From Pseudomonas taetrolens (GTDB lineage: Bacteria; Pseudomonadota; Gammaproteobacteria; Pseudomonadales; Pseudomonadaceae), in the NCBI RefSeq assembly GCF_900475285.1, contig NZ_LS483370.1, positions 3,610,001 through 3,674,000 of the forward strand: a DNA stretch of 64,000 nt, read 5' to 3'. Shown here one piece after another: positions 1 to 64,000 of this stretch. A program made the position numbers and the translations under genes. The notes below the pieces were generated by a model, which worked only from the letters and a program-made list of their open reading frames with translations, made no database searches and was not told where the DNA came from. The first letter of the stretch is position 1. Each line of letters opens with the position of its first letter.

Positions 1-227
1 CGCGGGTGTTGTCGCACCCAACGACACAGGCTGAAGCCATCTTCGTCAGGCAGCATCACATCAAGAATCAATAAATCGGCGCATGTGTTTTCGAGGGCCT
101 GACGAAAACCGGCACCATCACCCACCGTCCTGACGTGGAAACCGGCACGGGTCAGGTATTGATCAAGCAGCTCGCGGATCTCCAGGTCATCGTCGACCAG
201 CAATATGGATTTGCTGAGTGCGCTCAC
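1..227 (-). CDS. gltR: Two-component response regulator GltR, N-terminal part
   Basis: Only the first 75 codons are inside the window; the gene runs off the left edge. The visible part is a receiver domain: the acidic triplet VDDD at residues 11-14 and the phosphoacceptor Asp56 in LLILDVMLP. The start is GTG at 227, preceded by AAGGA. It lies directly downstream of glk in the same direction. In pseudomonads the gene after edd-glk is the OmpR-type regulator GltR, paired with sensor GtrS, which controls glucose uptake through the outer membrane. The family call is certain from the domain; the GltR name rests on the gene order, because the DNA-binding half is not visible. Confidence 0.85.
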   Translation of the reverse strand, partial: MSALSKSILLVDDDLEIRELLDQYLTRAGFHVRTVGDGAGFRQALENTCADLLILDVMLPDEDGFSLCRWVRQHP

Positions 228-261
228 AGTCGTGTTCCTTATTGTTGTTATGAAGCACACC

Positions 262-297
262 GGCTCCTCATCCCCGAGGAGCGAGCTTGCCTGCGCC
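262..297. repeat. Hairpin / REP-like palindrome between glk and gltR
   Basis: GCTCCTC and GAGGAGC form a stem around a short loop and are followed by GAGCTTGCCTGC, which resembles the GCAAGCTCGCTCC type of intergenic palindrome common in pseudomonads. It may attenuate transcription between glk and gltR. No T run follows on the minus strand, so it is not a clear terminator. Confidence 0.45.
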
Positions 298-324
298 AGC
301 ATCGATACGTGCCTGCAGGTTCAT

Positions 325-1281
325 TCAGCCAAATGCTTGCTGCAGGGCGACTCCCGCCCCCATCAAGCCCGGGTACGGCGCCGTTACCAGCCATACCGGA
401 ACACCCTTGAAGTAATCACTCATGCAGCCTTTATCGGCGAAACTGCGGGCAAATCCGCTGGCCATGAAGATATCGGCAAAGCGCGGTATCACCCCGCCCA
501 CGATATACACCCCGCCCCGACCGCCGAGGGTCAGCACGTTGTTGCCTGCTACACGCCCCAGCCAGCAACTGAACTGCTCAAGCACTTGCAGCGCCAGAGG
601 ATCACCCGCCAATGCTGCCGCGGTAATTGCACGGTCGCTGTCCAGCACCGGCATGTGGCCATCCACTGCGCAAATGGCCCTGTACACACGTGGCAAGCCA
701 CTCCCGCTCAAGACGGTTTCGGCACTGACATGCCCGATTTCGTTATAGATATGCTGCCATAGCTGAACTTCGCGGGGATTGCTCATGGGCAGATCGACAT
801 GCCCTCCCTCCCCCGGCAACGCCATCCATTGCGCGTCTCCGAGATTGAGCAACGTACCGACACCAAGCCCGGTGCCTGGCCCGATCACCACCGCCGGCCG
901 CGCCGGATCGGCAGTGCCCGGGCAGACCTGACGCACATCTTCAGGTTGCAAGCGGGTCATGCCCAGAGCCATGGCGCTGAAGTCATTGATCAGCAGCAGA
1001 TTGTCGAGCTGCAGCGCATGACAAAAGCCCGACCGGCTCAAACGCCAATGGTTGTTGGTGAAACGAAATTCATCGCCACTCACCGGCCCGGCCACCGACA
1101 AACACACAGAGCCTACCGCCCCCAAGGCCAGATCAAGATCGTTGAGGTACAGCCGGATGGCCTCCTGGGGGCAAGCGAAGTCCGCCGTGGCCAGCACGCG
1201 GACCGAGTGCAACTGGTCGTTTTCCCACAACGCAAAGCGTGCATTGGTGCCGCCAATATCACCGACCAGAGCGAGCTTCAT
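325..1281 (-). CDS. glk: Glucokinase
   Basis: 318 residues, the usual length of bacterial ROK-independent (Glk family) glucokinases. It phosphorylates intracellular glucose to glucose 6-phosphate with ATP, feeding the Entner-Doudoroff route. The N-terminal phosphate-binding motif [15 protein letters not shown] (residues 8-22) and a second glycine-rich loop, [10 protein letters not shown], are both present. The ATG overlaps the end of edd by four bases (ATGA), so translation is likely coupled to edd, and gltR follows. This edd-glk-gltR arrangement is standard in Pseudomonas and is expected to be co-controlled by HexR from the edd promoter. Confidence 0.97.
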
Positions 1282-3104
1282 TTAAGGTTTTCCAGAGATG
1301 AGGTGAAGGTGCTCGCACCCTGCTCGGCCGAACTGAAGGCCTGACGCATGAACGCAAACAACTCACGCCCGGTACCGACGGCATTGTCCAGAGTGCCGAC
1401 TGCCGGGGTGCGCGCTGCGAATTCTGCCTCATCCACCAACAGTTGCAAGGTGCCTTTGACCCCGTCCACCCGGATCATGTCGCCGTCCTGGACACGCGCC
1501 AGTGCGCCTCCGACCGAAGCTTCCGGGCTGACATGAATCGCCGCCGGAATTTTGCCCGACGCCCCGGACATCCGGCCGTCAGTAATCAGCGCCACCTTGA
1601 AACCTCGATCCTGCAGCACACCCAGGAACGGCGTCATTTTGTGCAGCTCAGGCATGCCATTGGAACGCGGCCCCTGAAAACGCATCACGGCGACAAAATC
1701 GTGCTCCAGCTCACCGGCCTTGAACGCATCCGCCAGCTCCTGCTGATCCTGGAACACGCGGGCCGGGGCTTCGACAATTTGATGCTCGGGCGCGACCGCC
1801 GAGACTTTCATCACGCCACGCCCCAGATTGCCCTCCATCACCCGCAGTCCGCCCTCAGCGGAGAACGCACGGGCAACCGGACGCAGGATGGACTCATCCA
1901 GGCTTTCAACCGGGCCATCGCGCCATACCAGATTGCCATCGACGAGGAACGGCTCACGGGTGTAACGGCTCAGGCCAAAGCCGGCCACGGTGTTGACGTT
2001 TTCATGCAACAGCCCGGCTTCCAGCAGTTCACGAATCAGGAACGCCATACCGCCCGCAGCCTGGAAGTGGTTGATATCGGCCTTGCCGTTTGGATACACG
2101 TGGGACAGGGTCGGCACCACCTCGGACAGGTCCGCCATGTCTTGCCAGGTCAGCTGAATCCCGGCCGCCATGGCGATGGCCGGCATGTGCAGAGTGTGGT
2201 TGGTCGAACCGCCGGTGGCATGCAGGGCCACGATAGAGTTAACCAGCGAGCGTTCATCAACGATCTCGCCCAACGGCATGAACTCACCACTTTGCTTGGT
2301 CAGACGAGTGACCTGATGGGCCGCTTCGCGAGTCAGCGCATCACGCAAGGGGGTGTATGGATTGACAAAGGAGGCGCCCGGCAAGTGCAGGCCCATGACC
2401 TCCATTACCAACTGGTTGGTGTTGGCGGTGCCATAAAATGTGCAGGTGCCAGGGCTGTGGTAGGACTTCATCTCCGATTCCAGCAACTCTTCGCGGCTGG
2501 CCTTGCCTTCCGCGTAGCGCTGACGCACGTCGGCCTTTTCCTTGTTGGAGATGCCTGAAGGCATCGGCCCGCCCGGAACAAAGATCGTCGGCAGATGCCC
2601 GAAGCGCAGCGCACCCATCAGCAGGCCCGGCACGATTTTGTCGCAAATACCCAGCATCAGGGCTGCATCAAACATGTTGTGCGACAACGCCACGGCCGTC
2701 GACAACGCAATCACTTCACGGCTCAGCAAGCTGAGCTCCATCCCCGCTTCGCCTTGGGTCACACCATCACACATGGCTGGAGTGCCGCCTGCGAATTGAC
2801 CAACCGAGCCCATTTCACGCAGAGCCTGCTTGATTTGCTCAGGGAAGTGCTCGTAGGGCTGATGCGCCGATAGCATGTCGTTATATGACGAAACAATTGC
2901 AACGTTCGCCGCGTTCATCATCCGCAGACTGTTTTTGTCGTCAGTCCCGCATCCCGCCACGCCATGGGCGAAGTTGGCACATTGCAGCTTGCCGCGTTGC
3001 GGGCCATCACTGGCCGCGCCGCGAATAAGCGCCAGATAGGCCTCACGTGTAGCTCGGCTGCGGGCAATAAGACGCTCGGTGACTTCAAGAACGCGGGGAT
3101 GCAT
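1278..3104 (-). CDS. edd: Phosphogluconate dehydratase (6-phosphogluconate dehydratase)
   Basis: 608 residues, full length for Edd of the IlvD/Edd family. It dehydrates 6-phosphogluconate to 2-keto-3-deoxy-6-phosphogluconate (KDPG), the first committed step of the Entner-Doudoroff pathway, using an iron-sulfur cluster. Conserved cysteines appear in VAGCGTDDK, in [12 protein letters not shown] and in [14 protein letters not shown]. The ATG at 3104 follows CTGGAG. It is the first gene of the leftward edd-glk-gltR operon and faces gap across a 209-bp control region. Eda (KDPG aldolase) is not in this window. Confidence 0.97.
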
Positions 3105-3213
3105 GTGTTGAACTCCAGGCTAACGGAAATGGCGACCTGTGCGTGTCCTATGCTGATCGAAGGGCCAGAAACCACGACTTCGATCATTCGGACCCGTTGA
3201 TTCAGGTCACTCG

Positions 3214-3228
3214 TTGTAGATAAAACAA
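3214..3228. promoter_or_regulatory. Putative HexR operator, edd-proximal
   Basis: TTGT-N7-ACAA, an exact match to the HexR consensus TTGT-N7/8-ACAA described for the zwf, edd and gap-1 promoters of Pseudomonas putida. HexR is released by KDPG. The site is about 110 bp upstream of the edd start, in the edd/gap divergent region. The match is seen; binding is inferred. Confidence 0.75.
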
Positions 3229-3275
3229 AATATTGCCACTTAAATGGCTTGTTTTCTATTTTTATGAGAATAATC

Positions 3276-3290
3276 TTGTAATTCCAACAA
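3276..3290. promoter_or_regulatory. Putative HexR operator, gap-proximal
   Basis: A second TTGT-N7-ACAA match, ending 23 bp before the gap ATG, where a bound repressor would block initiation. With the edd-proximal site, each of the two divergent transcription units has its own operator. Confidence 0.72.
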
Positions 3291-3313
3291 CAAATCGATG
3301 GCAGGCGCTTTCC

Positions 3314-4315
3314 ATGACTCTACGAATCGCAATCAATGGTTTTGGCCGGATAGGCCGTAACGTCCTGCGAGCACTGTATACCCAAGGCTATCGTCAGGAC
3401 TTGCAGATCGTCGCCATTAACGATCTGGGCGACAGCGCGATCAACGCGCACCTGCTCAAGTACGACACGGTTCACGGTACGTTCGAAGCCACGGTCGAAC
3501 ATGACCAGGAGAGCCTTACCGTGAACGGCGACCACATCAGCGTGACCGCCATTCGCAATCCGGCCGAACTGCCTTGGGCCGCATTGAAGGTTGACGTGGT
3601 ATTCGAATGCACCGGTTTGTTCACCGATCGCAGCAAGGCCGAGGCCCACATTGCTGCCGGTGCGCGCAAGGTCATTATCTCTGCTCCGGGTAAAAATGCA
3701 GACGCAACAGTGGTCTACGGTGTTAACCACGACATTCTGCGCCAATCTCACCAGATTATTTCCAATGCGTCGTGCACCACTAACTGTCTGGCTCCGGTCG
3801 CCCAAATCCTGAACCGCGAATTCGGCATTGAAAACGGCTTGATGACGACCATCCACGCCTACACCAACGACCAGAATCTGACCGATGTTTACCACTCGGA
3901 TCCGTACCGTGCACGCTCCGCTACCCAGAACATGATCCCAAGCAAAACCGGCGCGGCCGAAGCCGTGGGTCTGGTATTACCTGAGCTGGCCGGAAAGCTG
4001 ACCGGCATGGCCGTACGGGTTCCGGTGATCAACGTTTCTCTGGTCGACCTGACCATCGAACTCAAGCGTGAAACCACCGCAGCTGAAGTCAACGCGCTGT
4101 TCAAAGAAGCCAGCCAGCACTCCAAGGTACTGGGTTACAACACCCTGCCGCTGGTATCGAGCGACTTCAACCACAACCCGCTGTCGTCCATTTTCGACGC
4201 CAACCACACTAAAGTCAGTGGCAAACTGCTGAAAGTACTGGCCTGGTATGACAACGAGTGGGGTTTCTCCAACCGCATGCTCGATAACTGCCTGGCGCTG
4301 TGCAACGCGGAGTGA
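3314..4315 (+). CDS. gap: Glyceraldehyde-3-phosphate dehydrogenase, type I
   Basis: 333 residues from the ATG at 3314. An upstream in-frame extension to 3233 exists, but NAD-GAPDH family proteins begin with the [15 protein letters not shown] segment, so the shorter form is chosen. The Rossmann motif INGFGRIG is at the N-terminus and the catalytic cysteine is Cys154 in [11 protein letters not shown]. It converts glyceraldehyde 3-phosphate to 1,3-bisphosphoglycerate. Facing edd-glk with a HexR-like site just upstream, it corresponds to gap-1 of P. putida, induced with glucose catabolism. mgsA follows after four bases and is probably cotranscribed. Confidence 0.96.
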
Positions 4316-4319
4316 CGCG

Positions 4320-4784
4320 ATGATCGGTATCAGTTTCACCACCGCCACCCTGGCAGCGCGCAAGCGCATCGCCTTGGTGGCCCACGATCACTGCAAGGCG
4401 TTTTTGCTGGATTGGGCCGAGCGCCACAAGGCAACGCTCAGTCAGCATGATCTTTGTGCCACCGGCACCACCGGCTTACTGTTGAGCCAGCGCCTCGGTT
4501 TACCGATCGAAAGCATGATCAGTGGCCCTCTTGGGGGAGACCAGCAGGTCGGCGCCCAAATTGCCGAACAACGGATCGATATGCTGGTGTTTTTCTGGGA
4601 TCCGTTCGAGCCGCAGCCGCATGACCCTGATATCAAGGCATTGCTGCGGGTCGCTGCCGTGTGGAATATCCCGGTCGCGTGCAACGAGTGCAGTGCGGAT
4701 TACATGCTCACCAGTCCGCTGATGACCCAGCCCCATGAACACCGTATCCCGGACTACAGCGCCTATCTGAAGGGACGGGTCTGA
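4320..4784 (+). CDS. mgsA: Methylglyoxal synthase
   Basis: 154 residues, typical for MgsA, which turns dihydroxyacetone phosphate into methylglyoxal and phosphate. Family motifs are VAHDHCK near the N-terminus, the phosphate-binding GPLGGDQQVGA, and FFWDPFEPQPHDPD. The ATG lies four bases after the gap stop codon. An in-frame start inside gap at 4248 was rejected because it would add a non-homologous extension. Coupling to gap puts a triose-phosphate overflow valve in the same unit as the enzyme that drains triose phosphates. Confidence 0.95.
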   Translation: MIGISFTTATLAARKRIALVAHDHCKAFLLDWAERHKATLSQHDLCATGTTGLLLSQRLGLPIESMISGPLGGDQQVGAQIAEQRIDMLVFFWDPFEPQPHDPDIKALLRVAAVWNIPVACNECSADYMLTSPLMTQPHEHRIPDYSAYLKGRV

Positions 4785-4811
4785 CCCGGCTCTGCCGAAT
4801 ATACAAAGCCC

Positions 4812-4902
4812 TGTAGCCGCTGCCGCAGGTTGCAACAAGGGCCGTAACCCTTCAAAGACAGGGTCGCTGAGCACACTTGTCGCAGCCTGCGGCAACGGTT
4901 CA
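4812..4902. repeat. Pair of REP-like palindromes
   Basis: TGTAGCCGCTGCCGCAGG (from 4812) and an inverted partner, GCAGCCTGCGGCAACGG (to about 4898), flank roughly 45 bp. The same core recurs near 17694, 22953, 23051 and 62260, so this is a dispersed element. It could fold as a hairpin downstream of mgsA. Confidence 0.75.
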
Positions 4903-4966
4903 TACCGAATCACTCGCCTGGCGTGATAATCCTGCGTTTATAAAACAGCGCTTGACCAACAGCGTG

Positions 4967-4985
4967 GATGATAAGCATTATCATT
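4967..4985. promoter_or_regulatory. Fur box upstream of the ECF sigma gene
   Basis: ATGATAA-GCA-TTATCAT (4968-4984) is a perfect 7-3-7 palindrome built of the GATAAT-type hexamers of Fur boxes. It ends 26 bp before the sigma factor start, where Fur would repress under iron-replete conditions. Confidence 0.8.
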
Positions 4986-5010
4986 AGCTCGAAAACGGTC
5001 GGGTAGCACG

Positions 5011-5529
5011 GTGAGTCAGTCCCACTTCAATCAGGTCTTCCTTGCCCAGCGGGTTACGTTACTGCGCACGCTCGAACGGATGGTCAATAACCACAGCACT
5101 GCAGAAGATCTGCTGCAGGAGACTTACCTGCGCGTAACCCGGGCCTTGAGCGAACGTACCGTCGAACACCTCGAGCCCTTTGTTTTTCAGACCGCACGCA
5201 ATCTGGCACTGGACCACTTACGCTCCCGGCGCATCCAGTCACGCACGGTACTCGAAGATGTGCCCATGGAGGTCATCGAAGGCGTGCCCTCCTCGATCAG
5301 CACCCCGGACGAAGCCCATCAAGCCGCACAATTACTGGAGCGTTTGAGTGTGAGCCTGAGTCAGTTAAGCGCACGTCAGCAGCGCATTTTCATCCTCAGC
5401 CGTCTTCATGGCTGCAGTTATCAAGAAATCGCGGATGAGCTGAATGTCTCATTGAGCACGGTGCAAAAGGAACTCAAATTGATCATGGCAATCTGCATCG
5501 GGGTAGCCGACAGGATTAATCGGCCTTAA
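5011..5529 (+). CDS. FecI-type ECF sigma factor of the heme-uptake locus
   Basis: 172 residues, the normal size of iron-starvation ECF sigma factors. Region 2 is seen in AEDLLQETYLRVTRAL and region 4 in the C-terminal HTH, GCSYQEIADELNVSLSTVQ. The GTG start at 5011 has a weak ribosome site. It heads sigma factor - FecR - TonB receptor - heme oxygenase, the layout of a cell-surface-signalling system in which the loaded receptor signals through FecR to release the sigma factor, which then transcribes the receptor. It probably corresponds to hxuI-type systems of P. aeruginosa; the exact ortholog is not settled. A Fur box lies upstream. Confidence 0.92.
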   Translation: MSQSHFNQVFLAQRVTLLRTLERMVNNHSTAEDLLQETYLRVTRALSERTVEHLEPFVFQTARNLALDHLRSRRIQSRTVLEDVPMEVIEGVPSSISTPDEAHQAAQLLERLSVSLSQLSARQQRIFILSRLHGCSYQEIADELNVSLSTVQKELKLIMAICIGVADRINRP

Positions 5530-5637
5530 TCTTGACCGTTAATTCCTGTAAGAATGCTCTGAATTACTTGGTAGAACTAACGCCAAGAATCATGTGATTT
5601 TGAACAAGACCGCGCCCGAGACAGCCAAGGAACATAC

Positions 5638-6591
5638 GTGACGGACCCTCATCACTCTGCTCAAGATGTGCTGCAAGACAGTGCCATGAACCAGGCGCTG
5701 GGCTGGCTGATCACGCTTGAGTGCGCGAGCGACGATCAAAAAGCAGCCTTTGATGACTGGCTCAATGCCGACCCGGCCCATGCTCAAGCCTTTGCCAAAG
5801 CCAGCGCCGTATGGAACGGGCAATCGGTTCTGGCTGCTGCGAAGTCACTGCAGGCCCGCCGCCAACCCGGCCTGTTGCACCGCATGAGTCGCCACTGGAA
5901 ACACATGGCCGCGGCGGCCGTGTTACTGCTGACTGTCGGCGGTTACAGCAATGTGCCTTTGCGCCTGCAAGCCGATCACCTGACCGTGGTCGGTGAGCGC
6001 CAGCGCCTCGAACTTGAAGACGGCTCCAAAGTACTGCTCAACACCAACTCGGCCTTTTCCAGCGACATGACCCGTGTCCGGAGCAGCGCCCGGCTGCTGC
6101 AGGGTGAGGCGTTTTTTGAGATCCCGGCCAACCTGGCACTGCCGTTGGTGGTCGATGCAGGACCGGTCAGCGTCAGTGTGCGCGATACCGCTTTTGCCGT
6201 GAGCTACTTCAATGGTGAGGCCCACGTGCGGGTACAACGCGGTGATGTGAATTTGCGGGTCAACCGTGCAGGTACGCAAATGCGCTTGTCCGCCGGTAAC
6301 AGCGTGAGTATCGGCCCCAATGGATTCGGCAAGCCCGTCAAGCTGAACCCTCAGACCGACCTGGCCTGGGTGCAGGGGCGCCTGGTGTTTGAAAACTGTC
6401 CGATGGGCAAGGTGCTGGATGAAGTGCGTCGCTATTACCCGGGCTGGATCGTCAACAACAACGACAAACTGGTCAACGTGTCGGTAACCGGCAACTACCG
6501 GCTGGATCAGCCGCTGGACATCGTTCGCTCCCTCGCCCATATCACGTCCTCGAGCCTCTCCGAATACCCGGCGCTGGTCATCCTCAATTAA
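5638..6591 (+). CDS. FecR-family anti-sigma / signal transducer
   Basis: 317 residues. In order: a cytoplasmic DUF4880-type helix region with DWLNADPAHAQAFAKAS, a single membrane segment around residues 87-104, a periplasmic FecR domain, and a C-terminal part ending in a short STN-like fold (LDIVRSLAHITSSS). Proteins of this type hold the partner sigma factor at the inner membrane and receive the signal from the receptor's periplasmic domain. The GTG start at 5638 has AAGGA eight bases before it. It lies 108 bp after the sigma gene and 118 bp before the receptor gene. Confidence 0.9.
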   Translation: MTDPHHSAQDVLQDSAMNQALGWLITLECASDDQKAAFDDWLNADPAHAQAFAKASAVWNGQSVLAAAKSLQARRQPGLLHRMSRHWKHMAAAAVLLLTVGGYSNVPLRLQADHLTVVGERQRLELEDGSKVLLNTNSAFSSDMTRVRSSARLLQGEAFFEIPANLALPLVVDAGPVSVSVRDTAFAVSYFNGEAHVRVQRGDVNLRVNRAGTQMRLSAGNSVSIGPNGFGKPVKLNPQTDLAWVQGRLVFENCPMGKVLDEVRRYYPGWIVNNNDKLVNVSVTGNYRLDQPLDIVRSLAHITSSSLSEYPALVILN

Positions 6592-6709
6592 TTGAAAGTA
6601 TTTTTACTCGATAGCCCGATGTCGTTCGTCTCGTTGTAGTCAATGCAACTGATTCTTATTTTGAATCAGCTTCGCAACTATAAGATTCGTTCACCACGGA
6701 GCGCTATCA

Positions 6710-9307
6710 ATGCCCACTCGTTTCAACAGCCGGTCCTCTTCCAGCGTCCGCACACGCGGTTTGCATCAGTGCACGTTGTCGTTGTTGACCGTCGCCATGC
6801 TGGCTGCCGGCGTACAGGCCATGCCGGTCCTGGCCGCGACCAGGGCTGAGCCAGCCAGTCGCACAGTGGGCAATTACACGTTTTCAATCTCCCAGCAGCC
6901 ACTTGTGTCTGCGTTGAACGACTTTAGTGCGGTGACAGGCTGGCAGGTCGGCTTGCCGGCAGAGCTTGGCCAGCATGTATCATCTCCTGGTGTCAGGGGT
7001 TCACTGTCCCCGGAAAAAGCTCTGGATCGCCTGCTCATCGGTACCAACCTGGGCTATCGAAAACTCAGCAACAACAATATCGTGCTCGAAAAGCGCAGCA
7101 GCGCCAGCGGCGCCCTCGCCCTGCAGCAAGTGACCATCAGTGCCACGCGCCAGGAGCAGGACGTGAACTCGGTGCCCAGCACCGTCACTGTGCATGACCG
7201 TGAGGAACTCGATCGGCAGAACGTCAACACCCTCAAGGATCTGGTGCGCTATGAGCCTGGCGTTTCGGTCGGTGGCGCGGGTCAGCGCGGCGGCATCAGC
7301 GGCTATAACATTCGCGGCATCGATGGTGACCGGATCCTGACCCAGGTTGACGGGGTTGAAATCCCGGAATCGTTCTTCAACGGTCCTTATGCCAAGACCC
7401 AGCGCAACTATGTCGACCCCGAAATCGTCAAGCGCGTCGAGATTCTCCGCGGCCCGGCTTCCGTGCTCTATGGCAGCAACGCCATTGGCGGTGCCGTCAG
7501 CTATTTCACCCTCGACCCGGATGACATCATCAAACCCGGCAAGGATGTCGGCGCCAGGCTTAAAGCCGGCTACAGCTCTGCCGATCGCAGCTGGCTGAAA
7601 TCCGGCACCGTCGCCGGGCGCACTGGCGATTTCGACGGCTTGCTGCACGTGAGCCGTCGCGATGGCCATGAAACCGAGTCCTACGGTGATCATGGTGGTA
7701 CGGGACTGAGCCGCACCGCGGCCAACCCCGAAGAGGCAAGAATCACCAACGTGCTGGCCAAGGCAGGCTGGAACTACAATGACGACGATCGTCTGGCTTT
7801 CACCTACGATAAGTACAAAGGCCGCCTTGATGTCAATGAGAAAAGCGCCGTCGGCGGTCCGTTCAATGCAGGCCAGCCAATGGGCATGTACCGCTCACGA
7901 ACGGGTACAGACACCATCAGCCGTGAACGTTTTGGCCTCGAAAACAGCATTGTCCTCGACAGCCTGCTGGCCGATCACGTCAAGTGGAGCCTCAATTACC
8001 AGACCGCCAAGACCGATCAAAGCACCCTTGAAGACTATTTCCCCTTCTCCCGGCACGTGATGCGCACACGCAGCACCACGTACGAAGAGAAACAATGGAA
8101 ACTGGACGTCCAGGCGGACAAGGCCTTCCACATTGCCGACACCGATCACCTGCTGACCTATGGCGCCACCCTCAAGCACCAGAAGGTAACCGGTTCACGC
8201 AGCGGCTCGGGCACCTGCCTGGCGGCAGGTTCGGGCTGCACGGCGGCAGGCGCCGACAGCCCGAAAGACTACCTGGTCAAGTCCAGCGACTTCCCGGACC
8301 CGACCATCAACACCTACAGTCTCTTTGCTCAGGATCAAATCAGCTGGAACAACTGGACCTTCATGCCGGGTCTGCGTTACGACTACACCAAGCTCACACC
8401 GCACATTACTCAAGATTTCATGAATACCGTGTCGACGGCCGATAAAAAAACGGTCAGCGATAAAGAAAAGGTGTGGCATCGCCTGTCGCCAAAATTTGGT
8501 TTGACCTACGCCCTGAGTGATCAATACACCTGGTACGGTCAATACGCTGAAGGTTTCCGCACGCCAAGCGCCAAAGCCCTGTATGGCCGTTTTGAAAATC
8601 TGTCCGAAGGTTATTCCGTTGAGCCGAACCCTGATCTTGAGCCGGAAAAAAGCAAAAGCTTCGAAACCGGCCTGCGCGGTAACTTCGATGCGGGCTCATT
8701 CGATGTCGCGGTGTTCTACAACAAATACCGCGATTTCATCAATGAAGACGCCATCACGCCCGGCTACGACAAGCTCTCCTTCCAGACCAACAACATCAAG
8801 CACGCCACCATCAAAGGGGCAGAAGTCAAAGGCCGCCTGAATCTCGACGTTTTCGGTGCTCCACAGGGGCTCTACACCCGGGGATCTGTCGCTTACGCCC
8901 ATGGTGAAAACAACGACACCGGCGAACCGATCAACAGCGTCAATCCGCTGACTGCCGTGCTGGGCCTGGGTTACGAGCAGGACACCTACGGTGGCCTGGT
9001 CAGCTGGACGCTGGTGAAACGCAAAACGCAGGTCGACGACAGCAATTTCTTCTCGCCTGATGGCACCAGCACCCAATTCAAGTCCCCGGGCTACGGCGTC
9101 CTCGACCTGACCGGGTTCTACAAAGTCACCAAGGACGTCACCGTCAACGCCGGCCTGTACAACCTGACCGACAAGAAATACTGGAACTGGGATGACGTAC
9201 GCGGCTACGACAGCGTCGGCGAGGCCGGTGTGATTAACCCGGCCAACATGGAGCGTCTGACCGCACCGGGGCGTAACTTCTCGGTCAATCTGGTTTGGGA
9301 TATCTGA
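6710..9307 (+). CDS. TonB-dependent heme/hemoprotein receptor with STN signalling domain
   Basis: 865 residues, outer membrane. After a long, charged signal sequence (about residues 1-45) comes an STN (secretin/TonB short N-terminal) domain, about residues 55-125, then a TonB-box-like segment VTISATRQ, a plug domain (VEILRGPASVLYGSNAIGG), and a 22-strand barrel ending in the outer-membrane signature NFSVNLVWDI. The heme-receptor signatures are present as FRTPSAKALYGRFE (FRAP-like) and EPNPDLEPEKS (NPNL-like). The STN domain, with adjacent sigma and FecR genes, indicates a transducing receptor. The neighbouring heme oxygenase supports heme as ligand. It resembles HxuA/PhuR-class receptors. Confidence 0.92.
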   Translation: MPTRFNSRSSSSVRTRGLHQCTLSLLTVAMLAAGVQAMPVLAATRAEPASRTVGNYTFSISQQPLVSALNDFSAVTGWQVGLPAELGQHVSSPGVRGSLSPEKALDRLLIGTNLGYRKLSNNNIVLEKRSSASGALALQQVTISATRQEQDVNSVPSTVTVHDREELDRQNVNTLKDLVRYEPGVSVGGAGQRGGISGYNIRGIDGDRILTQVDGVEIPESFFNGPYAKTQRNYVDPEIVKRVEILRGPASVLYGSNAIGGAVSYFTLDPDDIIKPGKDVGARLKAGYSSADRSWLKSGTVAGRTGDFDGLLHVSRRDGHETESYGDHGGTGLSRTAANPEEARITNVLAKAGWNYNDDDRLAFTYDKYKGRLDVNEKSAVGGPFNAGQPMGMYRSRTGTDTISRERFGLENSIVLDSLLADHVKWSLNYQTAKTDQSTLEDYFPFSRHVMRTRSTTYEEKQWKLDVQADKAFHIADTDHLLTYGATLKHQKVTGSRSGSGTCLAAGSGCTAAGADSPKDYLVKSSDFPDPTINTYSLFAQDQISWNNWTFMPGLRYDYTKLTPHITQDFMNTVSTADKKTVSDKEKVWHRLSPKFGLTYALSDQYTWYGQYAEGFRTPSAKALYGRFENLSEGYSVEPNPDLEPEKSKSFETGLRGNFDAGSFDVAVFYNKYRDFINEDAITPGYDKLSFQTNNIKHATIKGAEVKGRLNLDVFGAPQGLYTRGSVAYAHGENNDTGEPINSVNPLTAVLGLGYEQDTYGGLVSWTLVKRKTQVDDSNFFSPDGTSTQFKSPGYGVLDLTGFYKVTKDVTVNAGLYNLTDKKYWNWDDVRGYDSVGEAGVINPANMERLTAPGRNFSVNLVWDI

Positions 9308-9316
9308 CCCGACGGT

Positions 9317-9358
9317 TCCACTGCACAGCTATTTGAAGCGGTGCAGTGAGGATTTTTT
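9317..9358 (+). terminator. Hairpin after the heme receptor
   Basis: CACTGCAC and GTGCAGTG form an 8-bp stem, followed by AGGATTTTTT. This is a reasonable intrinsic terminator or attenuator between the receptor and the heme oxygenase gene. Confidence 0.6.
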
Positions 9359-9420
9359 ACTGTGACCCGTCTTCTGATTCGTCTAGTTACAAAGCGCATC
9401 TCATTCTCAAGGACATTGGC

Positions 9421-10029
9421 ATGAACACTCCAGATACCGCACCGCGCCCCTCCGAACGTTCCAAGCGCCTGACCTTGGCCACCCGCGAGACTCACGACAC
9501 GCTGGGCGTAAAAGTAATGGGCCGCGATCCATTCGGTTCCCTGGTCAACTACACCCATTTCGCCATGGCTCAGTACCTGTTTCTGACTGAGCTGGCAGCG
9601 CTGCACACCGATGAACGCCTGACCCGACACATCCCCAACTTACCCGAGCGTTGCCGAGCAGACATGATCAAGGCCGACCTGATCGATCTGGGCGTTGAGT
9701 TACCGGCTCCCGTACCCGGCGCCGTCAAAAACCCGAGCAAGGCCCAGGCGTTGGGTTGGGTATTTGTTTCCGAAGGCTCCAAGCTGGGAGCAGGTGTATT
9801 GATCAAGCAGGCTCGCCTGCTCGGTTTGAGCGAAACCCACGGAGCCCGTCACATGGGTGAACCCGCTGAAGGGCGCGGGCGGAACTGGAAAAGCTTTATC
9901 GAAATGCTCGACGCCGTCGAACTCACTCCTGAGGAAGACATCGAACTGGAGCAAGCGGCCAATGACGCCTTCAGCCGCTTCACCTTCCTGCTTGAACAGA
10001 CATACGTGAAGCAGCCGGAACTGGCTTAA
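9421..10029 (+). CDS. hemO: Heme oxygenase (HemO/PigA family)
   Basis: 202 residues, close to PigA of P. aeruginosa. It cleaves heme to biliverdin, CO and free iron in the cytoplasm. The likely proximal heme ligand is His25 in TRETHDTL. Family-typical segments are AQYLFLTELAALH, GWVFVSEGSKLGAGVLIK and ARHMGEPAEGRGRNWKSF. The start at 9421 has AAGGA upstream; the in-frame extension to 9346 is not conserved in the family. Its position behind the receptor completes an uptake-plus-degradation heme iron module. The regiospecificity of ring opening cannot be read from the sequence. Confidence 0.94.
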   Translation: MNTPDTAPRPSERSKRLTLATRETHDTLGVKVMGRDPFGSLVNYTHFAMAQYLFLTELAALHTDERLTRHIPNLPERCRADMIKADLIDLGVELPAPVPGAVKNPSKAQALGWVFVSEGSKLGAGVLIKQARLLGLSETHGARHMGEPAEGRGRNWKSFIEMLDAVELTPEEDIELEQAANDAFSRFTFLLEQTYVKQPELA

Positions 10030-10087
10030 GCTTGACCTGCCTGACCGGCGACTGCTGGTCGGGCGTCCTTTTATGTGTCCTGAGCTT

Positions 10088-10498
10088 ATGACCCGCCAAA
10101 CCCGATCGTCGTCAAAAATCGCTCGCGCCCTGTTCGGCCTGCTGGCTTACGTAAGCCTGGGTATTGGACTTATCGCTATCGTGATTCCCGGGCTGCCGAC
10201 CACCGAATTCATTTTGCTTGCCGCCTGGGCTGCGACCAAAAGCTCTCCGCGCCTGAGTGCCTGGCTCGAAAATCACCACCTGTTTGGCCCGATCCTCATC
10301 AACTGGCGCAACGGTAAAATCATCGTTCGCAGGGCCAAAATCAGCGCCACTGTCAGCATGCTTTTCTGTGCAGGATTGATGCTGTATGCCCTGGATCACG
10401 AATGGCCAGTGTTCCTCGCCATTGCGGGCATGTGCCTGGGCAATCTGTGGATCTGGTCGCGGCCAGAACGCTTGCCGCTGGCTGTCACCAACGATTGA
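10088..10498 (+). CDS. DUF454 (YbaN-family) inner-membrane protein
   Basis: 136 residues from ATG 10088 (141 from 10073). Hydrophobic segments cover about residues 12-32, 33-48, 85-100 and 103-120. The family signature is GLIAIVIPGLPTTEFILLAAW, followed by SPRLSAWLENHHLFGPIL. YbaN-family proteins have no established function; they are often found near heme genes, which fits the position 58 bp after heme oxygenase. Which of the two starts is used is unclear. Confidence 0.85.
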   Translation: MTRQTRSSSKIARALFGLLAYVSLGIGLIAIVIPGLPTTEFILLAAWAATKSSPRLSAWLENHHLFGPILINWRNGKIIVRRAKISATVSMLFCAGLMLYALDHEWPVFLAIAGMCLGNLWIWSRPERLPLAVTND

Positions 10499-10511
10499 TC
10501 CCGCATTGTTC

Positions 10512-11939
10512 TTACAAGGTCAGCGTGCCGCTATAAAGCCCATAGGCCGCTGAAATCGCCGCGATCACCACCGCAGCGAATATCACTTTCTCCAACGGTT
10601 TGAACAGCGGTTGATGCTCCTCGCGTTTGGCTTTGGCAAAAAGGAAAACACCCGGTGCATAGAGCAGTGCCGACAACAGCAAGTACTTGGGCCCTGCGGC
10701 ATACAGCAACCACATTGCGTAGATCAGCGCGATGGCTGCAATCAGCAGATCCTTGAGTCGTTGACGACTGGCGTGCGTGTAAGTCTCGCCCCTCAGGCAC
10801 AACAGCAGCGCGTAGGCCGCGGACCACAGGTAAGGCACAAGAATCATCGATGAGGCCAGGTAGATCAGGCTGGTGTAAGTGCCTGCAGAAAACAGGGTGA
10901 TCATCAGGAAAATCTGGATCATGGAGTTGGTCAGCCACAGGGCGTTGACCGGTACATGATTGGCATTTTCCTTTTTCAGGAACGCCGGCATGGTTTTGTC
11001 CCTGGCCGTGGCAAACAGAATTTCGGCGCATAACAAAGCCCATGACAGCAACGCGCCCAACAATGAAATCGCCAGACCGATACTGATCAGGATCGCCCCC
11101 CACTCTCCCACCACGTGCTTGAGCACCCCGGCCATGGACGGGTTCTGCAATTTCGCAAGTTCCGGCTGACTCATGATCCCCAAGGACAGCACGTTGACCA
11201 GCACCAACAAGGCCAGCACCCCCAGAAAACCGATAACCGTGGCCTTGCCCACATCTGAGCGCTTTTCAGCTCTCCCCGAATACACGCTGGCACCTTCAAT
11301 GCCGATAAATACGAACACCGTAACCAGCATCATGTTGCGTACCTGATCCATCACGCTGCCCAGATCAGGGGTTGCCGCACCCCATAGATCACGGGTGAAA
11401 ATATCGGCCTTGAATGCCACAGCAGCCAGCACGATAAACATCACGATGGGGATGATTTTGGCGACGGTGGTCACCAGGTTGATAAAGGCGGCTTCCTTGA
11501 TCCCGCGCAGTACCAGGAAGTGCACCGCCCACAGCAATAACGAGGCGCAACCGATGGCGATCGGTGTATTGCCCTGCCCAAACACCGGAATGAAATAGCC
11601 CAAGGTGCTGAACAGCAGCACAAAGTAGCCGACGTTCCCCAGCCAGGCGCTGATCCAGTAGCCCCAGGCGGATGAGAAGCCCATGTAATCGCCAAAGCCG
11701 GCTTTCGCATAGGCATAGACGCCTGAATCCAGCTCAGGTTTGCGATTGGCCAGGGTCTGGAACACAAAGGCCAGTGCCAGCATCCCCACGGCCGTGATCG
11801 CCCAACCAATCAATACGGCGCCACCTGCAGCGCGCTCAGCAATATTTTGCGGCAACGAAAAAATCCCGCCGCCAATCATTGAGCCGACCACCAGGGCGAT
11901 CAAGGCGTTAATCCGAAGTTTCTGTGCCTGCAGGGCCAT
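10512..11939 (-). CDS. ArcD-like arginine/ornithine antiporter, second copy
   Basis: 475 residues, an APC-superfamily transporter with about 12 membrane helices. The substrate motif GSMIGGGIFSLPQN sits in helix 1. It is strongly similar along its whole length to the ArcD at 12384-13811, sharing, for example, SSAWGYWISAWLGNVGYF and NPSMAGVLKHVV. ATG 11939 is preferred over GTG 11945 because AAGAGG then lies at normal spacing and the length equals ArcD. It is divergent from arcDABC and not visibly in an operon. It is probably a basic amino acid/polyamine antiporter; substrate identity could differ from ArcD. Confidence 0.9.
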   Translation of the reverse strand: MALQAQKLRINALIALVVGSMIGGGIFSLPQNIAERAAGGAVLIGWAITAVGMLALAFVFQTLANRKPELDSGVYAYAKAGFGDYMGFSSAWGYWISAWLGNVGYFVLLFSTLGYFIPVFGQGNTPIAIGCASLLLWAVHFLVLRGIKEAAFINLVTTVAKIIPIVMFIVLAAVAFKADIFTRDLWGAATPDLGSVMDQVRNMMLVTVFVFIGIEGASVYSGRAEKRSDVGKATVIGFLGVLALLVLVNVLSLGIMSQPELAKLQNPSMAGVLKHVVGEWGAILISIGLAISLLGALLSWALLCAEILFATARDKTMPAFLKKENANHVPVNALWLTNSMIQIFLMITLFSAGTYTSLIYLASSMILVPYLWSAAYALLLCLRGETYTHASRQRLKDLLIAAIALIYAMWLLYAAGPKYLLLSALLYAPGVFLFAKAKREEHQPLFKPLEKVIFAAVVIAAISAAYGLYSGTLTL

Positions 11940-12306
11940 CGCCACCTCTTGGTTTATTAATTACTCATAATTATCAGATTACCGGCGCTCAAAGACTAAA
12001 TATATAAACTGATCATTCGTATATACCCTCACCACAATAAGGCATGCCCTTTTAATAGCCATATTTTCTATTGAAGCCTAAAAAGCAATACACATATAGA
12101 TGTCAGTTTTATTGTTCGACAGACCGATGAAACATGAAAATGATATTTGCATATCTGCGAATAGTGACTAGCGTCAACCCTCACGACATTGCAGTTCACA
12201 CCGCGGTATTACTTGAAGGTGCTTATGGAGCAAGCTTTTCAAGACGCGTCAAAATAATGCGCGATCGCGACCCTCCGCTCTACTGACAATGGAATGTAGT
12301 AATGCC
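11940..12306. other. AT-rich divergent intergenic region
   Basis: About 440 bp separate the two antiporter genes, and the left part is clearly AT-rich compared with its surroundings. No gene was found. An imperfect inverted repeat, CTTGAAG...CTTTTCAAG, lies near 12212-12244. Promoters for the leftward gene must be here but none is convincing by eye. Confidence 0.5.
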
Positions 12307-12320
12307 CTGATCTAAGTCAA
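12307..12320. promoter_or_regulatory. ANR/FNR box of the arcDABC promoter
   Basis: CTGAT-CTAA-GTCAA matches TTGAT-N4-ATCAA at 8 of 10 positions. A -10-like TAATCT follows at 12342-12347, so a start near 12354 would place the box at about -41, the class II position known for the arcDABC promoter of P. aeruginosa. Inferred role: anaerobic activation by ANR. Confidence 0.75.
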
Positions 12321-12383
12321 CTGGCTAAAACACTAACGGACTAATCTTTAGACCTTACTTCTCCTGGGTTGGAGTCACTACAA

Positions 12384-13811
12384 ATGTCTGATACTCCTGG
12401 AAAACTGCGACTGGGTGCATTGGTTGCTCTGGTAGTCGGCTCAATGATTGGCGGCGGGATTTTCTCACTGCCTCAAAACATGGCCGCCAGCGCGGATGTC
12501 GGCGCTGTCCTGATTGGCTGGGCAATAACCGCGGTCGGTATGCTGACCCTGGCCTTTGTGTTCCAGACCCTGGCCAATCGCAAGCCAGATCTGGATGGCG
12601 GTGTATACGCCTATGCCAAGGCCGGCTTTGGCGACTACATGGGCTTCTCATCCGCCTGGGGCTACTGGATCAGCGCCTGGCTGGGGAACGTCGGCTATTT
12701 TGTGCTGCTGTTCAGCACCCTGGGCTATTTCTTCCCGATCTTCGGCGAAGGCAACACACCGGCCGCGATCATTGGTGCTTCGATATTGCTTTGGGCCGTG
12801 CATTTCCTGGTACTGCGCGGGATCAAGGAAGCTGCCTTTATCAACCTGGTGACCACCATTGCCAAAGTGGTACCGCTGATTCTGTTCATTCTGATTGCCT
12901 TCTTCGCCTTCAGGCTGGACATCTTTACCAGCGACATCTGGGGCCTGAAAAACCCTGACCTGGGCAGTGTGATGGACCAGGTACGCAACATGATGCTGGT
13001 GACCGTCTGGGTGTTTATCGGTATCGAAGGCGCGAGCATCTTCTCCTCACGTGCCGAAAAACGCTCTGACGTCGGCAAGGCCACCGTCATAGGCTTTATC
13101 ACCGTGCTGCTGTTGCTGGTGCTGGTGAACGTACTGTCGCTGGGCATCATGACTCAGCCTGAACTGGCCAAACTGCAGAACCCTTCGATGGCCGCCGTGC
13201 TTGAACATGTGGTGGGTCACTGGGGAGCGGTGTTGATCAGCGTCGGCTTGATCATCTCTCTGCTGGGAGCCCTGTTGTCGTGGGTGCTGCTATGCGCCGA
13301 AATCATGTTCTCGGCCGCTAAAGACCACACCATGCCGGCCTTCCTGAAAAAGGAAAACGCCAACCATGTACCGGTCAACGCCCTGTGGCTGACCAATGCC
13401 ATGGTCCAGTTGTTCCTGATCATCACCCTGTTCTCGGCCAGCACGTACCTGTCGCTGATCTACTTGGCAACCTCGATGATCCTGGTGCCTTACCTCTGGT
13501 CAGCGGCCTATGGCTTCCTGTTGGCGGTACGCGGAGAGACTTACGAAAACGCCCTGGCAGAACGCAAGAAAGACCTGATCATCGGCTCCATTGCACTGAT
13601 CTACGCCATCTGGCTGCTCTATGCCGGTGGCCTGAAGTACCTGCTGCTTTCAGCACTGTTGTATGCCCCTGGCGCCATTCTGTTCGCCAAGGCCAAGCGC
13701 GAAAGCGGCCAGCAAGTGTTCACAAGCATTGAGAAAGTGATCTTTGCCGCCGTAGTGATCGGTGCCCTGGTAGCGGCCTACGGGCTCTACGACGGCTTCC
13801 TGACCCTGTAA
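12384..13811 (+). CDS. arcD: Arginine/ornithine antiporter ArcD
   Basis: 475 residues, about 12 membrane segments, APC superfamily. It exchanges external arginine for internal ornithine for the arginine deiminase pathway. N-terminal motif GSMIGGGIFSLPQN. The ATG at 12384 follows GGAG at 12371-12374; a TTG start at 12369 was rejected because it overlaps that ribosome site. It is the first gene of arcDABC, 33 bp before arcA. A close paralog lies divergently upstream at 10512. Confidence 0.95.
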   Translation: MSDTPGKLRLGALVALVVGSMIGGGIFSLPQNMAASADVGAVLIGWAITAVGMLTLAFVFQTLANRKPDLDGGVYAYAKAGFGDYMGFSSAWGYWISAWLGNVGYFVLLFSTLGYFFPIFGEGNTPAAIIGASILLWAVHFLVLRGIKEAAFINLVTTIAKVVPLILFILIAFFAFRLDIFTSDIWGLKNPDLGSVMDQVRNMMLVTVWVFIGIEGASIFSSRAEKRSDVGKATVIGFITVLLLLVLVNVLSLGIMTQPELAKLQNPSMAAVLEHVVGHWGAVLISVGLIISLLGALLSWVLLCAEIMFSAAKDHTMPAFLKKENANHVPVNALWLTNAMVQLFLIITLFSASTYLSLIYLATSMILVPYLWSAAYGFLLAVRGETYENALAERKKDLIIGSIALIYAIWLLYAGGLKYLLLSALLYAPGAILFAKAKRESGQQVFTSIEKVIFAAVVIGALVAAYGLYDGFLTL

Positions 13812-13844
13812 CAACCTGTTTATGTACTTTGGAGGATGACTGTA

Positions 13845-15101
13845 ATGACCACGGAAAAAGTGAAGTTCGGCGTGCATTCCGAAGCCGGCAAGCTGCATAA
13901 GGTTATGGTGTGCTCTCCAGGTCTGGCGCATCAGCGCCTGACCCCGAACAACTGTGATGAGTTGTTGTTTGATGACGTGTTGTGGGTCAACCAGGCCAAG
14001 CGCGACCATTTCGATTTCGTCACCAAGATGCGCGATCGCGGCATCGATGTCCTGGAAATGCACAATCTGCTGACCGACATCGTGGCGATACCCGAAGCCC
14101 TGGACTGGATTCTGGAGCACAAAGTCACCCCGAACCAGGTGGGTGTGGGGCTGGTGAATGAAGTCAAGTCCTGGATCAAAAGCCTGGAGCCACGTCAGGC
14201 GGCCGAGTACCTGATCGGCGGTGTGTCCGCAGATGACCTGCCCGACAGCTTCGGTGGCAAGACCATCCAGATGTTCCGTGATTTCCTCGGCCACACCAGC
14301 TTTATCCTGCCACCGCTGCCCAACACTCAGTTCACCCGTGACACCACGTGCTGGATCTACGGTGGCGTGACGCTGAACCCTATGTACTGGCCAGCGCGTC
14401 GCCAGGAAACCTTGCTGACCACCGCGATCTACAAGTTCCACCCACAGTTCACCAACGCGGACTTCCAGATCTGGTACGGCGACCCGACCCTCGAACACGG
14501 CAACGCCAGCCTTGAAGGCGGCGACGTCATGCCCATCGGCAAAGGCGTCGTTCTGATCGGTATGGGCGAGCGCACTTCACGCCAAGCCATTGGCCAACTG
14601 GCACAGAACCTGTTCAAGAACAAAGCGGTTGAACGCGTCATCGTCGCCGGTATGCCCAAGTCCCGTGCCGCTATGCACCTGGACACTGTATTCAGCTTCT
14701 GCGACCGCGATCTGGTAACAATTTTCCCTGAGGTTGTGCAGCAGATCGTCGCGTTTTCGTTGTACCCGGACGAAAGCAAGGCCGGCGGCATTGACGTGCG
14801 CCGTGAAGAAGGCAGCTTCCTCGAAGTAGTGGCCGGGGCTCTGGGCCTCAAAGCCCTGCGCGTCGTCGAAACCGGCGGTAACGCCTTCGCCGCCGAGCGC
14901 GAGCAATGGGACGACGGCAACAACGTGGTAGCACTGGAACCAGGCGTCGTCATCGGTTACGACCGCAACACTTACACCAATACCCTGCTACGCAAGGCAG
15001 GCGTTGAAGTTATCACCATCAGCGCCTCTGAGCTGGGGCGCGGCCGTGGCGGCGGTCACTGCATGACCTGCCCGATCATCCGCGACCCGATCGACTATTA
15101 A
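13845..15101 (+). CDS. arcA: Arginine deiminase
   Basis: 418 residues, the same length as known Pseudomonas ArcA. It hydrolyses arginine to citrulline and ammonia. The catalytic cysteine is Cys406 in GGGHCMTCP at the C-terminus; FTRDTTCWI and [15 protein letters not shown] carry further active-site residues. The start at 13845 is preferred over ATG 13836, which directly abuts GGAGG and would leave no spacing. Second gene of arcDABC. Confidence 0.97.
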
Positions 15102-15178
15102 TTCTTACATTTGATTGCTTGCGCTGGCCCCCACGAAGGGCCCACGCAGGCCGGTTAACAGAAACCAAGGAGATCACC

Positions 15179-16189
15179 ATGGCGTTTAATCTGCACAACC
15201 GTCACTTGCTCAGCCTGATGCACCACACTCCACGTGAGCTGCACTACCTTCTGGATTTGTCTCGCGACCTCAAACGCGCCAAGTACACCGGCACCGAGCG
15301 TCCACACCTGCAAGGTAAAAACATTGCGCTGATCTTCGAAAAAACCTCGACTCGCACCCGTTGCGCATTCGAAGTGGCGGCCCACGACCAGGGCGCACAT
15401 GTGACGTACATTGATCCGGTCTCTTCGCAAATCGGCCACAAGGAAAGCATGAAGGACACCGCCCGGGTTCTGGGGCGCATGTTCGATGCCATCGAATACC
15501 GTGGCTTTGCCCAGGAAATCGTGGAAGAGCTGGCCAAGTACGCCGGGGTGCCCGTCTTTAACGGCCTCACCGCCGAGTTCCACCCGACGCAAATGATCGC
15601 TGACGTGCTGACCATGCGCGAACACAGCGACAAGCCCCTGCATAACATCAGCTACGCGTACCTGGGCGATGCCCGCAACAACATGGGCAACTCGTTGCTG
15701 ATGATCGGCGCCAAACTGGGTATGGATGTGCGTATCGGGGCACCGAAAAGTCTCTGGCCTGAAGAGGCGTTTGTTAAACAGTGCCAGGAATTCGCCAAGG
15801 AAAGCGGCGCCAAAATCACCCTGACCGAAGACCCGAAAGCGGCGGTCAAAGGCGTGGACTTCATCCACACCGACGTCTGGGTTTCGATGGGTGAACCGGT
15901 AGAAGCCTGGAACGAGCGCATCAAACTGCTGCTGCCTTATCAGGTCAACACCGACATGATGAAAGCGGCCGAAAACCCTCGTGTGAAATTCATGCACTGC
16001 CTGCCCGCGTTCCACAACTGTGAAACCAAAGTCGGCAAAGATGTGGCGGAGCACCACCCCAACCTGAAAAACGGTATTGAAGTGACTGAAGAGGTGTTCG
16101 AGTCTCCTGCCAACATCGCCTTCGAGCAGGCTGAAAACCGCATGCACACCATCAAGGCAATCCTGGTGTCGGCACTGGCTGATATCTAA
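15179..16189 (+). CDS. arcB: Ornithine carbamoyltransferase, catabolic
   Basis: 336 residues from the ATG at 15179, which has AAGGAG seven bases upstream. The carbamoyl-phosphate loop STRTRCAFE and the ornithine-site motif HCLPAFHN identify the family. In the deiminase pathway it phosphorolyses citrulline to ornithine and carbamoyl phosphate. Its position between arcA and arcC marks it as the catabolic enzyme rather than the biosynthetic ArgF. Confidence 0.96.
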
Positions 16190-16323
16190 AGCCCTTTGAA
16201 GGGCGAGCTTGTTTGTGATGCAAGCGATGCGGCTTGTTGCTCAAAGCGCGTTGCCGGCATCGCAGGCAGGCTCACCTCTTACAGGACTTGAGTTGCTCGC
16301 ACCCCTCTATAAGGACATTTTCT

Positions 16324-17253
16324 ATGCGTATCGTCGTTGCACTGGGCGGTAACGCCCTCTTGCGTCGCGGTCAACCCATGACCGCAGAGAATCAGCGCGA
16401 AAACATCCGCACCGCCACCGCACAAATTGCTCGAATTGCCCCGGGCAATGAGCTGGTAGTTGCCCACGGCAATGGGCCTCAGGTTGGCCTGCTCTCCTTG
16501 CAAGCCGCAGCCTACACCGATGTCAGCCCCTACCCGCTGGATGTGCTCGGCGCCGAAACCGAAGGCATGATCGGCTACATGATCGAGCAAGAACTGGGCA
16601 ACCTGCTGCCTCAGGAAGCGCCTTTCGCCACCTTGCTGACCCAGGTTGAGGTCGATCCGAAAGACCCGGCCTTCCAGAACCCGACCAAGCCGATTGGTCC
16701 GGTCTACAGTGAAGTCGAAGCCAAACGCCTGGCGGCGGAAAAAGGCTGGAGCATTGCACCCGATGGCGACAAGTTCCGCCGCGTGGTCGCCAGCCCGAAA
16801 CCGAAGCGCATCTTTGAGATTCGACCGATCAAATGGCTGCTGGAAAAAGGCACCATCGTGATCTGCGCGGGCGGCGGCGGCATTCCGACCATGTACGGTG
16901 AGGATGGCAAGCTGCAGGGCATCGAAGCGGTCATCGACAAGGATCTGGCCTCCTCCCTGTTGGCTCAGCAGCTGGGAAGCGACCTGCTGGTCATCGCCAC
17001 AGACGTCAACGCCGCGTTTATCGACTGGGGCAAGCCAACGCAAAAAGGCATCGCCCAGGCCCACCCGGATGCACTGGAAAAACTCGGGTTCGCCTCAGGT
17101 TCGATGGGCCCAAAGGTCGAGGCGGCCTGCGAGTTTGCCCGCAAGACCGGCAAGACCGCCGTGATCGGCGCACTGTCGGATATTGAAGCGATTGTTCAGG
17201 GCACCGCAGGAACACGCGTCAGCACTGAACAATCCGGAATCACCTACTATTGA
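16324..17253 (+). CDS. arcC: Carbamate kinase
   Basis: 309 residues, amino acid kinase fold. It makes ATP from carbamoyl phosphate and ADP, the energy-yielding last step of the arginine deiminase pathway. N-terminal [13 protein letters not shown] and the glycine-rich [10 protein letters not shown] are visible. The start is ATG 16324 after ATAAGGAC. The 134 bp between arcB and arcC hold a short hairpin (GCCCTTTGAAGGGC) and could be an mRNA processing site. An intrinsic terminator follows the stop codon. Confidence 0.96.
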
Positions 17254-17259
17254 ACCCTG

Positions 17260-17286
17260 GGGCAGACTTGGCGGTCTGCCCTTTAT
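17260..17286 (+). terminator. Intrinsic terminator of arcDABC
   Basis: GGGCAGAC pairs with GTCTGCCC and is followed by TTTAT. It lies between arcC and the next gene, so the latter may be expressed by readthrough or its own promoter. Confidence 0.75.
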
Positions 17287-17308
17287 CCCCAGCTCAAGGA
17301 GTACTCCT

Positions 17309-17668
17309 ATGGCCTCGTTCGAACCCGGGCACTTGCATATCCACCGAGAACCCCTGCAGCCGGGTGACTTTGGGTATGACATCAAAATCGATTACCAGGT
17401 CGTTCAAGATCCCAAGGAAGGCAAGTCGATGCAGTTCGACATGCATGGCAAGATCAACAACACGGACTTCAATGAGTCCTTTACCTTGCCCAAGGACATG
17501 GCCTACAACTTTGCCCATGATGCATTCCAGATTGCCGTGAAGTACGGCATCCCCAAAACCGCTGACATCCGCGCTATGCATGGCTATTACGACAAAATGT
17601 TCAGCGACGTTCTGGCCCAGCTCAACCACAAGCCCGGCGACCCGATAAAGCCCGAACATCTCGAATAG
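17309..17668 (+). CDS. DUF5064-family protein
   Basis: 119 residues from the ATG at 17309, which follows AAGGAG. No signal peptide or membrane segment is visible. The sequence (LHIHREPLQPGDFGYDIKID and a C-terminal part MHGYYDKMFSDVLAQLNH) matches the uncharacterised DUF5064 family of pseudomonads. It lies 55 bp after arcC, beyond a terminator. The association with arginine catabolism is only positional. Confidence 0.82.
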   Translation: MASFEPGHLHIHREPLQPGDFGYDIKIDYQVVQDPKEGKSMQFDMHGKINNTDFNESFTLPKDMAYNFAHDAFQIAVKYGIPKTADIRAMHGYYDKMFSDVLAQLNHKPGDPIKPEHLE

Positions 17669-17693
17669 AATCGCTGCGCGCCGCTCCAGAGCA

Positions 17694-17740
17694 TGTAGCC
17701 ACTGCCACAGGCTGCGCAAAGGACCGAAGGGCCTTCAATT
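17694..17740. repeat. REP-like element
   Basis: TGTAGCCACTGCCACAGGCTGCG matches the dispersed REP core seen near 4812 and 22953, followed by a small palindrome around GACCGAAGGGCCTTC. Confidence 0.65.
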
Positions 17741-17898
17741 TTTTTGGGCCGCAGCTTCAGGATGTCCATCGCAGTTAACGAGTGGAACGAGGCGACGTCC
17801 GCCCCCTCTCAGGGAGGCCACGGGGACTTGCGCATTTCACCATTCCCCAAGGCCAAGGCATACTGGCCACCTCCAGTCCCGAAGTGTTCGTTTTTACC

Positions 17899-19406
17899 AT
17901 GCGTATCCATGTCAGCTTTATCGACCGAGTCGGCATCACCCAGGAAGTCCTGGCATTGCTTGGCGGACGTAATCTCAACCTGGATGCGGTGGAAATGGTC
18001 CCACCCAACGTTTACATCGATGCCCCGACCCTGAGCCCGCAAGTGCTCGACGAACTGCGCGAAGCCCTGTTCAGGGTCAAGGGTGTGCAGTCGGTCATGG
18101 TGGTCGACATCCTTCCCGGTCAGCGTCGTCACCTGCAACTTGATGCTCTGCTCGCTGCCATGACAGATCCCGTGCTCGCGCTGGACAGCGACGGGCATGT
18201 ACTGCTGGCCAACCCGGCACTGGTGGCGTTATATGGCCGCGAACCGACAGGCAAGAGCATCGGCGAACTGTTTGCCGATCCCGGATTGCTCGATGTGTTG
18301 CTCGAGAACGGTTTTCGCCTGCCATTGCGCGAAGTCACACTCAACGGGCATCCGTTAATGCTCGACGCGACGCCTATCACCGACGCGGGCGCCCTGCTCA
18401 CCCTGTATCAACCGAGCCGCATCGGCGAACGACTGGCGGCGCTGCACCACGATCACGCTGAAGGCTTTGATGCCCTGCTGGGCGACTCGCCTGCCATTCG
18501 CACGCTCAAGGCCCGGGCACAGCGCGTCGCAACCCTCGACGCACCGCTGCTGATCCAGGGCGAAACCGGTACCGGTAAAGAACTTGTGGCCCGCGCCTGC
18601 CATGCCATCAGTGAGCGTTTCGGTGCGCCTTTTCTGGCCCTGAACTGCGCGGCACTGCCCGAAAACCTGGCTGAAAGCGAGCTGTTCGGATACGCCCCCG
18701 GTGCATTTACCGGCGCTCAACGCGGCGGCAAACCGGGGTTGATGGAGCTGGCCAACAACGGGACGGTTTTCCTCGACGAAATCGCTGAAATGTCGCCTTA
18801 TCTGCAAGCCAAGCTGCTGCGTTTTTTAAACGATGGTAGCTTCCGCAGAGTCGGGGGCGAACGTGAGGTCAAGGTCAATGTCCGGATCCTCAGTGCGACC
18901 CACCGCAACCTCGAAAAAATGGTCAATGAAGGCACTTTTCGCGAAGACCTGTTCTATCGCCTGAACGTGCTCAACATCGAAGTGCCCCCCTGCGTGAACG
19001 GGGCCAGGACATTTTGCTGCTGGCGCGCACCTTCATGCAGCAGGCTTGCACACAGATCCAGCGCCCCGTGTGCCGTCTGGCCCCCGGAACCTACCCGGCC
19101 CTGCTGGGCAACCGGTGGCCGGGTAACGTACGCCAATTACAGAACGTGATCTTCCGTGCGGCGGCAATTTGCGAAAGCTCGCTGGTCGATATTGGCGACC
19201 TGGACATTGCCGGGACCTCTGTGGCACGGCAAAGCGACGGTGAAGTCGAGACCCTGGAGCACGCCGTCGAGTCCTTTGAAAAAGCGCTGCTCGAAAAGCT
19301 CTACGTCAACTACCCCTCTACCCGGCAACTGGCTAGCCGTTTGCAAACCTCCCACACTGCAATTGCGCATCGGCTGCGCAAATACGGTATCCCCGGCAAA
19401 GCCTGA
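17899..19406 (+). pseudogene. gcsR: GcsR, TyrR-like enhancer-binding regulator of the glycine cleavage operon, frameshifted
   Basis: In order: an ACT domain (residues 1-75, MRIHVSFIDRVGITQE), a PAS-like segment (78-190), a sigma-54 AAA+ domain with Walker A GETGTGKE at 221-228, GAFTGA at 268-273 and Walker B GTVFLDEIAEM, then a C-terminal HTH. After Pro364 the reading frame is lost at a run of six C (18985-18990). With seven C the family sequence RLNVLNIEVPPLRERGQD would be restored and the protein would be 502 residues. As written, translation stops at 19149 (416 residues) without the HTH. It lies upstream of gcvH, as gcsR does in P. aeruginosa. A homopolymer sequencing error is possible. 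Confidence 0.88.
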
Positions 19407-19428
19407 CGTCTTTGGCTGACGTGTACTA

Positions 19429-19451
19429 AAATCATTCCACTGGAATGATTT
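19429..19451. promoter_or_regulatory. Perfect 11-1-11 palindrome after gcsR
   Basis: AAATCATTCCA, one C, then TGGAATGATTT. It is AT-rich with a one-base spacer, so it looks like a dimer binding site rather than a terminator. It lies 23 bp after the gcsR stop and about 180 bp upstream of the gcvH promoter. Confidence 0.5.
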
Positions 19452-19521
19452 CGATACAAGGCCGCCATACCTCCACTGCGCAAGGCTTTGATCCTCATCG
19501 TTTTTTTTACGGCCTCGCAGC

Positions 19522-19539
19522 TGTAGCGATTTCGCTACA
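19522..19539. promoter_or_regulatory. Probable GcsR enhancer site
   Basis: TGTAGCG-ATTT-CGCTACA is a perfect 7-4-7 palindrome, the geometry and near-sequence I recall for GcsR sites in P. aeruginosa (TGTAACG-N4-CGTTCCG). It lies about 100 bp upstream of the expected sigma-54 start, normal for an enhancer-binding protein. Confidence 0.7.
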
Positions 19540-19603
19540 GCGCTAAGGTTTTGTCGCGCCCAAATACTCACTAAGCGCCTGAAAACATTAGCCTTTTACA
19601 AAC

Positions 19604-19619
19604 TGGCAGCCATCTTGCA
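19604..19619 (+). promoter_or_regulatory. Sigma-54 promoter of gcvH-gcvP-sdaA-gcvT
   Basis: TGGCAGCCATCTTGCA fits the -24/-12 consensus TGGCAC-N5-TTGCA, with the GG and GC dinucleotides correctly spaced. Transcription should start near 19631, about 65 bp before gcvH. Confidence 0.85.
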
Positions 19620-19696
19620 GTAAATACCTCAAAGAGCTCGGCCCTGCACGAGCATTCAACTGTGACCACCAGACATGTCTGGCTTGAGGATTTTCC

Positions 19697-20080
19697 ATGA
19701 GCGAATTGCGTTTTACTGAAGACCACGAATGGCTGCGCGCCGAATCTGACGGCAGCGTCACTGTGGGTATTACGGCGTTTGCGCAAAACGCTCTGGGTGA
19801 TGTGGTATTCGTTCAACTGCCTGAGCTGCAGTCCTACGCTAAAGGTGCAGAAGCGGCCACGGTTGAATCGGTAAAGGCCGCCAGCGGTGTGTACATGCCA
19901 TTGGACGGCGAGGTGATCGAAGTGAACCCGGCACTCGACAGTTCCCCGGAACTGGTCAACGAAGATCCGCTGGGTGAAGGCTGGTTCTTCCGCTTCAAGC
20001 CCGCCGATGCCGATGCGGTCGGTCAATTGCTGGATCAAGACGCGTACGATCGCTTGATCAAAGCCCAAGATGACGTGTGA
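19697..20080 (+). CDS. gcvH: Glycine cleavage system H protein
   Basis: 127 residues, normal for the lipoyl carrier of the glycine cleavage complex. The lipoylated lysine is Lys60 in VESVKAAS. It shuttles the aminomethyl group from GcvP to GcvT. First gene of gcvH-gcvP-sdaA-gcvT behind a sigma-54 promoter; gcvP begins 10 bp after its stop codon. By synteny with P. aeruginosa this is the GcsR-controlled copy, which degrades glycine for carbon and C1 units. Confidence 0.96.
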
Positions 20081-20090
20081 GGAACTTGCC

Positions 20091-22949
20091 ATGACCGTCA
20101 ACCTCAGCACTGCCAATGAATTTATCGCGCGCCACATTGGCCCGCGTCAGGCCGACGAACAGGCCATGCTCGCCACCCTGGGCTTTGATTCCCTTGAGGG
20201 CCTGAGCGCCAGCGTGATCCCGGAAAGCATCAAGGGCACCAGCGTCCTCGACTTGCCGGCCGGCCAAAGCGAAGCAGACGCACTGGCTTCGATCAAGGCC
20301 ATCGCGGCCAAGAACCAGCTGTGCAAAACCTGGATCGGTCAAGGCTATTACAACTGCCACACGCCTTCGCCAATCTTGCGCAACCTGCTTGAAAATCCGG
20401 CCTGGTACACGGCTTACACGCCCTATCAGCCAGAAATTTCGCAAGGCCGCCTCGAAGCCCTGCTCAACTTCCAGACCTTGATCAGTGACCTCAGCGGCCT
20501 GCCGATCGCCAATGCCTCCCTGCTCGATGAAGCTACCGCAGCGGCCGAGGCCATGACGTTTTGCAAACGTTTGAGCAAAAACAAAACCAGCCACACCTTT
20601 TTTGCCTCAAGCCACTGCCATCCGCAAACCCTCGACGTGCTGCGCACCCGTGCCGAGCCACTGGGTATCGAAGTGGTGGTGGCTGATGAACGCGAGCTGA
20701 CCGACGTCTCGGCCTTCTTCGGAGCCCTGCTGCAATACCCGGCGAGCAACGGTGATGTGTTCGATTACCGTGAACTGGCTGAGCGCTTCCACGCCGCCAA
20801 CGCACTGGTCGCCGTGGCCGCCGACTTGCTGGCCCTGACCTTGCTGACCCCGCCGGGCGAGTTTGGCGCTGACGTGGCCATCGGCAGTGCCCAGCGTTTT
20901 GGTGTGCCATTGGGCTTCGGTGGTCCGCACGCGGCCTATTTCGCCACGCGTGACGCGTTCAAGCGCGACATGCCTGGGCGTCTGGTTGGGGTTTCGGTTG
21001 ACCGTCACGGAAAACCTGCACTGCGTCTGGCCATGCAAACCCGCGAACAACACATTCGCCGCGAGAAGGCCACGAGCAACATCTGTACCGCGCAAGTGCT
21101 GCTGGCCAACATCGCCAGCATGTATGCGGTGTATCACGGCCCTCAAGGCCTGACACAAATCGCCCGTCGTGTTCATCAACTCACCGCGATTCTGGCCAAA
21201 GGCCTGAGCACGCTGGGGCTGAAGGTCGAGCAAAATCATTTTTTCGACACCCTGACCCTGAACACCGGCAGCGCTACGCCAGCCCTGCACGACAAGGCTC
21301 ACGCCCGGCGCATCAATCTGCGCGTGGTTGAAGACACTCGCCTGGGGCTGTCGCTGGACGAAACCAGCACCCCCGCCGATGTGATCGCACTCTGGACCCT
21401 GTTCGCGGCTGACGGCCAGGCCCTGCCTGGTTTCGACGATCTGGCAAATACCGTCACCGGCACCCTGCCGGCGGCGCTGTTGCGTCAGTCACCGATTCTC
21501 AGCCATCCGGTCTTCAACCGTTACCACTCCGAAACCGAACTGATGCGCTACCTGCGTCGTCTGGCGGACAAGGATCTGGCGCTGGACCGCACCATGATCC
21601 CCCTGGGCTCGTGCACCATGAAGCTCAACGCTGCCAGCGAAATGATCCCGATCACCTGGGCCGAGTTCGGCAACTTGCACCCGTTTGCCCCTGCCGAGCA
21701 AAGCCTGGGCTATCAGCAACTGACCACCGAGCTGGAAGCCATGCTCTGTGCCGCCACCGGATATGACGCCATCTCCCTGCAGCCGAACGCAGGCTCTCAA
21801 GGTGAGTACGCCGGCCTGCTGGCCATTCGTGCCTACCACCAGAGCCGTGGCGAAGAGCGTCGCGACATTTGCCTGATCCCGTCCTCGGCCCACGGCACCA
21901 ACCCGGCCACCGCCAATATGGCCGGGATGCGCGTCGTGGTGACCGCATGCGATGCCCGCGGTAACGTCGACATCGAAGACCTGCGCGCCAAAGCCATCGA
22001 GCACCGCGATCACCTCGCGGCACTGATGATCACCTACCCGTCGACCCACGGTGTGTTTGAAGAAGGCATCCGCGAAATCTGCGGCATCATTCATGACAAC
22101 GGCGGTCAGGTGTATATCGACGGGGCCAACATGAACGCCATGGTCGGCCTGTGTGCTCCTGGCAAGTTCGGGGGCGACGTGTCGCACCTCAACTTGCACA
22201 AGACTTTCTGCATTCCCCACGGTGGCGGTGGCCCGGGGGTTGGCCCGATCGGCGTCAAATCGCACCTCACTCCGTTCCTGCCGGGTCATGGCACGATGGC
22301 GCGCAAGGAGGGCGCCGTGTGTGCGGCGCCCTTTGGCAGCGCGAGCATTCTGCCGATCACCTGGATGTACATCCGCATGATGGGCGGCGAAGGCCTGACA
22401 CGCGCGTCACAGCTGGCAATTCTGAATGCGAACTACATTGCCCGCCGTCTCGAAGAGCACTACCCGGTACTGTACTCGGGCAGCAACGGCCTGGTTGCAC
22501 ACGAATGCATCCTTGACCTGCGCCCGCTCAAGGAGAGCAGCGGCATCAGCGTTGATGATGTGGCCAAGCGCCTGATCGACTTCGGCTTCCATGCACCGAC
22601 CATGTCGTTCCCGGTGGCTGGCACGTTGATGATCGAACCGACCGAAAGTGAATCCAAGGAAGAGCTGGATCGCTTCTGCGAGGCCATGATCCAGATCCGC
22701 GAAGAGATTCGCCAAGTCGAAAACGGCAGCCTGGACAAAGAAGACAACCCGCTGAAAAACGCCCCGCACACCGCTGCAGAAATCGCCGGTGAATGGACTC
22801 ATCCGTACAGCCGCGAACAAGCCGTGTACCCGGTTACCTCCCTGATCGAGGGCAAATACTGGCCGCCGGTAGGCCGCGTCGACAACGTGTTCGGTGACCG
22901 GAACCTGGTCTGCGCCTGCCCGTCCATCGAAAGCTACCAGGAGGCGTAA
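20091..22949 (+). CDS. gcvP: Glycine dehydrogenase (decarboxylating), P protein
   Basis: 952 residues, the fused single-chain form of the P protein. PLP-bound Lys704 lies in [18 protein letters not shown]. It decarboxylates glycine and loads the aminomethyl moiety on GcvH. The start at 20091 follows GAGGAAC; an ORF extension to 20070 overlaps gcvH and is not used. In P. aeruginosa the next gene would be glyA2; here a REP-containing gap leads directly to sdaA. Confidence 0.97.
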
Positions 22950-22952
22950 CCC

Positions 22953-23083
22953 TGCCCGTAGCCACTGCCGAAGGCTGCGTCTGATGGCGAAGCAATCGTG
23001 ATACCTGAACATGCGCTTTGACGGATAAAGCGCACACTCAGGTTTTACGACCGCTGCCGGACGCAGCCTGCGGCAGGGCTACA
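22953..23083. repeat. REP-like element pair between gcvP and sdaA
   Basis: CGTAGCCACTGCCGAAGGCTGCG (about 22955-22977) and its inverted counterpart, ACGCAGCCTGCGGCAGGGCTACA (about 23061-23083), surround 80 bp that includes a hairpin ATGCGCTTTG...AAAGCGCA. The element occupies the place where glyA lies in P. aeruginosa. Confidence 0.75.
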
Positions 23084-23132
23084 GGATCGCGACCTTCTCA
23101 GCCAATAAATCTATAAGAAACCGGAGAACCCT

Positions 23133-24509
23133 ATGTCGTTAAGCGTGTTCGACCTGTTCAAGATTGGCATCGGCCCTTCCAGCTCCCATACCGTAGGCCC
23201 CATGCGTGCCGCTGCGCGCTTCGCTGAAGGCTTGCGCCGCGATGGGTTACTGCAGGCCAGTGCCTGTATAAAAGTGGAACTCTATGGGTCCCTCGGGGCC
23301 ACCGGCAAAGGTCACGGCAGCGACAAAGCTGTACTGCTTGGGCTTGAAGGTGAACACCCGGATACCGTGAATACCGAAACCGTGGCCGAACGTTTAGCCG
23401 CGATTCGCACCAGCGGACGCTTGAACCTGTTGGGCGAGCACTCCATCGATTTCAACGAAAAACTGCACCTGGCGATGATTCGCAAGCCTCTGCCCTTTCA
23501 CCCCAACGGCATGATTTTTCGTGCACTGGATGCCGCCGGCATTCAGATCCGCAGCCGCGAGTATTACTCGGTTGGCGGCGGCTTTGTAGTGGACGAAGGC
23601 GCCGCAGGTGCGGACCGTATCGTTGAAGACAGCACTGAGCTGAAGTACCCGTTCAAAACCGCCAAAGATTTGCTGCGTCATTGTGTGACCCACAACCTCT
23701 CGATCAGCCAGATCATGCTGGCCAATGAGAGCGCCTGGCGCCCCGAATCAGAAACCCGCCAGGGTTTGCTGCAGATCTGGCAAGTCATGCAGGACTGCGT
23801 CAGCGCTGGCTGTCGCAACGAAGGTATTTTGCCTGGCGGCTTGAAGGTCAAGCGACGCGCCCCTGCTCTGTATCGCCAACTGTGTTCAAACCCGGAGGCC
23901 TCATTGCGCGATGCGCTGTCAGTGCTCGACTGGGTCAACCTGTATGCGCTGGCGGTCAATGAAGAAAACGCCAACGGCGGGCGCGTGGTCACAGCCCCCA
24001 CCAACGGGGCTGCCGGCATTATCCCCGCCGTGTTGCATTACTACATGCGCTTTATCGGCGGGGCCAACGAAGACGGCGTGGTGCGGTTTCTGCTGACCGC
24101 GGCAGCCATCGGCATCTTGTACAAAGAGAACGCCTCTATCTCAGGGGCAGAAGTCGGTTGTCAGGGCGAGGTGGGTGTCGCCTGTTCCATGGCGGCAGGC
24201 GCGTTGTGCGAGGTGCTGGGTGGCAGTGTGCAGCAAGTGGAAAACGCCGCTGAAATTGGCATGGAGCACAACCTCGGCCTGACCTGCGACCCGATCGGGG
24301 GGCTGGTACAAGTGCCGTGCATCGAACGCAATGCCATGGGCTCGGTCAAGGCGATCAACGCTGTACGCATGGCACTGCGCGGCGACGGCCAGCATTTTGT
24401 CTCCCTCGATAAAGTGATCCGCACCATGCGTCAAACCGGCGCCGACATGAAAAGCAAATACAAAGAGACCGCCCGCGGTGGTCTGGCCGTCAACATTATT
24501 GAGTGCTGA
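23133..24509 (+). CDS. sdaA: L-serine ammonia-lyase, iron-sulfur type
   Basis: 458 residues, single-chain form. It deaminates L-serine to pyruvate using an oxygen-sensitive 4Fe-4S cluster. N-terminal signature [20 protein letters not shown], and conserved cysteines in [12 protein letters not shown] and [18 protein letters not shown] upstream of ATG 23133. Between gcvP and gcvT it converts serine, formed from glycine and C1 units by a hydroxymethyltransferase encoded elsewhere, to pyruvate. Confidence 0.96.
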
Positions 24510-24526
24510 TTTTTAAGGAGTCACGA

Positions 24527-25651
24527 ATGTCCACCGAGCAACTGCTTAAAACCCCGCTGCACGCCCTGCACCTTGAACTCGGTGCCCGAATGGTACCGTT
24601 CGCCGGTTATGACATGCCTGTTCAATATCCTCTGGGCGTGATGAAAGAACACCAGCACACCCGTGAACAGGCCGGACTGTTTGACGTATCTCACATGGGC
24701 CAGATTCGCCTGACTGGCGCAGATGCGGCCAGAGCGCTGGAAACCCTGGTGCCGGTCGACATCATCGATCTGCCGGTAGGCATGCAGCGCTACGCCATGT
24801 TTACCAACGAGCAAGGTGGCATCCTCGACGACCTGATGGTCGCCAACCTGGGTAATGATGAGCTGTTTTTGGTGGTGAACGCCGCGTGCAAGGATCAGGA
24901 CCTGGCGCATTTGCGCAAGCACCTGAGTGCACATTGCGAAATCCAGCCCCTGTTTGAAGACCGCGCCCTGCTCGCCCTGCAAGGCCCGGCAGCCGTTGAG
25001 GTGCTGCAACGCCTGGCGCCACAAGTGGCGAACATGACCTTCATGCAATTTGCCCCGGTCAAACTGCTGGGCGCGGACTGCTATGTCAGCCGCTCGGGCT
25101 ACACCGGCGAAGACGGCTTCGAAATCTCAGTCCCCGCAGAACAGGCTGAAGGGCTGGCACGCCATCTGCTCGCCGAACCGCAAGTTCAAGCCATTGGTCT
25201 CGGTGCACGGGACTCGCTGCGTCTGGAAGCCGGTCTGTGCCTGTATGGCCATGACATGAACGCCAGCACCACACCGATTGAGGCCAGCCTGCTCTGGGCC
25301 ATCTCCAAGGCACGCCGTGCAGACGGTCCACGTGCAGGTGGCTTTCCGGGTGCCGAAACCCTCTTCGCCCAACAGCAACATGGCATATCCCGCAAACGCG
25401 TGGGCTTGCTGCCGCAGGAGCGGACCCCGGTTCGAGAAGGCGCTGAAATCGTCGACGCCAACGGCACGGTGATTGGCACCGTGTGCAGTGGCGGATTTGG
25501 CCCAACATTGGGCGCACCGCTGGCAATGGGTTATCTGGATATTGCATTTACAGCGGTTGATTCAGAGGTGTGGGCCATCGTGCGCGGTAAACGGGTCCCG
25601 ATGAAAGTCTCGAAGATGCCATTTATCGCGCCACGTTATTACAGAGGTTAA
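24527..25651 (+). CDS. gcvT: Glycine cleavage system T protein (aminomethyltransferase)
   Basis: 374 residues from ATG 24527 after AAGGAG. It transfers the methylene group to tetrahydrofolate and releases ammonia. Folate-binding motifs include GLFDVSHMGQIRL near the N-terminus and YTGEDGFEI; C-terminal domain GTVCSGGFGPTLG. Last gene of the operon, 17 bp after sdaA, followed by a terminator. Confidence 0.96.
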   Translation: MSTEQLLKTPLHALHLELGARMVPFAGYDMPVQYPLGVMKEHQHTREQAGLFDVSHMGQIRLTGADAARALETLVPVDIIDLPVGMQRYAMFTNEQGGILDDLMVANLGNDELFLVVNAACKDQDLAHLRKHLSAHCEIQPLFEDRALLALQGPAAVEVLQRLAPQVANMTFMQFAPVKLLGADCYVSRSGYTGEDGFEISVPAEQAEGLARHLLAEPQVQAIGLGARDSLRLEAGLCLYGHDMNASTTPIEASLLWAISKARRADGPRAGGFPGAETLFAQQQHGISRKRVGLLPQERTPVREGAEIVDANGTVIGTVCSGGFGPTLGAPLAMGYLDIAFTAVDSEVWAIVRGKRVPMKVSKMPFIAPRYYRG

Positions 25652-25668
25652 GGTTCAAACTTCAAGTT

Positions 25669-25714
25669 GGCAGTTGCCTGTTTGCGCTACTTGCGCAGGC
25701 TGCAACTGCCTTTG
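25669..25714 (+). terminator. Terminator of the gcv operon
   Basis: GGCAGTTGC and GCAACTGCC form the outer stem, with an inner TTGCGC/TGCGCA pairing, followed by TTTGT. Confidence 0.65.
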
Positions 25715-26027
25715 TCTGACGGCAAACTTTCGATAGCGAAAATACTGTCTGATCTTGAACATAATTGAACCGCTCTATGTCGTATTTTGAAACACTATCC
25801 CCTTTATTACCTGGTATCGGAGTGTTATTGGCGGGGCTTGTTTTTTCAACTCCGGTTTCGTAGAGTTTGTTTACTGTGTTTGCATGGGTCGCTGGAATCG
25901 TGACCTGGGCAGTAGCTCTATGTTTGCTACAACCCGTTCGGCGTCTCTTACTTTCCTGCAACCCAGCACCAGTCCTCTTTCCTGTGAAAGTGGCTGTCAT
26001 TCATTGTTAGCGTCAAGGAATTAAGAA
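25715..26027 (+). promoter_or_regulatory. Upstream region / probable long leader of the cold-shock gene
   Basis: About 310 bp with no gene. Cold-shock protein genes normally carry long structured 5' leaders, and this stretch, with TTGAAC-like and TATGTCG-like segments around 25754-25790, probably holds promoter and leader. No exact start was determined. Confidence 0.4.
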
Positions 26028-26240
26028 ATGTCCCAACGTCAGAGCGGTACCGTTAAGTGGTTTAACGACGAAAAAGGCTTCGGATTCATCACTCCGGAAA
26101 GCGGCGCAGACTTGTTCGTGCACTTTCGTGCCATTCAAGGCAACGGCTTCAAAAGCCTCAAAGAAGGCCAAAAAGTGACCTTCATCGCAGTTCAGGGTCA
26201 AAAAGGCATGCAGGCTGACGAAGTTCAAGCCGAAGCCTAA
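26028..26240 (+). CDS. CspA-family cold-shock protein
   Basis: 70 residues, a single OB-fold cold-shock domain. RNP1 is KGFGFIT and RNP2 is LFVHF, both intact. Such proteins bind single-stranded RNA/DNA and melt mRNA structure at low temperature, though some members are constitutive. ATG 26028 follows AAGGAATTAAGA. Monocistronic, with a strong terminator. It resembles CapB/CspA of pseudomonads; which paralog is not clear. Confidence 0.95.
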
Positions 26241-26253
26241 GCTTCTCGCACAG

Positions 26254-26287
26254 AAAAGCCTCTGATGGTGCCATCAGAGGCTTTTTT
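26254..26287 (+). terminator. Intrinsic terminator of the csp gene
   Basis: AAAAGCCTCTGATGG pairs with CCATCAGAGGCTTTT and ends in a T run. Confidence 0.9.
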
Positions 26288-26335
26288 ATGAGCGCAATTC
26301 CGTAAAATGGCTTTTTTCCTCCGAGAGACCCTGCC

Positions 26336-26824
26336 ATGTCGAAACATCCTCTTAGCCCTCAAGGCGATTTCCCCGCCGTTGGTCTGGGGCGCCGATTGGC
26401 AGCCATCTTCTACGACTTCCTGCTGTGCACGGCCTTGCTGATTGTCACCACCTTCATTTACAAATTGATCATGATGAGCTTTATCGGCGAAGCCAAACTC
26501 AGGGCTTTATCGGAGTCAGGCGCGCTGGATGGCGACCCTTTGCTTTCAACTCTTTTATTCTTCGTCCTGTTTGCCTTCTTTGCGAAGTTCTGGACCCACT
26601 CGGGCCAAACCCTGGGCATGCAGGTCTGGGGCGTTCGCGTGCAAAATGCTGATGGCAGCGCCATTACCCTGTGGCAGGCCCTACTGCGCTTCATTGTTTC
26701 CATTGCCTCGTGGCTATGTCTCGGACTGGGCTTTATCTGGTCAATCTTCGATAAACAAAAGCGCACCTGGCACGACATGTACTCCAACAGCCAGTTGGTA
26801 AGAATTCCCAAACAAAAGAAATAA
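26336..26824 (+). CDS. RDD-family membrane protein
   Basis: 162 residues with an RDD domain: GLGRRLAAIFYDFLLCTALL (Arg and the first Asp of the signature), two N-terminal membrane segments (about 22-44 and 64-82) and a third around 118-138. The second signature part is TLGMQVWGVRVQNADG. RDD proteins are small inner-membrane proteins of mostly unknown function, some linked to Na+/H+ exchange. The ATG follows CCGAGAGAC. It converges with mucD across a shared terminator. Confidence 0.88.
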   Translation: MSKHPLSPQGDFPAVGLGRRLAAIFYDFLLCTALLIVTTFIYKLIMMSFIGEAKLRALSESGALDGDPLLSTLLFFVLFAFFAKFWTHSGQTLGMQVWGVRVQNADGSAITLWQALLRFIVSIASWLCLGLGFIWSIFDKQKRTWHDMYSNSQLVRIPKQKK

Positions 26825-26832
26825 CCCAAACG

Positions 26833-26868
26833 AAAAAGCCCGTATCTCGCGATACGGGCTTTTTTTTT
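26833..26868. terminator. Bidirectional terminator between RDD gene and mucD
   Basis: AAAAAGCCCGTATC and GATACGGGCTTTTT flank a four-base loop, with A and T runs on both sides, so it can serve both converging genes. Confidence 0.9.
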
Positions 26869-26899
26869 GCAACCCCGTCAGGGACGAGTCGAGTACGCC

Positions 26900-28312
26900 T
26901 TACTCGGCCAGTTTGAAGGTAATGAAACTCGCACGGCCTTGACGCAGAACCCGCATCGACACCGAACGGTTTTTCGGCAAGGCCTTGGCAATTTCAGCAA
27001 ACTGCTTGGTATCGCTGATCGCTTGGTTGTTCAAGTGCGTAATCACATCGCCAGGCTGCAAGCCAATCAAGGCTGCCGGACCATCCTGCACACTCTTGAT
27101 GACCACGCCGCCTTTGATGTCGTTGGCCTTCTTCTGCTCTTCGCTCAAGTTGGCCACCGCCACGCCCAGGCGATTACTGCTCTGATCGGCACCCGCAGGC
27201 GAACCAAACTCTTTCCCTTCATCAGGGATGGCTCCAACGGTCAGATCCAGGGTTTTGCGTTTGCCTTCGCGAACCACCTCAAGGGATGCCTTGCCACCCG
27301 CCTTGAGTGCGCCCACAAGATGTGGCAAATCGGCTGACATGATAATCGGCTGACCATTCATGCTCAGGATCACATCACCTACTTGCAAGCCGCCTTTGGC
27401 GGCCGGGCCATCATCCAGCACCTGAGCGACCAGCGCACCGGCCGGCTTCTCAAGCCCGAACGACTCGGCCAGATCCTTATTGACCTCTTGAATCACGACC
27501 CCCAACCAGCCACGGCTGACCTTGCCGCCGCTTTTAAGTTGATTGGATACATCCATCGCCACATCGATAGGAATGGCGAAGGACACGCCCATGAAACCAC
27601 CGGAGCGAGTATAGATTTGCGAGTTGATACCGACGACTTCACCCGCCAGGTTGAACAGCGGACCACCGGAGTTGCCTGGATTGATTGGCACGTCGGTCTG
27701 GATAAACGGTACGTAGCTTTCATTCGGCAAACTACGACCGATGGCGCTGATGATGCCTTGGGTCACGGTGTGGTCAAAGCCGAACGGCGAACCGATTGCA
27801 ACCACCCACTGACCGGCCTTGAGGTCCTGGGACTTGCCCAGTTTCAAGACAGGCAGGTTCTTGCCTTCGATTTTCAGCAATGCAACATCGGAACGTGGAT
27901 CGGTGCCGACCAGCTTGGCTTTCATCTCGCTGCGGTCAGACAGTCGCACGATGATCTCATCAGCATCCGCTACCACGTGATTGTTGGTGAGGATGTAACC
28001 ATCCGATGAAATGATAAAACCCGAGCCCAGGGATTGGGCTTCGCGCTGACGCCCTCCCTGGTTTGGCGGAATACTGCGCTCAAAGAAGTCACGCAAGCCT
28101 GGTGGCAAGCCTTCCAGGTCGGGCATCGGCCCCATATTGGAGACTTTGCGGTCCGGGAGTTTTTGCGTGGTACTGATGTTCACGACCGCTGGCGAAGCCT
28201 GCTCGACCAACTGCGTGAAATCAGGTAGCTGTGCTTCGGCCAATGCCGGCACTGCCTGCCCAAGCATCAGTACGGCCGCGAAAATGGGTAAGTAAGATTT
28301 CAATCGAGGCAT
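26900..28312 (-). CDS. mucD: Periplasmic serine protease MucD (DegP/HtrA family)
   Basis: 470 residues from ATG 28312; the ORF reaches 28405, but MPRLKSYLPIFAAVLMLGQAVP begins the signal peptide, so that start is used. The trypsin-like domain has His in NNHVVADAD, Asp in DPRSDVALLKIEG and Ser in NPGNSGGPL; two PDZ domains follow. It degrades misfolded envelope proteins and restrains AlgU activation. It lies at the end of the algU-muc cluster, with a 182-bp gap to mucB in place of mucC. Confidence 0.95.
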   Translation of the reverse strand: MPRLKSYLPIFAAVLMLGQAVPALAEAQLPDFTQLVEQASPAVVNISTTQKLPDRKVSNMGPMPDLEGLPPGLRDFFERSIPPNQGGRQREAQSLGSGFIISSDGYILTNNHVVADADEIIVRLSDRSEMKAKLVGTDPRSDVALLKIEGKNLPVLKLGKSQDLKAGQWVVAIGSPFGFDHTVTQGIISAIGRSLPNESYVPFIQTDVPINPGNSGGPLFNLAGEVVGINSQIYTRSGGFMGVSFAIPIDVAMDVSNQLKSGGKVSRGWLGVVIQEVNKDLAESFGLEKPAGALVAQVLDDGPAAKGGLQVGDVILSMNGQPIIMSADLPHLVGALKAGGKASLEVVREGKRKTLDLTVGAIPDEGKEFGSPAGADQSSNRLGVAVANLSEEQKKANDIKGGVVIKSVQDGPAALIGLQPGDVITHLNNQAISDTKQFAEIAKALPKNRSVSMRVLRQGRASFITFKLAE

Positions 28313-28412
28313 TGATATACAGCTCCCGTTGATAGCAAGCAAAATTAAACGGCAGGTCCAAAAATCAACGCTAGCATAGACCGCTTTTCGGACCCCTGAA
28401 TACAAACAAGGC

Positions 28413-28431
28413 CAGAGCCTTGATGGCTCTG
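28413..28431. other. Hairpin in the mucB-mucD gap
   Basis: CAGAGCC and GGCTCTG with a five-base loop. There is no adequate T run on the minus strand, so it may be an attenuator or processing site rather than a terminator. Confidence 0.45.
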
Positions 28432-28494
28432 ACCTCTATATAAGGAATAAAAAACGTAAGGCAAGTCGCAATTCCTACCAGCTGTTTCAGCGCA

Positions 28495-29460
28495 TTACTT
28501 GGGCTTTGCCTCTGGGGCATCCTTACCAGCGCGCACCGAGAGTGCAATGCGTTCAGCAGTCCCCATCGGAATTTCGCCGACCACCGTCGCCATCATGTCT
28601 CCCTCAGGCGTAGTGAGATGCCGGGAAACTGCAACGGTAGGGCCCAACTGAACCCGGGCGTCAGGTACGGCTGAACCTTTCAAAGGCTCGAGAAACACCG
28701 AAAAACGCGTCATGCCATCATCATACAAAAGGCTGGTGACTTCAGATTTTGTACGTGGATCACGGCGCACTACGCTGCTGATCTGTTCAAAACCGGGAGG
28801 CAACCAGTCGGAATGCCAAGCATGGGTATTATCGGTGGTGGCAGGTGGCGTCTGCGCGGTGACAATCGGTCGACATTGAGCTGTCGGCTTGAGTTCATTG
28901 TCATCCGGAGGCGTGGTATCGAGGCTTGTAAACTGGAAGCGCTCGAGCAACTGCCCTTTGTCATTGAGCAGCAATGATTTGAGCGGCAACCCGGTCTCAC
29001 GGTCCAGATACAGCTCAAACCCGTAGCGGTGCTGGTCGCGGGGAGAGAGCGCAATCACGGCGACAGGCCGCCCCGCCACCCTTGAGTCACCGGTTTTTTC
29101 CACCGAGTACCAGTCGTTCAGGCGCGAGGTATCCAGCTGTCGGCTGGATGGCGCAGAGAGATCTCCGGGGGTGGGAATCACCTTGCCAGTGACACACTCG
29201 GTGCGCCCACCGGCACGAACGACTTCTTGCGCAGCACCGTCCAGCCGGATCAATCGCTCACGAACGTCACCATCCTGCACGCGGTGCCAGATGCTGTGGG
29301 TAGAAAAACTACCGTTGCGTTCGTAAACAAAAGTGCCTTTGTAACTTTGCTGTTGATCAGCCTGCCCAAAGCGTTTAAGCCAGTTCTGGGCTTCATCCGC
29401 CTGGGCTGGTACGACAAACCAGCCGCTGAGCAGAAGAGGTAATAAGGGTAGGACGCGCAT
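28495..29460 (-). CDS. mucB: MucB (RseB family), periplasmic regulator of MucA
   Basis: 321 residues. A signal peptide of about 21 residues, MRVLPLLPLLLSGWFVVPAQ, then an N-terminal lipid-binding-like domain and a smaller C-terminal domain (about 215-310). MucB binds the periplasmic part of MucA and shields it from AlgW cleavage, so it keeps the sigma factor AlgU sequestered. It lies eight bases after mucA and is clearly cotranscribed with it. Confidence 0.95.
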   Translation of the reverse strand: MRVLPLLPLLLSGWFVVPAQADEAQNWLKRFGQADQQQSYKGTFVYERNGSFSTHSIWHRVQDGDVRERLIRLDGAAQEVVRAGGRTECVTGKVIPTPGDLSAPSSRQLDTSRLNDWYSVEKTGDSRVAGRPVAVIALSPRDQHRYGFELYLDRETGLPLKSLLLNDKGQLLERFQFTSLDTTPPDDNELKPTAQCRPIVTAQTPPATTDNTHAWHSDWLPPGFEQISSVVRRDPRTKSEVTSLLYDDGMTRFSVFLEPLKGSAVPDARVQLGPTVAVSRHLTTPEGDMMATVVGEIPMGTAERIALSVRAGKDAPEAKPK

Positions 29461-29468
29461 GTTTGTCC

Positions 29469-30059
29469 TTAACGGTCATCCTGGCTAGCTGCACGAGCAT
29501 ACGGCAAAGGACTTTCAGTCCCTTTTGACGCAGCTTGCTGGGCATGCTGGCGCAGGTAACCTGGCAAACGCTGATCGTGCCAGCCGGGTTGACCTTGCAA
29601 GACACCATTGGCCATCGGCCCTGTGCCTTGATCAGAGCTCTCGCTGTAATTGGCCAGTACCGCAGGACCTTTAGCCGTTGGAGCAGTCAGGCTTTGCTGG
29701 CTGTCTTGCTGTGCCAGCTGGGCGCCAGCGATTTCATCCTGGTTGTACAGTCTTACGCCTGCCAATACTGCAACTGTCACCGAAGCAGCGACGGCCAAAC
29801 GGCCAATAGTGCGCCACGGGCCACGTGCAACTTTGGCCGGAGTTTGCTCTTCGGCCAATGCAGCCGACACGGCAGATGCGATGTCCAGACGCGGAATCAG
29901 CAGGTCCTTGTGCATCACAGCACGGGCCACTTGGTAGCGAGACCAGGTGTCACGCGTTTGTGCATCGTCGAAGGCATTCAATACCCGACGTAGTTCCAGT
30001 TCGTCCGCTTCGTTATCCATCACCGCGGACAGCGATTCCTGCAGGGCTTCACGACTCAT
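29469..30059 (-). CDS. mucA: Anti-sigma factor MucA
   Basis: 196 residues from ATG 30059 (MSREALQESLSAVMDNEAD); the longer ORF overlaps algU and is not used. The N-terminal cytoplasmic anti-sigma domain covers about 1-80, one membrane segment about 85-103, and the rest is periplasmic. It holds AlgU inactive. The gene reads through without the truncations seen in mucoid isolates. It lies 31 bp after algU. Since algU is interrupted here, MucA may have no partner. Confidence 0.96.
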   Translation of the reverse strand: MSREALQESLSAVMDNEADELELRRVLNAFDDAQTRDTWSRYQVARAVMHKDLLIPRLDIASAVSAALAEEQTPAKVARGPWRTIGRLAVAASVTVAVLAGVRLYNQDEIAGAQLAQQDSQQSLTAPTAKGPAVLANYSESSDQGTGPMANGVLQGQPGWHDQRLPGYLRQHAQQAASKGTESPLPYARAASQDDR

Positions 30060-30090
30060 GGCGGTTCCTCTCTTGGCTGTCGCCGCTGTC

Positions 30091-30672
30091 TCAGTTTTCC
30101 TGCAACAACGGCTGCAGGGCTTTATCGATGGCTTCCCGAGCGCGGAAAATCCGGGAGCGCACGGTACCCACCGGACATTGCATGACGCTCGCAATATCCT
30201 CGTAACTCAGACCATCAAACTCACGTAAAGTTAACGCCGTTCGTAAGTCTTCTGGCAGTAACTGAATCGTGCGATGAACCGTACCCTCGATCTCATCCCG
30301 GAGCAGAGCGCGCTCCGGCGATTCGAGATCCTTAAGACCATGATCACCATCGTAAAATTCAGCGTCTTCAGAGCTGACATCACTGTCTGGTGGACGCCGA
30401 CCGCGTGATACCAGATAGTTTTTCGCCGTATTAATGGCGATGCGATACAGCCAAGTTTAAAAGGCACTGTCGCCGCGAAAATTGCCAAGGGCCCGGTAAG
30501 CCTTGATGAAGGCTTCTTGAGCCACGTCTTGGGCTTCATGGGTGTCGTGCACAAAACGCACGATCAACCCGAGAATTTTGTGCTGGTATTTCAGCACCAG
30601 CAGATCGAATGCGCGCTTGTCGCCACGCTGTACGCGCTCGACCAGCTGCTGATCCTCTTCCTGGGTTAGCAT
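30091..30672 (-). pseudogene. algU: Sigma factor AlgU (RpoE/sigma-22), interrupted by an in-frame stop codon
   Basis: The reading frame is 194 codons including the stop, exactly the AlgU length, and both halves match AlgU closely. Region 2 is DVAQEAFIKAYRALGNFRG and region 4 is LPEDLRTALTLREFDGLSYE. After Phe71 the codon that is Tyr (TAT/TAC) in the family is TAA (minus strand, + coordinates 30457-30459), followed in the same frame by TWLYRIAINTAKN. So it is a single nonsense substitution, not an indel. The 71-residue product lacks part of region 2 and all of region 4, so it should be inactive. ATG 30672 is preferred over GTG 30678. First gene of algU-mucA-mucB-mucD. Confidence 0.93.
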
Positions 30673-31185
30673 GAACACTCCTCATGGGACCAAGAGGAAG
30701 GTTGCTTTGCTAATTGAACAGACTTGCAAACATAGACTCGGGCTTTACGCAAAAGTTCTCTCCCCCCTGGCAAATTTCCTGCGCACTCGGATTTGGCACG
30801 CACGAAAACGCAGCTCGGGCATGGCCGGCTGCGTCGGTAATCTTGTCGTCAAATTCCGCCGCCGAAGTCGAAGTACAAACCCCGCATCGCATTCAACGCT
30901 GTTCTCCTGCATTCAGGGCAACCTTCTATGGAGCCCTTAGCCGTACGAAAAGTTCAAAAAAACGTACGAATTCAAACCCTAGGATGCCATGAGAATGCGG
31001 CTGGGCACGAGCCCCGCCAAGCCCTGAGGACCTTGCAGATTAATTGTGAAAACGGCATGCAGACGCTTCAAGTCTGAGGCACACTTCGTGCCCGCTGTAG
31101 TTTCACAATGCCACAAAGGCCCGGCTATTGTGCCGATCCCCCCCTCTATATACTAGTGGGCGCTTTTTTTGCGGACGTCAGAAGA
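30673..31185. other. Divergent algU/nadB intergenic region
   Basis: 513 bp without a gene on either strand. It holds the AlgU-type promoter and, close to nadB, a TATACT (31149-31154) that may be a -10 element with TTGTGC upstream. The rest shows no recognisable structure. Confidence 0.5.
30927..30955 (-). promoter_or_regulatory. AlgU-type autoregulatory promoter
   Basis: On the minus strand GAACTT, a 17-base spacer and TCCATA match the AlgU/RpoE consensus GAACTT-N16/17-TCCAA. It lies about 255 bp upstream of algU. AlgU autoregulation is known in P. aeruginosa. Confidence 0.75.
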
Positions 31186-32802
31186 ATGAGCCAACATTTT
31201 CAACATGATGTGCTGGTAATTGGCAGCGGTGCTGCCGGTTTGAGCCTTGCGCTCACCTTGCCCGGCCATATGCGTATTGCAGTCCTCAGCAAGGGCGACC
31301 TGGCCAATGGCTCGACGTTCTGGGCACAAGGTGGCGTGGCGGCTGTGCTGGACGACACCGACACGGTGCAATCCCACGTTGAAGACACCCTGAATGCCGG
31401 TGGCGGCCTGTGTCACGAGGACGCCGTGCGCTTTACCGTCGAACACAGCCGCGAAGCCATCCAGTGGCTGATCGACCAGGGCGTCCCCTTCACCCGTGAT
31501 GAACCTGCCGACCCCGAACAGCCCGGTTTCGAATTTCATCTGACCCGCGAGGGCGGCCACAGCCATCGGCGTATCATCCATGCCGCCGACGCGACAGGTG
31601 CAGCCATCTTCAAGACGCTGCTCGAGCAGGCACGGCAACGGCCGAACATCGAACTGCTTGAACAACGCGTCGCGGTCGACCTGATCACCGAACGGCGACT
31701 GGGCCTGGAAGGTGATCGCTGCCTGGGAGCCTATGTCCTCAACCGCGCCACTGGCGAAGTCGACACCTACGGTTCGCGCTTCACCATCCTGGCCTCGGGG
31801 GGGGCCGCCAAAGTGTATCTGTACACCAGCAATCCGGACGGCGCCTGCGGTGATGGCATCGCCATGGCCTGGCGCTCGGGTTGCCGTGTAGCGAATCTGG
31901 AATTCAATCAGTTCCATCCCACCTGCCTGTATCACCCTCAGGCCAAAAGCTTTCTGATCACTGAAGCCTTGCGGGGTGAAGGCGCCCATCTCAAGCTACC
32001 CAATGGCGAGCGCTTCATGCACCGTTTTGACCCACGCGGCGAACTGGCCCCGCGGGACATCGTGGCACGGGCCATCGACCATGAAATGAAGCGCTTGGGC
32101 ATTGATTGCGTTTATCTGGACATCAGCCATGAGTCCGAAACGTTCATCAAGACCCACTTCCCCACGGTGTACGAGCGCTGCCTTGCGTTCTCCATCGACA
32201 TCACCAAACAAGCAATTCCGGTGGTGCCCGCCGCGCATTACACCTGCGGCGGAGTGATGGTCGACGGCCATGGCCGCACCGACGTGCCGGGCTTGTATGC
32301 CATCGGCGAAACCAGCTTTACCGGCTTGCACGGAGCCAACCGGATGGCCAGCAATTCGCTGCTGGAGTGCTTCGTTTATGCCCGCTCCGCCGCAGCCGAC
32401 ATCCTCAGCCAGTTACCGGAGATTTCAATTCCGGTTGCCCTGCCTAGCTGGGATGCGAGTCAGGTCACGGACTCGGATGAAGACGTGATCATCGCCCACA
32501 ACTGGGATGAACTGCGGCGTTTCATGTGGGACTACGTGGGCATCGTGCGCACCAACAAACGCCTGCAACGTGCGCAACACCGCGTTCGCTTGCTGCTGGA
32601 TGAGATTGATGAGTTCTACAGCAACTATAAAGTGAGCCGCGACCTGATCGAGCTGCGCAACCTCGCCCAGGTTGCCGAGTTGATGATTCGCAGCGCAATG
32701 GCCAGAAAGGAATCTCGGGGATTGCATTACACCCTGGACTACCCGCACATGCTGCCCGAAGCGCTGGACACTATTCTGGTGCCAGCCACCTACGCCGACT
32801 GA
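31186..32802 (+). CDS. nadB: L-aspartate oxidase
   Basis: 538 residues from ATG 31186; upstream ORF extension to 31108 has no homology to NadB. It oxidises L-aspartate to iminoaspartate, the first step of de novo NAD synthesis. FAD-binding motif [13 protein letters not shown] at residues 12-24, succinate dehydrogenase-like active-site segments [16 protein letters not shown] (C-terminal part of the FAD domain) and a helical C-terminal domain. Divergent from algU, as in other pseudomonads. Its 3' end overlaps ygfX on the other strand by 32 bp. Confidence 0.96.
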
Positions 32803-33223
32803 ACTTCAGTCGCACGCGCAAGCGCCGGTGCTGATCCGGCGCCAGCGCGTCGCGGGGAATACACACGGCCCGCACCCGCCACTCGCCACGCAAGCGAAAT
32901 CGCACGATCACGGCCCAGGGCAGCGCCAGACTGTCGCGGCGCAATTGTACCGGCTGCCAACCATTGCCCCGGCTGTACAGCTGCCAGCCATCCGCATCAT
33001 GGCGCAAACCGGTAAAGGCATTCTCATGCGTCAATCGAATGTGCCGAGGAAGGGTCCAGACCCCATGCAGCAGACACAACAAAACCCCGAGCACATGTGC
33101 CCAGAAAGGAACCGCCAAAAGGTAAATGGAGATCAGCGCCAGCGTCTGGGCTGCAAGATAGGCCGCCAGCAATTGCCCCGAGGCATGCCAGCGGCACTCG
33201 AAACACTTACTTGGGCTGGACAC
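32771..33223 (-). CDS. YgfX-like membrane protein
   Basis: 150 residues. Two close membrane segments around residues 17-36 and 40-57, then a soluble C-terminal part rich in Arg. N-terminal [12 protein letters not shown] is typical of the YgfX (CptA) family, whose E. coli member forms a unit with YgfY/SdhE. Its start overlaps the end of sdhE by 17 bp. The function in Pseudomonas is not established; the E. coli protein has been described as a toxin acting on cell shape. Confidence 0.82.
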
Positions 33224-33461
33224 GATCCAGAATCATCCGGACCATGCGCTGCAGCTCAGGGTCCTCGGACTCGGAGCGTTCCATGAACCAGCCGAACATG
33301 TCCTGGTCTTCGCACTCGAGCAGTTTGCGATAGCATTCACGGTCCACGTCATTCAAGGTGGCATACACCTCCTTGACGAAAGGTACCAGCAACACGTCCA
33401 GCTCAAGCATGCCGCGACGGCTGTGCCAATAGAGACGATTGAGTTCTACATCTTCGACCAT
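33207..33461 (-). CDS. sdhE: FAD assembly factor SdhE (YgfY)
   Basis: 84 residues with the family motif RGMLELD (the RGxxE part is needed for flavinylation). SdhE helps attach FAD covalently to succinate dehydrogenase SdhA. Helical, cytoplasmic, no signal. It is the first gene of the sdhE-ygfX pair and divergent from ygfZ, the same neighbourhood as in P. aeruginosa and E. coli. Confidence 0.94.
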
Positions 33462-33609
33462 GGAGCGCTCCTCAAATAGAGCGCAAGTATACAGACCGAT
33501 CAGTCTTAGAACAGTCGGCTTTGGTCGGCCCCGTCGATCCTTTGTGAACTACCCATTTGCTAGGCGCACCTCTATGATGTGTCTCAGACTTTATTACCTG
33601 CGATGACTC

Positions 33610-34554
33610 ATGGCCGACTCTGCTTTTTTCTGCACCCTGAACCACGAAGGTGTTCTTGCTGTTCGCGGCAACGACGCCAGCAAGTTTTTGCAGGGGCAGC
33701 TGACCTGCAATCTCAACTACCTGAGCGAAACACGCTCCAGTCTTGGTGCTCGCTGTACGCAAAAAGGTCGCATGCAATCCAGCTTTCGCATTGTGCTTGA
33801 AGCCGATGGCTGCTTGCTGGCGATGGCGCGAGAGCTGGTTGAGCCACAGTTGGCTGACCTCAAGAAGTACGCAGTTTTCTCCAAGTCCAAACTGACGGAC
33901 GACAGCGACAACTGGGTGCGCTTTGGCCTCAGCCAGGCAGACGCGACACTGGTAAGCCTGGGTATCCAGCTACCTGCCGAAACCGACAGCGTCGCACGGG
34001 CCAATGGCCTGATTGCGGTACGCGCCTCAGCCGGGCGAGCGGAGTTGTGGGGGCCGATTGAGCAGGCCGAAAGCCTGCTCCAGCACTTGAAAACACAACT
34101 GCCCGAAGCCGACCTCAATCAATGGCTGCTCGGTCAGGTGCGTGCCGGGATCGGCCAGGTCATGGGCCAGACCCGTGAGCTGTTCATCCCGCAGATGCTT
34201 AACCTGCAAGCCGTGGGCGGTGTCAGCTTCAAAAAAGGCTGTTATACCGGTCAGGAAATCGTCGCGCGCATGCAGTATCTGGGCAAGCTCAAACGTCACC
34301 TCTACCGTTTGTCGCTCAACTCGGACAGCCCCCTTCCCGCACCGGGAACCCCCCTGTTTATACCCACTCACAGCAGTCCTATAGGCGAAGTGGTGATTGC
34401 CGCTCACGCTGAACAGGGCATCGAGTTGCTGGCCGTCCTGACCTCCGATGCCGCACAAGCGGGCGACATCCACGTGGGAGACGTGCAAGGCCCTGAGCTT
34501 TCGCTGCTTGATCTGCCGTATCAACTGGACCGCGATCGCGAAATCCAGCGCTGA
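33610..34554 (+). CDS. ygfZ: Folate-binding Fe-S cluster protein YgfZ
   Basis: 314 residues. The signature KKGCYTGQEIVARMQYLG contains the conserved K-G-C-Y-x-G-Q-E, and the fold is related to GcvT. YgfZ acts with tetrahydrofolate in synthesis or repair of certain Fe-S enzymes such as MiaB. Divergent from sdhE with 148 bp between. Confidence 0.94.
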   Translation: MADSAFFCTLNHEGVLAVRGNDASKFLQGQLTCNLNYLSETRSSLGARCTQKGRMQSSFRIVLEADGCLLAMARELVEPQLADLKKYAVFSKSKLTDDSDNWVRFGLSQADATLVSLGIQLPAETDSVARANGLIAVRASAGRAELWGPIEQAESLLQHLKTQLPEADLNQWLLGQVRAGIGQVMGQTRELFIPQMLNLQAVGGVSFKKGCYTGQEIVARMQYLGKLKRHLYRLSLNSDSPLPAPGTPLFIPTHSSPIGEVVIAAHAEQGIELLAVLTSDAAQAGDIHVGDVQGPELSLLDLPYQLDRDREIQR

Positions 34555-34581
34555 CTGTCACGCCTTGAAGGCAACACCCAA

Positions 34582-34641
34582 GGGTCTCCTGGTGTTTCAT
34601 CGCAGGCTGCATTGCGGCCACGATGAAACGCCAACAGAGCC
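34582..34641. repeat. 60-bp imperfect inverted repeat
   Basis: GTGTTTCATCG and CGATGAAACGC pair around GGCTGCATTGCGGCC. A structure with the same layout and shared core (GTTTC, GGCT, GC-GCC, AAAC, CAACAG) occurs at 63373-63432. It sits in the gap between ygfZ and the HDOD gene. Confidence 0.55.
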
Positions 34642-34653
34642 TGGAGAGCAAAA

Positions 34654-35475
34654 ATGAACACGCTGGCGCATAAAGTCCAGATGGACTTGATCAAGGCCAT
34701 CAACAACGACGATCTGGTCTTGCCCACGCTACCTGAAGTGGCGTTGAATATTCGCAAGGCTGCAGAAAACCCTGAAGTGAATGTCGGCCACCTGAGCAAA
34801 GTCATCGGCCGGGATACTGCCCTGACAGCGCGCATGATCAAGGTGGTCAACAGCCCGCTGCTCCGCGCCATCAACGAAGTCACCAATCTGCATACAGCCA
34901 TCACCCGCCTGGGCGTCGATTACAGCAGCAATCTGGCGATTGGCCTGGTCATGGAGCAAATATTCCATGCCCGCTCGGAAGCAGTAGAAAAGAAAATGCG
35001 CGACGTGTGGCGTCAAAGCCTGGAAGTCGCCGGCATTTGTTACACCCTGTGCCGCCGCCATACCTCACTCAAGCCTGACCAGGCAGCACTCGGCGGGCTG
35101 GTGCATCAAATCGGCGTACTGCCCATCCTGACCTACGCCGAAGAGCACAATGAACTGCTCTCTGACCCGGTTTCACTGAATCACGTGATCGAGAGCATTC
35201 ACCCACTGATCGGCGACAAACTGCTCGCGGTCTGGGAGTTCCCGGAAATGCTGCTGACGATTCCTGGCCGGTACCTGGACTTTACCCGTCAATCCAAAAC
35301 CATTGACTACATCGACCTGGTGCAAATCGCGACGGTATTCATTGATCAGACACGCCAGGTACCTTGCACCGGCGTCGAGCTCAGCACCCTGCCTGCCTTC
35401 AAAAAACTGGGCATCGAGGCTGAATGCCAAAGCTTTCTGGAGGAGCTGAACTCCGCACGCGGCATGTTTATCTAA
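34654..35475 (+). CDS. HDOD domain protein
   Basis: 273 residues, almost entirely one HDOD domain (about 20-215): LPTLPEVALNIRKAAENPEV, VIGRDTALTARMIKVVNSP and LGGLVHQIGVLPILTYAEEH. HDOD proteins are degenerate HD relatives without phosphodiesterase activity and act in signalling, often binding partners or cyclic dinucleotides. No further domain is present. ATG 34654 follows GGAGAGC. Convergent with tctE. Target unknown. Confidence 0.9.
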   Translation: MNTLAHKVQMDLIKAINNDDLVLPTLPEVALNIRKAAENPEVNVGHLSKVIGRDTALTARMIKVVNSPLLRAINEVTNLHTAITRLGVDYSSNLAIGLVMEQIFHARSEAVEKKMRDVWRQSLEVAGICYTLCRRHTSLKPDQAALGGLVHQIGVLPILTYAEEHNELLSDPVSLNHVIESIHPLIGDKLLAVWEFPEMLLTIPGRYLDFTRQSKTIDYIDLVQIATVFIDQTRQVPCTGVELSTLPAFKKLGIEAECQSFLEELNSARGMFI

Positions 35476-35487
35476 CCTTCGACACAA

Positions 35488-36894
35488 TCAACCTTGCTGG
35501 CGTCCCCCATTCGCCGGCACGAAACTTACCCGTACTTTCAGCCCTCCTTTCGCGCCATCGTGCAGGCTGATTTGCGCCAGATGTGCACGGCCGATTTCCC
35601 CGACGATCGCCAACCCCAGCCCCGCGCCAGTCACCTGTTGATGCCCCCGGTAAAAACGCTCGAATACTCGCTCGCGGTCTTCAAAAGGAATACCCGGGCC
35701 ATCATCTTCGACTTCCAGGATCGCGGGCAAGCTGACTCGCAGGATCACATTGCCCCCGACCGGCGTGTGGGCCAGAGCGTTGTCCACCAGATTGCTCAGC
35801 AACTCATGCAACAAGATAGGCTCGCCGTGCAGCCAGACAGGCTGGTCGGCCTCGAGTGCCAATGCAACACCCCGCGCATGGGCCAGCGGTGCCATGGCCA
35901 TGCCCAGCTCACGGGCCAATTGACTGAGGTCGAGTAACTGCGCTCGTCCTTCAGCGATGGCTCGCGCGCCATTCTCTATACGGGCCAGCGACAGCAATTG
36001 ATTCGCCAACTGAGTCAAACGATCGGTGTCTTGCACCGCCTGTTCGAGGGTGTTGCGCCAAGTCTGCGGTTCATGTGCGCGCAAGCCCAGTTCGAGCCTG
36101 GCCTTGAGTACCGCCAACGGAGTACGCAGTTCATGCGCGGCATCGGCAATAAACTGCGCCTGGCGCTCAAATTGCCCGCGCAAGCGTTCGGTAAAGTGAT
36201 TGATCGCCCGCACCAGCGGTCGCAGTTCGCGCTGCACCGATACCGCAGGCAAGGCACGCAGGTCATCGGGCTCACGCTCTTCGACGGCCGTGCGCAAACG
36301 CTCCAGTGGACGTAACGCGGCACTAACGGCAAACCACACCACCAACAGCGCGCCGAACCCCAGCATACCCAGGCGCAACAGGGTATCGGCCATTAAACTG
36401 CGCGCCATCGCCACGCGTGCTTCGTCGGTTTCGGCGACGCGGATTTCTGCCATGCCATTCATCTCGGGCTCAGTAACGGCCTTGAGCAGACTCACGACGC
36501 GCACGTTTTGCCCTTGGTACTGGCCATCATAAAAACGTGCCAGAGCCGGGTAGTCATCAGTGCGCAATGTACCGGGTGGTGGCGCAGGCAAGTTCTCGTA
36601 GCCCGATATCAGTCGCTGGTGAATATCATTGACCTGATAGTAAATCCGCCCGGCGCTATCGTAGGCAAAGGTATCGAGCGCAACGTAGGGGACGTCCGCA
36701 CTCAAACTGCCGTCGCGTTGCGACAAACCGGCGGCGATGGTTCGTGCGGACGCCAGCAACGTTCTGTCATAGGCCGTATCGGCCGCTTCACGCCCATTGA
36801 AATAGGCACTCAGCCCGCTGGCCAGCATCAATACCACCATCAACAGCGTCAGGTTCCAGAGCAACCCCCAACGCAAACTGTCGAGTTTATGCAT
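35488..36894 (-). CDS. tctE: Sensor histidine kinase, TctE type
   Basis: 468 residues. N-terminal membrane segment about 11-30, a periplasmic 2CSK_N-type sensor region, a second membrane segment about 170-190, HAMP-like linker, then H box DAAHELRTPLAVLKARLEL, and ATPase motifs (VEDDGPGIPFEDRERVFERFYRG is the G1/F region, G2 GAGLGLAIVGE). Overlaps tctD by 8 bp. With the divergent tctC it probably senses a tricarboxylate or similar acid. Confidence 0.9.
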   Translation of the reverse strand: MHKLDSLRWGLLWNLTLLMVVLMLASGLSAYFNGREAADTAYDRTLLASARTIAAGLSQRDGSLSADVPYVALDTFAYDSAGRIYYQVNDIHQRLISGYENLPAPPPGTLRTDDYPALARFYDGQYQGQNVRVVSLLKAVTEPEMNGMAEIRVAETDEARVAMARSLMADTLLRLGMLGFGALLVVWFAVSAALRPLERLRTAVEEREPDDLRALPAVSVQRELRPLVRAINHFTERLRGQFERQAQFIADAAHELRTPLAVLKARLELGLRAHEPQTWRNTLEQAVQDTDRLTQLANQLLSLARIENGARAIAEGRAQLLDLSQLARELGMAMAPLAHARGVALALEADQPVWLHGEPILLHELLSNLVDNALAHTPVGGNVILRVSLPAILEVEDDGPGIPFEDRERVFERFYRGHQQVTGAGLGLAIVGEIGRAHLAQISLHDGAKGGLKVRVSFVPANGGRQQG

Positions 36895-37567
36895 CGCGGC
36901 CTTCCAGCAAATACCCCAAGCCCCGGAAGGTCACGATCGCAACGGCCTGACCATCGAGTTTTTTGCGTAATCGATGAATATAGATCTCGATGGCATCAGC
37001 ACTCGCCTCTTCGTCCAGACCGAACACTTGAGCCGCCAGTTGCTCCTTGCTCATCACCCTGCCCGGCCGCGCGATCAATGCCTCCAGCACGGCCTGCTCT
37101 CGCGAAGTCAGGGTCAATAGATCATCACCCAGAGAGAAACGTCGAGTACCAAGATCGTATACCAGCGCTCCGCAGCGCTGCTGCCGTTCGCCCCCCAGTA
37201 CAGTGCGACGCAACAGGGCTTTGACCCGGGCCTCCAGCTCTGTCAGTTCAAACGGCTTGGCCAGGTAATCATCGGCACCGAGATTGAGCCCGTGAACCCT
37301 GTCCTTGACGTCACTGCGGGCAGTCAGCATCAACACCGGCAGGGTTTTGCCACGAGCACGCAAACGGGCCAGCACCTCAAAACCATCCATGCGCGGCAAC
37401 CCCACATCCAGGATGGCCAGCGCATATTCTTCGCTGCTCAAGGCCAGATCCGCAGCGACCCCATCGTGCAGCACATCCACGGTCAAGCTGGTCCCTTTCA
37501 AGGCTTGGGCAATACTGTCGGCCAACTGCGGCTGGTCTTCGACCAAAAGAACACGCATGGGATTCAC
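36887..37567 (-). CDS. tctD: OmpR-family response regulator, TctD type
   Basis: 226 residues: receiver domain with LLVEDQP and phosphoacceptor Asp51 in LAILDVGLPRMDGF, then a winged-helix DNA-binding domain ending EIYIHRLRKKLDG. First gene of the leftward tctD-tctE pair and divergent from a TctC-type binding protein gene, which is its likely target. Confidence 0.92.
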   Translation of the reverse strand: MNPMRVLLVEDQPQLADSIAQALKGTSLTVDVLHDGVAADLALSSEEYALAILDVGLPRMDGFEVLARLRARGKTLPVLMLTARSDVKDRVHGLNLGADDYLAKPFELTELEARVKALLRRTVLGGERQQRCGALVYDLGTRRFSLGDDLLTLTSREQAVLEALIARPGRVMSKEQLAAQVFGLDEEASADAIEIYIHRLRKKLDGQAVAIVTFRGLGYLLEGRDA

Positions 37568-37795
37568 CTCATCTTTTTTTGTGTGGGCCAGGCCCTTCTA
37601 TGCGCGGAGTGTACAGACGGCAGACGGGCTGTGAAGCCTGAAAACAGGGAAAGACAACTGAAAGGTTAGTGAAAGGTTGGCCGTCTAGGATCCCGCAAAA
37701 GACAGTTACAATCACGGCAGCTACGTCCCTGTAACGGTCCGAAAAACGCCTCGATGCGTTTTCGCCAATAAGAACAATAACGGAGCACACCCCGC

Positions 37796-37891
37796 ATGCT
37801 GATTCTTCAGCCCACAAGCCGCCCTTCTGTTCTCCGCGCATCCACTCGACAAGTACGCCCACGTTTCGCTGCCCCGGCGAACACGATATGA
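37796..37891 (+). CDS. Small leader ORF coupled to tctC
   Basis: 31 codons (MLILQPTSRPSVLRAS...), too short for usual gene calls. GGAG stands ten bases before its ATG and its TGA overlaps the tctC ATG (ATGA). tctC itself has no good ribosome site, so translation may depend on this ORF. No homology is claimed; it may be only a leader. The rest of the 320-bp gap to tctD shows no other gene. Confidence 0.35.
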   Translation: MLILQPTSRPSVLRASTRQVRPRFAAPANTI

Positions 37892-38868
37892 ATGCATCCG
37901 TGCGCATCCTGGCCATCACCGCCTGCTGCTTGTTCAGCGGTTATTCAATGGCCGAGCCCACACACCCCGAGTGCATTGCTCCGGCGTCACCCGGCGGCAG
38001 TTTTGACCTGACCTGCACACTGGTGCAAAAGGCACTGAGCCATGAAAAGCTGCTCACCACCCCTATGCGCATTACGTATATGCCCGGTGGTGTAGGGGCC
38101 GTTGCGTACAACGCCGTGGTTGCACAGCGCCCGGCTGAAGGCGGTACATTGGTGACCTGGTCCAGCGGATCGCTGCTTAATCTGGCGCAAGGCAAGTTCG
38201 GGCGCTTCGATGAAAACGCCGTACGCTGGCTCGCGGCGGTGGTCACCAGTTACGGTGCAATCGCAGTAAAAAACGATTCGCCCTACCAAAACCTCGATGA
38301 TCTGGTTCAAGCACTCAAAAAAGACCCGAGCAAAGTGGCGATCGGCTCCAGCGGTACAGTCGGCGGCCAGGACTGGATGCAGGCGGCCCTGATCGCCAAA
38401 GCGGCAGGCATCAGCCCCCGCGACTTGCGATACGTTGCGCTCGAAGGCGGCGGTGAAATTGCCACGGCGTTGCTGGGCGGTCATATCCAGGTGGGCAGCA
38501 CCGATATTTCCGATTCAATGCCGCACATCCAGAGTGGCGAGATGCGCCTGCTGGCCGTGTTCGCCGATGAGCGTCTCAGCGACCCCGAGATGAAAGATAT
38601 TCCGACGGCCAAAGAGCAAGGCTACGACATCGTCTGGCCCGTGGTTCGCGGCTTCTATATGGGGCCCAAAGTCAGCGACGAAGATTACGCCTGGTGGAAA
38701 GCTGCTTTCGACTGGTTACTGGCCTCCCGGGCATTCGCAGAAATGCGCTCCCAGAGTGAGTTTTTCCCATTCGCAATGACCGGTTCCGAACTCGACACCT
38801 ACGTGAAACAACAGGTGGCCGACTATAAAACCCTGGCCGTTGAATTCGGCCTGATCAACCATCGCTGA
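37888..38868 (+). CDS. tctC: Tripartite tricarboxylate transporter binding protein, TctC type
   Basis: 326 residues. Signal peptide of about 22 residues (ITACCLFSGYSMAE), then a Bug-family periplasmic binding domain: APASPGGSFDLTC at the ligand loop, GSSGTVGGQDWMQA and GGGEIATALLGGHIQVG. It should capture an organic acid for a TctA/TctB membrane pair, but neither gene follows; an AbrB-family gene does. Divergent from tctDE. Confidence 0.9.
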   Translation: MNASVRILAITACCLFSGYSMAEPTHPECIAPASPGGSFDLTCTLVQKALSHEKLLTTPMRITYMPGGVGAVAYNAVVAQRPAEGGTLVTWSSGSLLNLAQGKFGRFDENAVRWLAAVVTSYGAIAVKNDSPYQNLDDLVQALKKDPSKVAIGSSGTVGGQDWMQAALIAKAAGISPRDLRYVALEGGGEIATALLGGHIQVGSTDISDSMPHIQSGEMRLLAVFADERLSDPEMKDIPTAKEQGYDIVWPVVRGFYMGPKVSDEDYAWWKAAFDWLLASRAFAEMRSQSEFFPFAMTGSELDTYVKQQVADYKTLAVEFGLINHR

Positions 38869-38955
38869 TCGCCGACAGCTTGCCTCAGGAGTAACCCATG
38901 CTGTTGCGCTGCAAGGTTGTCGCCCGACAACCGATCGCCTGTACCAACCCGTGCC

Positions 38956-39990
38956 ATGAATAAAACAGCACTGAAACACTGGTGGGGAACCCCTCTGGTC
39001 GGTCTCGCAGGCGGCTATCTGGCCAGCCAGATCGGCTGGCCATTGCCGTGGATGGTAGGCTCGCTACTCGCGATCATCCTGGTACGTTGCCTGACCCCCT
39101 GGCAACTGGCCGAAATCCCCGGCGGCCGCAAATGCGGGCAATGGGTGGTCGGTATCGGCATCGGCTTGCACTTCACGCCAGTGGTAATGGAACAAGTGCT
39201 GGCCCATTTTTGGCTGATTTTTTTCGGTGCTTTGCTCACCAGCGTGTCAAGTGTGATCGGGGTATGGCTGATGCGCCGTAGTGGCGAGGATCGTGCCACG
39301 GCGTTTTTTTCCAGCATGCCCGGCGGCTCGGGTGAAATGGTCAACCTGGGCGCCCGCAATGGTGCCGTATTAAGCCGCGTCGCCGCAGGCCAGAGCATCA
39401 GGGTACTGACCGTCGTGCTCTGTGTCCCGGCGGCCTTCAAGTTCCTGCTGGGCGAAGGCACTCCCACCCTGCACCCTGCCACTGTGAATATTTATTGGAT
39501 GGTGTTGCTGTTACCCGCCGGCGCTCTTGCGGGCTGGATCTGGCAACGCTTGCGCCAGCCAAATCCCTGGTTGTTCGGGCCGCTGCTGATCAGCGCCAGT
39601 ATCAGTCTCTTGTGGGACCTGCACATTGGCCTGCCCGAAGGCAGCAGCCAAATCGGCCAGTGGCTGATTGGCAGCGGGTTGGGCTGTCACTTCAATCGCG
39701 AGTTCTTCCGTCGGGCACCATCGTTCATCGGCCGCACTCTACTGGGCACAGCCCTTACCATGTTGATTGCCGGTGTCTGTGCGCTGGGCTTGAGCGTATT
39801 GACTCATCTCGACCTGCGTTCCATGACGCTGGGAATGATGCCGGGCGGCATAGCCGAAATGAGCCTCACCGCACAAACCCTGCAACTCTCAGTGCCGCTG
39901 GTGACGGCCATGCAAGTGATGCGCTTGCTGTTCGTGTTATTCCTGGCAGAGCCCTTGTTTCGATACTGGAACAGACACCACGGCAACTAA
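38956..39990 (+). CDS. AbrB-family membrane protein
   Basis: 344 residues from ATG 38956, about eight or nine membrane helices. Two repeated halves: SMPGGSGEMVNLGARNGA in the first and MMPGGIAEMSLTAQTLQ in the second, the duplicated motif of the AbrB (COG3180) family, sometimes named ammonia monooxygenase regulators. Function is not established; it is a putative transporter or membrane regulator. It follows tctC by 87 bp in the same direction and might replace TctAB as partner, which is speculative. Confidence 0.85.
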   Translation: MNKTALKHWWGTPLVGLAGGYLASQIGWPLPWMVGSLLAIILVRCLTPWQLAEIPGGRKCGQWVVGIGIGLHFTPVVMEQVLAHFWLIFFGALLTSVSSVIGVWLMRRSGEDRATAFFSSMPGGSGEMVNLGARNGAVLSRVAAGQSIRVLTVVLCVPAAFKFLLGEGTPTLHPATVNIYWMVLLLPAGALAGWIWQRLRQPNPWLFGPLLISASISLLWDLHIGLPEGSSQIGQWLIGSGLGCHFNREFFRRAPSFIGRTLLGTALTMLIAGVCALGLSVLTHLDLRSMTLGMMPGGIAEMSLTAQTLQLSVPLVTAMQVMRLLFVLFLAEPLFRYWNRHHGN

Positions 39991-40010
39991 TGTAAATCAT
40001 ACCCTTGCGC

Positions 40011-40046
40011 GTAGGACTATTCGCTCAATGTAAGAGGCGCTCCTAC
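40011..40046. repeat. Palindromic intergenic element
   Basis: GTAGGA at one end and TCCTAC at the other, with CGCTC and GGCGC between, resembling the TGTAGGAGCG-type palindromes of pseudomonads. It marks the left edge of the phage-like cassette. Confidence 0.5.
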
Positions 40047-40144
40047 AAACTGGCTGCGTTGTTGATGCAATACGAGTGCGATTATTTTTAACACGTCAAA
40101 ACAATCGCACCCTTCCTCTTCAACACACCCAGCAAGAGTTCACC

Positions 40145-40396
40145 ATGACCCACTTCCGCTACCAATCACACACACCTGCCACCCTGCATGACATTCCACA
40201 TCTGACCCCCAAGGAGCATGAAATACTGGATTGGTGCTCGCGGGGAAAAACGTCCGCAGAAATTGCAATCATCCTGAACAAATCAGAAACAACCATCAAC
40301 TTTCACATGGCCAACTTGCGCGCAAAATTCAATGTCACTTCACGCCACGCAGCTGTACTCAAAGCCATAAAACTGGGTATGACAACATTGCCCTGA
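40145..40396 (+). CDS. Short LuxR-type HTH regulator
   Basis: 83 residues from ATG 40145 (upstream in-frame Met at 40076 lacks a ribosome site). It consists almost only of a LuxR/GerE HTH: LTPKEHEILDWCSRGKTSAE and INFHMANLRAKFNVTSRHAA. There is no autoinducer or receiver domain. It resembles the C-terminus of LuxR-solo regulators. Next to a holin-like gene and a phage-type repressor, it probably belongs to the same accessory cassette. Confidence 0.85.
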   Translation: MTHFRYQSHTPATLHDIPHLTPKEHEILDWCSRGKTSAEIAIILNKSETTINFHMANLRAKFNVTSRHAAVLKAIKLGMTTLP

Positions 40397-40420
40397 GCGG
40401 TATTGCACAGAGATAAAACC

Positions 40421-40813
40421 ATGCCTCTATTCACTGCGATGACTGCCTTAACTCATGACATGAACAATCAACTCATGCATTTCGTTCAGAACAGCTTTCC
40501 TGATTCCGGCCTGTTTGTCCTGCTCGCCATGATTGATCCGGAGGCCGCCCTTGGCGCAGTGCTGGGTGGTTGGGTCGTGACGCGCTCGCGCCGGATATTA
40601 AAACGCTGGCAACACATGGCATCTTTCGCACTGAGTGCTTGTGTCGGGTATTTATTTACACCTGCCGCCGCCCCTCATTTACCCGGTTTGCCCGTAAGTG
40701 TTACGGCATTCATTTGTGCGCTGGTCGCCCTTCCCATCAGCATTAAAGTCATGACATGGGTAAACACAGCAGACATTGCCGATATCCTGCGTCGGTTAAG
40801 GTGGCCCAAATGA
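40421..40813 (+). CDS. Putative phage holin-like membrane protein
   Basis: 130 residues with three hydrophobic stretches (about 27-50, 64-82, 90-110) and a basic C-terminus (RRLRWPK). Layout and segments such as GWVVTRSRRILKRW and VGYLFTPAA resemble the putative holins of Pseudomonas prophages and tailocin clusters (PF16931-like). Holins permeabilise the inner membrane for lysis. Its stop is two bases from the end of the convergent CI-like gene. No endolysin gene is nearby, so the lysis role is uncertain. Confidence 0.6.
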   Translation: MPLFTAMTALTHDMNNQLMHFVQNSFPDSGLFVLLAMIDPEAALGAVLGGWVVTRSRRILKRWQHMASFALSACVGYLFTPAAAPHLPGLPVSVTAFICALVALPISIKVMTWVNTADIADILRRLRWPK

Positions 40814-40814
40814 T

Positions 40815-41234
40815 TCACAAGCGATTTATTATTGTTTCAAGCCGGGTAGCCAGCGTTTCAATACGGTTATTCAAGACCTGCAGACGGTTCTTTTCCTCCA
40901 CCCACTTGTAAATTATTTTCTGATCCGTCTCATCCAGCTCCCGAAATACCTGCAGCATCTTTTGTTCTTGAGTGTTCAGCCTGTCTACCGCCTCACACAA
41001 ACACGAGCAGGTGGATAAGCGCATGGAGCCGTGGCCACCAAACAACCAGTCAAGGGAAATACCTTGTTCCCTGGCTATGTCTATGCATATTGAGTACGGA
41101 ATACTGTCTCGCCCTTTCCAGCTACTCAGTGTCTGCGGACTGACACCCAGTACTTCGGAAAGACCGGAATCTGTTTTAACCTGAGTGACATGCTTCAATC
41201 GCTCGAGTATTTCAATTGATTTTTTGTTACTCAC
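40815..41234 (-). CDS. Phage CI-type repressor-like HTH protein
   Basis: 139 residues, GTG start at 41234 with GAGGG upstream. The N-terminal part (1-70) is a CI-repressor HTH: LSEVLGVSPQTLSSWKGRDS, followed by ISLDWLFGGHG, as in Phage_CI_repr proteins. The C-terminal part is coiled-coil-like, with no LexA-type peptidase, so it would not be cleaved by RecA-dependent induction. Probably represses the divergent ogr-like unit. Confidence 0.82.
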   Translation of the reverse strand: MSNKKSIEILERLKHVTQVKTDSGLSEVLGVSPQTLSSWKGRDSIPYSICIDIAREQGISLDWLFGGHGSMRLSTCSCLCEAVDRLNTQEQKMLQVFRELDETDQKIIYKWVEEKNRLQVLNNRIETLATRLETIINRL

Positions 41235-41280
41235 TTTGAATAACCCTCAATTTGACTTTGTTGTGTTTTTTGGCAAAATT

Positions 41281-41295
41281 TACTCTTATTGAGTA
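41281..41295. promoter_or_regulatory. Candidate operator of the CI-like repressor
   Basis: TACTC-TTATT-GAGTA, a perfect 5-5-5 palindrome 47 bp upstream of the repressor start, in the AT-rich gap (41235-41574) before the ogr-like gene. Otherwise that gap shows no gene. Confidence 0.4.
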
Positions 41296-41574
41296 CTTTT
41301 TAGAGCCAAGATATGCAACCTGATAAGTCAAAAGCACTTTCCATTAATAAAGAGCCCCAAGAAAAAGCGCAACACTTAACAAAAGCTATCAGAAATATCA
41401 CATATCAAACGCCATAAATCTTACAAGAAAATGTAATAAAACAATTTATAGATTACGACCTTTACTACCACCGCCAACAACATACCGTCATGCAGGATCA
41501 AAGGATGGGTCTTTATTTGAAATTAACGTGCTTTTTAAATCCGGCACTCAACGCTAGTTCAACTGGAGTCAATC

Positions 41575-41850
41575 ATGAGCACCTACAAAATGGTTTGTCC
41601 GCATTGCTTGAGCAGGATGCGCATCCGTACCAGCGAAGGTCGGCATATTTTCTTGCGGGTAGCTTACTTGCAATGCACCACTGAAGCCTGCGGATGGTCT
41701 GTCAGGGCAGAGTTTGAAATGACCCACGAACTATCTCCCAGCGGCATGCCCAACCCTGATGTCCACCTGCCCGGCGTCAATCAGGAACTGCGTCAGGCTG
41801 CCCTGCCTTGCGACAAGTCGGCCCAACAGACTGCCGGGGCGGGACAATGA
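41575..41850 (+). CDS. Ogr/Delta-like zinc-finger transcription activator
   Basis: 91 residues with the cysteine pattern of P2 Ogr and phage Delta proteins: CPHC near residue 8, then QCTTEACGW near residue 38. Such proteins activate late genes of P2-like phages. ATG 41575. No P2 late genes are in the window. It overlaps the next small ORF by ATGA. Confidence 0.82.
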   Translation: MSTYKMVCPHCLSRMRIRTSEGRHIFLRVAYLQCTTEACGWSVRAEFEMTHELSPSGMPNPDVHLPGVNQELRQAALPCDKSAQQTAGAGQ

Positions 41851-42047
41851 GTATTGATCTGACACAGGTACATGCAGCACCGGGGTTCCTGTCGCGTCTT
41901 CGACATGCCTGTATGGGCGATGCCCACTTACTGCCTGGCAGAGCCGACCGACGTGGACGGGCGGGAATGCCCCGGACAGTGCTGGTAAGACTGGCTCTAC
42001 TCTGGGGGATGGGGGCGTCCGGGAAGCATCGATTACACCCGGCCTGA
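41847..42047 (+). CDS. Small ORF coupled to the ogr-like gene
   Basis: 66 residues, arginine-rich in the middle (LLPGRADRRGRAGMP). Its ATG overlaps the ogr-like stop codon (ATGA). I do not recognise it. Coupling supports real translation; composition does not resemble a known phage protein. Confidence 0.45.
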   Translation: MSIDLTQVHAAPGFLSRLRHACMGDAHLLPGRADRRGRAGMPRTVLVRLALLWGMGASGKHRLHPA

Positions 42048-42070
42048 GATGGCTCGGTCAATTCTGCAAG

Positions 42071-42103
42071 CCAGCACACCAGGCGGCCCTACCTGGTGTG
42101 TCA
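42071..42103 (+). terminator. Hairpin after the ogr-like unit
   Basis: ACACCAGG and CCTGGTGT form a stem with a CGGCCCTA-type loop. A weak tail (GTCAAAAC) follows, so termination is probable but not strong. Confidence 0.5.
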
Positions 42104-42161
42104 AAACAGCCGGACTCGCCGCGCCAACAGGTTTCAAAACCTGAGCATCTGCTTGGGTTAT

Positions 42162-42854
42162 CTAAACCGCCGGAAGTTTCCAGTCGATGGGTGCCAGCCC
42201 GTTTTGCTCAAGAAACTTATTGGTTCTGCTGAAGTGACCATTACCAATAAACCCCCGATAGGCAGAGAGCGGTGAAGGATGCACCGAAGTCAGCACCAAA
42301 TGCTTGGTCGCATCAATCAACTTCTGTTTGCTTTGCGCATGGGCGCCCCATAGCAAAAAGACCAGTTTGGGCTGCTGCTCACTCACCACCTGAATGATCC
42401 GGTCGGTGAAATGCTCCCAGCCTTTTTTGGCATGGGAAGCTGCGTTCGCGCGCTCCACGGTCATTGTCGTGTTAAGCAGCAAAACGCCCTGTTCGGCCCA
42501 ATGCAGCAAGCAGCCATGGTTGGCAATATCGATATTCAGATCGCGCTTGAGCTCTTTATAAATATTGACCAGAGAAGGCGGTACCGATATGCCCGGCGGC
42601 ACCGAAAAACACAGCCCGTGTGCCTGGCCAGGACCGTGGTAAGGGTCCTGGCCCAGGATCACCACTTTGATCTTGTCCAGAGGCGTCAGGTTCAGCGCGT
42701 TGAAAATTAGGGGGCCCGGAGGATAGATTTCTTTACCGGCCACATGCTCCTGGCGCAGAAACTCGCGCAGGTCGGCCATGTAAGGTTTATCGAACTCCTC
42801 GCGCAAGGCCTGCTTCCAGACGGGTTCAAGTTTTATACGATCATCCGGCGTCAT
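42162..42854 (-). CDS. ung: Uracil-DNA glycosylase
   Basis: 230 residues from ATG 42854 ([13 protein letters not shown]); the longer ORF start is not conserved. Catalytic motif [14 protein letters not shown] contains the active Asp, and [14 protein letters not shown] is the C-terminal signature. It removes uracil from DNA for base excision repair. The neighbouring phage-like cassette interrupts what in P. aeruginosa is the stretch between the tct genes and ung. Confidence 0.97.
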
Positions 42855-42907
42855 GACTACATCCTGAGAAACAATGGGGCGGACACTAGAAAAGCCCGCC
42901 CCCCTTG

Positions 42908-43273
42908 TCAACGTCCCTGTCTGTTCCGGCCTTGCCAATGACCACGGCGATCACCGCGATTATCACTGCGCTCGTGCCTGCGCTCATGCCTTGGTTCATG
43001 CCTGCGTTCATAACGGTGGCCCCGATCGTAGCCCTGCCGGTAACCACTGCGATAATAGGGCGCCGGACGATAACGGGGCGACGCTTGATAATAGCGGGGG
43101 GACGGCGTGTAGTAGCCTCGCTGATAAACAGGGTAGGAGCGGTAACCGCCATACGGATAAGGCGCTGGCGAAGAGTAAACTTCTGAACGGTAGCCTCCAT
43201 GCCCCGAGTAATAGGGCACACACGCTGACAATGCCAGACCAATCAGAACAATAGAAAGTAGGCGACGATACAT
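42908..43273 (-). CDS. Tyr/Arg/His-rich small lipoprotein
   Basis: 121 residues from ATG 43273, with GGAGG upstream. Signal peptide with lipobox LSAC (Cys18). The mature part is very low complexity: Tyr/Pro/Ser-rich first, then alternating Arg/His/Glu/Gly. Retained in an envelope membrane by lipidation. No function is recognised; similar RHE-rich lipoproteins occur in pseudomonads. Confidence 0.75.
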
Positions 43274-43476
43274 GGCGGCCTCCTGGACCGCGAGAGAGCA
43301 CACACAGCGGCGCTGGGTGGCGACAAATGGCAATGCCATCCGACGCTTGTTATGACCACGAAAACAGCACTTGGTGCCGCCTGTTAAATCCAGCTGCCGA
43401 GCGGTATTCAGAAATCCCACACACCGCGCAGTTTGCTATTTAAGATGCGACCCCGACCTGACACCGGACAACCGAC

Positions 43477-43698
43477 ATGACTACACCCAACCTCTGCCCG
43501 GTATGCGGAGCCCGCAATGATTGCTCAATGGCCAGCACCGACACCGAGCACCTGCCCTGCTGGTGCTACAGCGTCAGTATCGACCCGCAAATCATCCGGG
43601 CCCTGCCACTTGAACAGCGCGACCAGAGCTGTCTTTGCCCTCGTTGCGCCAACGCCGAACAGCAATTGCCAACAGCGAAATCAGAACCCATCACGTAA
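43477..43698 (+). CDS. Cysteine-rich CWC-type small protein
   Basis: 73 residues with cysteines in CPVCGARNDC, PCWCYSV and CLCPRCAN, a likely zinc-binding arrangement of the cysteine-rich CWC family. No known function. It lies 33 bp before the pseudouridine synthase in the same direction. Confidence 0.85.
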   Translation: MTTPNLCPVCGARNDCSMASTDTEHLPCWCYSVSIDPQIIRALPLEQRDQSCLCPRCANAEQQLPTAKSEPIT

Positions 43699-43731
43699 GA
43701 TGCGTGCCTGTATTCCTCATGATTGTTGACC

Positions 43732-44424
43732 ATGCGCATAGACCGCTTTCTGAGCAACCTCCCCCAGTTCAGCCGCCAGCACGTTCGGCTGTTACTGATA
43801 GAAAAGCGCATCCGGGTCGATGGTCAGGTCATTTGCGATCCCCATCATGAAATCCGTACATTCAGTCGCATCGAACTCGATGATGGCGTCCTGCAAGACG
43901 GTAAGCCGGCGCGCTATTTCATGCTGCATAAGCCGCAGGGGTGCGTCAGTGCCACCCGGGATCCGGAGCACCCCACGGTGCTGGACCTGCTGGATGAACC
44001 TGACAAACACGAGCTGCATATCGCCGGCCGACTGGACTTCAATACCAGCGGGTTGATGCTGATTACCAATGACGGGCAATGGTCGCGACGCCTCACCCAG
44101 CCGCAAACCAAACTGCCCAAAGTGTATTACGTCGAGACGGAACACATCATCGGCCCCGAGTACATTGACCAGTTCAGGCAAGGCATCTATTTCGCCTACG
44201 AAAACCTGACAACCCTGCCCGCCGAACTGGAATTGCTCGGACCTTGCAGCGCCCGCTTGAGCATCGTTGAGGGCCGCTATCACCAGGTCAAACGCATGTT
44301 TGGTTATTTCGACAACAAAGTCATACGCCTGCACCGCGAAAGCATCGGCCCATTGGCGCTCGACAGCCTGCTGGCACCTGGTGCCTGGCGCCCGCTCAGC
44401 GATCAGGAAATCCAGCTGTTTTGA
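43732..44424 (+). CDS. rsuA: 16S rRNA pseudouridine synthase, RsuA family
   Basis: 230 residues. S4-type RNA-binding domain at the N-terminus (MRIDRFLSNLPQFSRQHVR), then the catalytic domain with Asp in GRLDFNTSGLMLITNDG. The start is ATG 43732 (an extension to 43723 uses a poorer start). RsuA makes pseudouridine 516 in 16S rRNA. RluB/RluE are close relatives, but length and N-terminus fit RsuA best. Confidence 0.88.
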   Translation: MRIDRFLSNLPQFSRQHVRLLLIEKRIRVDGQVICDPHHEIRTFSRIELDDGVLQDGKPARYFMLHKPQGCVSATRDPEHPTVLDLLDEPDKHELHIAGRLDFNTSGLMLITNDGQWSRRLTQPQTKLPKVYYVETEHIIGPEYIDQFRQGIYFAYENLTTLPAELELLGPCSARLSIVEGRYHQVKRMFGYFDNKVIRLHRESIGPLALDSLLAPGAWRPLSDQEIQLF

Positions 44425-44528
44425 GAAGGAGCATTCGCTAAAAGCTGAAGCCTGTGCTCACACTTGCCTGTCACAATCCCGGCGCATCATTCGTCTGACC
44501 GACGCTCGATTCGCTGGAGTCTGACGCC

Positions 44529-45449
44529 ATGATCAAACCTGAAACGGCTGTGCTCGATGTTCAAGGGCAATTCCGAATTCACACCGAGCTCTACCGCTCG
44601 GAGACCGCAGAACACACCATTATTCTGGTCAACGGCTCTCTGGCCACCACCGCGTCATTTTCCCAGACACTAAAAAGCCTGCATCCGCACCTCAACGTCG
44701 TGCTTTACGATCAGCCCTATGCAGGCCAATCAAAAGCACACAACCGACACCAGACAATGCTGACAAAAGAACTTGAAGCACAGGTGCTCCTGGAGCTGAT
44801 CGAGCATTTTGAAGCGAATTATCTGTTGTCATTTTCATGGGGTGGCACCGCAGCACTGACCGCGCTGACAAGCGCACCCCGACGGATCAAAAAAGCCGTC
44901 ATCAGCTCGTTCTCGCCGCTCATCAACTCTGCCATGCGCGACTATCTGGAACGAGGCAGCCGCTGCCTGGCCGCTTGCAATCGCACACAGGTCGGGCAAC
45001 TGGTCAACGATACATTGGGCAAGCACTTGCCCTCACTGTTCAAGCGCTTCAACTTTCGACACGTCAGCACCCTCGCCGAACACGAGTACGCGCAAATGCA
45101 TTTCCACATAGACCAGGTACTGACCAGCGACCGCCTGTGCTACCTGAACGCAACCCAAGGCATCGACATACCGGTGTTATTCATCAACGGCGCACTGGAT
45201 GAATACACCGCCGCCAGCGACGCACACCACTTTGCCCGTCCCATTCAGAACAGCCAGTTCATTTGTCTGGAAAATACCGGTCACTTTCTGGATATGGAAC
45301 ACAAAAACGCACGTCATATCAGCAAGATTGCCCTGCTGAATTTTTTAACGCCGATCCGTCAGCCGAGTCCGTGCGCGTCCCCCCTGAAAGCGACTCAAAA
45401 CACGCCCAAGGGATTGAACAACCTTGTAAATTTCGCATTACACGAATAA
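44529..45449 (+). CDS. rhlA: RhlA-like alpha/beta hydrolase (HAA synthase family)
   Basis: 306 residues, similar to RhlA of P. aeruginosa along its length: VNGSLATTASFSQTLKSLHP, YDQPYAGQSKAHN, the nucleophile Ser103 in SFSWGG, INGALDEYT and the catalytic His in TGHFLDME. RhlA condenses two 3-hydroxyacyl groups into HAA, the lipid part of rhamnolipids. No rhlB, rhlR or rhlI lies near. PhaG is a related enzyme, but the residues here follow RhlA more closely. Confidence 0.82.
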   Translation: MIKPETAVLDVQGQFRIHTELYRSETAEHTIILVNGSLATTASFSQTLKSLHPHLNVVLYDQPYAGQSKAHNRHQTMLTKELEAQVLLELIEHFEANYLLSFSWGGTAALTALTSAPRRIKKAVISSFSPLINSAMRDYLERGSRCLAACNRTQVGQLVNDTLGKHLPSLFKRFNFRHVSTLAEHEYAQMHFHIDQVLTSDRLCYLNATQGIDIPVLFINGALDEYTAASDAHHFARPIQNSQFICLENTGHFLDMEHKNARHISKIALLNFLTPIRQPSPCASPLKATQNTPKGLNNLVNFALHE

Positions 45450-45496
45450 AAACTTCTCATCCAGGCCGACTTCTGGTACAAAGTCAGCCGCTCTAC

Positions 45497-45570
45497 GCGG
45501 GTATAGTTTAGTGGCAAAACGAAAGCTTCCCAAGCTTTAGTTGAGGGTTCGATTCCCTCTACCCGCTCCA
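45497..45570 (+). tRNA. tRNA-Gly (anticodon CCC)
   Basis: 74 nt with the acceptor ends GCGGGTA and TACCCGC plus encoded CCA. The anticodon loop TTCCCAA gives CCC; the T arm carries GGTTCGATTCC. All four stems pair. Reads GGG codons. Convergent with the LysE gene. Confidence 0.95.
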
Positions 45571-45669
45571 CTTTTGCTTCCCTTCCGTTTCCTCGCATCT
45601 CCCCCCTGAACCAACAAACAAACGCACGCACCATGAAGTTAACGAGCATTTGCTTGAGCGCGAGCCGCT

Positions 45670-46305
45670 TTATCCCATCGCGTGGATCAACCCCGGCAAA
45701 GCATGCACCAGGGCGCTGATCGCAAAACCGATAAACATCACGCCGCACAACCGGGTAATCAGCAACTCATGACGCTGATACAACGCCCGGACATGACCCG
45801 CACCTACAATGCCGACCAAAATCACATACGCGGCCGCTCCTCCAACGAAGCTCAATGCGATTAACCACGGCAACATTGACCAGGTCAGCAGCTCTGCACG
45901 ACTGGAAAGCAGCGCGGTGAAAGTGGCGACGGCAACGGGATACGCTTTAGGGTTGGTCAAGCCAAAAAGAATGCCATGGGCAAAAGGCTGGCGAGCCGGG
46001 CCTTGTTGGGCCGCGCTGCTTTTCCGGGCGAGCACCGCACGCAAACCGAGCCAAAACAGGTAAAGCCCGCTCAGCAACCCCAGCACGTTGAAAGTCGTAC
46101 TGCCAAATTCACGCGCACCGACGATGGCAATCAACGCCGTGCTGCACCAGATCACATCCCCCAATAAATGCCCGCAGAGAAATCCGGCACCGGCACGTCG
46201 CCCCCGTGCCGCACCAATGCCAAAAACAGCCAGCACGCCGGGGCCAGGGGTGATGCCATAGATAAAACCTGAGGCCAGTACGGCCAATAACAATGAAGGG
46301 GTCAT
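45670..46305 (-). CDS. LysE-family amino acid exporter
   Basis: 211 residues with six predicted membrane segments. N-terminal signature GFIYGITPGPGVLAVFGIG and a middle LFGLTNPKAYPVAVATF are typical of the LysE/RhtB family. It should export an amino acid or homoserine-like compound; the substrate cannot be read. ATG 46305, monocistronic. Confidence 0.92.
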   Translation of the reverse strand: MTPSLLLAVLASGFIYGITPGPGVLAVFGIGAARGRRAGAGFLCGHLLGDVIWCSTALIAIVGAREFGSTTFNVLGLLSGLYLFWLGLRAVLARKSSAAQQGPARQPFAHGILFGLTNPKAYPVAVATFTALLSSRAELLTWSMLPWLIALSFVGGAAAYVILVGIVGAGHVRALYQRHELLITRLCGVMFIGFAISALVHALPGLIHAMG

Positions 46306-46451
46306 GCGAAAAGCTCCAGAAAAACAGCTTCACGGTCTCCAGTTATCCGTGGCTGAGCCCGATTCTGCACGTTCTAAAACACGATGTAACCGTTAGCGCT
46401 GCAAATCCCGCGGGAAAACTCAGGGCAGCCGCGGGCGGACGCTATGCGTGA

Positions 46452-47609
46452 TTAATGCCGACGCCCCAGCAGATTGACCACCAACCGATCAACCCAGCCC
46501 CAGATCCGCTGTTTGACACGACGCCAGAGTGGCCGCGATTGCCAGGCCTGCAGGCTGATGGGCAGGCTTTGCTCGAAGTCTGCGGCAAAACTGGCCGCCA
46601 CCGCCTGGGTGAGGCCGGGGTCGAGAGCCTCAAGGTTGGCCTCAAGGTTAAAGTGCAGATTCCAATGGTCGAAGTTGCATGAACCGATGCTGACCCAATC
46701 ATCAATCAGCACCATTTTCAGATGCAAAAAACACGGTTGGTATTCAAAGATCTGCACACCGGCCTTGAGCAGTCGCGGGTAATAACGATGTCCGGCATAG
46801 CGCACTGAAGGATGATCCGTTCGGGGCCCCGTCAGCAGCAACCGCACATCGACGCCTCGCCCCGCCGCCCGACGCAGTGAACGACGAACGCTCCAGGTGG
46901 GCAGGAAATACGGCGTGGCCAGCCAGATCCGGTGCTGGGCACTGTTAATCGCCCGTACCAGAGATTGCAGAATATCCCGATGCTGGCGCGCATCCGCGTA
47001 TGCGACCCGGCCCATGCCTGCACCCGCATCAGGCACCCGCGGCAAATGCGGCAGGCCAAAGTGAGTCGCAGGTTTCCAGGCCTTACGGCTGATGTTTGCG
47101 CGCCATTGACGATCAAACAGCATCTGCCAGTCCAGAACCAGAGGCCCCAGAATTTCGACCATGACTTCATGCCAGTCGCAGCTATCGAGACCGGGCTGCC
47201 AGAACTCATCCGTCACCCCTGTGCCCCCCACCACAGCGATCTGCTGATCGACCAGCAATAACTTGCGGTGGTCGCGGTACAGGTTATTCAACCCGTTGCG
47301 CCAGCGAATACGGTTGTAGAAACGCAATTCCACCCCGGCATCGATCAGCCGACGGCGCAAGCTTGAGGTAAACGCCAGGCTACCGTAGCCGTCAAACAGG
47401 CAGCGCACGCGAACCTGGCGCTGCGCGGCATGCTCCAATGCTTGCACAATGGCTTCGGCGCATCCCCCGGCCTCCACCAGATACAGTTCCAGATCGACAT
47501 GCTGTTCAGCGTGTTTGATGGCATCGATCATCCGCGGGAAAAACTGCGGGCCATCGATCAGCAACTCGAACTGGTTGGCGCCGCGCCAGGGGAAGATTGC
47601 GCCAGCCAT
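46452..47609 (-). CDS. clsB: Cardiolipin synthase B
   Basis: 385 residues of the phospholipase D superfamily. Two HKD motifs: HRKLLLVD in the first half and HLKMVLID in the second, followed by SCNFDHWNLHFNLEAN. It joins phospholipids to make cardiolipin. It starts two bases after the yceI stop codon, so the two genes form an operon. Confidence 0.88.
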   Translation of the reverse strand: MAGAIFPWRGANQFELLIDGPQFFPRMIDAIKHAEQHVDLELYLVEAGGCAEAIVQALEHAAQRQVRVRCLFDGYGSLAFTSSLRRRLIDAGVELRFYNRIRWRNGLNNLYRDHRKLLLVDQQIAVVGGTGVTDEFWQPGLDSCDWHEVMVEILGPLVLDWQMLFDRQWRANISRKAWKPATHFGLPHLPRVPDAGAGMGRVAYADARQHRDILQSLVRAINSAQHRIWLATPYFLPTWSVRRSLRRAAGRGVDVRLLLTGPRTDHPSVRYAGHRYYPRLLKAGVQIFEYQPCFLHLKMVLIDDWVSIGSCNFDHWNLHFNLEANLEALDPGLTQAVAASFAADFEQSLPISLQAWQSRPLWRRVKQRIWGWVDRLVVNLLGRRH

Positions 47610-47611
47610 GA

Positions 47612-48202
47612 TCAGCGGGCCGTAAAGATCAGCACCGCACCCACCGGCACTGAAAAACTGATCGCCGACAAACCGGCCATTTTACGCAGGGTTTCAAGCT
47701 CAGGCTGCAGACCAAAGTCCTCGGCCTGGAGCATCAACGGCTCAAGGGTCACGACCTGAAACCGCCGCTCATCAAGACGGGTGGCTAACAACTCCGCTTC
47801 ATAGACATGTTGCTTGCCGCGCAAAGTCACCGTGACCGGCAAGTGCAATTCCAGCTGAGCGCCAGAGGCCAATGCATTAATGGGCTGCAAGTCGATTTGC
47901 GCAGTAATTTGCGCTTCGGGGAAATGCTTGAAATCAAATAACAGGTCACGCATTCGCTCATCGCGCAACGGCACAGCGCTGTTGACCGAGTCCATCTCGA
48001 TCCGCAATTGCGCGAGCCCTTTGCTGTCGACTTTACCGTGCAGGACCAAAAAACGATGAACGTTCGCCACATTGGCATTTTGCGTGGTGATAAAGGACAG
48101 CCGTGACGACTCACCATCAAGGTACCAATTGGCCTGGGCAGTTACGCTCATCCCAAGGGTCAGCCACAGGGCACAGACAGAAGACAACAACACTTTAAAC
48201 AT
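47612..48202 (-). CDS. YceI-family protein
   Basis: 196 residues. A signal peptide ([18 protein letters not shown]) and one YceI-type lipocalin-like beta-barrel domain: [20 protein letters not shown]. YceI proteins bind polyisoprenoids in the periplasm. First gene of the yceI-clsB pair and divergent from olsB. Confidence 0.9.
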
Positions 48203-48469
48203 AAAAACTCATCGGCAGATAAACGTGGGCGAACATTAACCCGAGTCTGGGCAGTTGCGAGCGGTGTCGGCAGGATTATTTCACACTGCCTAGGATGCTT
48301 ATTACCAGAGCCAGTTCCTTGCACGCTGCAAATGCGTCCCGCCTGTCTGTCATACAAGCATCATCCAATCGTCATGGCGATGACATTGCACCTGCCTAGC
48401 CTGAAGTTGCACACCTCAGTCTATTGGCAGAAACCCAAGGCGGGCACAGTGCCTGCACGGAGATTCGCA

Positions 48470-49225
48470 ATGTCTCAGATCGCCCGTATCCGCGACACCG
48501 CACCAGAACGACGTCTGCAGGCAGAGCGCCTGATTGGCCCCGGCGCCTTGCGCGAGGCTCAAGCCCTGCGTTTTCGAGTGTTCAGCGGAGAGCTGCACGC
48601 CACACTCAAAAGCGCCGAACACGGGCTGGACCAGGATGCTTACGATGCTTATTGCCAACATATCGGGGTTCGCGACCTCAATAGCGGCGAACTCGTGGCC
48701 ACAACCCGTTTACTGGATCACAGTGCCGCGCGAAACATCGGTCACTTTTACAGCGAAGAAGAATTCAGCCTGCACGGCCTGGCCCATTTGCAAGGCCCTG
48801 TCCTGGAGATCGGCCGTACATGCGTCGATCCGGCCTACCGTAATGGCGGCACCATCGCGGTGCTGTGGGGTGAGCTGGCGGAGGTCCTCAACCAGGGTGA
48901 TTACCGTTATTTGATGGGGTGTGCGAGCATCCCCATGCAGGACGGCGGTATCCAGGCGCAGGCAATCATGCAGCGTTTGCGTGAACGCTACCTGAGCACC
49001 GAACACTTGCGGGCCGAACCCAAAAAACCGCTGCCGGCACTGGAAATCCCTGCCAACGTCATTACTGAAATGCCGCCCCTGCTCAAGGCCTACATGCGTC
49101 TGGGCGCCAAGATTTGTGGCGAGCCTTGCTGGGATGAAGATTTCCAGGTGGCGGACGTGTTTATACTGCTCAAGCGCGATGAACTGTGTCCGCGCTACGC
49201 CCGTCACTTCAAGGCGGCCATGTGA
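48470..49225 (+). CDS. olsB: L-ornithine N-alpha-acyltransferase
   Basis: 251 residues from ATG 48470; the ORF extends further upstream to 48332 without homology. GNAT-type fold with [16 protein letters not shown] and [16 protein letters not shown]. It attaches a 3-hydroxyacyl chain from ACP to ornithine, giving lyso-ornithine lipid. Its TGA overlaps the olsA ATG by one base (TGATG). Confidence 0.92.
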
Positions 49226-50028
49226 TGAACCGTCTGCGGCGATACGGCCGGGTTGTACGTGTTCTCGGGGTTGTGGGTCTGGGCTTGAGCATGGCAAGTG
49301 TATTTGGCTTGCTGGAACGCCTGAACTGCAACAGCACCATGGAACGTCGACAACGCTGGTCGATGTTTTTCATGGCCCGACTCAGCAACGCCCTGCCCTT
49401 TCGGGTCACGGTCATTGGCGAACGTCCTGCAACACCAATGCTATGGGTCAGTAATCACGTGTCATGGACCGACATTGCGCTGCTCGGGCAACTGACGCCG
49501 CTGTCGTTTTTATCCAAATCTGAAGTTCGCGGCTGGCCCATAGCCGGCTGGCTGGCGGCCAAGGCCGGCAGCCTGTTTATTCGCCGAGGGGCCGGTGACA
49601 GCCAATTGATTCGTGAGCAAATGACCCGACACCTGCAACAGTCACTGTCCTTGCTGATGTTCCCCGAAGGCACGACCACCGACGGCGGTTCAGTGCGTAC
49701 CTTTCATGGGCGGCTATTCTCGGCGGCCATTGAAAGTCGGGTGTCGCTGCAGCCGGTGGCCATTCGTTATCTGCGTAATGGCGAACCAGACCGGATAGCG
49801 CCCTTTGTGGGCAATGATGACCTGCTGTCCCATTTGCTGCGCTTGTTTGCCCATGAACAGGCCGAAGTCGAAATTCACTTGCTTGAACCGATTGCCTGCG
49901 AACAACAGGAACGGGCCGTCCTGGCGTTCAGAGCGCAGGAAATGATTCGGCAGGTGGTCGCCACCAGACCGGGCAACCACCCGGCAGAAGCAGAACTTGC
50001 TCACAACGGGATCACTGCGGTGTCTTGA
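49225..50028 (+). CDS. olsA: Lyso-ornithine lipid O-acyltransferase
   Basis: 267 residues with an N-terminal membrane segment (about 10-28) and PlsC-type motifs: NHVSWTD (HX4D) and FPEGTTTDG. It adds the second acyl chain to form ornithine lipid, a phosphorus-free membrane lipid usually increased when phosphate is scarce. ATG 49225 overlaps the olsB stop. No Pho box was recognised upstream. Confidence 0.92.
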   Translation: MNRLRRYGRVVRVLGVVGLGLSMASVFGLLERLNCNSTMERRQRWSMFFMARLSNALPFRVTVIGERPATPMLWVSNHVSWTDIALLGQLTPLSFLSKSEVRGWPIAGWLAAKAGSLFIRRGAGDSQLIREQMTRHLQQSLSLLMFPEGTTTDGGSVRTFHGRLFSAAIESRVSLQPVAIRYLRNGEPDRIAPFVGNDDLLSHLLRLFAHEQAEVEIHLLEPIACEQQERAVLAFRAQEMIRQVVATRPGNHPAEAELAHNGITAVS

Positions 50029-50052
50029 GGTCACGCCAGAGGCACGGGCACG

Positions 50053-50637
50053 CTAGAAGCGCGTTCGTAGCTCGGACGCTGCATATGCCTGCAATTGCGG
50101 ATAGAACACTCGAAAATCCTCACTCAATGGCTCATACAGGCGCTTCAAGTCCTGCATGGCGCCAGCCAGTTCCTGTGGCTGCGACAGACGCCGTGAAATA
50201 CCGTTGAAGACCTGCTCCAGCACCTCGAAGTCGCGGTATGAGCCCAACCAGTCATGCGCAGCCATATGCGGTGCTATCGCTGCGAGCCGGCCAGGCAGAC
50301 GGGGCTCGGAAACCAGCACGCGGTAAAAACTTGATGTAAAGCCTTCCAGCGAGCCATCGGCGTACTGTGACCAGTCACGTGCCAGGCAATGGTCAAAAAA
50401 TACATCCAGCACGATCCCCGCATAGCGCCTGCGGGTTTGACGAAAGCGTGACAGTGCCTGATCAACCACAGCATGGTTATCCGTGAACACATCAATACTG
50501 CGGTGCAACTGAATACCCGCCTCGATCGCTGGCGTGTACTGGCCTTGCAGGCGCCCTTTGACGAAGTCGCCGTAAAGGCTTCCGAGTAATTCTTCAGGGC
50601 GCTGGCCGCCAAGGTGTAAATGTGCGAGATAATTCAT
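50053..50637 (-). CDS. acpH: Acyl carrier protein phosphodiesterase
   Basis: 194 residues of the ACP phosphodiesterase (DUF479) family: MNYLAHLHLGGQRPEELLG with GDFVKGR, IQLHRSIDVFTDNH and FDHCLARDW. It removes the 4'-phosphopantetheine arm from holo-ACP. Convergent with olsA and divergent from pyeR. Confidence 0.9.
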   Translation of the reverse strand: MNYLAHLHLGGQRPEELLGSLYGDFVKGRLQGQYTPAIEAGIQLHRSIDVFTDNHAVVDQALSRFRQTRRRYAGIVLDVFFDHCLARDWSQYADGSLEGFTSSFYRVLVSEPRLPGRLAAIAPHMAAHDWLGSYRDFEVLEQVFNGISRRLSQPQELAGAMQDLKRLYEPLSEDFRVFYPQLQAYAASELRTRF

Positions 50638-50678
50638 GGGTTGCAGTTTAGCACTGCAGGATTCATCACCGCCCTCAA

Positions 50679-50779
50679 ATATCGTTATAACTCGATATAC
50701 CGATTTGAACTGATCTCAGATCAAAATCATATTTGTATATCGCGATTTAACGATTTAAAGTTCGCCTCATCGCGATATA
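50679..50779. promoter_or_regulatory. Putative operators of the ArsR-type repressor PyeR
   Basis: The acpH/pyeR gap holds ATATCG-N8-CGATAT (50679-50698) and the inverted pair TATATCGCGAT (50736-50746) / ATCGCGATATA (50769-50779). The repeated core ATCG-GATAT fits autoregulatory sites for a small dimeric repressor. Not matched to a published PyeR consensus. Confidence 0.6.
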
Positions 50780-50807
50780 ACGTTGTACCTCACTGAGCAC
50801 TGCCATT

Positions 50808-51110
50808 ATGCCGATCGACCTCGACGAAATAATAAAAGCGCTGGCACACCCAGTACGCCGAGAAATCCTTCACCTGCTGAAAAACCCGGAGATTGAGTTC
50901 CCCGATCAGCATCACTCCACCGAACACGGCGTCTGTGCCGGACAGATCGATCAACGCTGCGGCTTGTCGCAGTCGACCGTCTCTGCCCACCTGGCGACCC
51001 TGCAACGCGCCGGCCTGATCAGCAGCCAGAAGGTCGGTCAGTGGCACTTTTTCAAACGTAATGAGGAAACCATCCAGGCCTTCCTCGAACGATTCAGCCA
51101 AACGCTTTAA
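50808..51110 (+). CDS. pyeR: ArsR-family transcriptional regulator PyeR
   Basis: 100 residues, a winged HTH with CGLSQSTVSAHLATLQRAGL. The ArsR metal-binding signature is not intact; Cys43 and Cys51 are the only cysteines and may be redox-sensitive. It precedes an MFS exporter and XenB, the layout of pyeR-pyeM-xenB in P. aeruginosa (PA4354-PA4356). Probably represses its own operon. Confidence 0.87.
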   Translation: MPIDLDEIIKALAHPVRREILHLLKNPEIEFPDQHHSTEHGVCAGQIDQRCGLSQSTVSAHLATLQRAGLISSQKVGQWHFFKRNEETIQAFLERFSQTL

Positions 51111-51121
51111 CAAGGACTTCC

Positions 51122-52288
51122 ATGCCCCTCTCGCTACTCATTCTGGCGCTCAGCGCCTTCGCCATCGGGACCACCGAGTTCGTGATCATGGGCTTGCTGC
51201 CCGATGTCGCAGCTGACCTTGGTGTTTCCATCCCGGGCGCTGGCTGGCTCGTGACCGGTTACGCACTGGGTGTGGCCATCGGTGCTCCGTTCATGGCGCT
51301 GGCAACGGCAAAGCTCCCGCGCAAAGCAGCCCTTGTATCGCTGATGGTTATTTTCATCATCGGTAACCTGCTCTGCGCTCTGGCCAGCGATTACAACGTG
51401 CTGATGTTCGCCCGTGTCGTCACGGCCCTGTGTCATGGTGCGTTCTTCGGCATCGGCTCAGTCGTAGCCGCTGGCCTGGTGCCCGCCAATAAGCGAGCCT
51501 CTGCGGTTGCGCTGATGTTTACCGGCCTGACCCTGGCCAACGTGCTGGGCGTCCCGCTGGGTACCGCGCTGGGCCAGGCAGCAGGATGGCGCTCAACGTT
51601 CTTTGCCGTCACCGTAATTGGCGTGGTGGCATTGATCGGCCTGATTCGTTTCCTGCCCGCCAAGCGTGATGAGGAAAAACTCGACATGCGTGCCGAGATG
51701 GCAGCCCTCAGGGGCGCCGGCATTTGGCTGTCGCTGAGCATGACAGCACTGTTTTCGGCTTCGATGTTCACCCTGTTTACGTACGTTGCGCCCTTGCTCG
51801 GTGATGTCACCGGCGTATCGCCACGCGGCGTGACCTGGACGCTGCTCCTGATCGGTCTGGGTCTGACCGTCGGTAACATCATCGGCGGCAAGCTGGCCGA
51901 CAAACGCCTGGCAGCGACATTGATCGGCGTATTCATTTCGATGGCGGTTATTTCCACCGTATTGACCTGGACCAGCGTTGCCGTGATTCCCACCGAGATC
52001 ACCCTGTTCCTTTGGGCCACCGCCTCTTTTGCCGCCGTTCCAGCGCTGCAAGTCAACGTAGTGACCTTCGGCAAGGCTGCCCCCAATCTGGTGTCCACGC
52101 TGAATATCGGCGCCTTTAACATCGGTAACGCGTTGGGTGCCTGGGTCGGTGGCAGCGTCATTGCTCACGGTTTCGGCCTCACCAGCGTGCCGCTGGCCGC
52201 CGCTGCGCTGGCAGTGCTGGCGCTGCTCGTCACCTTGATCACATTTCGCCAGAGCAGCAATCCCGAACTGGCCACCGCCACACACTGA
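51122..52288 (+). CDS. pyeM: MFS transporter PyeM
   Basis: 388 residues, 12 membrane helices, DHA1 type. N-terminal ALSAFAIGTTEFVIMGLLP and the motif A-like GAPFMALATAKLPRKAALV are present. It lies 11 bp after pyeR and 20 bp before xenB. It is an exporter of unknown substrate. Confidence 0.88.
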   Translation: MPLSLLILALSAFAIGTTEFVIMGLLPDVAADLGVSIPGAGWLVTGYALGVAIGAPFMALATAKLPRKAALVSLMVIFIIGNLLCALASDYNVLMFARVVTALCHGAFFGIGSVVAAGLVPANKRASAVALMFTGLTLANVLGVPLGTALGQAAGWRSTFFAVTVIGVVALIGLIRFLPAKRDEEKLDMRAEMAALRGAGIWLSLSMTALFSASMFTLFTYVAPLLGDVTGVSPRGVTWTLLLIGLGLTVGNIIGGKLADKRLAATLIGVFISMAVISTVLTWTSVAVIPTEITLFLWATASFAAVPALQVNVVTFGKAAPNLVSTLNIGAFNIGNALGAWVGGSVIAHGFGLTSVPLAAAALAVLALLVTLITFRQSSNPELATATH

Positions 52289-52308
52289 CTCATCAGAGGG
52301 CTGCATTC

Positions 52309-53358
52309 ATGACCACTATTTTCGATCCAATCAAACTGGGCGACCTTGAGTTGCCAAACCGTATCATCATGGCGCCCCTTACCCGCTGCCGCGCCGGTGA
52401 AGGCCGGGTGCCCAACCCTCTGATGGCTGAGTACTACGTGCAGCGTGCGTCTGCTGGCCTGATCCTCAGTGAAGCCACATCAGTAACACCGATGGGTGTG
52501 GGCTACCCTGACACTCCCGGCATCTGGTCTGACGACCAAGTGCGCGGCTGGAGCAATATCACCAAGGCCGTGCATGGCGCCGGTGGGCGTATCGTGTTGC
52601 AGTTGTGGCACGTAGGACGGATCTCCCATCCGATGTACCTGAACGGTGACGCGCCTGTTGCCCCCAGCGCCATTGCAGCCAAAGGTCACGTAAGCCTGGT
52701 GCGGCCGAAGGTCGACTTCCCGACACCTCGCGCTCTGGAAACCGCCGAAATCGAAGACATTGTCGAGGCTTACCGTACAGGTGCCGAAAACGCCAAAGCC
52801 GCCGGTTTTGACGGGGTAGAAATCCATGGCGCCAATGGTTATCTACTTGACCAGTTCCTGCAAAGCAGCACCAACCAACGTACCGATCAATACGGCGGCT
52901 CCCTGGAAAACCGCGCTCGCCTGATACTTGAAGTGACTGACGCGGCCATCGAGGTATGGGGGGCCGGACGCGTCGGTGTTCACCTCTCGCCTCGCTCTGA
53001 CCTGCATGACATGGGTGATGAGAACCTGGCAGAAACCTTTGGCTACGTGGCGCGTGAGCTGGGCAAACGCGGTATTGCATTTATCTGCTCCCGCGAAAAA
53101 GAAGGTCCGGACAGTATCGGTCCTGAGCTCAAGGCAGCCTTTGGCGGTCCGTACATCGTCAATGAAAGCTTCACCAAAGACAGCGCCAATGCCTGGCTCG
53201 CGGCTGGCAAGGCCGATGCCGTAGCGTTCGGTGTGCCCTTCATCGCCAACCCTGACCTTCCGGCACGCCTGAAGGCCAATGTGCCTCTCAATGAAGCGCA
53301 TCCTGAAACCTTCTATGCAAAAGGTCCGGTGGGATACATCGATTACCCTGTCGTGTGA
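52309..53358 (+). CDS. xenB: Old yellow enzyme family alkene reductase XenB
   Basis: 349 residues, FMN-dependent TIM barrel. Segments MAPLTRCRAGEGRVPN, QLWHVGRISHP, GVEIHGANGYLLDQFLQ and TDQYGGSLENRARL carry the flavin and substrate contacts. It reduces activated alkenes, nitro-compounds or quinones with NAD(P)H. Last gene of pyeR-pyeM-xenB. Confidence 0.93.
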   Translation: MTTIFDPIKLGDLELPNRIIMAPLTRCRAGEGRVPNPLMAEYYVQRASAGLILSEATSVTPMGVGYPDTPGIWSDDQVRGWSNITKAVHGAGGRIVLQLWHVGRISHPMYLNGDAPVAPSAIAAKGHVSLVRPKVDFPTPRALETAEIEDIVEAYRTGAENAKAAGFDGVEIHGANGYLLDQFLQSSTNQRTDQYGGSLENRARLILEVTDAAIEVWGAGRVGVHLSPRSDLHDMGDENLAETFGYVARELGKRGIAFICSREKEGPDSIGPELKAAFGGPYIVNESFTKDSANAWLAAGKADAVAFGVPFIANPDLPARLKANVPLNEAHPETFYAKGPVGYIDYPVV

Positions 53359-53420
53359 AGCGCCGTACCAGGCATCTGAATACTCTACGCCGCTGAATCC
53401 CCCCAACAGGTCGCACGACG

Positions 53421-53458
53421 CAAAACGCCCGAAGTCGATGACTCGGGCGTTTTGTTTT
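53421..53458. terminator. Terminator after xenB
   Basis: CAAAACGCCCGAAGTC and GACTCGGGCGTTTTG flank GAT and the right side ends in a T run. Symmetric, so it may serve both strands. Confidence 0.9.
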
Positions 53459-53517
53459 AGAAATCCGTATATAACACTGTAAAGATCGACTGCCTGTTGC
53501 CCGACTTTCTGCCAGGC

Positions 53518-53648
53518 AAAAAAAAGGGGCGGTTTGACCCGCCCACATTTTTCCCTAGTCCCTTTTTTCCTTTTCATCATCCTGATGAATCGCATCCTGC
53601 GATGTCCTGTTCACGCTCCTCCTTGAGCGCCGCATCGATCCGTCGACA
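53518..53648 (-). ncRNA. rsmZ: Regulatory sRNA RsmZ
   Basis: About 130 nt on the minus strand, from TGTCGACGGAT at 53648 to a GGGCGGG...CCCGCCC-type terminator with a U run at 53518. It carries repeated GGA motifs in loops (AAGGAGG, CAGGACATCGCAGGA, TCAGGATGATG, AAAGGA), the binding sites for RsmA/CsrA proteins, and matches the known Pseudomonas RsmZ layout. A TAATAT -10 element lies at 53657-53662. Downstream of rpoS, as in other pseudomonads; rsmZ sequesters RsmA/RsmE under GacS/GacA control. Confidence 0.92.
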
Positions 53649-53822
53649 CACTTAAGATATTAGAGTCTTATAAAATTGCCGCAAGCACATCAGTTATAGA
53701 TTCTTATTACATGGCAACTTCAAAACAAACCATAAATCCTTTTTAAATCATAAAGTTATAAAAGAAACCAAGTAAGAAAAAGTCATTTAACAAGCCTAAT
53801 TACGCTCTTGGCTTACATAAAA

Positions 53823-53840
53823 GGTAAGCAAAGGCTTACA
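53823..53840 (-). promoter_or_regulatory. GacA upstream activating sequence for rsmZ
   Basis: On the minus strand TGTAAG-CCTTTG-CTTACC, matching the GacA consensus TGTAAG-N6-CTTACA at 11 of 12 positions. Its centre is about 183 bp upstream of the rsmZ start, the distance expected from CHA0 and PAO1. Confidence 0.85.
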
Positions 53841-53967
53841 ACAGCACGCAGACAAAGTTCTGCAGCTTGCGTGACATCCCATTTCAAAAGGAGAGCACCA
53901 CCCGCAAGCCGATCCAAATACATTCGGAAAACCCGAGAACAGAGGGTTTTATTCGGAATCCGCAGCC

Positions 53968-53997
53968 ATAAAAAAACCCCGAACACCTCGGGGTTTA
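53968..53997 (-). terminator. Terminator of rpoS
   Basis: AACCCCGA and TCGGGGTT form the stem with a T run on the minus strand, 20 bp after the rpoS stop. Confidence 0.88.
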
Positions 53998-54016
53998 TTA
54001 GTCAGAAAATCGCTTA

Positions 54017-55021
54017 TTACTGGAACAGCGACTCACTCGACAAACCGTTTCGTTCAAGGATCTCGCGCAGGCGCTTGAGCCCCTCAACTTGAATTTGCCG
54101 CACACGCTCACGCGTAAGGCCAATCTCCAGCCCAACATCTTCAAGCGTACTGCTTTCATGACCGCGCAACCCGAAGCGGCGAATGACCACCTCGCGCTGC
54201 TTGTCTGTAAGTTCAGACAACCACTGATCAATACTTTGCGACAAATCATCGTCCTGAAGCAGCTCACAAGGGTCTGTAGGACGATCATCGGTCAGGGTAT
54301 CAAGCAGTGTCTTGTCCGAATCTGGGCCCAAAGAAACATCTACCGACGACACCCGCTCGTTAAGCCCAAGCATGCGCTTGACCTCGGCAACGGGTTTTTC
54401 GAGCAGATTGGCGATTTCTTCGGGAGAGGGTTCGTGATCAAGCTTTTGCGTGAGTTCACGCGCAGCTCGAAGGTAGACGTTGAGTTCTTTGACGACATGG
54501 ATCGGTAAACGAATGGTACGGGTTTGATTCATGATCGCCCGTTCAATCGTTTGGCGAATCCACCAGGTGGCGTATGTCGAGAAGCGAAATCCGCGTTCGG
54601 GATCGAACTTTTCAACTGCCCGAATCAATCCCAGGTTGCCCTCTTCGATCAGGTCCAGCAACGACAGACCACGATTGACATAACGACGGGCGATTTTCAC
54701 CACCAGTCGCAAATTGCTCTCAATCATGCGTTTGCGCCCGGCCGGATCACCGCTTTGAGACAAGCGGGCAAAATGAACTTCTTCTGCGGGGGAGAGCAAC
54801 GGGGAAAAGCCAATTTCATTGAGGTACAACTGCGTCGCATCGAGCGCCCGCGTGTAATCAATGTACTTGTGCTGTTTTAAAACAGATGCTTTTTTGGACT
54901 TGGTGCGGGCTGTAGGGGTTGAATCATCGTCTTCTGACATCAAGTCGCTGTCGATAGCGGAGCTCATAAGGAGCACCTCATCGTCGATGTCAAACCCCGG
55001 CGCTTCTTTGCTAAGAGCCAT
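54017..55021 (-). CDS. rpoS: RNA polymerase sigma factor RpoS (sigma-38)
   Basis: 334 residues, full length for Pseudomonas RpoS. Region 1.2 starts at [20 protein letters not shown]; region 2 has [18 protein letters not shown]; the C-terminal HTH of region 4 is [19 protein letters not shown]. It directs the stationary phase and general stress response. It follows nlpD in the usual order, with probable promoters within nlpD and the 107-bp gap. Confidence 0.98.
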
Positions 55022-55127
55022 TGTTATAGTCCTTTGGTGAGTTCGACCTCAAGCTCAAGCATCGCCTCTATCCTTGGCAACGCTGGAGCCTGTTCCTTAA
55101 CTACATCAGGAACAGGCTGGTAACCGA

Positions 55128-55955
55128 TCAACGGCGTGGAAGGAATTGCAGCGGATCTACAGGTTTACCTTGGCGGCGAATCTCAAAGTGAAGTTTCACC
55201 CGGTCTGTACCAGTTGACCCCATTTCGGCAATTGTCTGTCCGACCTTGACCTGCTGCCCCTCCCGAACCAAAAGCCTACGGTTATGACCGTAAGCACTGA
55301 CGTAGGTATCGCTGTGTTTAATGATGATCAGTTCGCCGTAGCCCCTCAATCCACTGCCGGCGTACACAACTGAGCCATCAGACGCAGCTAAAACAGGCTG
55401 TCCCAAATCTCCGGCGATATCAATACCTTTATTCAAACTACCGTTTGAAGAAAATTTACCGATCAAAATGCCATTAGAAGGCCATCCCCAACCCTTGGGT
55501 GCAGGGCCTGCCGGAAGGGCTGCAACCGGCGCCGGCCTGGTTGCAATCGCCCCCGTACGTTTGATGACCGTGGTTTTGCTGCCTGCCGAAGGCGAGACGA
55601 CGGTGCTGCTCGCGACCGCTGACGGCCGGGAACCTGCGCGACCGTCGAAGCGGATCGTTTGCCCGGGAACAATGGTGAATGGGGGCGCAATATTGTTACG
55701 CGCCGCGAGTGCTTTCCAGTCCCAGCCATAACGAAAGGCAATCGAGAACAACGTGTCGCCGCGGCGCACCACATATTGTCCGGTTGTCACCGTCGGACGC
55801 TGGGCGACCCCGTTGCGGTCAACAACACTGACGCCATTCTTGGGAGTGCTGGAGCACGCCGCCAACAAAGCCAGTGTGGCACTGAGGACTAGACCGACCA
55901 CCAGTCTCTGATAGCTTTTGGTACCCATACGCTGCGCAATGACTGTGAGACTCAC
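55128..55955 (-). CDS. nlpD: NlpD, LysM/LytM divisome activator lipoprotein
   Basis: 275 residues from GTG 55955, which has GGAG eight bases upstream; ATG 55928 is an alternative. Lipobox LAAC, LysM domain QYVVRRGDTLFSIAFRYG, and C-terminal M23/LytM domain. The M23 domain has Asn in place of the zinc-binding His (NKGIDIAG instead of HxGxD), so it is a degenerate activator of an amidase rather than an enzyme. Between pcm and rpoS. Confidence 0.93.
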   Translation of the reverse strand: MSLTVIAQRMGTKSYQRLVVGLVLSATLALLAACSSTPKNGVSVVDRNGVAQRPTVTTGQYVVRRGDTLFSIAFRYGWDWKALAARNNIAPPFTIVPGQTIRFDGRAGSRPSAVASSTVVSPSAGSKTTVIKRTGAIATRPAPVAALPAGPAPKGWGWPSNGILIGKFSSNGSLNKGIDIAGDLGQPVLAASDGSVVYAGSGLRGYGELIIIKHSDTYVSAYGHNRRLLVREGQQVKVGQTIAEMGSTGTDRVKLHFEIRRQGKPVDPLQFLPRR

Positions 55956-56163
55956 CCGCCGCTCCCTTTGATGGTGGCTAAATATTAGAAGGCCAGTACC
56001 GGCCGCCGACAGGCGCAAGTATAACTGGCTGCAAGACTTTGCAGACGGCAAAGCCGCTTGATAAACGTACTGCATAAAAAATCAACAAATACAGGACAGG
56101 GTCAAGCTCATGGGCTGTAAGACCCATCCCCCGCTTTATAATTCACCTGTCCTGGACAAAGAC

Positions 56164-56841
56164 TCAGGCCAACGGCCCGTTCAGTAGCGGAACAAAGCGT
56201 ACATTGCCGATAACCCGTCGAGCAAAACCGTGCTCTTCGCGTACGATCAGCATCAACTGCTGAACCTCGCCCGAGCCTACCGGAATCACCAGTCGCCCAC
56301 CGGGAGCCAGTTGGTCCAGCAATGCCTGCGGCACATCGGTCGCTACCGCTGTCACGATGATGCCGTTGTACGGCGCCAACGCGGGCCAGCCTTCCCAGCC
56401 ATCGCCCCAGCGAAACACGACGTTGCGCAGGTTGAGTTCAAGCAACCGCTCTTTGGCACGGTCCTGCAATACCTTGATGCGCTCGACCGAAAAAACCCGT
56501 TCAACCAACTGCGAAAGCACGGCCGTCTGGTAACCCGAGCCGGTACCGATTTCCATGACCTTGTCCAACGGCCCATCCTCAAGCAGCAACTCGCTCATGC
56601 GCGCCACCATATAAGGCTGGGAAATGGTCTGGTTATTGCCAATCGGCAGCGCCGTGTCTTCGTAGGCACGGTGCGCCAGCGCCTCGTCAACGAACAAATG
56701 ACGCGGTGTGCGACGAACGATTTCAAGTACGCTCTGGTTAACGATGCCCTCTTCACGCAAGCGCTGAATCAGCCGCTCGCGGGTCCGCTCCGAGGTCATA
56801 CCAATGCCACGATGCATCAGACCATCCTGCTCACGCCCCAT
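56164..56841 (-). CDS. pcm: Protein-L-isoaspartate O-methyltransferase
   Basis: 225 residues from ATG 56841, which overlaps the surE stop (TAATG) and has GGAGG upstream. A start at 56799 (211 residues, [15 protein letters not shown]) matches other Pcm proteins and cannot be excluded. SAM-binding motif [15 protein letters not shown]; repairs damaged isoaspartyl residues. Part of surE-pcm-nlpD-rpoS. Confidence 0.94.
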
Positions 56842-57590
56842 TAGCCCAAGCCCTCCAGCCAACCATCGATACTCTTGAAAGCATCGCCGAAAGTACGATC
56901 CAGTTGCAGCGGCGTAATGGAGACATAGCCCTGCATCACCGCGTGAAAGTCAGTCCCCGGGCCGCCGTCTTCGGCATCTCCGGCAGCCGCAATCCAGTAA
57001 CCGGCCTTGCCTCGTGGATCAACCACCCTGACCGGCGCCGCGGCACGTGCCCGATGCCCCAAACGGGTGAGCTGGATACCCCGGATGTGCTCCAGTGGCA
57101 GGTTCGGAATATTCACGTTGAGGACCGTGCGCGGCGGCAAGTCCAGCAAAGGGTGGGCCTCAATCAGCTTGCGGGCGAAATACGCAGCGGTCGGCAAGTT
57201 GTCTTCCTGGCGTGATACCAGCGAAAAGGCAAACGACGGCAGATCAAGGAAACGGCCTTCCAGCGCCGCAGCCACCGTCCCCGAATACAGCACATCGTCG
57301 CCCAGGTTGGCCCCCAGGTTAATCCCGGAGACCACCATGTCCGGTTGCTGCTCAAGCAGGCCGTTCAGCCCCAAGTGCACACAATCGGTCGGGGTACCGT
57401 TAATGCTGATAAACCCATTGCCCAACGTGTGCGGATGCAGTGGACGATCCAGCGTCAGCGAGCTGCTCGCACCACTTTTGTCCTGCTCGGGTGCAATGAC
57501 CACGCACTCGCAATAATCGGCCAGCGCGCCATACAGCGCGGCAAGCCCCGGGGCGGTGACTCCGTCATCGTTTGAAATCAGAATACGCAT
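56841..57590 (-). CDS. surE: 5'/3'-nucleotidase SurE
   Basis: 249 residues. Metal-binding Asp8-Asp9 in [10 protein letters not shown] and [13 protein letters not shown] segment [30 protein letters not shown] is the core signature. Dephosphorylates nucleoside monophosphates in stationary phase. Overlaps truD by 13 bp and pcm by one base. Confidence 0.96.
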
Positions 57591-58636
57591 AGGCTGTCCG
57601 TTTGACCCAAAGGCACCAGATCAACAAGCTCTCGCACCAGGACAGTCGCGAAGCATCCGGCCGGCAGTACAAATTCCAGTTGTAGGGTGTCTGGTTCAGG
57701 ATAATGCCACGTCAACCGCCCAATGGGCAGCCGCAGGATACGTCGTTCATGGCTCATGCCTGCGCGAACCAGCCAGTCACGCAGATCGGCTTCGCGCTCG
57801 GCGATGGATTGCTCCAGCACCCGGGTCGCTCCCGCAGTGGGTGACTCGCCTTCGCCCCACAGTGGGCCGGTCGGGTGAAGATCGAGGATGGCCAGTCGCG
57901 GATCGCTGCACTCCGCTTCGCCGGCCGGGAAAAAACTGCGGCTGTCGGTGAAGGCCAGTAAATCGCCTACCTGTGCCCGTTGCCAGCTTCCATCGGCGAC
58001 CCGTGCCGCCAGCACCTGGTTGAACAGATAACTGCGCGCCGTGGATAACAAGCGTGAGCGGACATTACGCTGCTCAGGCAACGCCTTGCGCGCCGCATAG
58101 TCGCGGGCCTCGCCCAGGTTTCCACCTTCCCAGCCAAAACGCTGGGTACCGAAGTAGTTCGGTACGCCCTGCCCGGCAATCAGTTCAAGCCGTTGCTGCA
58201 GCGCGTCCTTGTCTGCGGCCAGTTGCGTGAGTCTCAAGGTAAAACCGTTGGCGGCATGGGCGCCACGCTGCAGCTTTCGCTTGTGTCGCGAAGCCTTGAG
58301 GATCTTCAGCGTGTCGTTTTCAGCACTCGACAAGTCAGGGTCGGCCTTGCCGGGCAACTGTATGCTGAACCATTGGCGCGTCAGCGCCTGACGGTCCTTG
58401 AGGCCGGCATAACTGACAGTACGCAGGGGTACGCCAGCCGCTTTGGCAAGACGCCGTGCGGCCTCTTCAGTGTTCAGGCCGCGCTTTTCAACCCATAACC
58501 ACAGATGCTCGCCGTCACCGGACAAAGGAATATCAAGCACTTCGTCGACTTGAAAGTCTTCGGCCGTCGCCTTAAGAACAGCGTTACCCAATGCTTCGCC
58601 ATACGCCCGCGGGCCGAGCAAATCAAACTCATTCAT
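57578..58636 (-). CDS. truD: tRNA pseudouridine(13) synthase TruD
   Basis: 352 residues with the catalytic Asp in [13 protein letters not shown] and the TRUD-domain segment [14 protein letters not shown]. Modifies U13 in tRNA-Glu. Its ATG overlaps the ispF stop by four bases (ATGA). Confidence 0.95.
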
Positions 58637-59106
58637 GCGCGAACCAACAACGCAATCGAATGCACTGCGATGCCTTCCTCACGACCCACGAAGCCAAGCT
58701 TTTCGGTGGTGGTGGCCTTAACGTTTACCTGATCCAAATCAACCTCGAGATCCGCCGCAATCAATGCGCGCATCGTTTCAATATGCGGCGCCATTTTCGG
58801 CGCCTGGGCAATAATGGTGTTGTCGACATTGCCGACCTTCCAGCCCTTGGCATGGATCAGACCCACGACATGACGCAGCAGGACGCGGCTGTCAGCGCCC
58901 TTGAAGGTCGGATCGGTGTCCGGAAAATGCTTGCCGATGTCGCCAAGGGCCGCAGCCCCCAGCAAGGCATCGCTGAGCGCGTGCAACAGCACGTCGCCAT
59001 CAGAATGGGCCAACAGCCCGAATTTGTGGGAGATCCGCACGCCGCCCAAGGTTATAAAATCGCCTTCAGCAAAACAGTGCACATCATAGCCGTGGCCAAT
59101 ACGCAT
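58633..59106 (-). CDS. ispF: 2-C-methyl-D-erythritol 2,4-cyclodiphosphate synthase
   Basis: 157 residues. Zinc ligands Asp8 and His10 in RIGHGYDVH, plus [20 protein letters not shown]. Fifth step of the MEP isoprenoid pathway. First gene of ispF-truD-surE-pcm-nlpD. ispD, two steps earlier in the pathway, is 3 kb to the right on the same strand. Confidence 0.97.
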
Positions 59107-59208
59107 ATAAAAACGCCCCGATTAAGTCAGGGCGTGATTCTACCTACTTTGTCCAACATTAGGGCCTGTTAGCGCGTCATTGAGAACCGAGAACACGCCG
59201 CTGCCCCT

Positions 59209-60054
59209 TCAGTCAGCGAGTGCACTGGCATGATGGCGCAAGTGATCGTCAATGAAGCTGGCAATAAAAAAGTAGCTATGGTCATAACCCGGCTGCAAAC
59301 GCAGGGTCAGCGGATGATCCGCCAGCCTGGCTGCTTGCTGCAAGGCCTCCGGCTTGAGCTGGACAGCCAGGAAGTCATCCCGGTCGCCCTGATCCACCAA
59401 TAACGGCAGCTTTTCATGGGCCTCGCCAATCAATACGCAGGCATCCCACTCGCGCCAGCGTGAGCGCTCTTCGCCCAAATAATGCGAAAAGGCCTTTTGC
59501 CCCCACGGGCAATCCATGGGATTGCTGATCGGCGCAAAAGCCGATACCGACTGATAACGCCCTGGATTGCGCAATGCACAGACCAACGCGCCGTGACCGC
59601 CCATGGAGTGGCCGCTGATACCGCGTTTTTGCGACGCCGGAAAATGTGCTTCGACTAACGCTGGCAGTTCCTGCACCACATAATCATGCATCCGATAATG
59701 CTGGGCCCAGGGCTGCTGGGTCGCGTTCAAATAAAACCCCGCCCCCAACCCAAAGTCCCACGACGCATCCGGATCGTCCGGCACGCCTTCACCCCGGGGG
59801 CTGGTGTCCGGCGCCACAATAATCAATCCCAGTTCCGCAGCCATCTTCATCGCACCGGCCTTGTGCATGAAGTTTTCATCGGTGCAGGTCAAACCGGACA
59901 GCCAATACAAAACCGGTAACTTGCCGCCCAGTTCGGCTTGCGGAGGCAAATACACCGCAAACACCATGTCGCAGCCCTGCACGTCAGAACGGTGCTTGTA
60001 ACGCTTGTGCCAGCCGCCAAAACTTTTCTGGCAGGAGATGTTTTCCAATGTCAT
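59209..60054 (-). CDS. fghA: S-formylglutathione hydrolase
   Basis: 281 residues, esterase D type. Nucleophile Ser in [27 protein letters not shown] near the N-terminus, and catalytic His in GYDHSYFF. Hydrolyses S-formylglutathione to formate and glutathione. Directly downstream of adhC. Confidence 0.94.
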
Positions 60055-60123
60055 GGGGCAAACTCCCGGCGACAGGCCTCAGGCACATGCAGGGTTCATG
60101 CACCCGAGGCTTGTCGCTGTTGT

Positions 60124-61293
<1,170 letters not shown>

Positions 61294-61344
61294 TAATAAT
61301 CCAGCCAAAAGCAAAACATTATTGCTACACAGGGACAATCAAGC

Positions 61345-62244
61345 GTGAATGAAAACCGCTGGGAAGGTATTGATGAGTTCGTGGCGGTGGCCGAATGCAG
61401 CCAGTTCACTGCGGCAGCAGAGCGCCTGGGTGTTTCGTCGTCGCATATCAGCCGCCAGGTCGCCCGACTCGAAGAACGCCTGCAAACCCGCTTGTTCTAT
61501 CGCAGCACGCGCCGGGTGACACTGACCGAAGCCGGACAAACCTTTCTCCAGCATTGCCAGCGCCTGCAAGACGGACGTGAAGAAGCCCTGCGCGCGGTCG
61601 GAGACCTGGCCAGCGAGCCGAAAGGCATGTTGCGCATGACCTGTGCAGTGGCTTACGGCGAGCGTTTTATCGTGCCGCTGGTCACGCGCTTTATGGGGCT
61701 TTACCCGCAATTGCGGGTCGACATAGAACTGAGCAACCGTCCACTGGATCTGGTGCACGAGAGCCTTGACCTGGCGATTCGTCTGGGCCGACTGCAAGAC
61801 TCGAGACTGGTGGCTACTCGCCTGGCACCCCGGCGCATGTACTTGTGCGCATCACCGTCTTATCTGGAGCGGTATGGCCGCCCCCATAGCTTGTCGGAGT
61901 TGAGCCGTCATAACTGCCTGATTGGTAGTTCGGATCTGTGGCAATTACAGCTGGATGGGCGAGAGTTTTCACAACGGGTACAAGGCAATTGGCGCTGCAA
62001 CAGCGGGCAGGCCGTACTGGATGCGGCCCTGCTGGGGGTTGGCTTGTGTCAGCTCCCGGACTATTACGTACTGGAACATCTGAAGAGCGGAGCGCTGGTG
62101 TCGTTGCTCGATGCCCACCAGCCGCCGAACACCGCAGTCTGGGCCCTGTATCCACAACAACGGCACCTGTCACCAAAAGTCAGAAAGCTGGTGGATTATC
62201 TGAAGGAAGGATTGGCCAAGCGGGAGGAGTATGCCTCTTCATAG
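61345..62244 (+). CDS. gfnR: LysR-family regulator, GfnR type
   Basis: 299 residues: N-terminal winged HTH (ECSQFTAAAERLGVSSSHIS) and effector domain. Divergent from adhC-fghA, as gfnR is in P. aeruginosa (PA3630), where it activates these genes on formaldehyde exposure. The name rests on synteny. Confidence 0.85.
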   Translation: MNENRWEGIDEFVAVAECSQFTAAAERLGVSSSHISRQVARLEERLQTRLFYRSTRRVTLTEAGQTFLQHCQRLQDGREEALRAVGDLASEPKGMLRMTCAVAYGERFIVPLVTRFMGLYPQLRVDIELSNRPLDLVHESLDLAIRLGRLQDSRLVATRLAPRRMYLCASPSYLERYGRPHSLSELSRHNCLIGSSDLWQLQLDGREFSQRVQGNWRCNSGQAVLDAALLGVGLCQLPDYYVLEHLKSGALVSLLDAHQPPNTAVWALYPQQRHLSPKVRKLVDYLKEGLAKREEYASS

Positions 62245-62245
62245 C

Positions 62246-62305
62246 CCCTGCCGCAGACTGCGATAAGGGCCGGAGGGCTCGCCGCCTTCGGCAGCGGCTA
62301 CAGGT
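62246..62305. repeat. REP-like element
   Basis: CCCCTGCCGCAGACTGCG and its inverted partner CGCCTTCGGCAGCGGCTACA around a GGGCCGGAGGGC centre, the same core as near 4812. Confidence 0.72.
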
Positions 62306-62323
62306 GTGTATGGCGTCGCTTGC

Positions 62324-63028
62324 TCAGCGATTAGCCCAGCGCATACGCAGCCACTCAAGGTCTTCAGGACGGGTGACCTTGATATTGTCTGAACGGCCTT
62401 CAATCAGACGCGGTGCCTGACCAGACCACTCCATCGCCGACGACTCGTCCGTAATGACTGCATCCGCCACCAGGCTATCCGCCAGGGCACGATGCAATGC
62501 CCCCAGACGGAACATCTGCGGTGTATAGGCCTGCCAGATGAGACTGCGATCAATGGTCTCCGCAACACGGCCATTTTTACCCATGCGTTTCAGGGTGTCT
62601 CGCGCCGGTACCGCCAACAATCCCCCTACCGGGTCGTCAGCCAACTCACTGAGCAGTTTATCCAGATCCTCACGCGACAAATTAGGCCGGGCCGCATCGT
62701 GCACCAGCACCCAGTCTTCATCGCTGGCGCCTTGGGCATGCAGGTGCAACAAGGCATTGAGCACCGAATCTGCACGCTCACGCCCACCGTCAACCCGGGC
62801 GATGCGCGGATCAGTTGCACACTGCAAGGATGGCCAGAAGGGATCATCGGAAGCGATACTGACCACTAGCCCCTTGAGGCCTGGGTGATCGAGAAAACAG
62901 CCAAGACTGTGTTCGAGAATACTGCGCCCGCCCAATTGCAAATACTGTTTGGGACGGTCTGCGGCCATACGGGCACCCACACCCGCGGCAGGAATCACGG
63001 CCCAAAAGGCCGTAGAGAAATGACTCAT
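62324..63028 (-). CDS. ispD: 2-C-methyl-D-erythritol 4-phosphate cytidylyltransferase
   Basis: 234 residues. Nucleotide-binding motif PAAGVGARMAADRPKQYLQL and VLVHDAARPNLSREDLDK. MEP pathway step three. Its ATG overlaps the ftsB stop by four bases. Confidence 0.96.
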   Translation of the reverse strand: MSHFSTAFWAVIPAAGVGARMAADRPKQYLQLGGRSILEHSLGCFLDHPGLKGLVVSIASDDPFWPSLQCATDPRIARVDGGRERADSVLNALLHLHAQGASDEDWVLVHDAARPNLSREDLDKLLSELADDPVGGLLAVPARDTLKRMGKNGRVAETIDRSLIWQAYTPQMFRLGALHRALADSLVADAVITDESSAMEWSGQAPRLIEGRSDNIKVTRPEDLEWLRMRWANR

Positions 63029-63303
63029 TGGGCCAACTGGTAGAGGGTTTCACCCTCCTTGACCATACCCAACTCATGGCGAGCACGTTCTTCAACGGTC
63101 TCCATGCCTTTTTTCAACTCAAGCACTTCCGCATCCATCACCCGGTTACGCTCAAGCAAAACCTTGTTTTCAGCTCGCTGATCGGCGATTTGCTGAGTCA
63201 GATCGGTAATCTGCGCCAAACTGCCATTCCCCACCCACAGGCGATACTGTAGGCCAGCCAGCAGCAAGAGCAAGATAAGGAACAACCAATTGGGACTGCG
63301 CAT
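63025..63303 (-). CDS. ftsB: Cell division protein FtsB
   Basis: 92 residues. One N-terminal membrane segment (about 5-21) followed by a coiled coil (QITDLTQQIADQRAENKVLL). Part of the FtsQLB divisome complex. Between eno and ispD, as in other gammaproteobacteria. Confidence 0.95.
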   Translation of the reverse strand: MRSPNWLFLILLLLLAGLQYRLWVGNGSLAQITDLTQQIADQRAENKVLLERNRVMDAEVLELKKGMETVEERARHELGMVKEGETLYQLAQ

Positions 63304-63372
63304 CGAATATCAGGTATCCAGTGAAAAGACAGCCATGCCGACAAACGTAAACAACCTGCGGGACAAAACCAA

Positions 63373-63432
63373 GGGCCTGTTGATGTTTCGTTGCGGGCTA
63401 TCGTCGCAGCCACACTAAAACATCAACAGCCC
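63373..63432. repeat. 60-bp inverted repeat, second copy
   Basis: GGGCCTGTTGATGTTT pairs with AAAACATCAACAGCCC around GGCTATCGTCGCAGCC. Related in layout to 34582-34641. In the eno-ftsB gap; could also act as a terminator-like hairpin. Confidence 0.6.
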
Positions 63433-63531
63433 ATGAGGTCCATGCTTGTACCGAGGCATCAGATTAATGCCAAAAGACTCGCGGCGGCGAATCATTCTGA
63501 CATGACCTGCTGTCTTTTAACCAAGCAGTAC

Positions 63532-64000
<469 letters not shown>

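What the first reader, a model, noticed from the sequence alone, without database searches (positions are those of the whole stretch)
30457..30459. algU carries an in-frame nonsense codon (Tyr72 to TAA)
The AlgU frame is intact over 194 codons apart from one TAA where the family has Tyr. Both halves keep clear homology, so this is a recent point change. Loss of AlgU would abolish the envelope stress response and alginate control. mucA is not truncated, so the change is not an obvious suppressor of mucA-type mucoidy. Laboratory or host adaptation, or an assembly error, are alternatives.
Basis: partly seen in the sequence, partly recalled or inferred. Interest (0 to 1): 0.78.

Follow-up and report, generated by a model that had tools for sequence, protein, structure and literature searches.

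The report
Stop codon inactivates sigma factor AlgU
One Pseudomonas genome carries a recent stop codon in the gene for its envelope-stress regulator AlgU, most likely a one-off loss of a kind already known from laboratory and patient strains, in a bacterium that seems to have no alginate operon left to control.

Summary
On the minus strand algU (start 30672) reads 71 codons, meets TAA at 30457-30459, and stays open for 121 more codons to its normal stop. It is the only AlgU-type gene in the 4.84 Mb genome. None of 248 other same-genus genomes searched has a stop in this gene. Apart from the stop, the protein equals that of P. psychrophila despite 51 synonymous codon differences, so the loss is very recent. 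Spontaneous algU loss is documented in Azotobacter vinelandii OP and in P. aeruginosa CF isolates (passages).

There is probably no alginate to control: no alginate exporter (PF13372) was found genome-wide, and a 17.1 kb stretch holding the alginate operon in relative G251 is replaced by about 145 bp here. Three relatives without the exporter keep algU open, so alginate loss alone does not explain it. MucA, MucB, MucD and the AlgW- and MucP-like proteases are open. Best reading: a real, recent, strain-level null of a known kind; an assembly error cannot be excluded without reads.

The parts
30457..30459 (-). in-frame TAA stop, codon 72 of algU
30460..30672 (-). algU upstream piece, 71 codons: most of the sigma-2 domain without its last part
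30091..30456 (-). algU downstream remnant: 121 open codons (end of sigma-2, linker, sigma-4) and the normal stop
30733..30758 (-). AlgU-type promoter-like site GAACTT-N16-TCTA upstream of algU, found in 7 of 7 relatives scanned
   Evidence: the consensus is recalled, and a stricter form of it (GAACTT-N15-18-TCNNA) had no match in the window or in the relatives scanned
29469..30059 (-). mucA (anti-sigma factor), intact, 196 aa
   Evidence: weak RseA match (37.8 bits), name by position and family
28495..29460 (-). mucB (RseB family), open
26900..28405 (-). mucD (Do-family protease) open frame; true start not determined; 89 bp to mucB leave no room for a mucC

Best explanation
A recent spontaneous nonsense mutation has made algU a null allele in this strain. 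Shown: the stop; a single gene copy; open partner genes; near-perfect conservation of the rest of the frame; no alginate exporter and no operon at the place where a relative has it. Inferred: translation ends after 71 residues, before the end of sigma-2 and before all of sigma-4, so AlgU-dependent promoters are not used and the self-activated algU-mucA-mucB promoter goes quiet. The cell keeps a full MucA/B/D-AlgW-MucP pathway with nothing for it to release. The loss is probably private to the sequenced isolate, tolerated or mildly favoured in culture or its niche, as in other recorded algU nulls.
For: Stop and frame. One AlgU gene; the 8 other, weaker ECF-type matches have no stop. No stop in 248 other same-genus genomes. 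Against P. psychrophila (L043): 51 synonymous codon differences and no amino-acid difference except the stop. Zero amino-acid changes over about 440 nonsynonymous sites puts a 95% upper bound near 0.7% on neutral divergence since the loss, while the ten nearest loci differ by 46-61 synonymous codons over about 136 synonymous sites. After the stop the first in-frame ATG/GTG/TTG is codon 164, leaving at most 30 residues. Solved AlgU-type chains cover both pieces, and separate sigma-2 and sigma-4 structures align across and beyond the break. Precedents: A. vinelandii OP/DJ, P. aeruginosa CF isolates, proteins that look like frameshifted AlgU.
Against: No reads and no second strain of the same species could be examined, so the allele could be an error or could be fixed in the species. 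Three of six broken genes found in this genome are single-base indels in or beside G/C runs, a pattern I associate with long-read error, so polishing may be imperfect. [quoted passage not shown] passage), and A. vinelandii OP is reported to regain gum at times despite its algU loss (passage).
Confidence: 0.76

Rival explanations
1. The stop is a sequencing or assembly error and the strain has a normal algU.
For: The rest of the gene is perfectly conserved. Single-base indels in or beside G/C runs in phhR, a ctpA-like gene and an AraC-type gene suggest imperfect polishing.
Against: The change is a base substitution outside a homopolymer. Another substitution nonsense (FAD-oxidoreductase-like gene) and an 8-base deletion in the same genome are not homopolymer errors either. 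Only 5 breaks were accepted among 374 compared genes, plus the ctpA-like one that the filter missed. The assembly is one contig.
Confidence: 0.13
2. The stop is fixed in the whole species: a lineage that lost alginate has now dropped its AlgU stress response.
For: The alginate operon appears to be missing here.
Against: G298, G310 and G398 also lack the AlgE family yet have open algU genes. No decay beyond the stop. Among 120 listed of 519 short AlgU-like proteins no 71-aa one matches this product closely, although one cluster of 88 sequences 99% like another protein of this window exists. This is weak, because the window's own product is not listed either.
Confidence: 0.07
3. algU was lost as a suppressor of chronic envelope stress caused by another lesion, for example the broken CtpA-like S41 protease.
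For: A CtpA-like gene beside envC is frameshifted in the same genome. Suppressing algU mutations are known in mucA mutants of P. aeruginosa (passages).
Against: mucA, mucB, mucD and the AlgW- and MucP-like genes are open. The ctpA frameshift lies in a G run and may be an artefact. One search was meant to find a CtpA-AlgU link; of its 10 listed papers (122 held at least 3 of 4 terms) only one contains the word CtpA, once; it was not read.
Confidence: 0.04

Closest known systems
Azotobacter vinelandii OP/CA/DJ algU null
   Same: Spontaneous loss of algU with the muc genes intact in a widely used strain (passages in PMC4824345 and PMC4465626).
   Different: There an insertion of about 1 kb interrupts the gene and the alginate operon is present; here a nonsense codon, and no alginate operon found.
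P. aeruginosa algU mutations in cystic fibrosis isolates
   Same: Loss or weakening of AlgU in nature (passages in PMC8190622 and PMC3750012).
   Different: The cases described there reverse mucoidy, as in a mucA mutant; here mucA is intact and no alginate exporter was found.
Short AlgU-like proteins in public databases (P0007, P0008, P0010, P0012, P0013)
   Same: Their sequences leave the AlgU frame right after codon 71, next to the same place; P0010 stands for 12 contigs and P0012 for 11.
   Different: They look like frameshifts, not a nonsense substitution; no organism is named for them in the listing, and some may be errors.

Membership tests
algU/rpoE-type ECF sigma factor (TIGR02939) | matches the RpoE equivalog model above cut-off over its length | tested here: met
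   317.9 bits over 3-190 with one stop counted, cut-off 236.15; each piece alone scores below it (111.1 and 191.7)
algU/rpoE-type ECF sigma factor (TIGR02939) | located upstream of mucA-mucB-mucD | tested here: met
functional AlgU sigma factor | continuous frame through sigma-2 and sigma-4 | tested here: not met
   TAA at codon 72; no in-frame ATG/GTG/TTG between it and codon 164
spontaneous algU null allele | single disrupting lesion, otherwise intact locus | tested here: met
spontaneous algU null allele | loss of AlgU activity in the cell | not testable with these tools
   needs expression or reporter data
spontaneous algU null allele | absent from other strains of the same species | not tested
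   no second strain of the species could be identified in the collections used
mucA-type mucoidy suppressor | mutated mucA | tested here: not met
   MucA 196 aa, full length, 81-91% identical to 13 relatives
alginate-producing Pseudomonas | alginate operon with AlgE exporter | tested here: not met
   only AlgE was sought genome-wide, the other alg genes only at the expected place

The most novel reading that the evidence does not exclude
A wild Pseudomonas lineage (the species or a sub-lineage of it) that has discarded the alginate operon has now also lost AlgU, leaving an otherwise complete MucA/B/D-AlgW-MucP pathway without its sigma factor: a natural test of what that pathway does without AlgU.
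Probability: 0.1. Interest if true: 0.5.

Novelty: new member of a known kind. Interest (0 to 1): 0.2.

Why it matters
AlgU is kept without a stop in every one of the 248 other same-genus genomes searched here (247 in one full-length match, one split over contigs). A null in a species-representative genome therefore matters to anyone who uses this strain for stress, biofilm or spoilage work: its envelope-stress response is probably defective (inference). The side result is more general: G298, G310 and G398 have no match to the alginate exporter family and still keep an open algU, which suggests that AlgU is maintained for reasons other than alginate.

Tried and rejected
Second copy of algU: none; the other 8 ECF-type matches score at most 63.3 bits. 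Restart downstream of the stop giving a sigma-4 domain: the first in-frame ATG/GTG/TTG is codon 164; rarer start codons were not considered. Programmed frameshift at the stop: rejected because the downstream half is in the same frame as the upstream half. Ochre suppressor tRNA: not tested genome-wide; the window has one tRNA, Gly-CCC. mucA suppressor: MucA intact. Naming the species: among the 80 named loci kept of 563, the nearest are P. psychrophila HA-4 and P. helleri. Size and G+C (4.84 Mb; 56.5-57.7% in the window) resemble P. lundensis as reported in PMC5814480 (whole text), but this was not proven; the words algU, mucA and alginate do not occur in the text of PMC8903896 on P. lundensis. 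The even draw (398 genomes of a larger group) may also miss the true nearest relative.

Papers. Searches: 13 papers, all listed; 2; 12 of 37 listed; 9; 8; 5; 10 of 71 listed; 10 of 122 listed; 6. Read as passages: PMC3750012, PMC8559602, PMC8903896, PMC8190622, PMC2885672 (66, nothing relevant in the passages shown), PMC13251409, PMC4824345, PMC4465626, PMC12772287. Read whole: PMC5814480. All other listed papers were seen as listings only. A naturally non-functional algT in P. syringae pv. glycinea PG4180 is recalled; the passages do not say so, and PMC1698189 is not held.

Dropped rows. One search found the start motif in 94 of 121 loci. One search counted 50 of 91 loci (only those aligning end to end without gaps). 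The raw flags were mostly antisense or start-extension frames and were replaced by a filter (protein identity at least 2.5 points above DNA identity); that filter also loses real genes, the ctpA-like gene among them, so the breaks are a lower bound. One search flagged 3 of 114 genes (and 4 of 135 in reverse). One search flagged 8 of 374; 5 were kept. A gcvT-like and a NUDIX-like frame were dropped because their stops lie before the likely start, and a 121-aa frame with a stop at codon 103 was dropped without further check. The ctpA-like break was noticed from the short open frame. The reverse comparison flagged 6 of 381 genes in G298; these were not inspected one by one, and one of them is phhR itself.

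Full report
What is there. On the minus strand algU starts at 30672 and runs 71 codons to a TAA at 30457-30459; the frame then stays open for 121 codons to the normal stop at 30091-30093. The upstream and downstream pieces each match the RpoE/AlgU family on their own. Downstream follow mucA (29469-30059), mucB (28495-29460) and mucD (open frame 26900-28405), all open. A GAACTT-N16-TCTA site, close to the AlgU promoter pattern as I recall it, lies upstream at 30733-30758 and is present in 7 of 7 relatives scanned; a stricter pattern had found nothing.

Is it real and unusual. The genome (one contig, 4,843,871 bases) holds a single AlgU-type gene, with one TAA; eight weaker ECF-type matches carry no stop. 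In 248 other same-genus genomes (88, 80 each) none has a stop inside this match; 247 have one full-length match, and one incomplete genome (G294) has it on two contigs. These 248 are part of the 397 other genomes drawn from the genus; the other 149 were not searched for this family. That the genus is Pseudomonas follows from the named loci. The nearest named loci, among the 80 kept there, are P. psychrophila and P. helleri.

How recent. Compared with P. psychrophila the AlgU protein is identical except for the stop, although 51 codons differ synonymously. With 0 amino-acid changes over about 440 nonsynonymous sites, neutral divergence since the loss is below about 0.7% at 95% (simple Poisson bound). 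The gene was under selection until very recently.

Alginate. The AlgE exporter family PF13372 has no match in this genome, nor in G298, G310 or G398, but one in each of the other 8 of 12 genomes searched. At the corresponding place G251 carries 17.1 kb (G251:C1:538241-555366) with an alginate operon: ten of its frames were scanned and nine matched families that fit (UDP-glucose/GDP-mannose dehydrogenase, glycosyltransferase 2, beta-helix, AlgX twice, alginate lyase, MBOAT, AlgF, mannose-6-phosphate isomerase), one matched none, and the AlgE match lies inside the stretch. In G000 about 145 bp (3817832-3817976) lie there, with collinear neighbours on both sides; in G298 about 3.2 kb without a listed match to the operon. 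Only AlgE was sought genome-wide. G298, G310 and G398 have open algU genes, so loss of alginate does not by itself bring loss of AlgU. On the tree of the mucA-mucB-algU locus the position of G000 inside the group is unresolved, so one or more alginate losses cannot be told apart.

How good is the assembly. Comparing 679 kb of G000 with 685 kb of G298, 374 coding-like genes passed the filter; 8 were flagged and 5 accepted as breaks: phhR (single-base frameshift in a C run, window 17884-19403), algU, an AraC-type regulator (single-base frameshift beside a C run), an FAD-oxidoreductase-like gene (nonsense) and a large membrane exporter-like protein (8-base deletion). The names of phhR and of the last three come from reading the sequences, not from a family search. 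A sixth, a CtpA-like S41 peptidase next to envC, was found separately (single-base frameshift in a G run). Three of the six are single-base indels in or beside G/C runs and may be sequencing errors; algU, the oxidoreductase-like gene and the 8-base deletion are not of that type. In the reverse direction 6 of 381 G000 genes were flagged in G298 and not inspected further. So the algU stop does not look like a typical homopolymer error, but only reads can settle it.

What it does. Inference: the 71-residue product ends inside sigma-2 and lacks sigma-4. Full-length AlgU-type chains (6in7, 8z6g) align to both pieces, sigma-2 chains (2mao, 2map) span the break, and a sigma-4 chain (2h27) aligns only beyond it; that these last are E. 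coli sigma-E is recalled. It therefore probably cannot act as a sigma factor. No in-frame ATG/GTG/TTG before codon 164 could restart a useful sigma-4. AlgW- and MucP-like proteases (names from family and memory) are open, so the signalling chain is complete but ends in nothing. Against full loss: a review passage notes that nonsense alleles sometimes keep function.

What is known. A. vinelandii OP and its derivatives carry a spontaneous insertion in algU with the muc genes intact (passages, PMC4824345 and PMC4465626), though gum is reported to re-emerge (passage, PMC12772287). P. aeruginosa CF isolates accumulate high-impact algU mutations, and compensatory algU mutations reverse mucoidy (passages, PMC8190622; PMC3750012). 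Of 18 short AlgU-like proteins read, out of 120 listed and 519 hits, five leave the frame right after codon 71 (P0007, P0008, P0010, P0012, P0013) and look like frameshifts; two of them stand for 11-12 contigs. No close 71-aa match is in the listing, but since the window's own product is not listed either, this says little.

Verdict. A real feature of the deposited sequence, most likely a recent strain-level null of a known kind; ordinary in kind, useful to flag, with a corrected consequence (stress response, not alginate).

Noticed in passing
window 17884-19403 (+): phhR-like sigma-54 activator (name from memory) broken by a single-base frameshift in a C run; the gene is open in G298, G310 and G251. 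May be a sequencing error.
   Followed up: partly
L176:10134-11506 (G000:C1:4595134-4596506): CtpA-like S41 peptidase beside envC broken by a single-base frameshift in a G run. If real, it could bear on envelope stress.
   Followed up: partly
G000:C1:3817832-3817976: About 145 bp in place of the 17.1 kb alginate operon region of relative G251; the AlgE family also has no match in G298, G310 and G398.
   Followed up: yes
G000:C1:4318178-4318953, 4335746-4337062, 4468144-4470460: Three more broken genes: an AraC-type regulator (frameshift), an FAD-oxidoreductase-like gene (nonsense) and a large membrane exporter-like gene (8-base deletion); names from reading the sequences.
   Followed up: no
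window 10515-13808: Two similar genes of about 477-480 codons (about 80% alike) face each other in opposite orientation.
   Followed up: no
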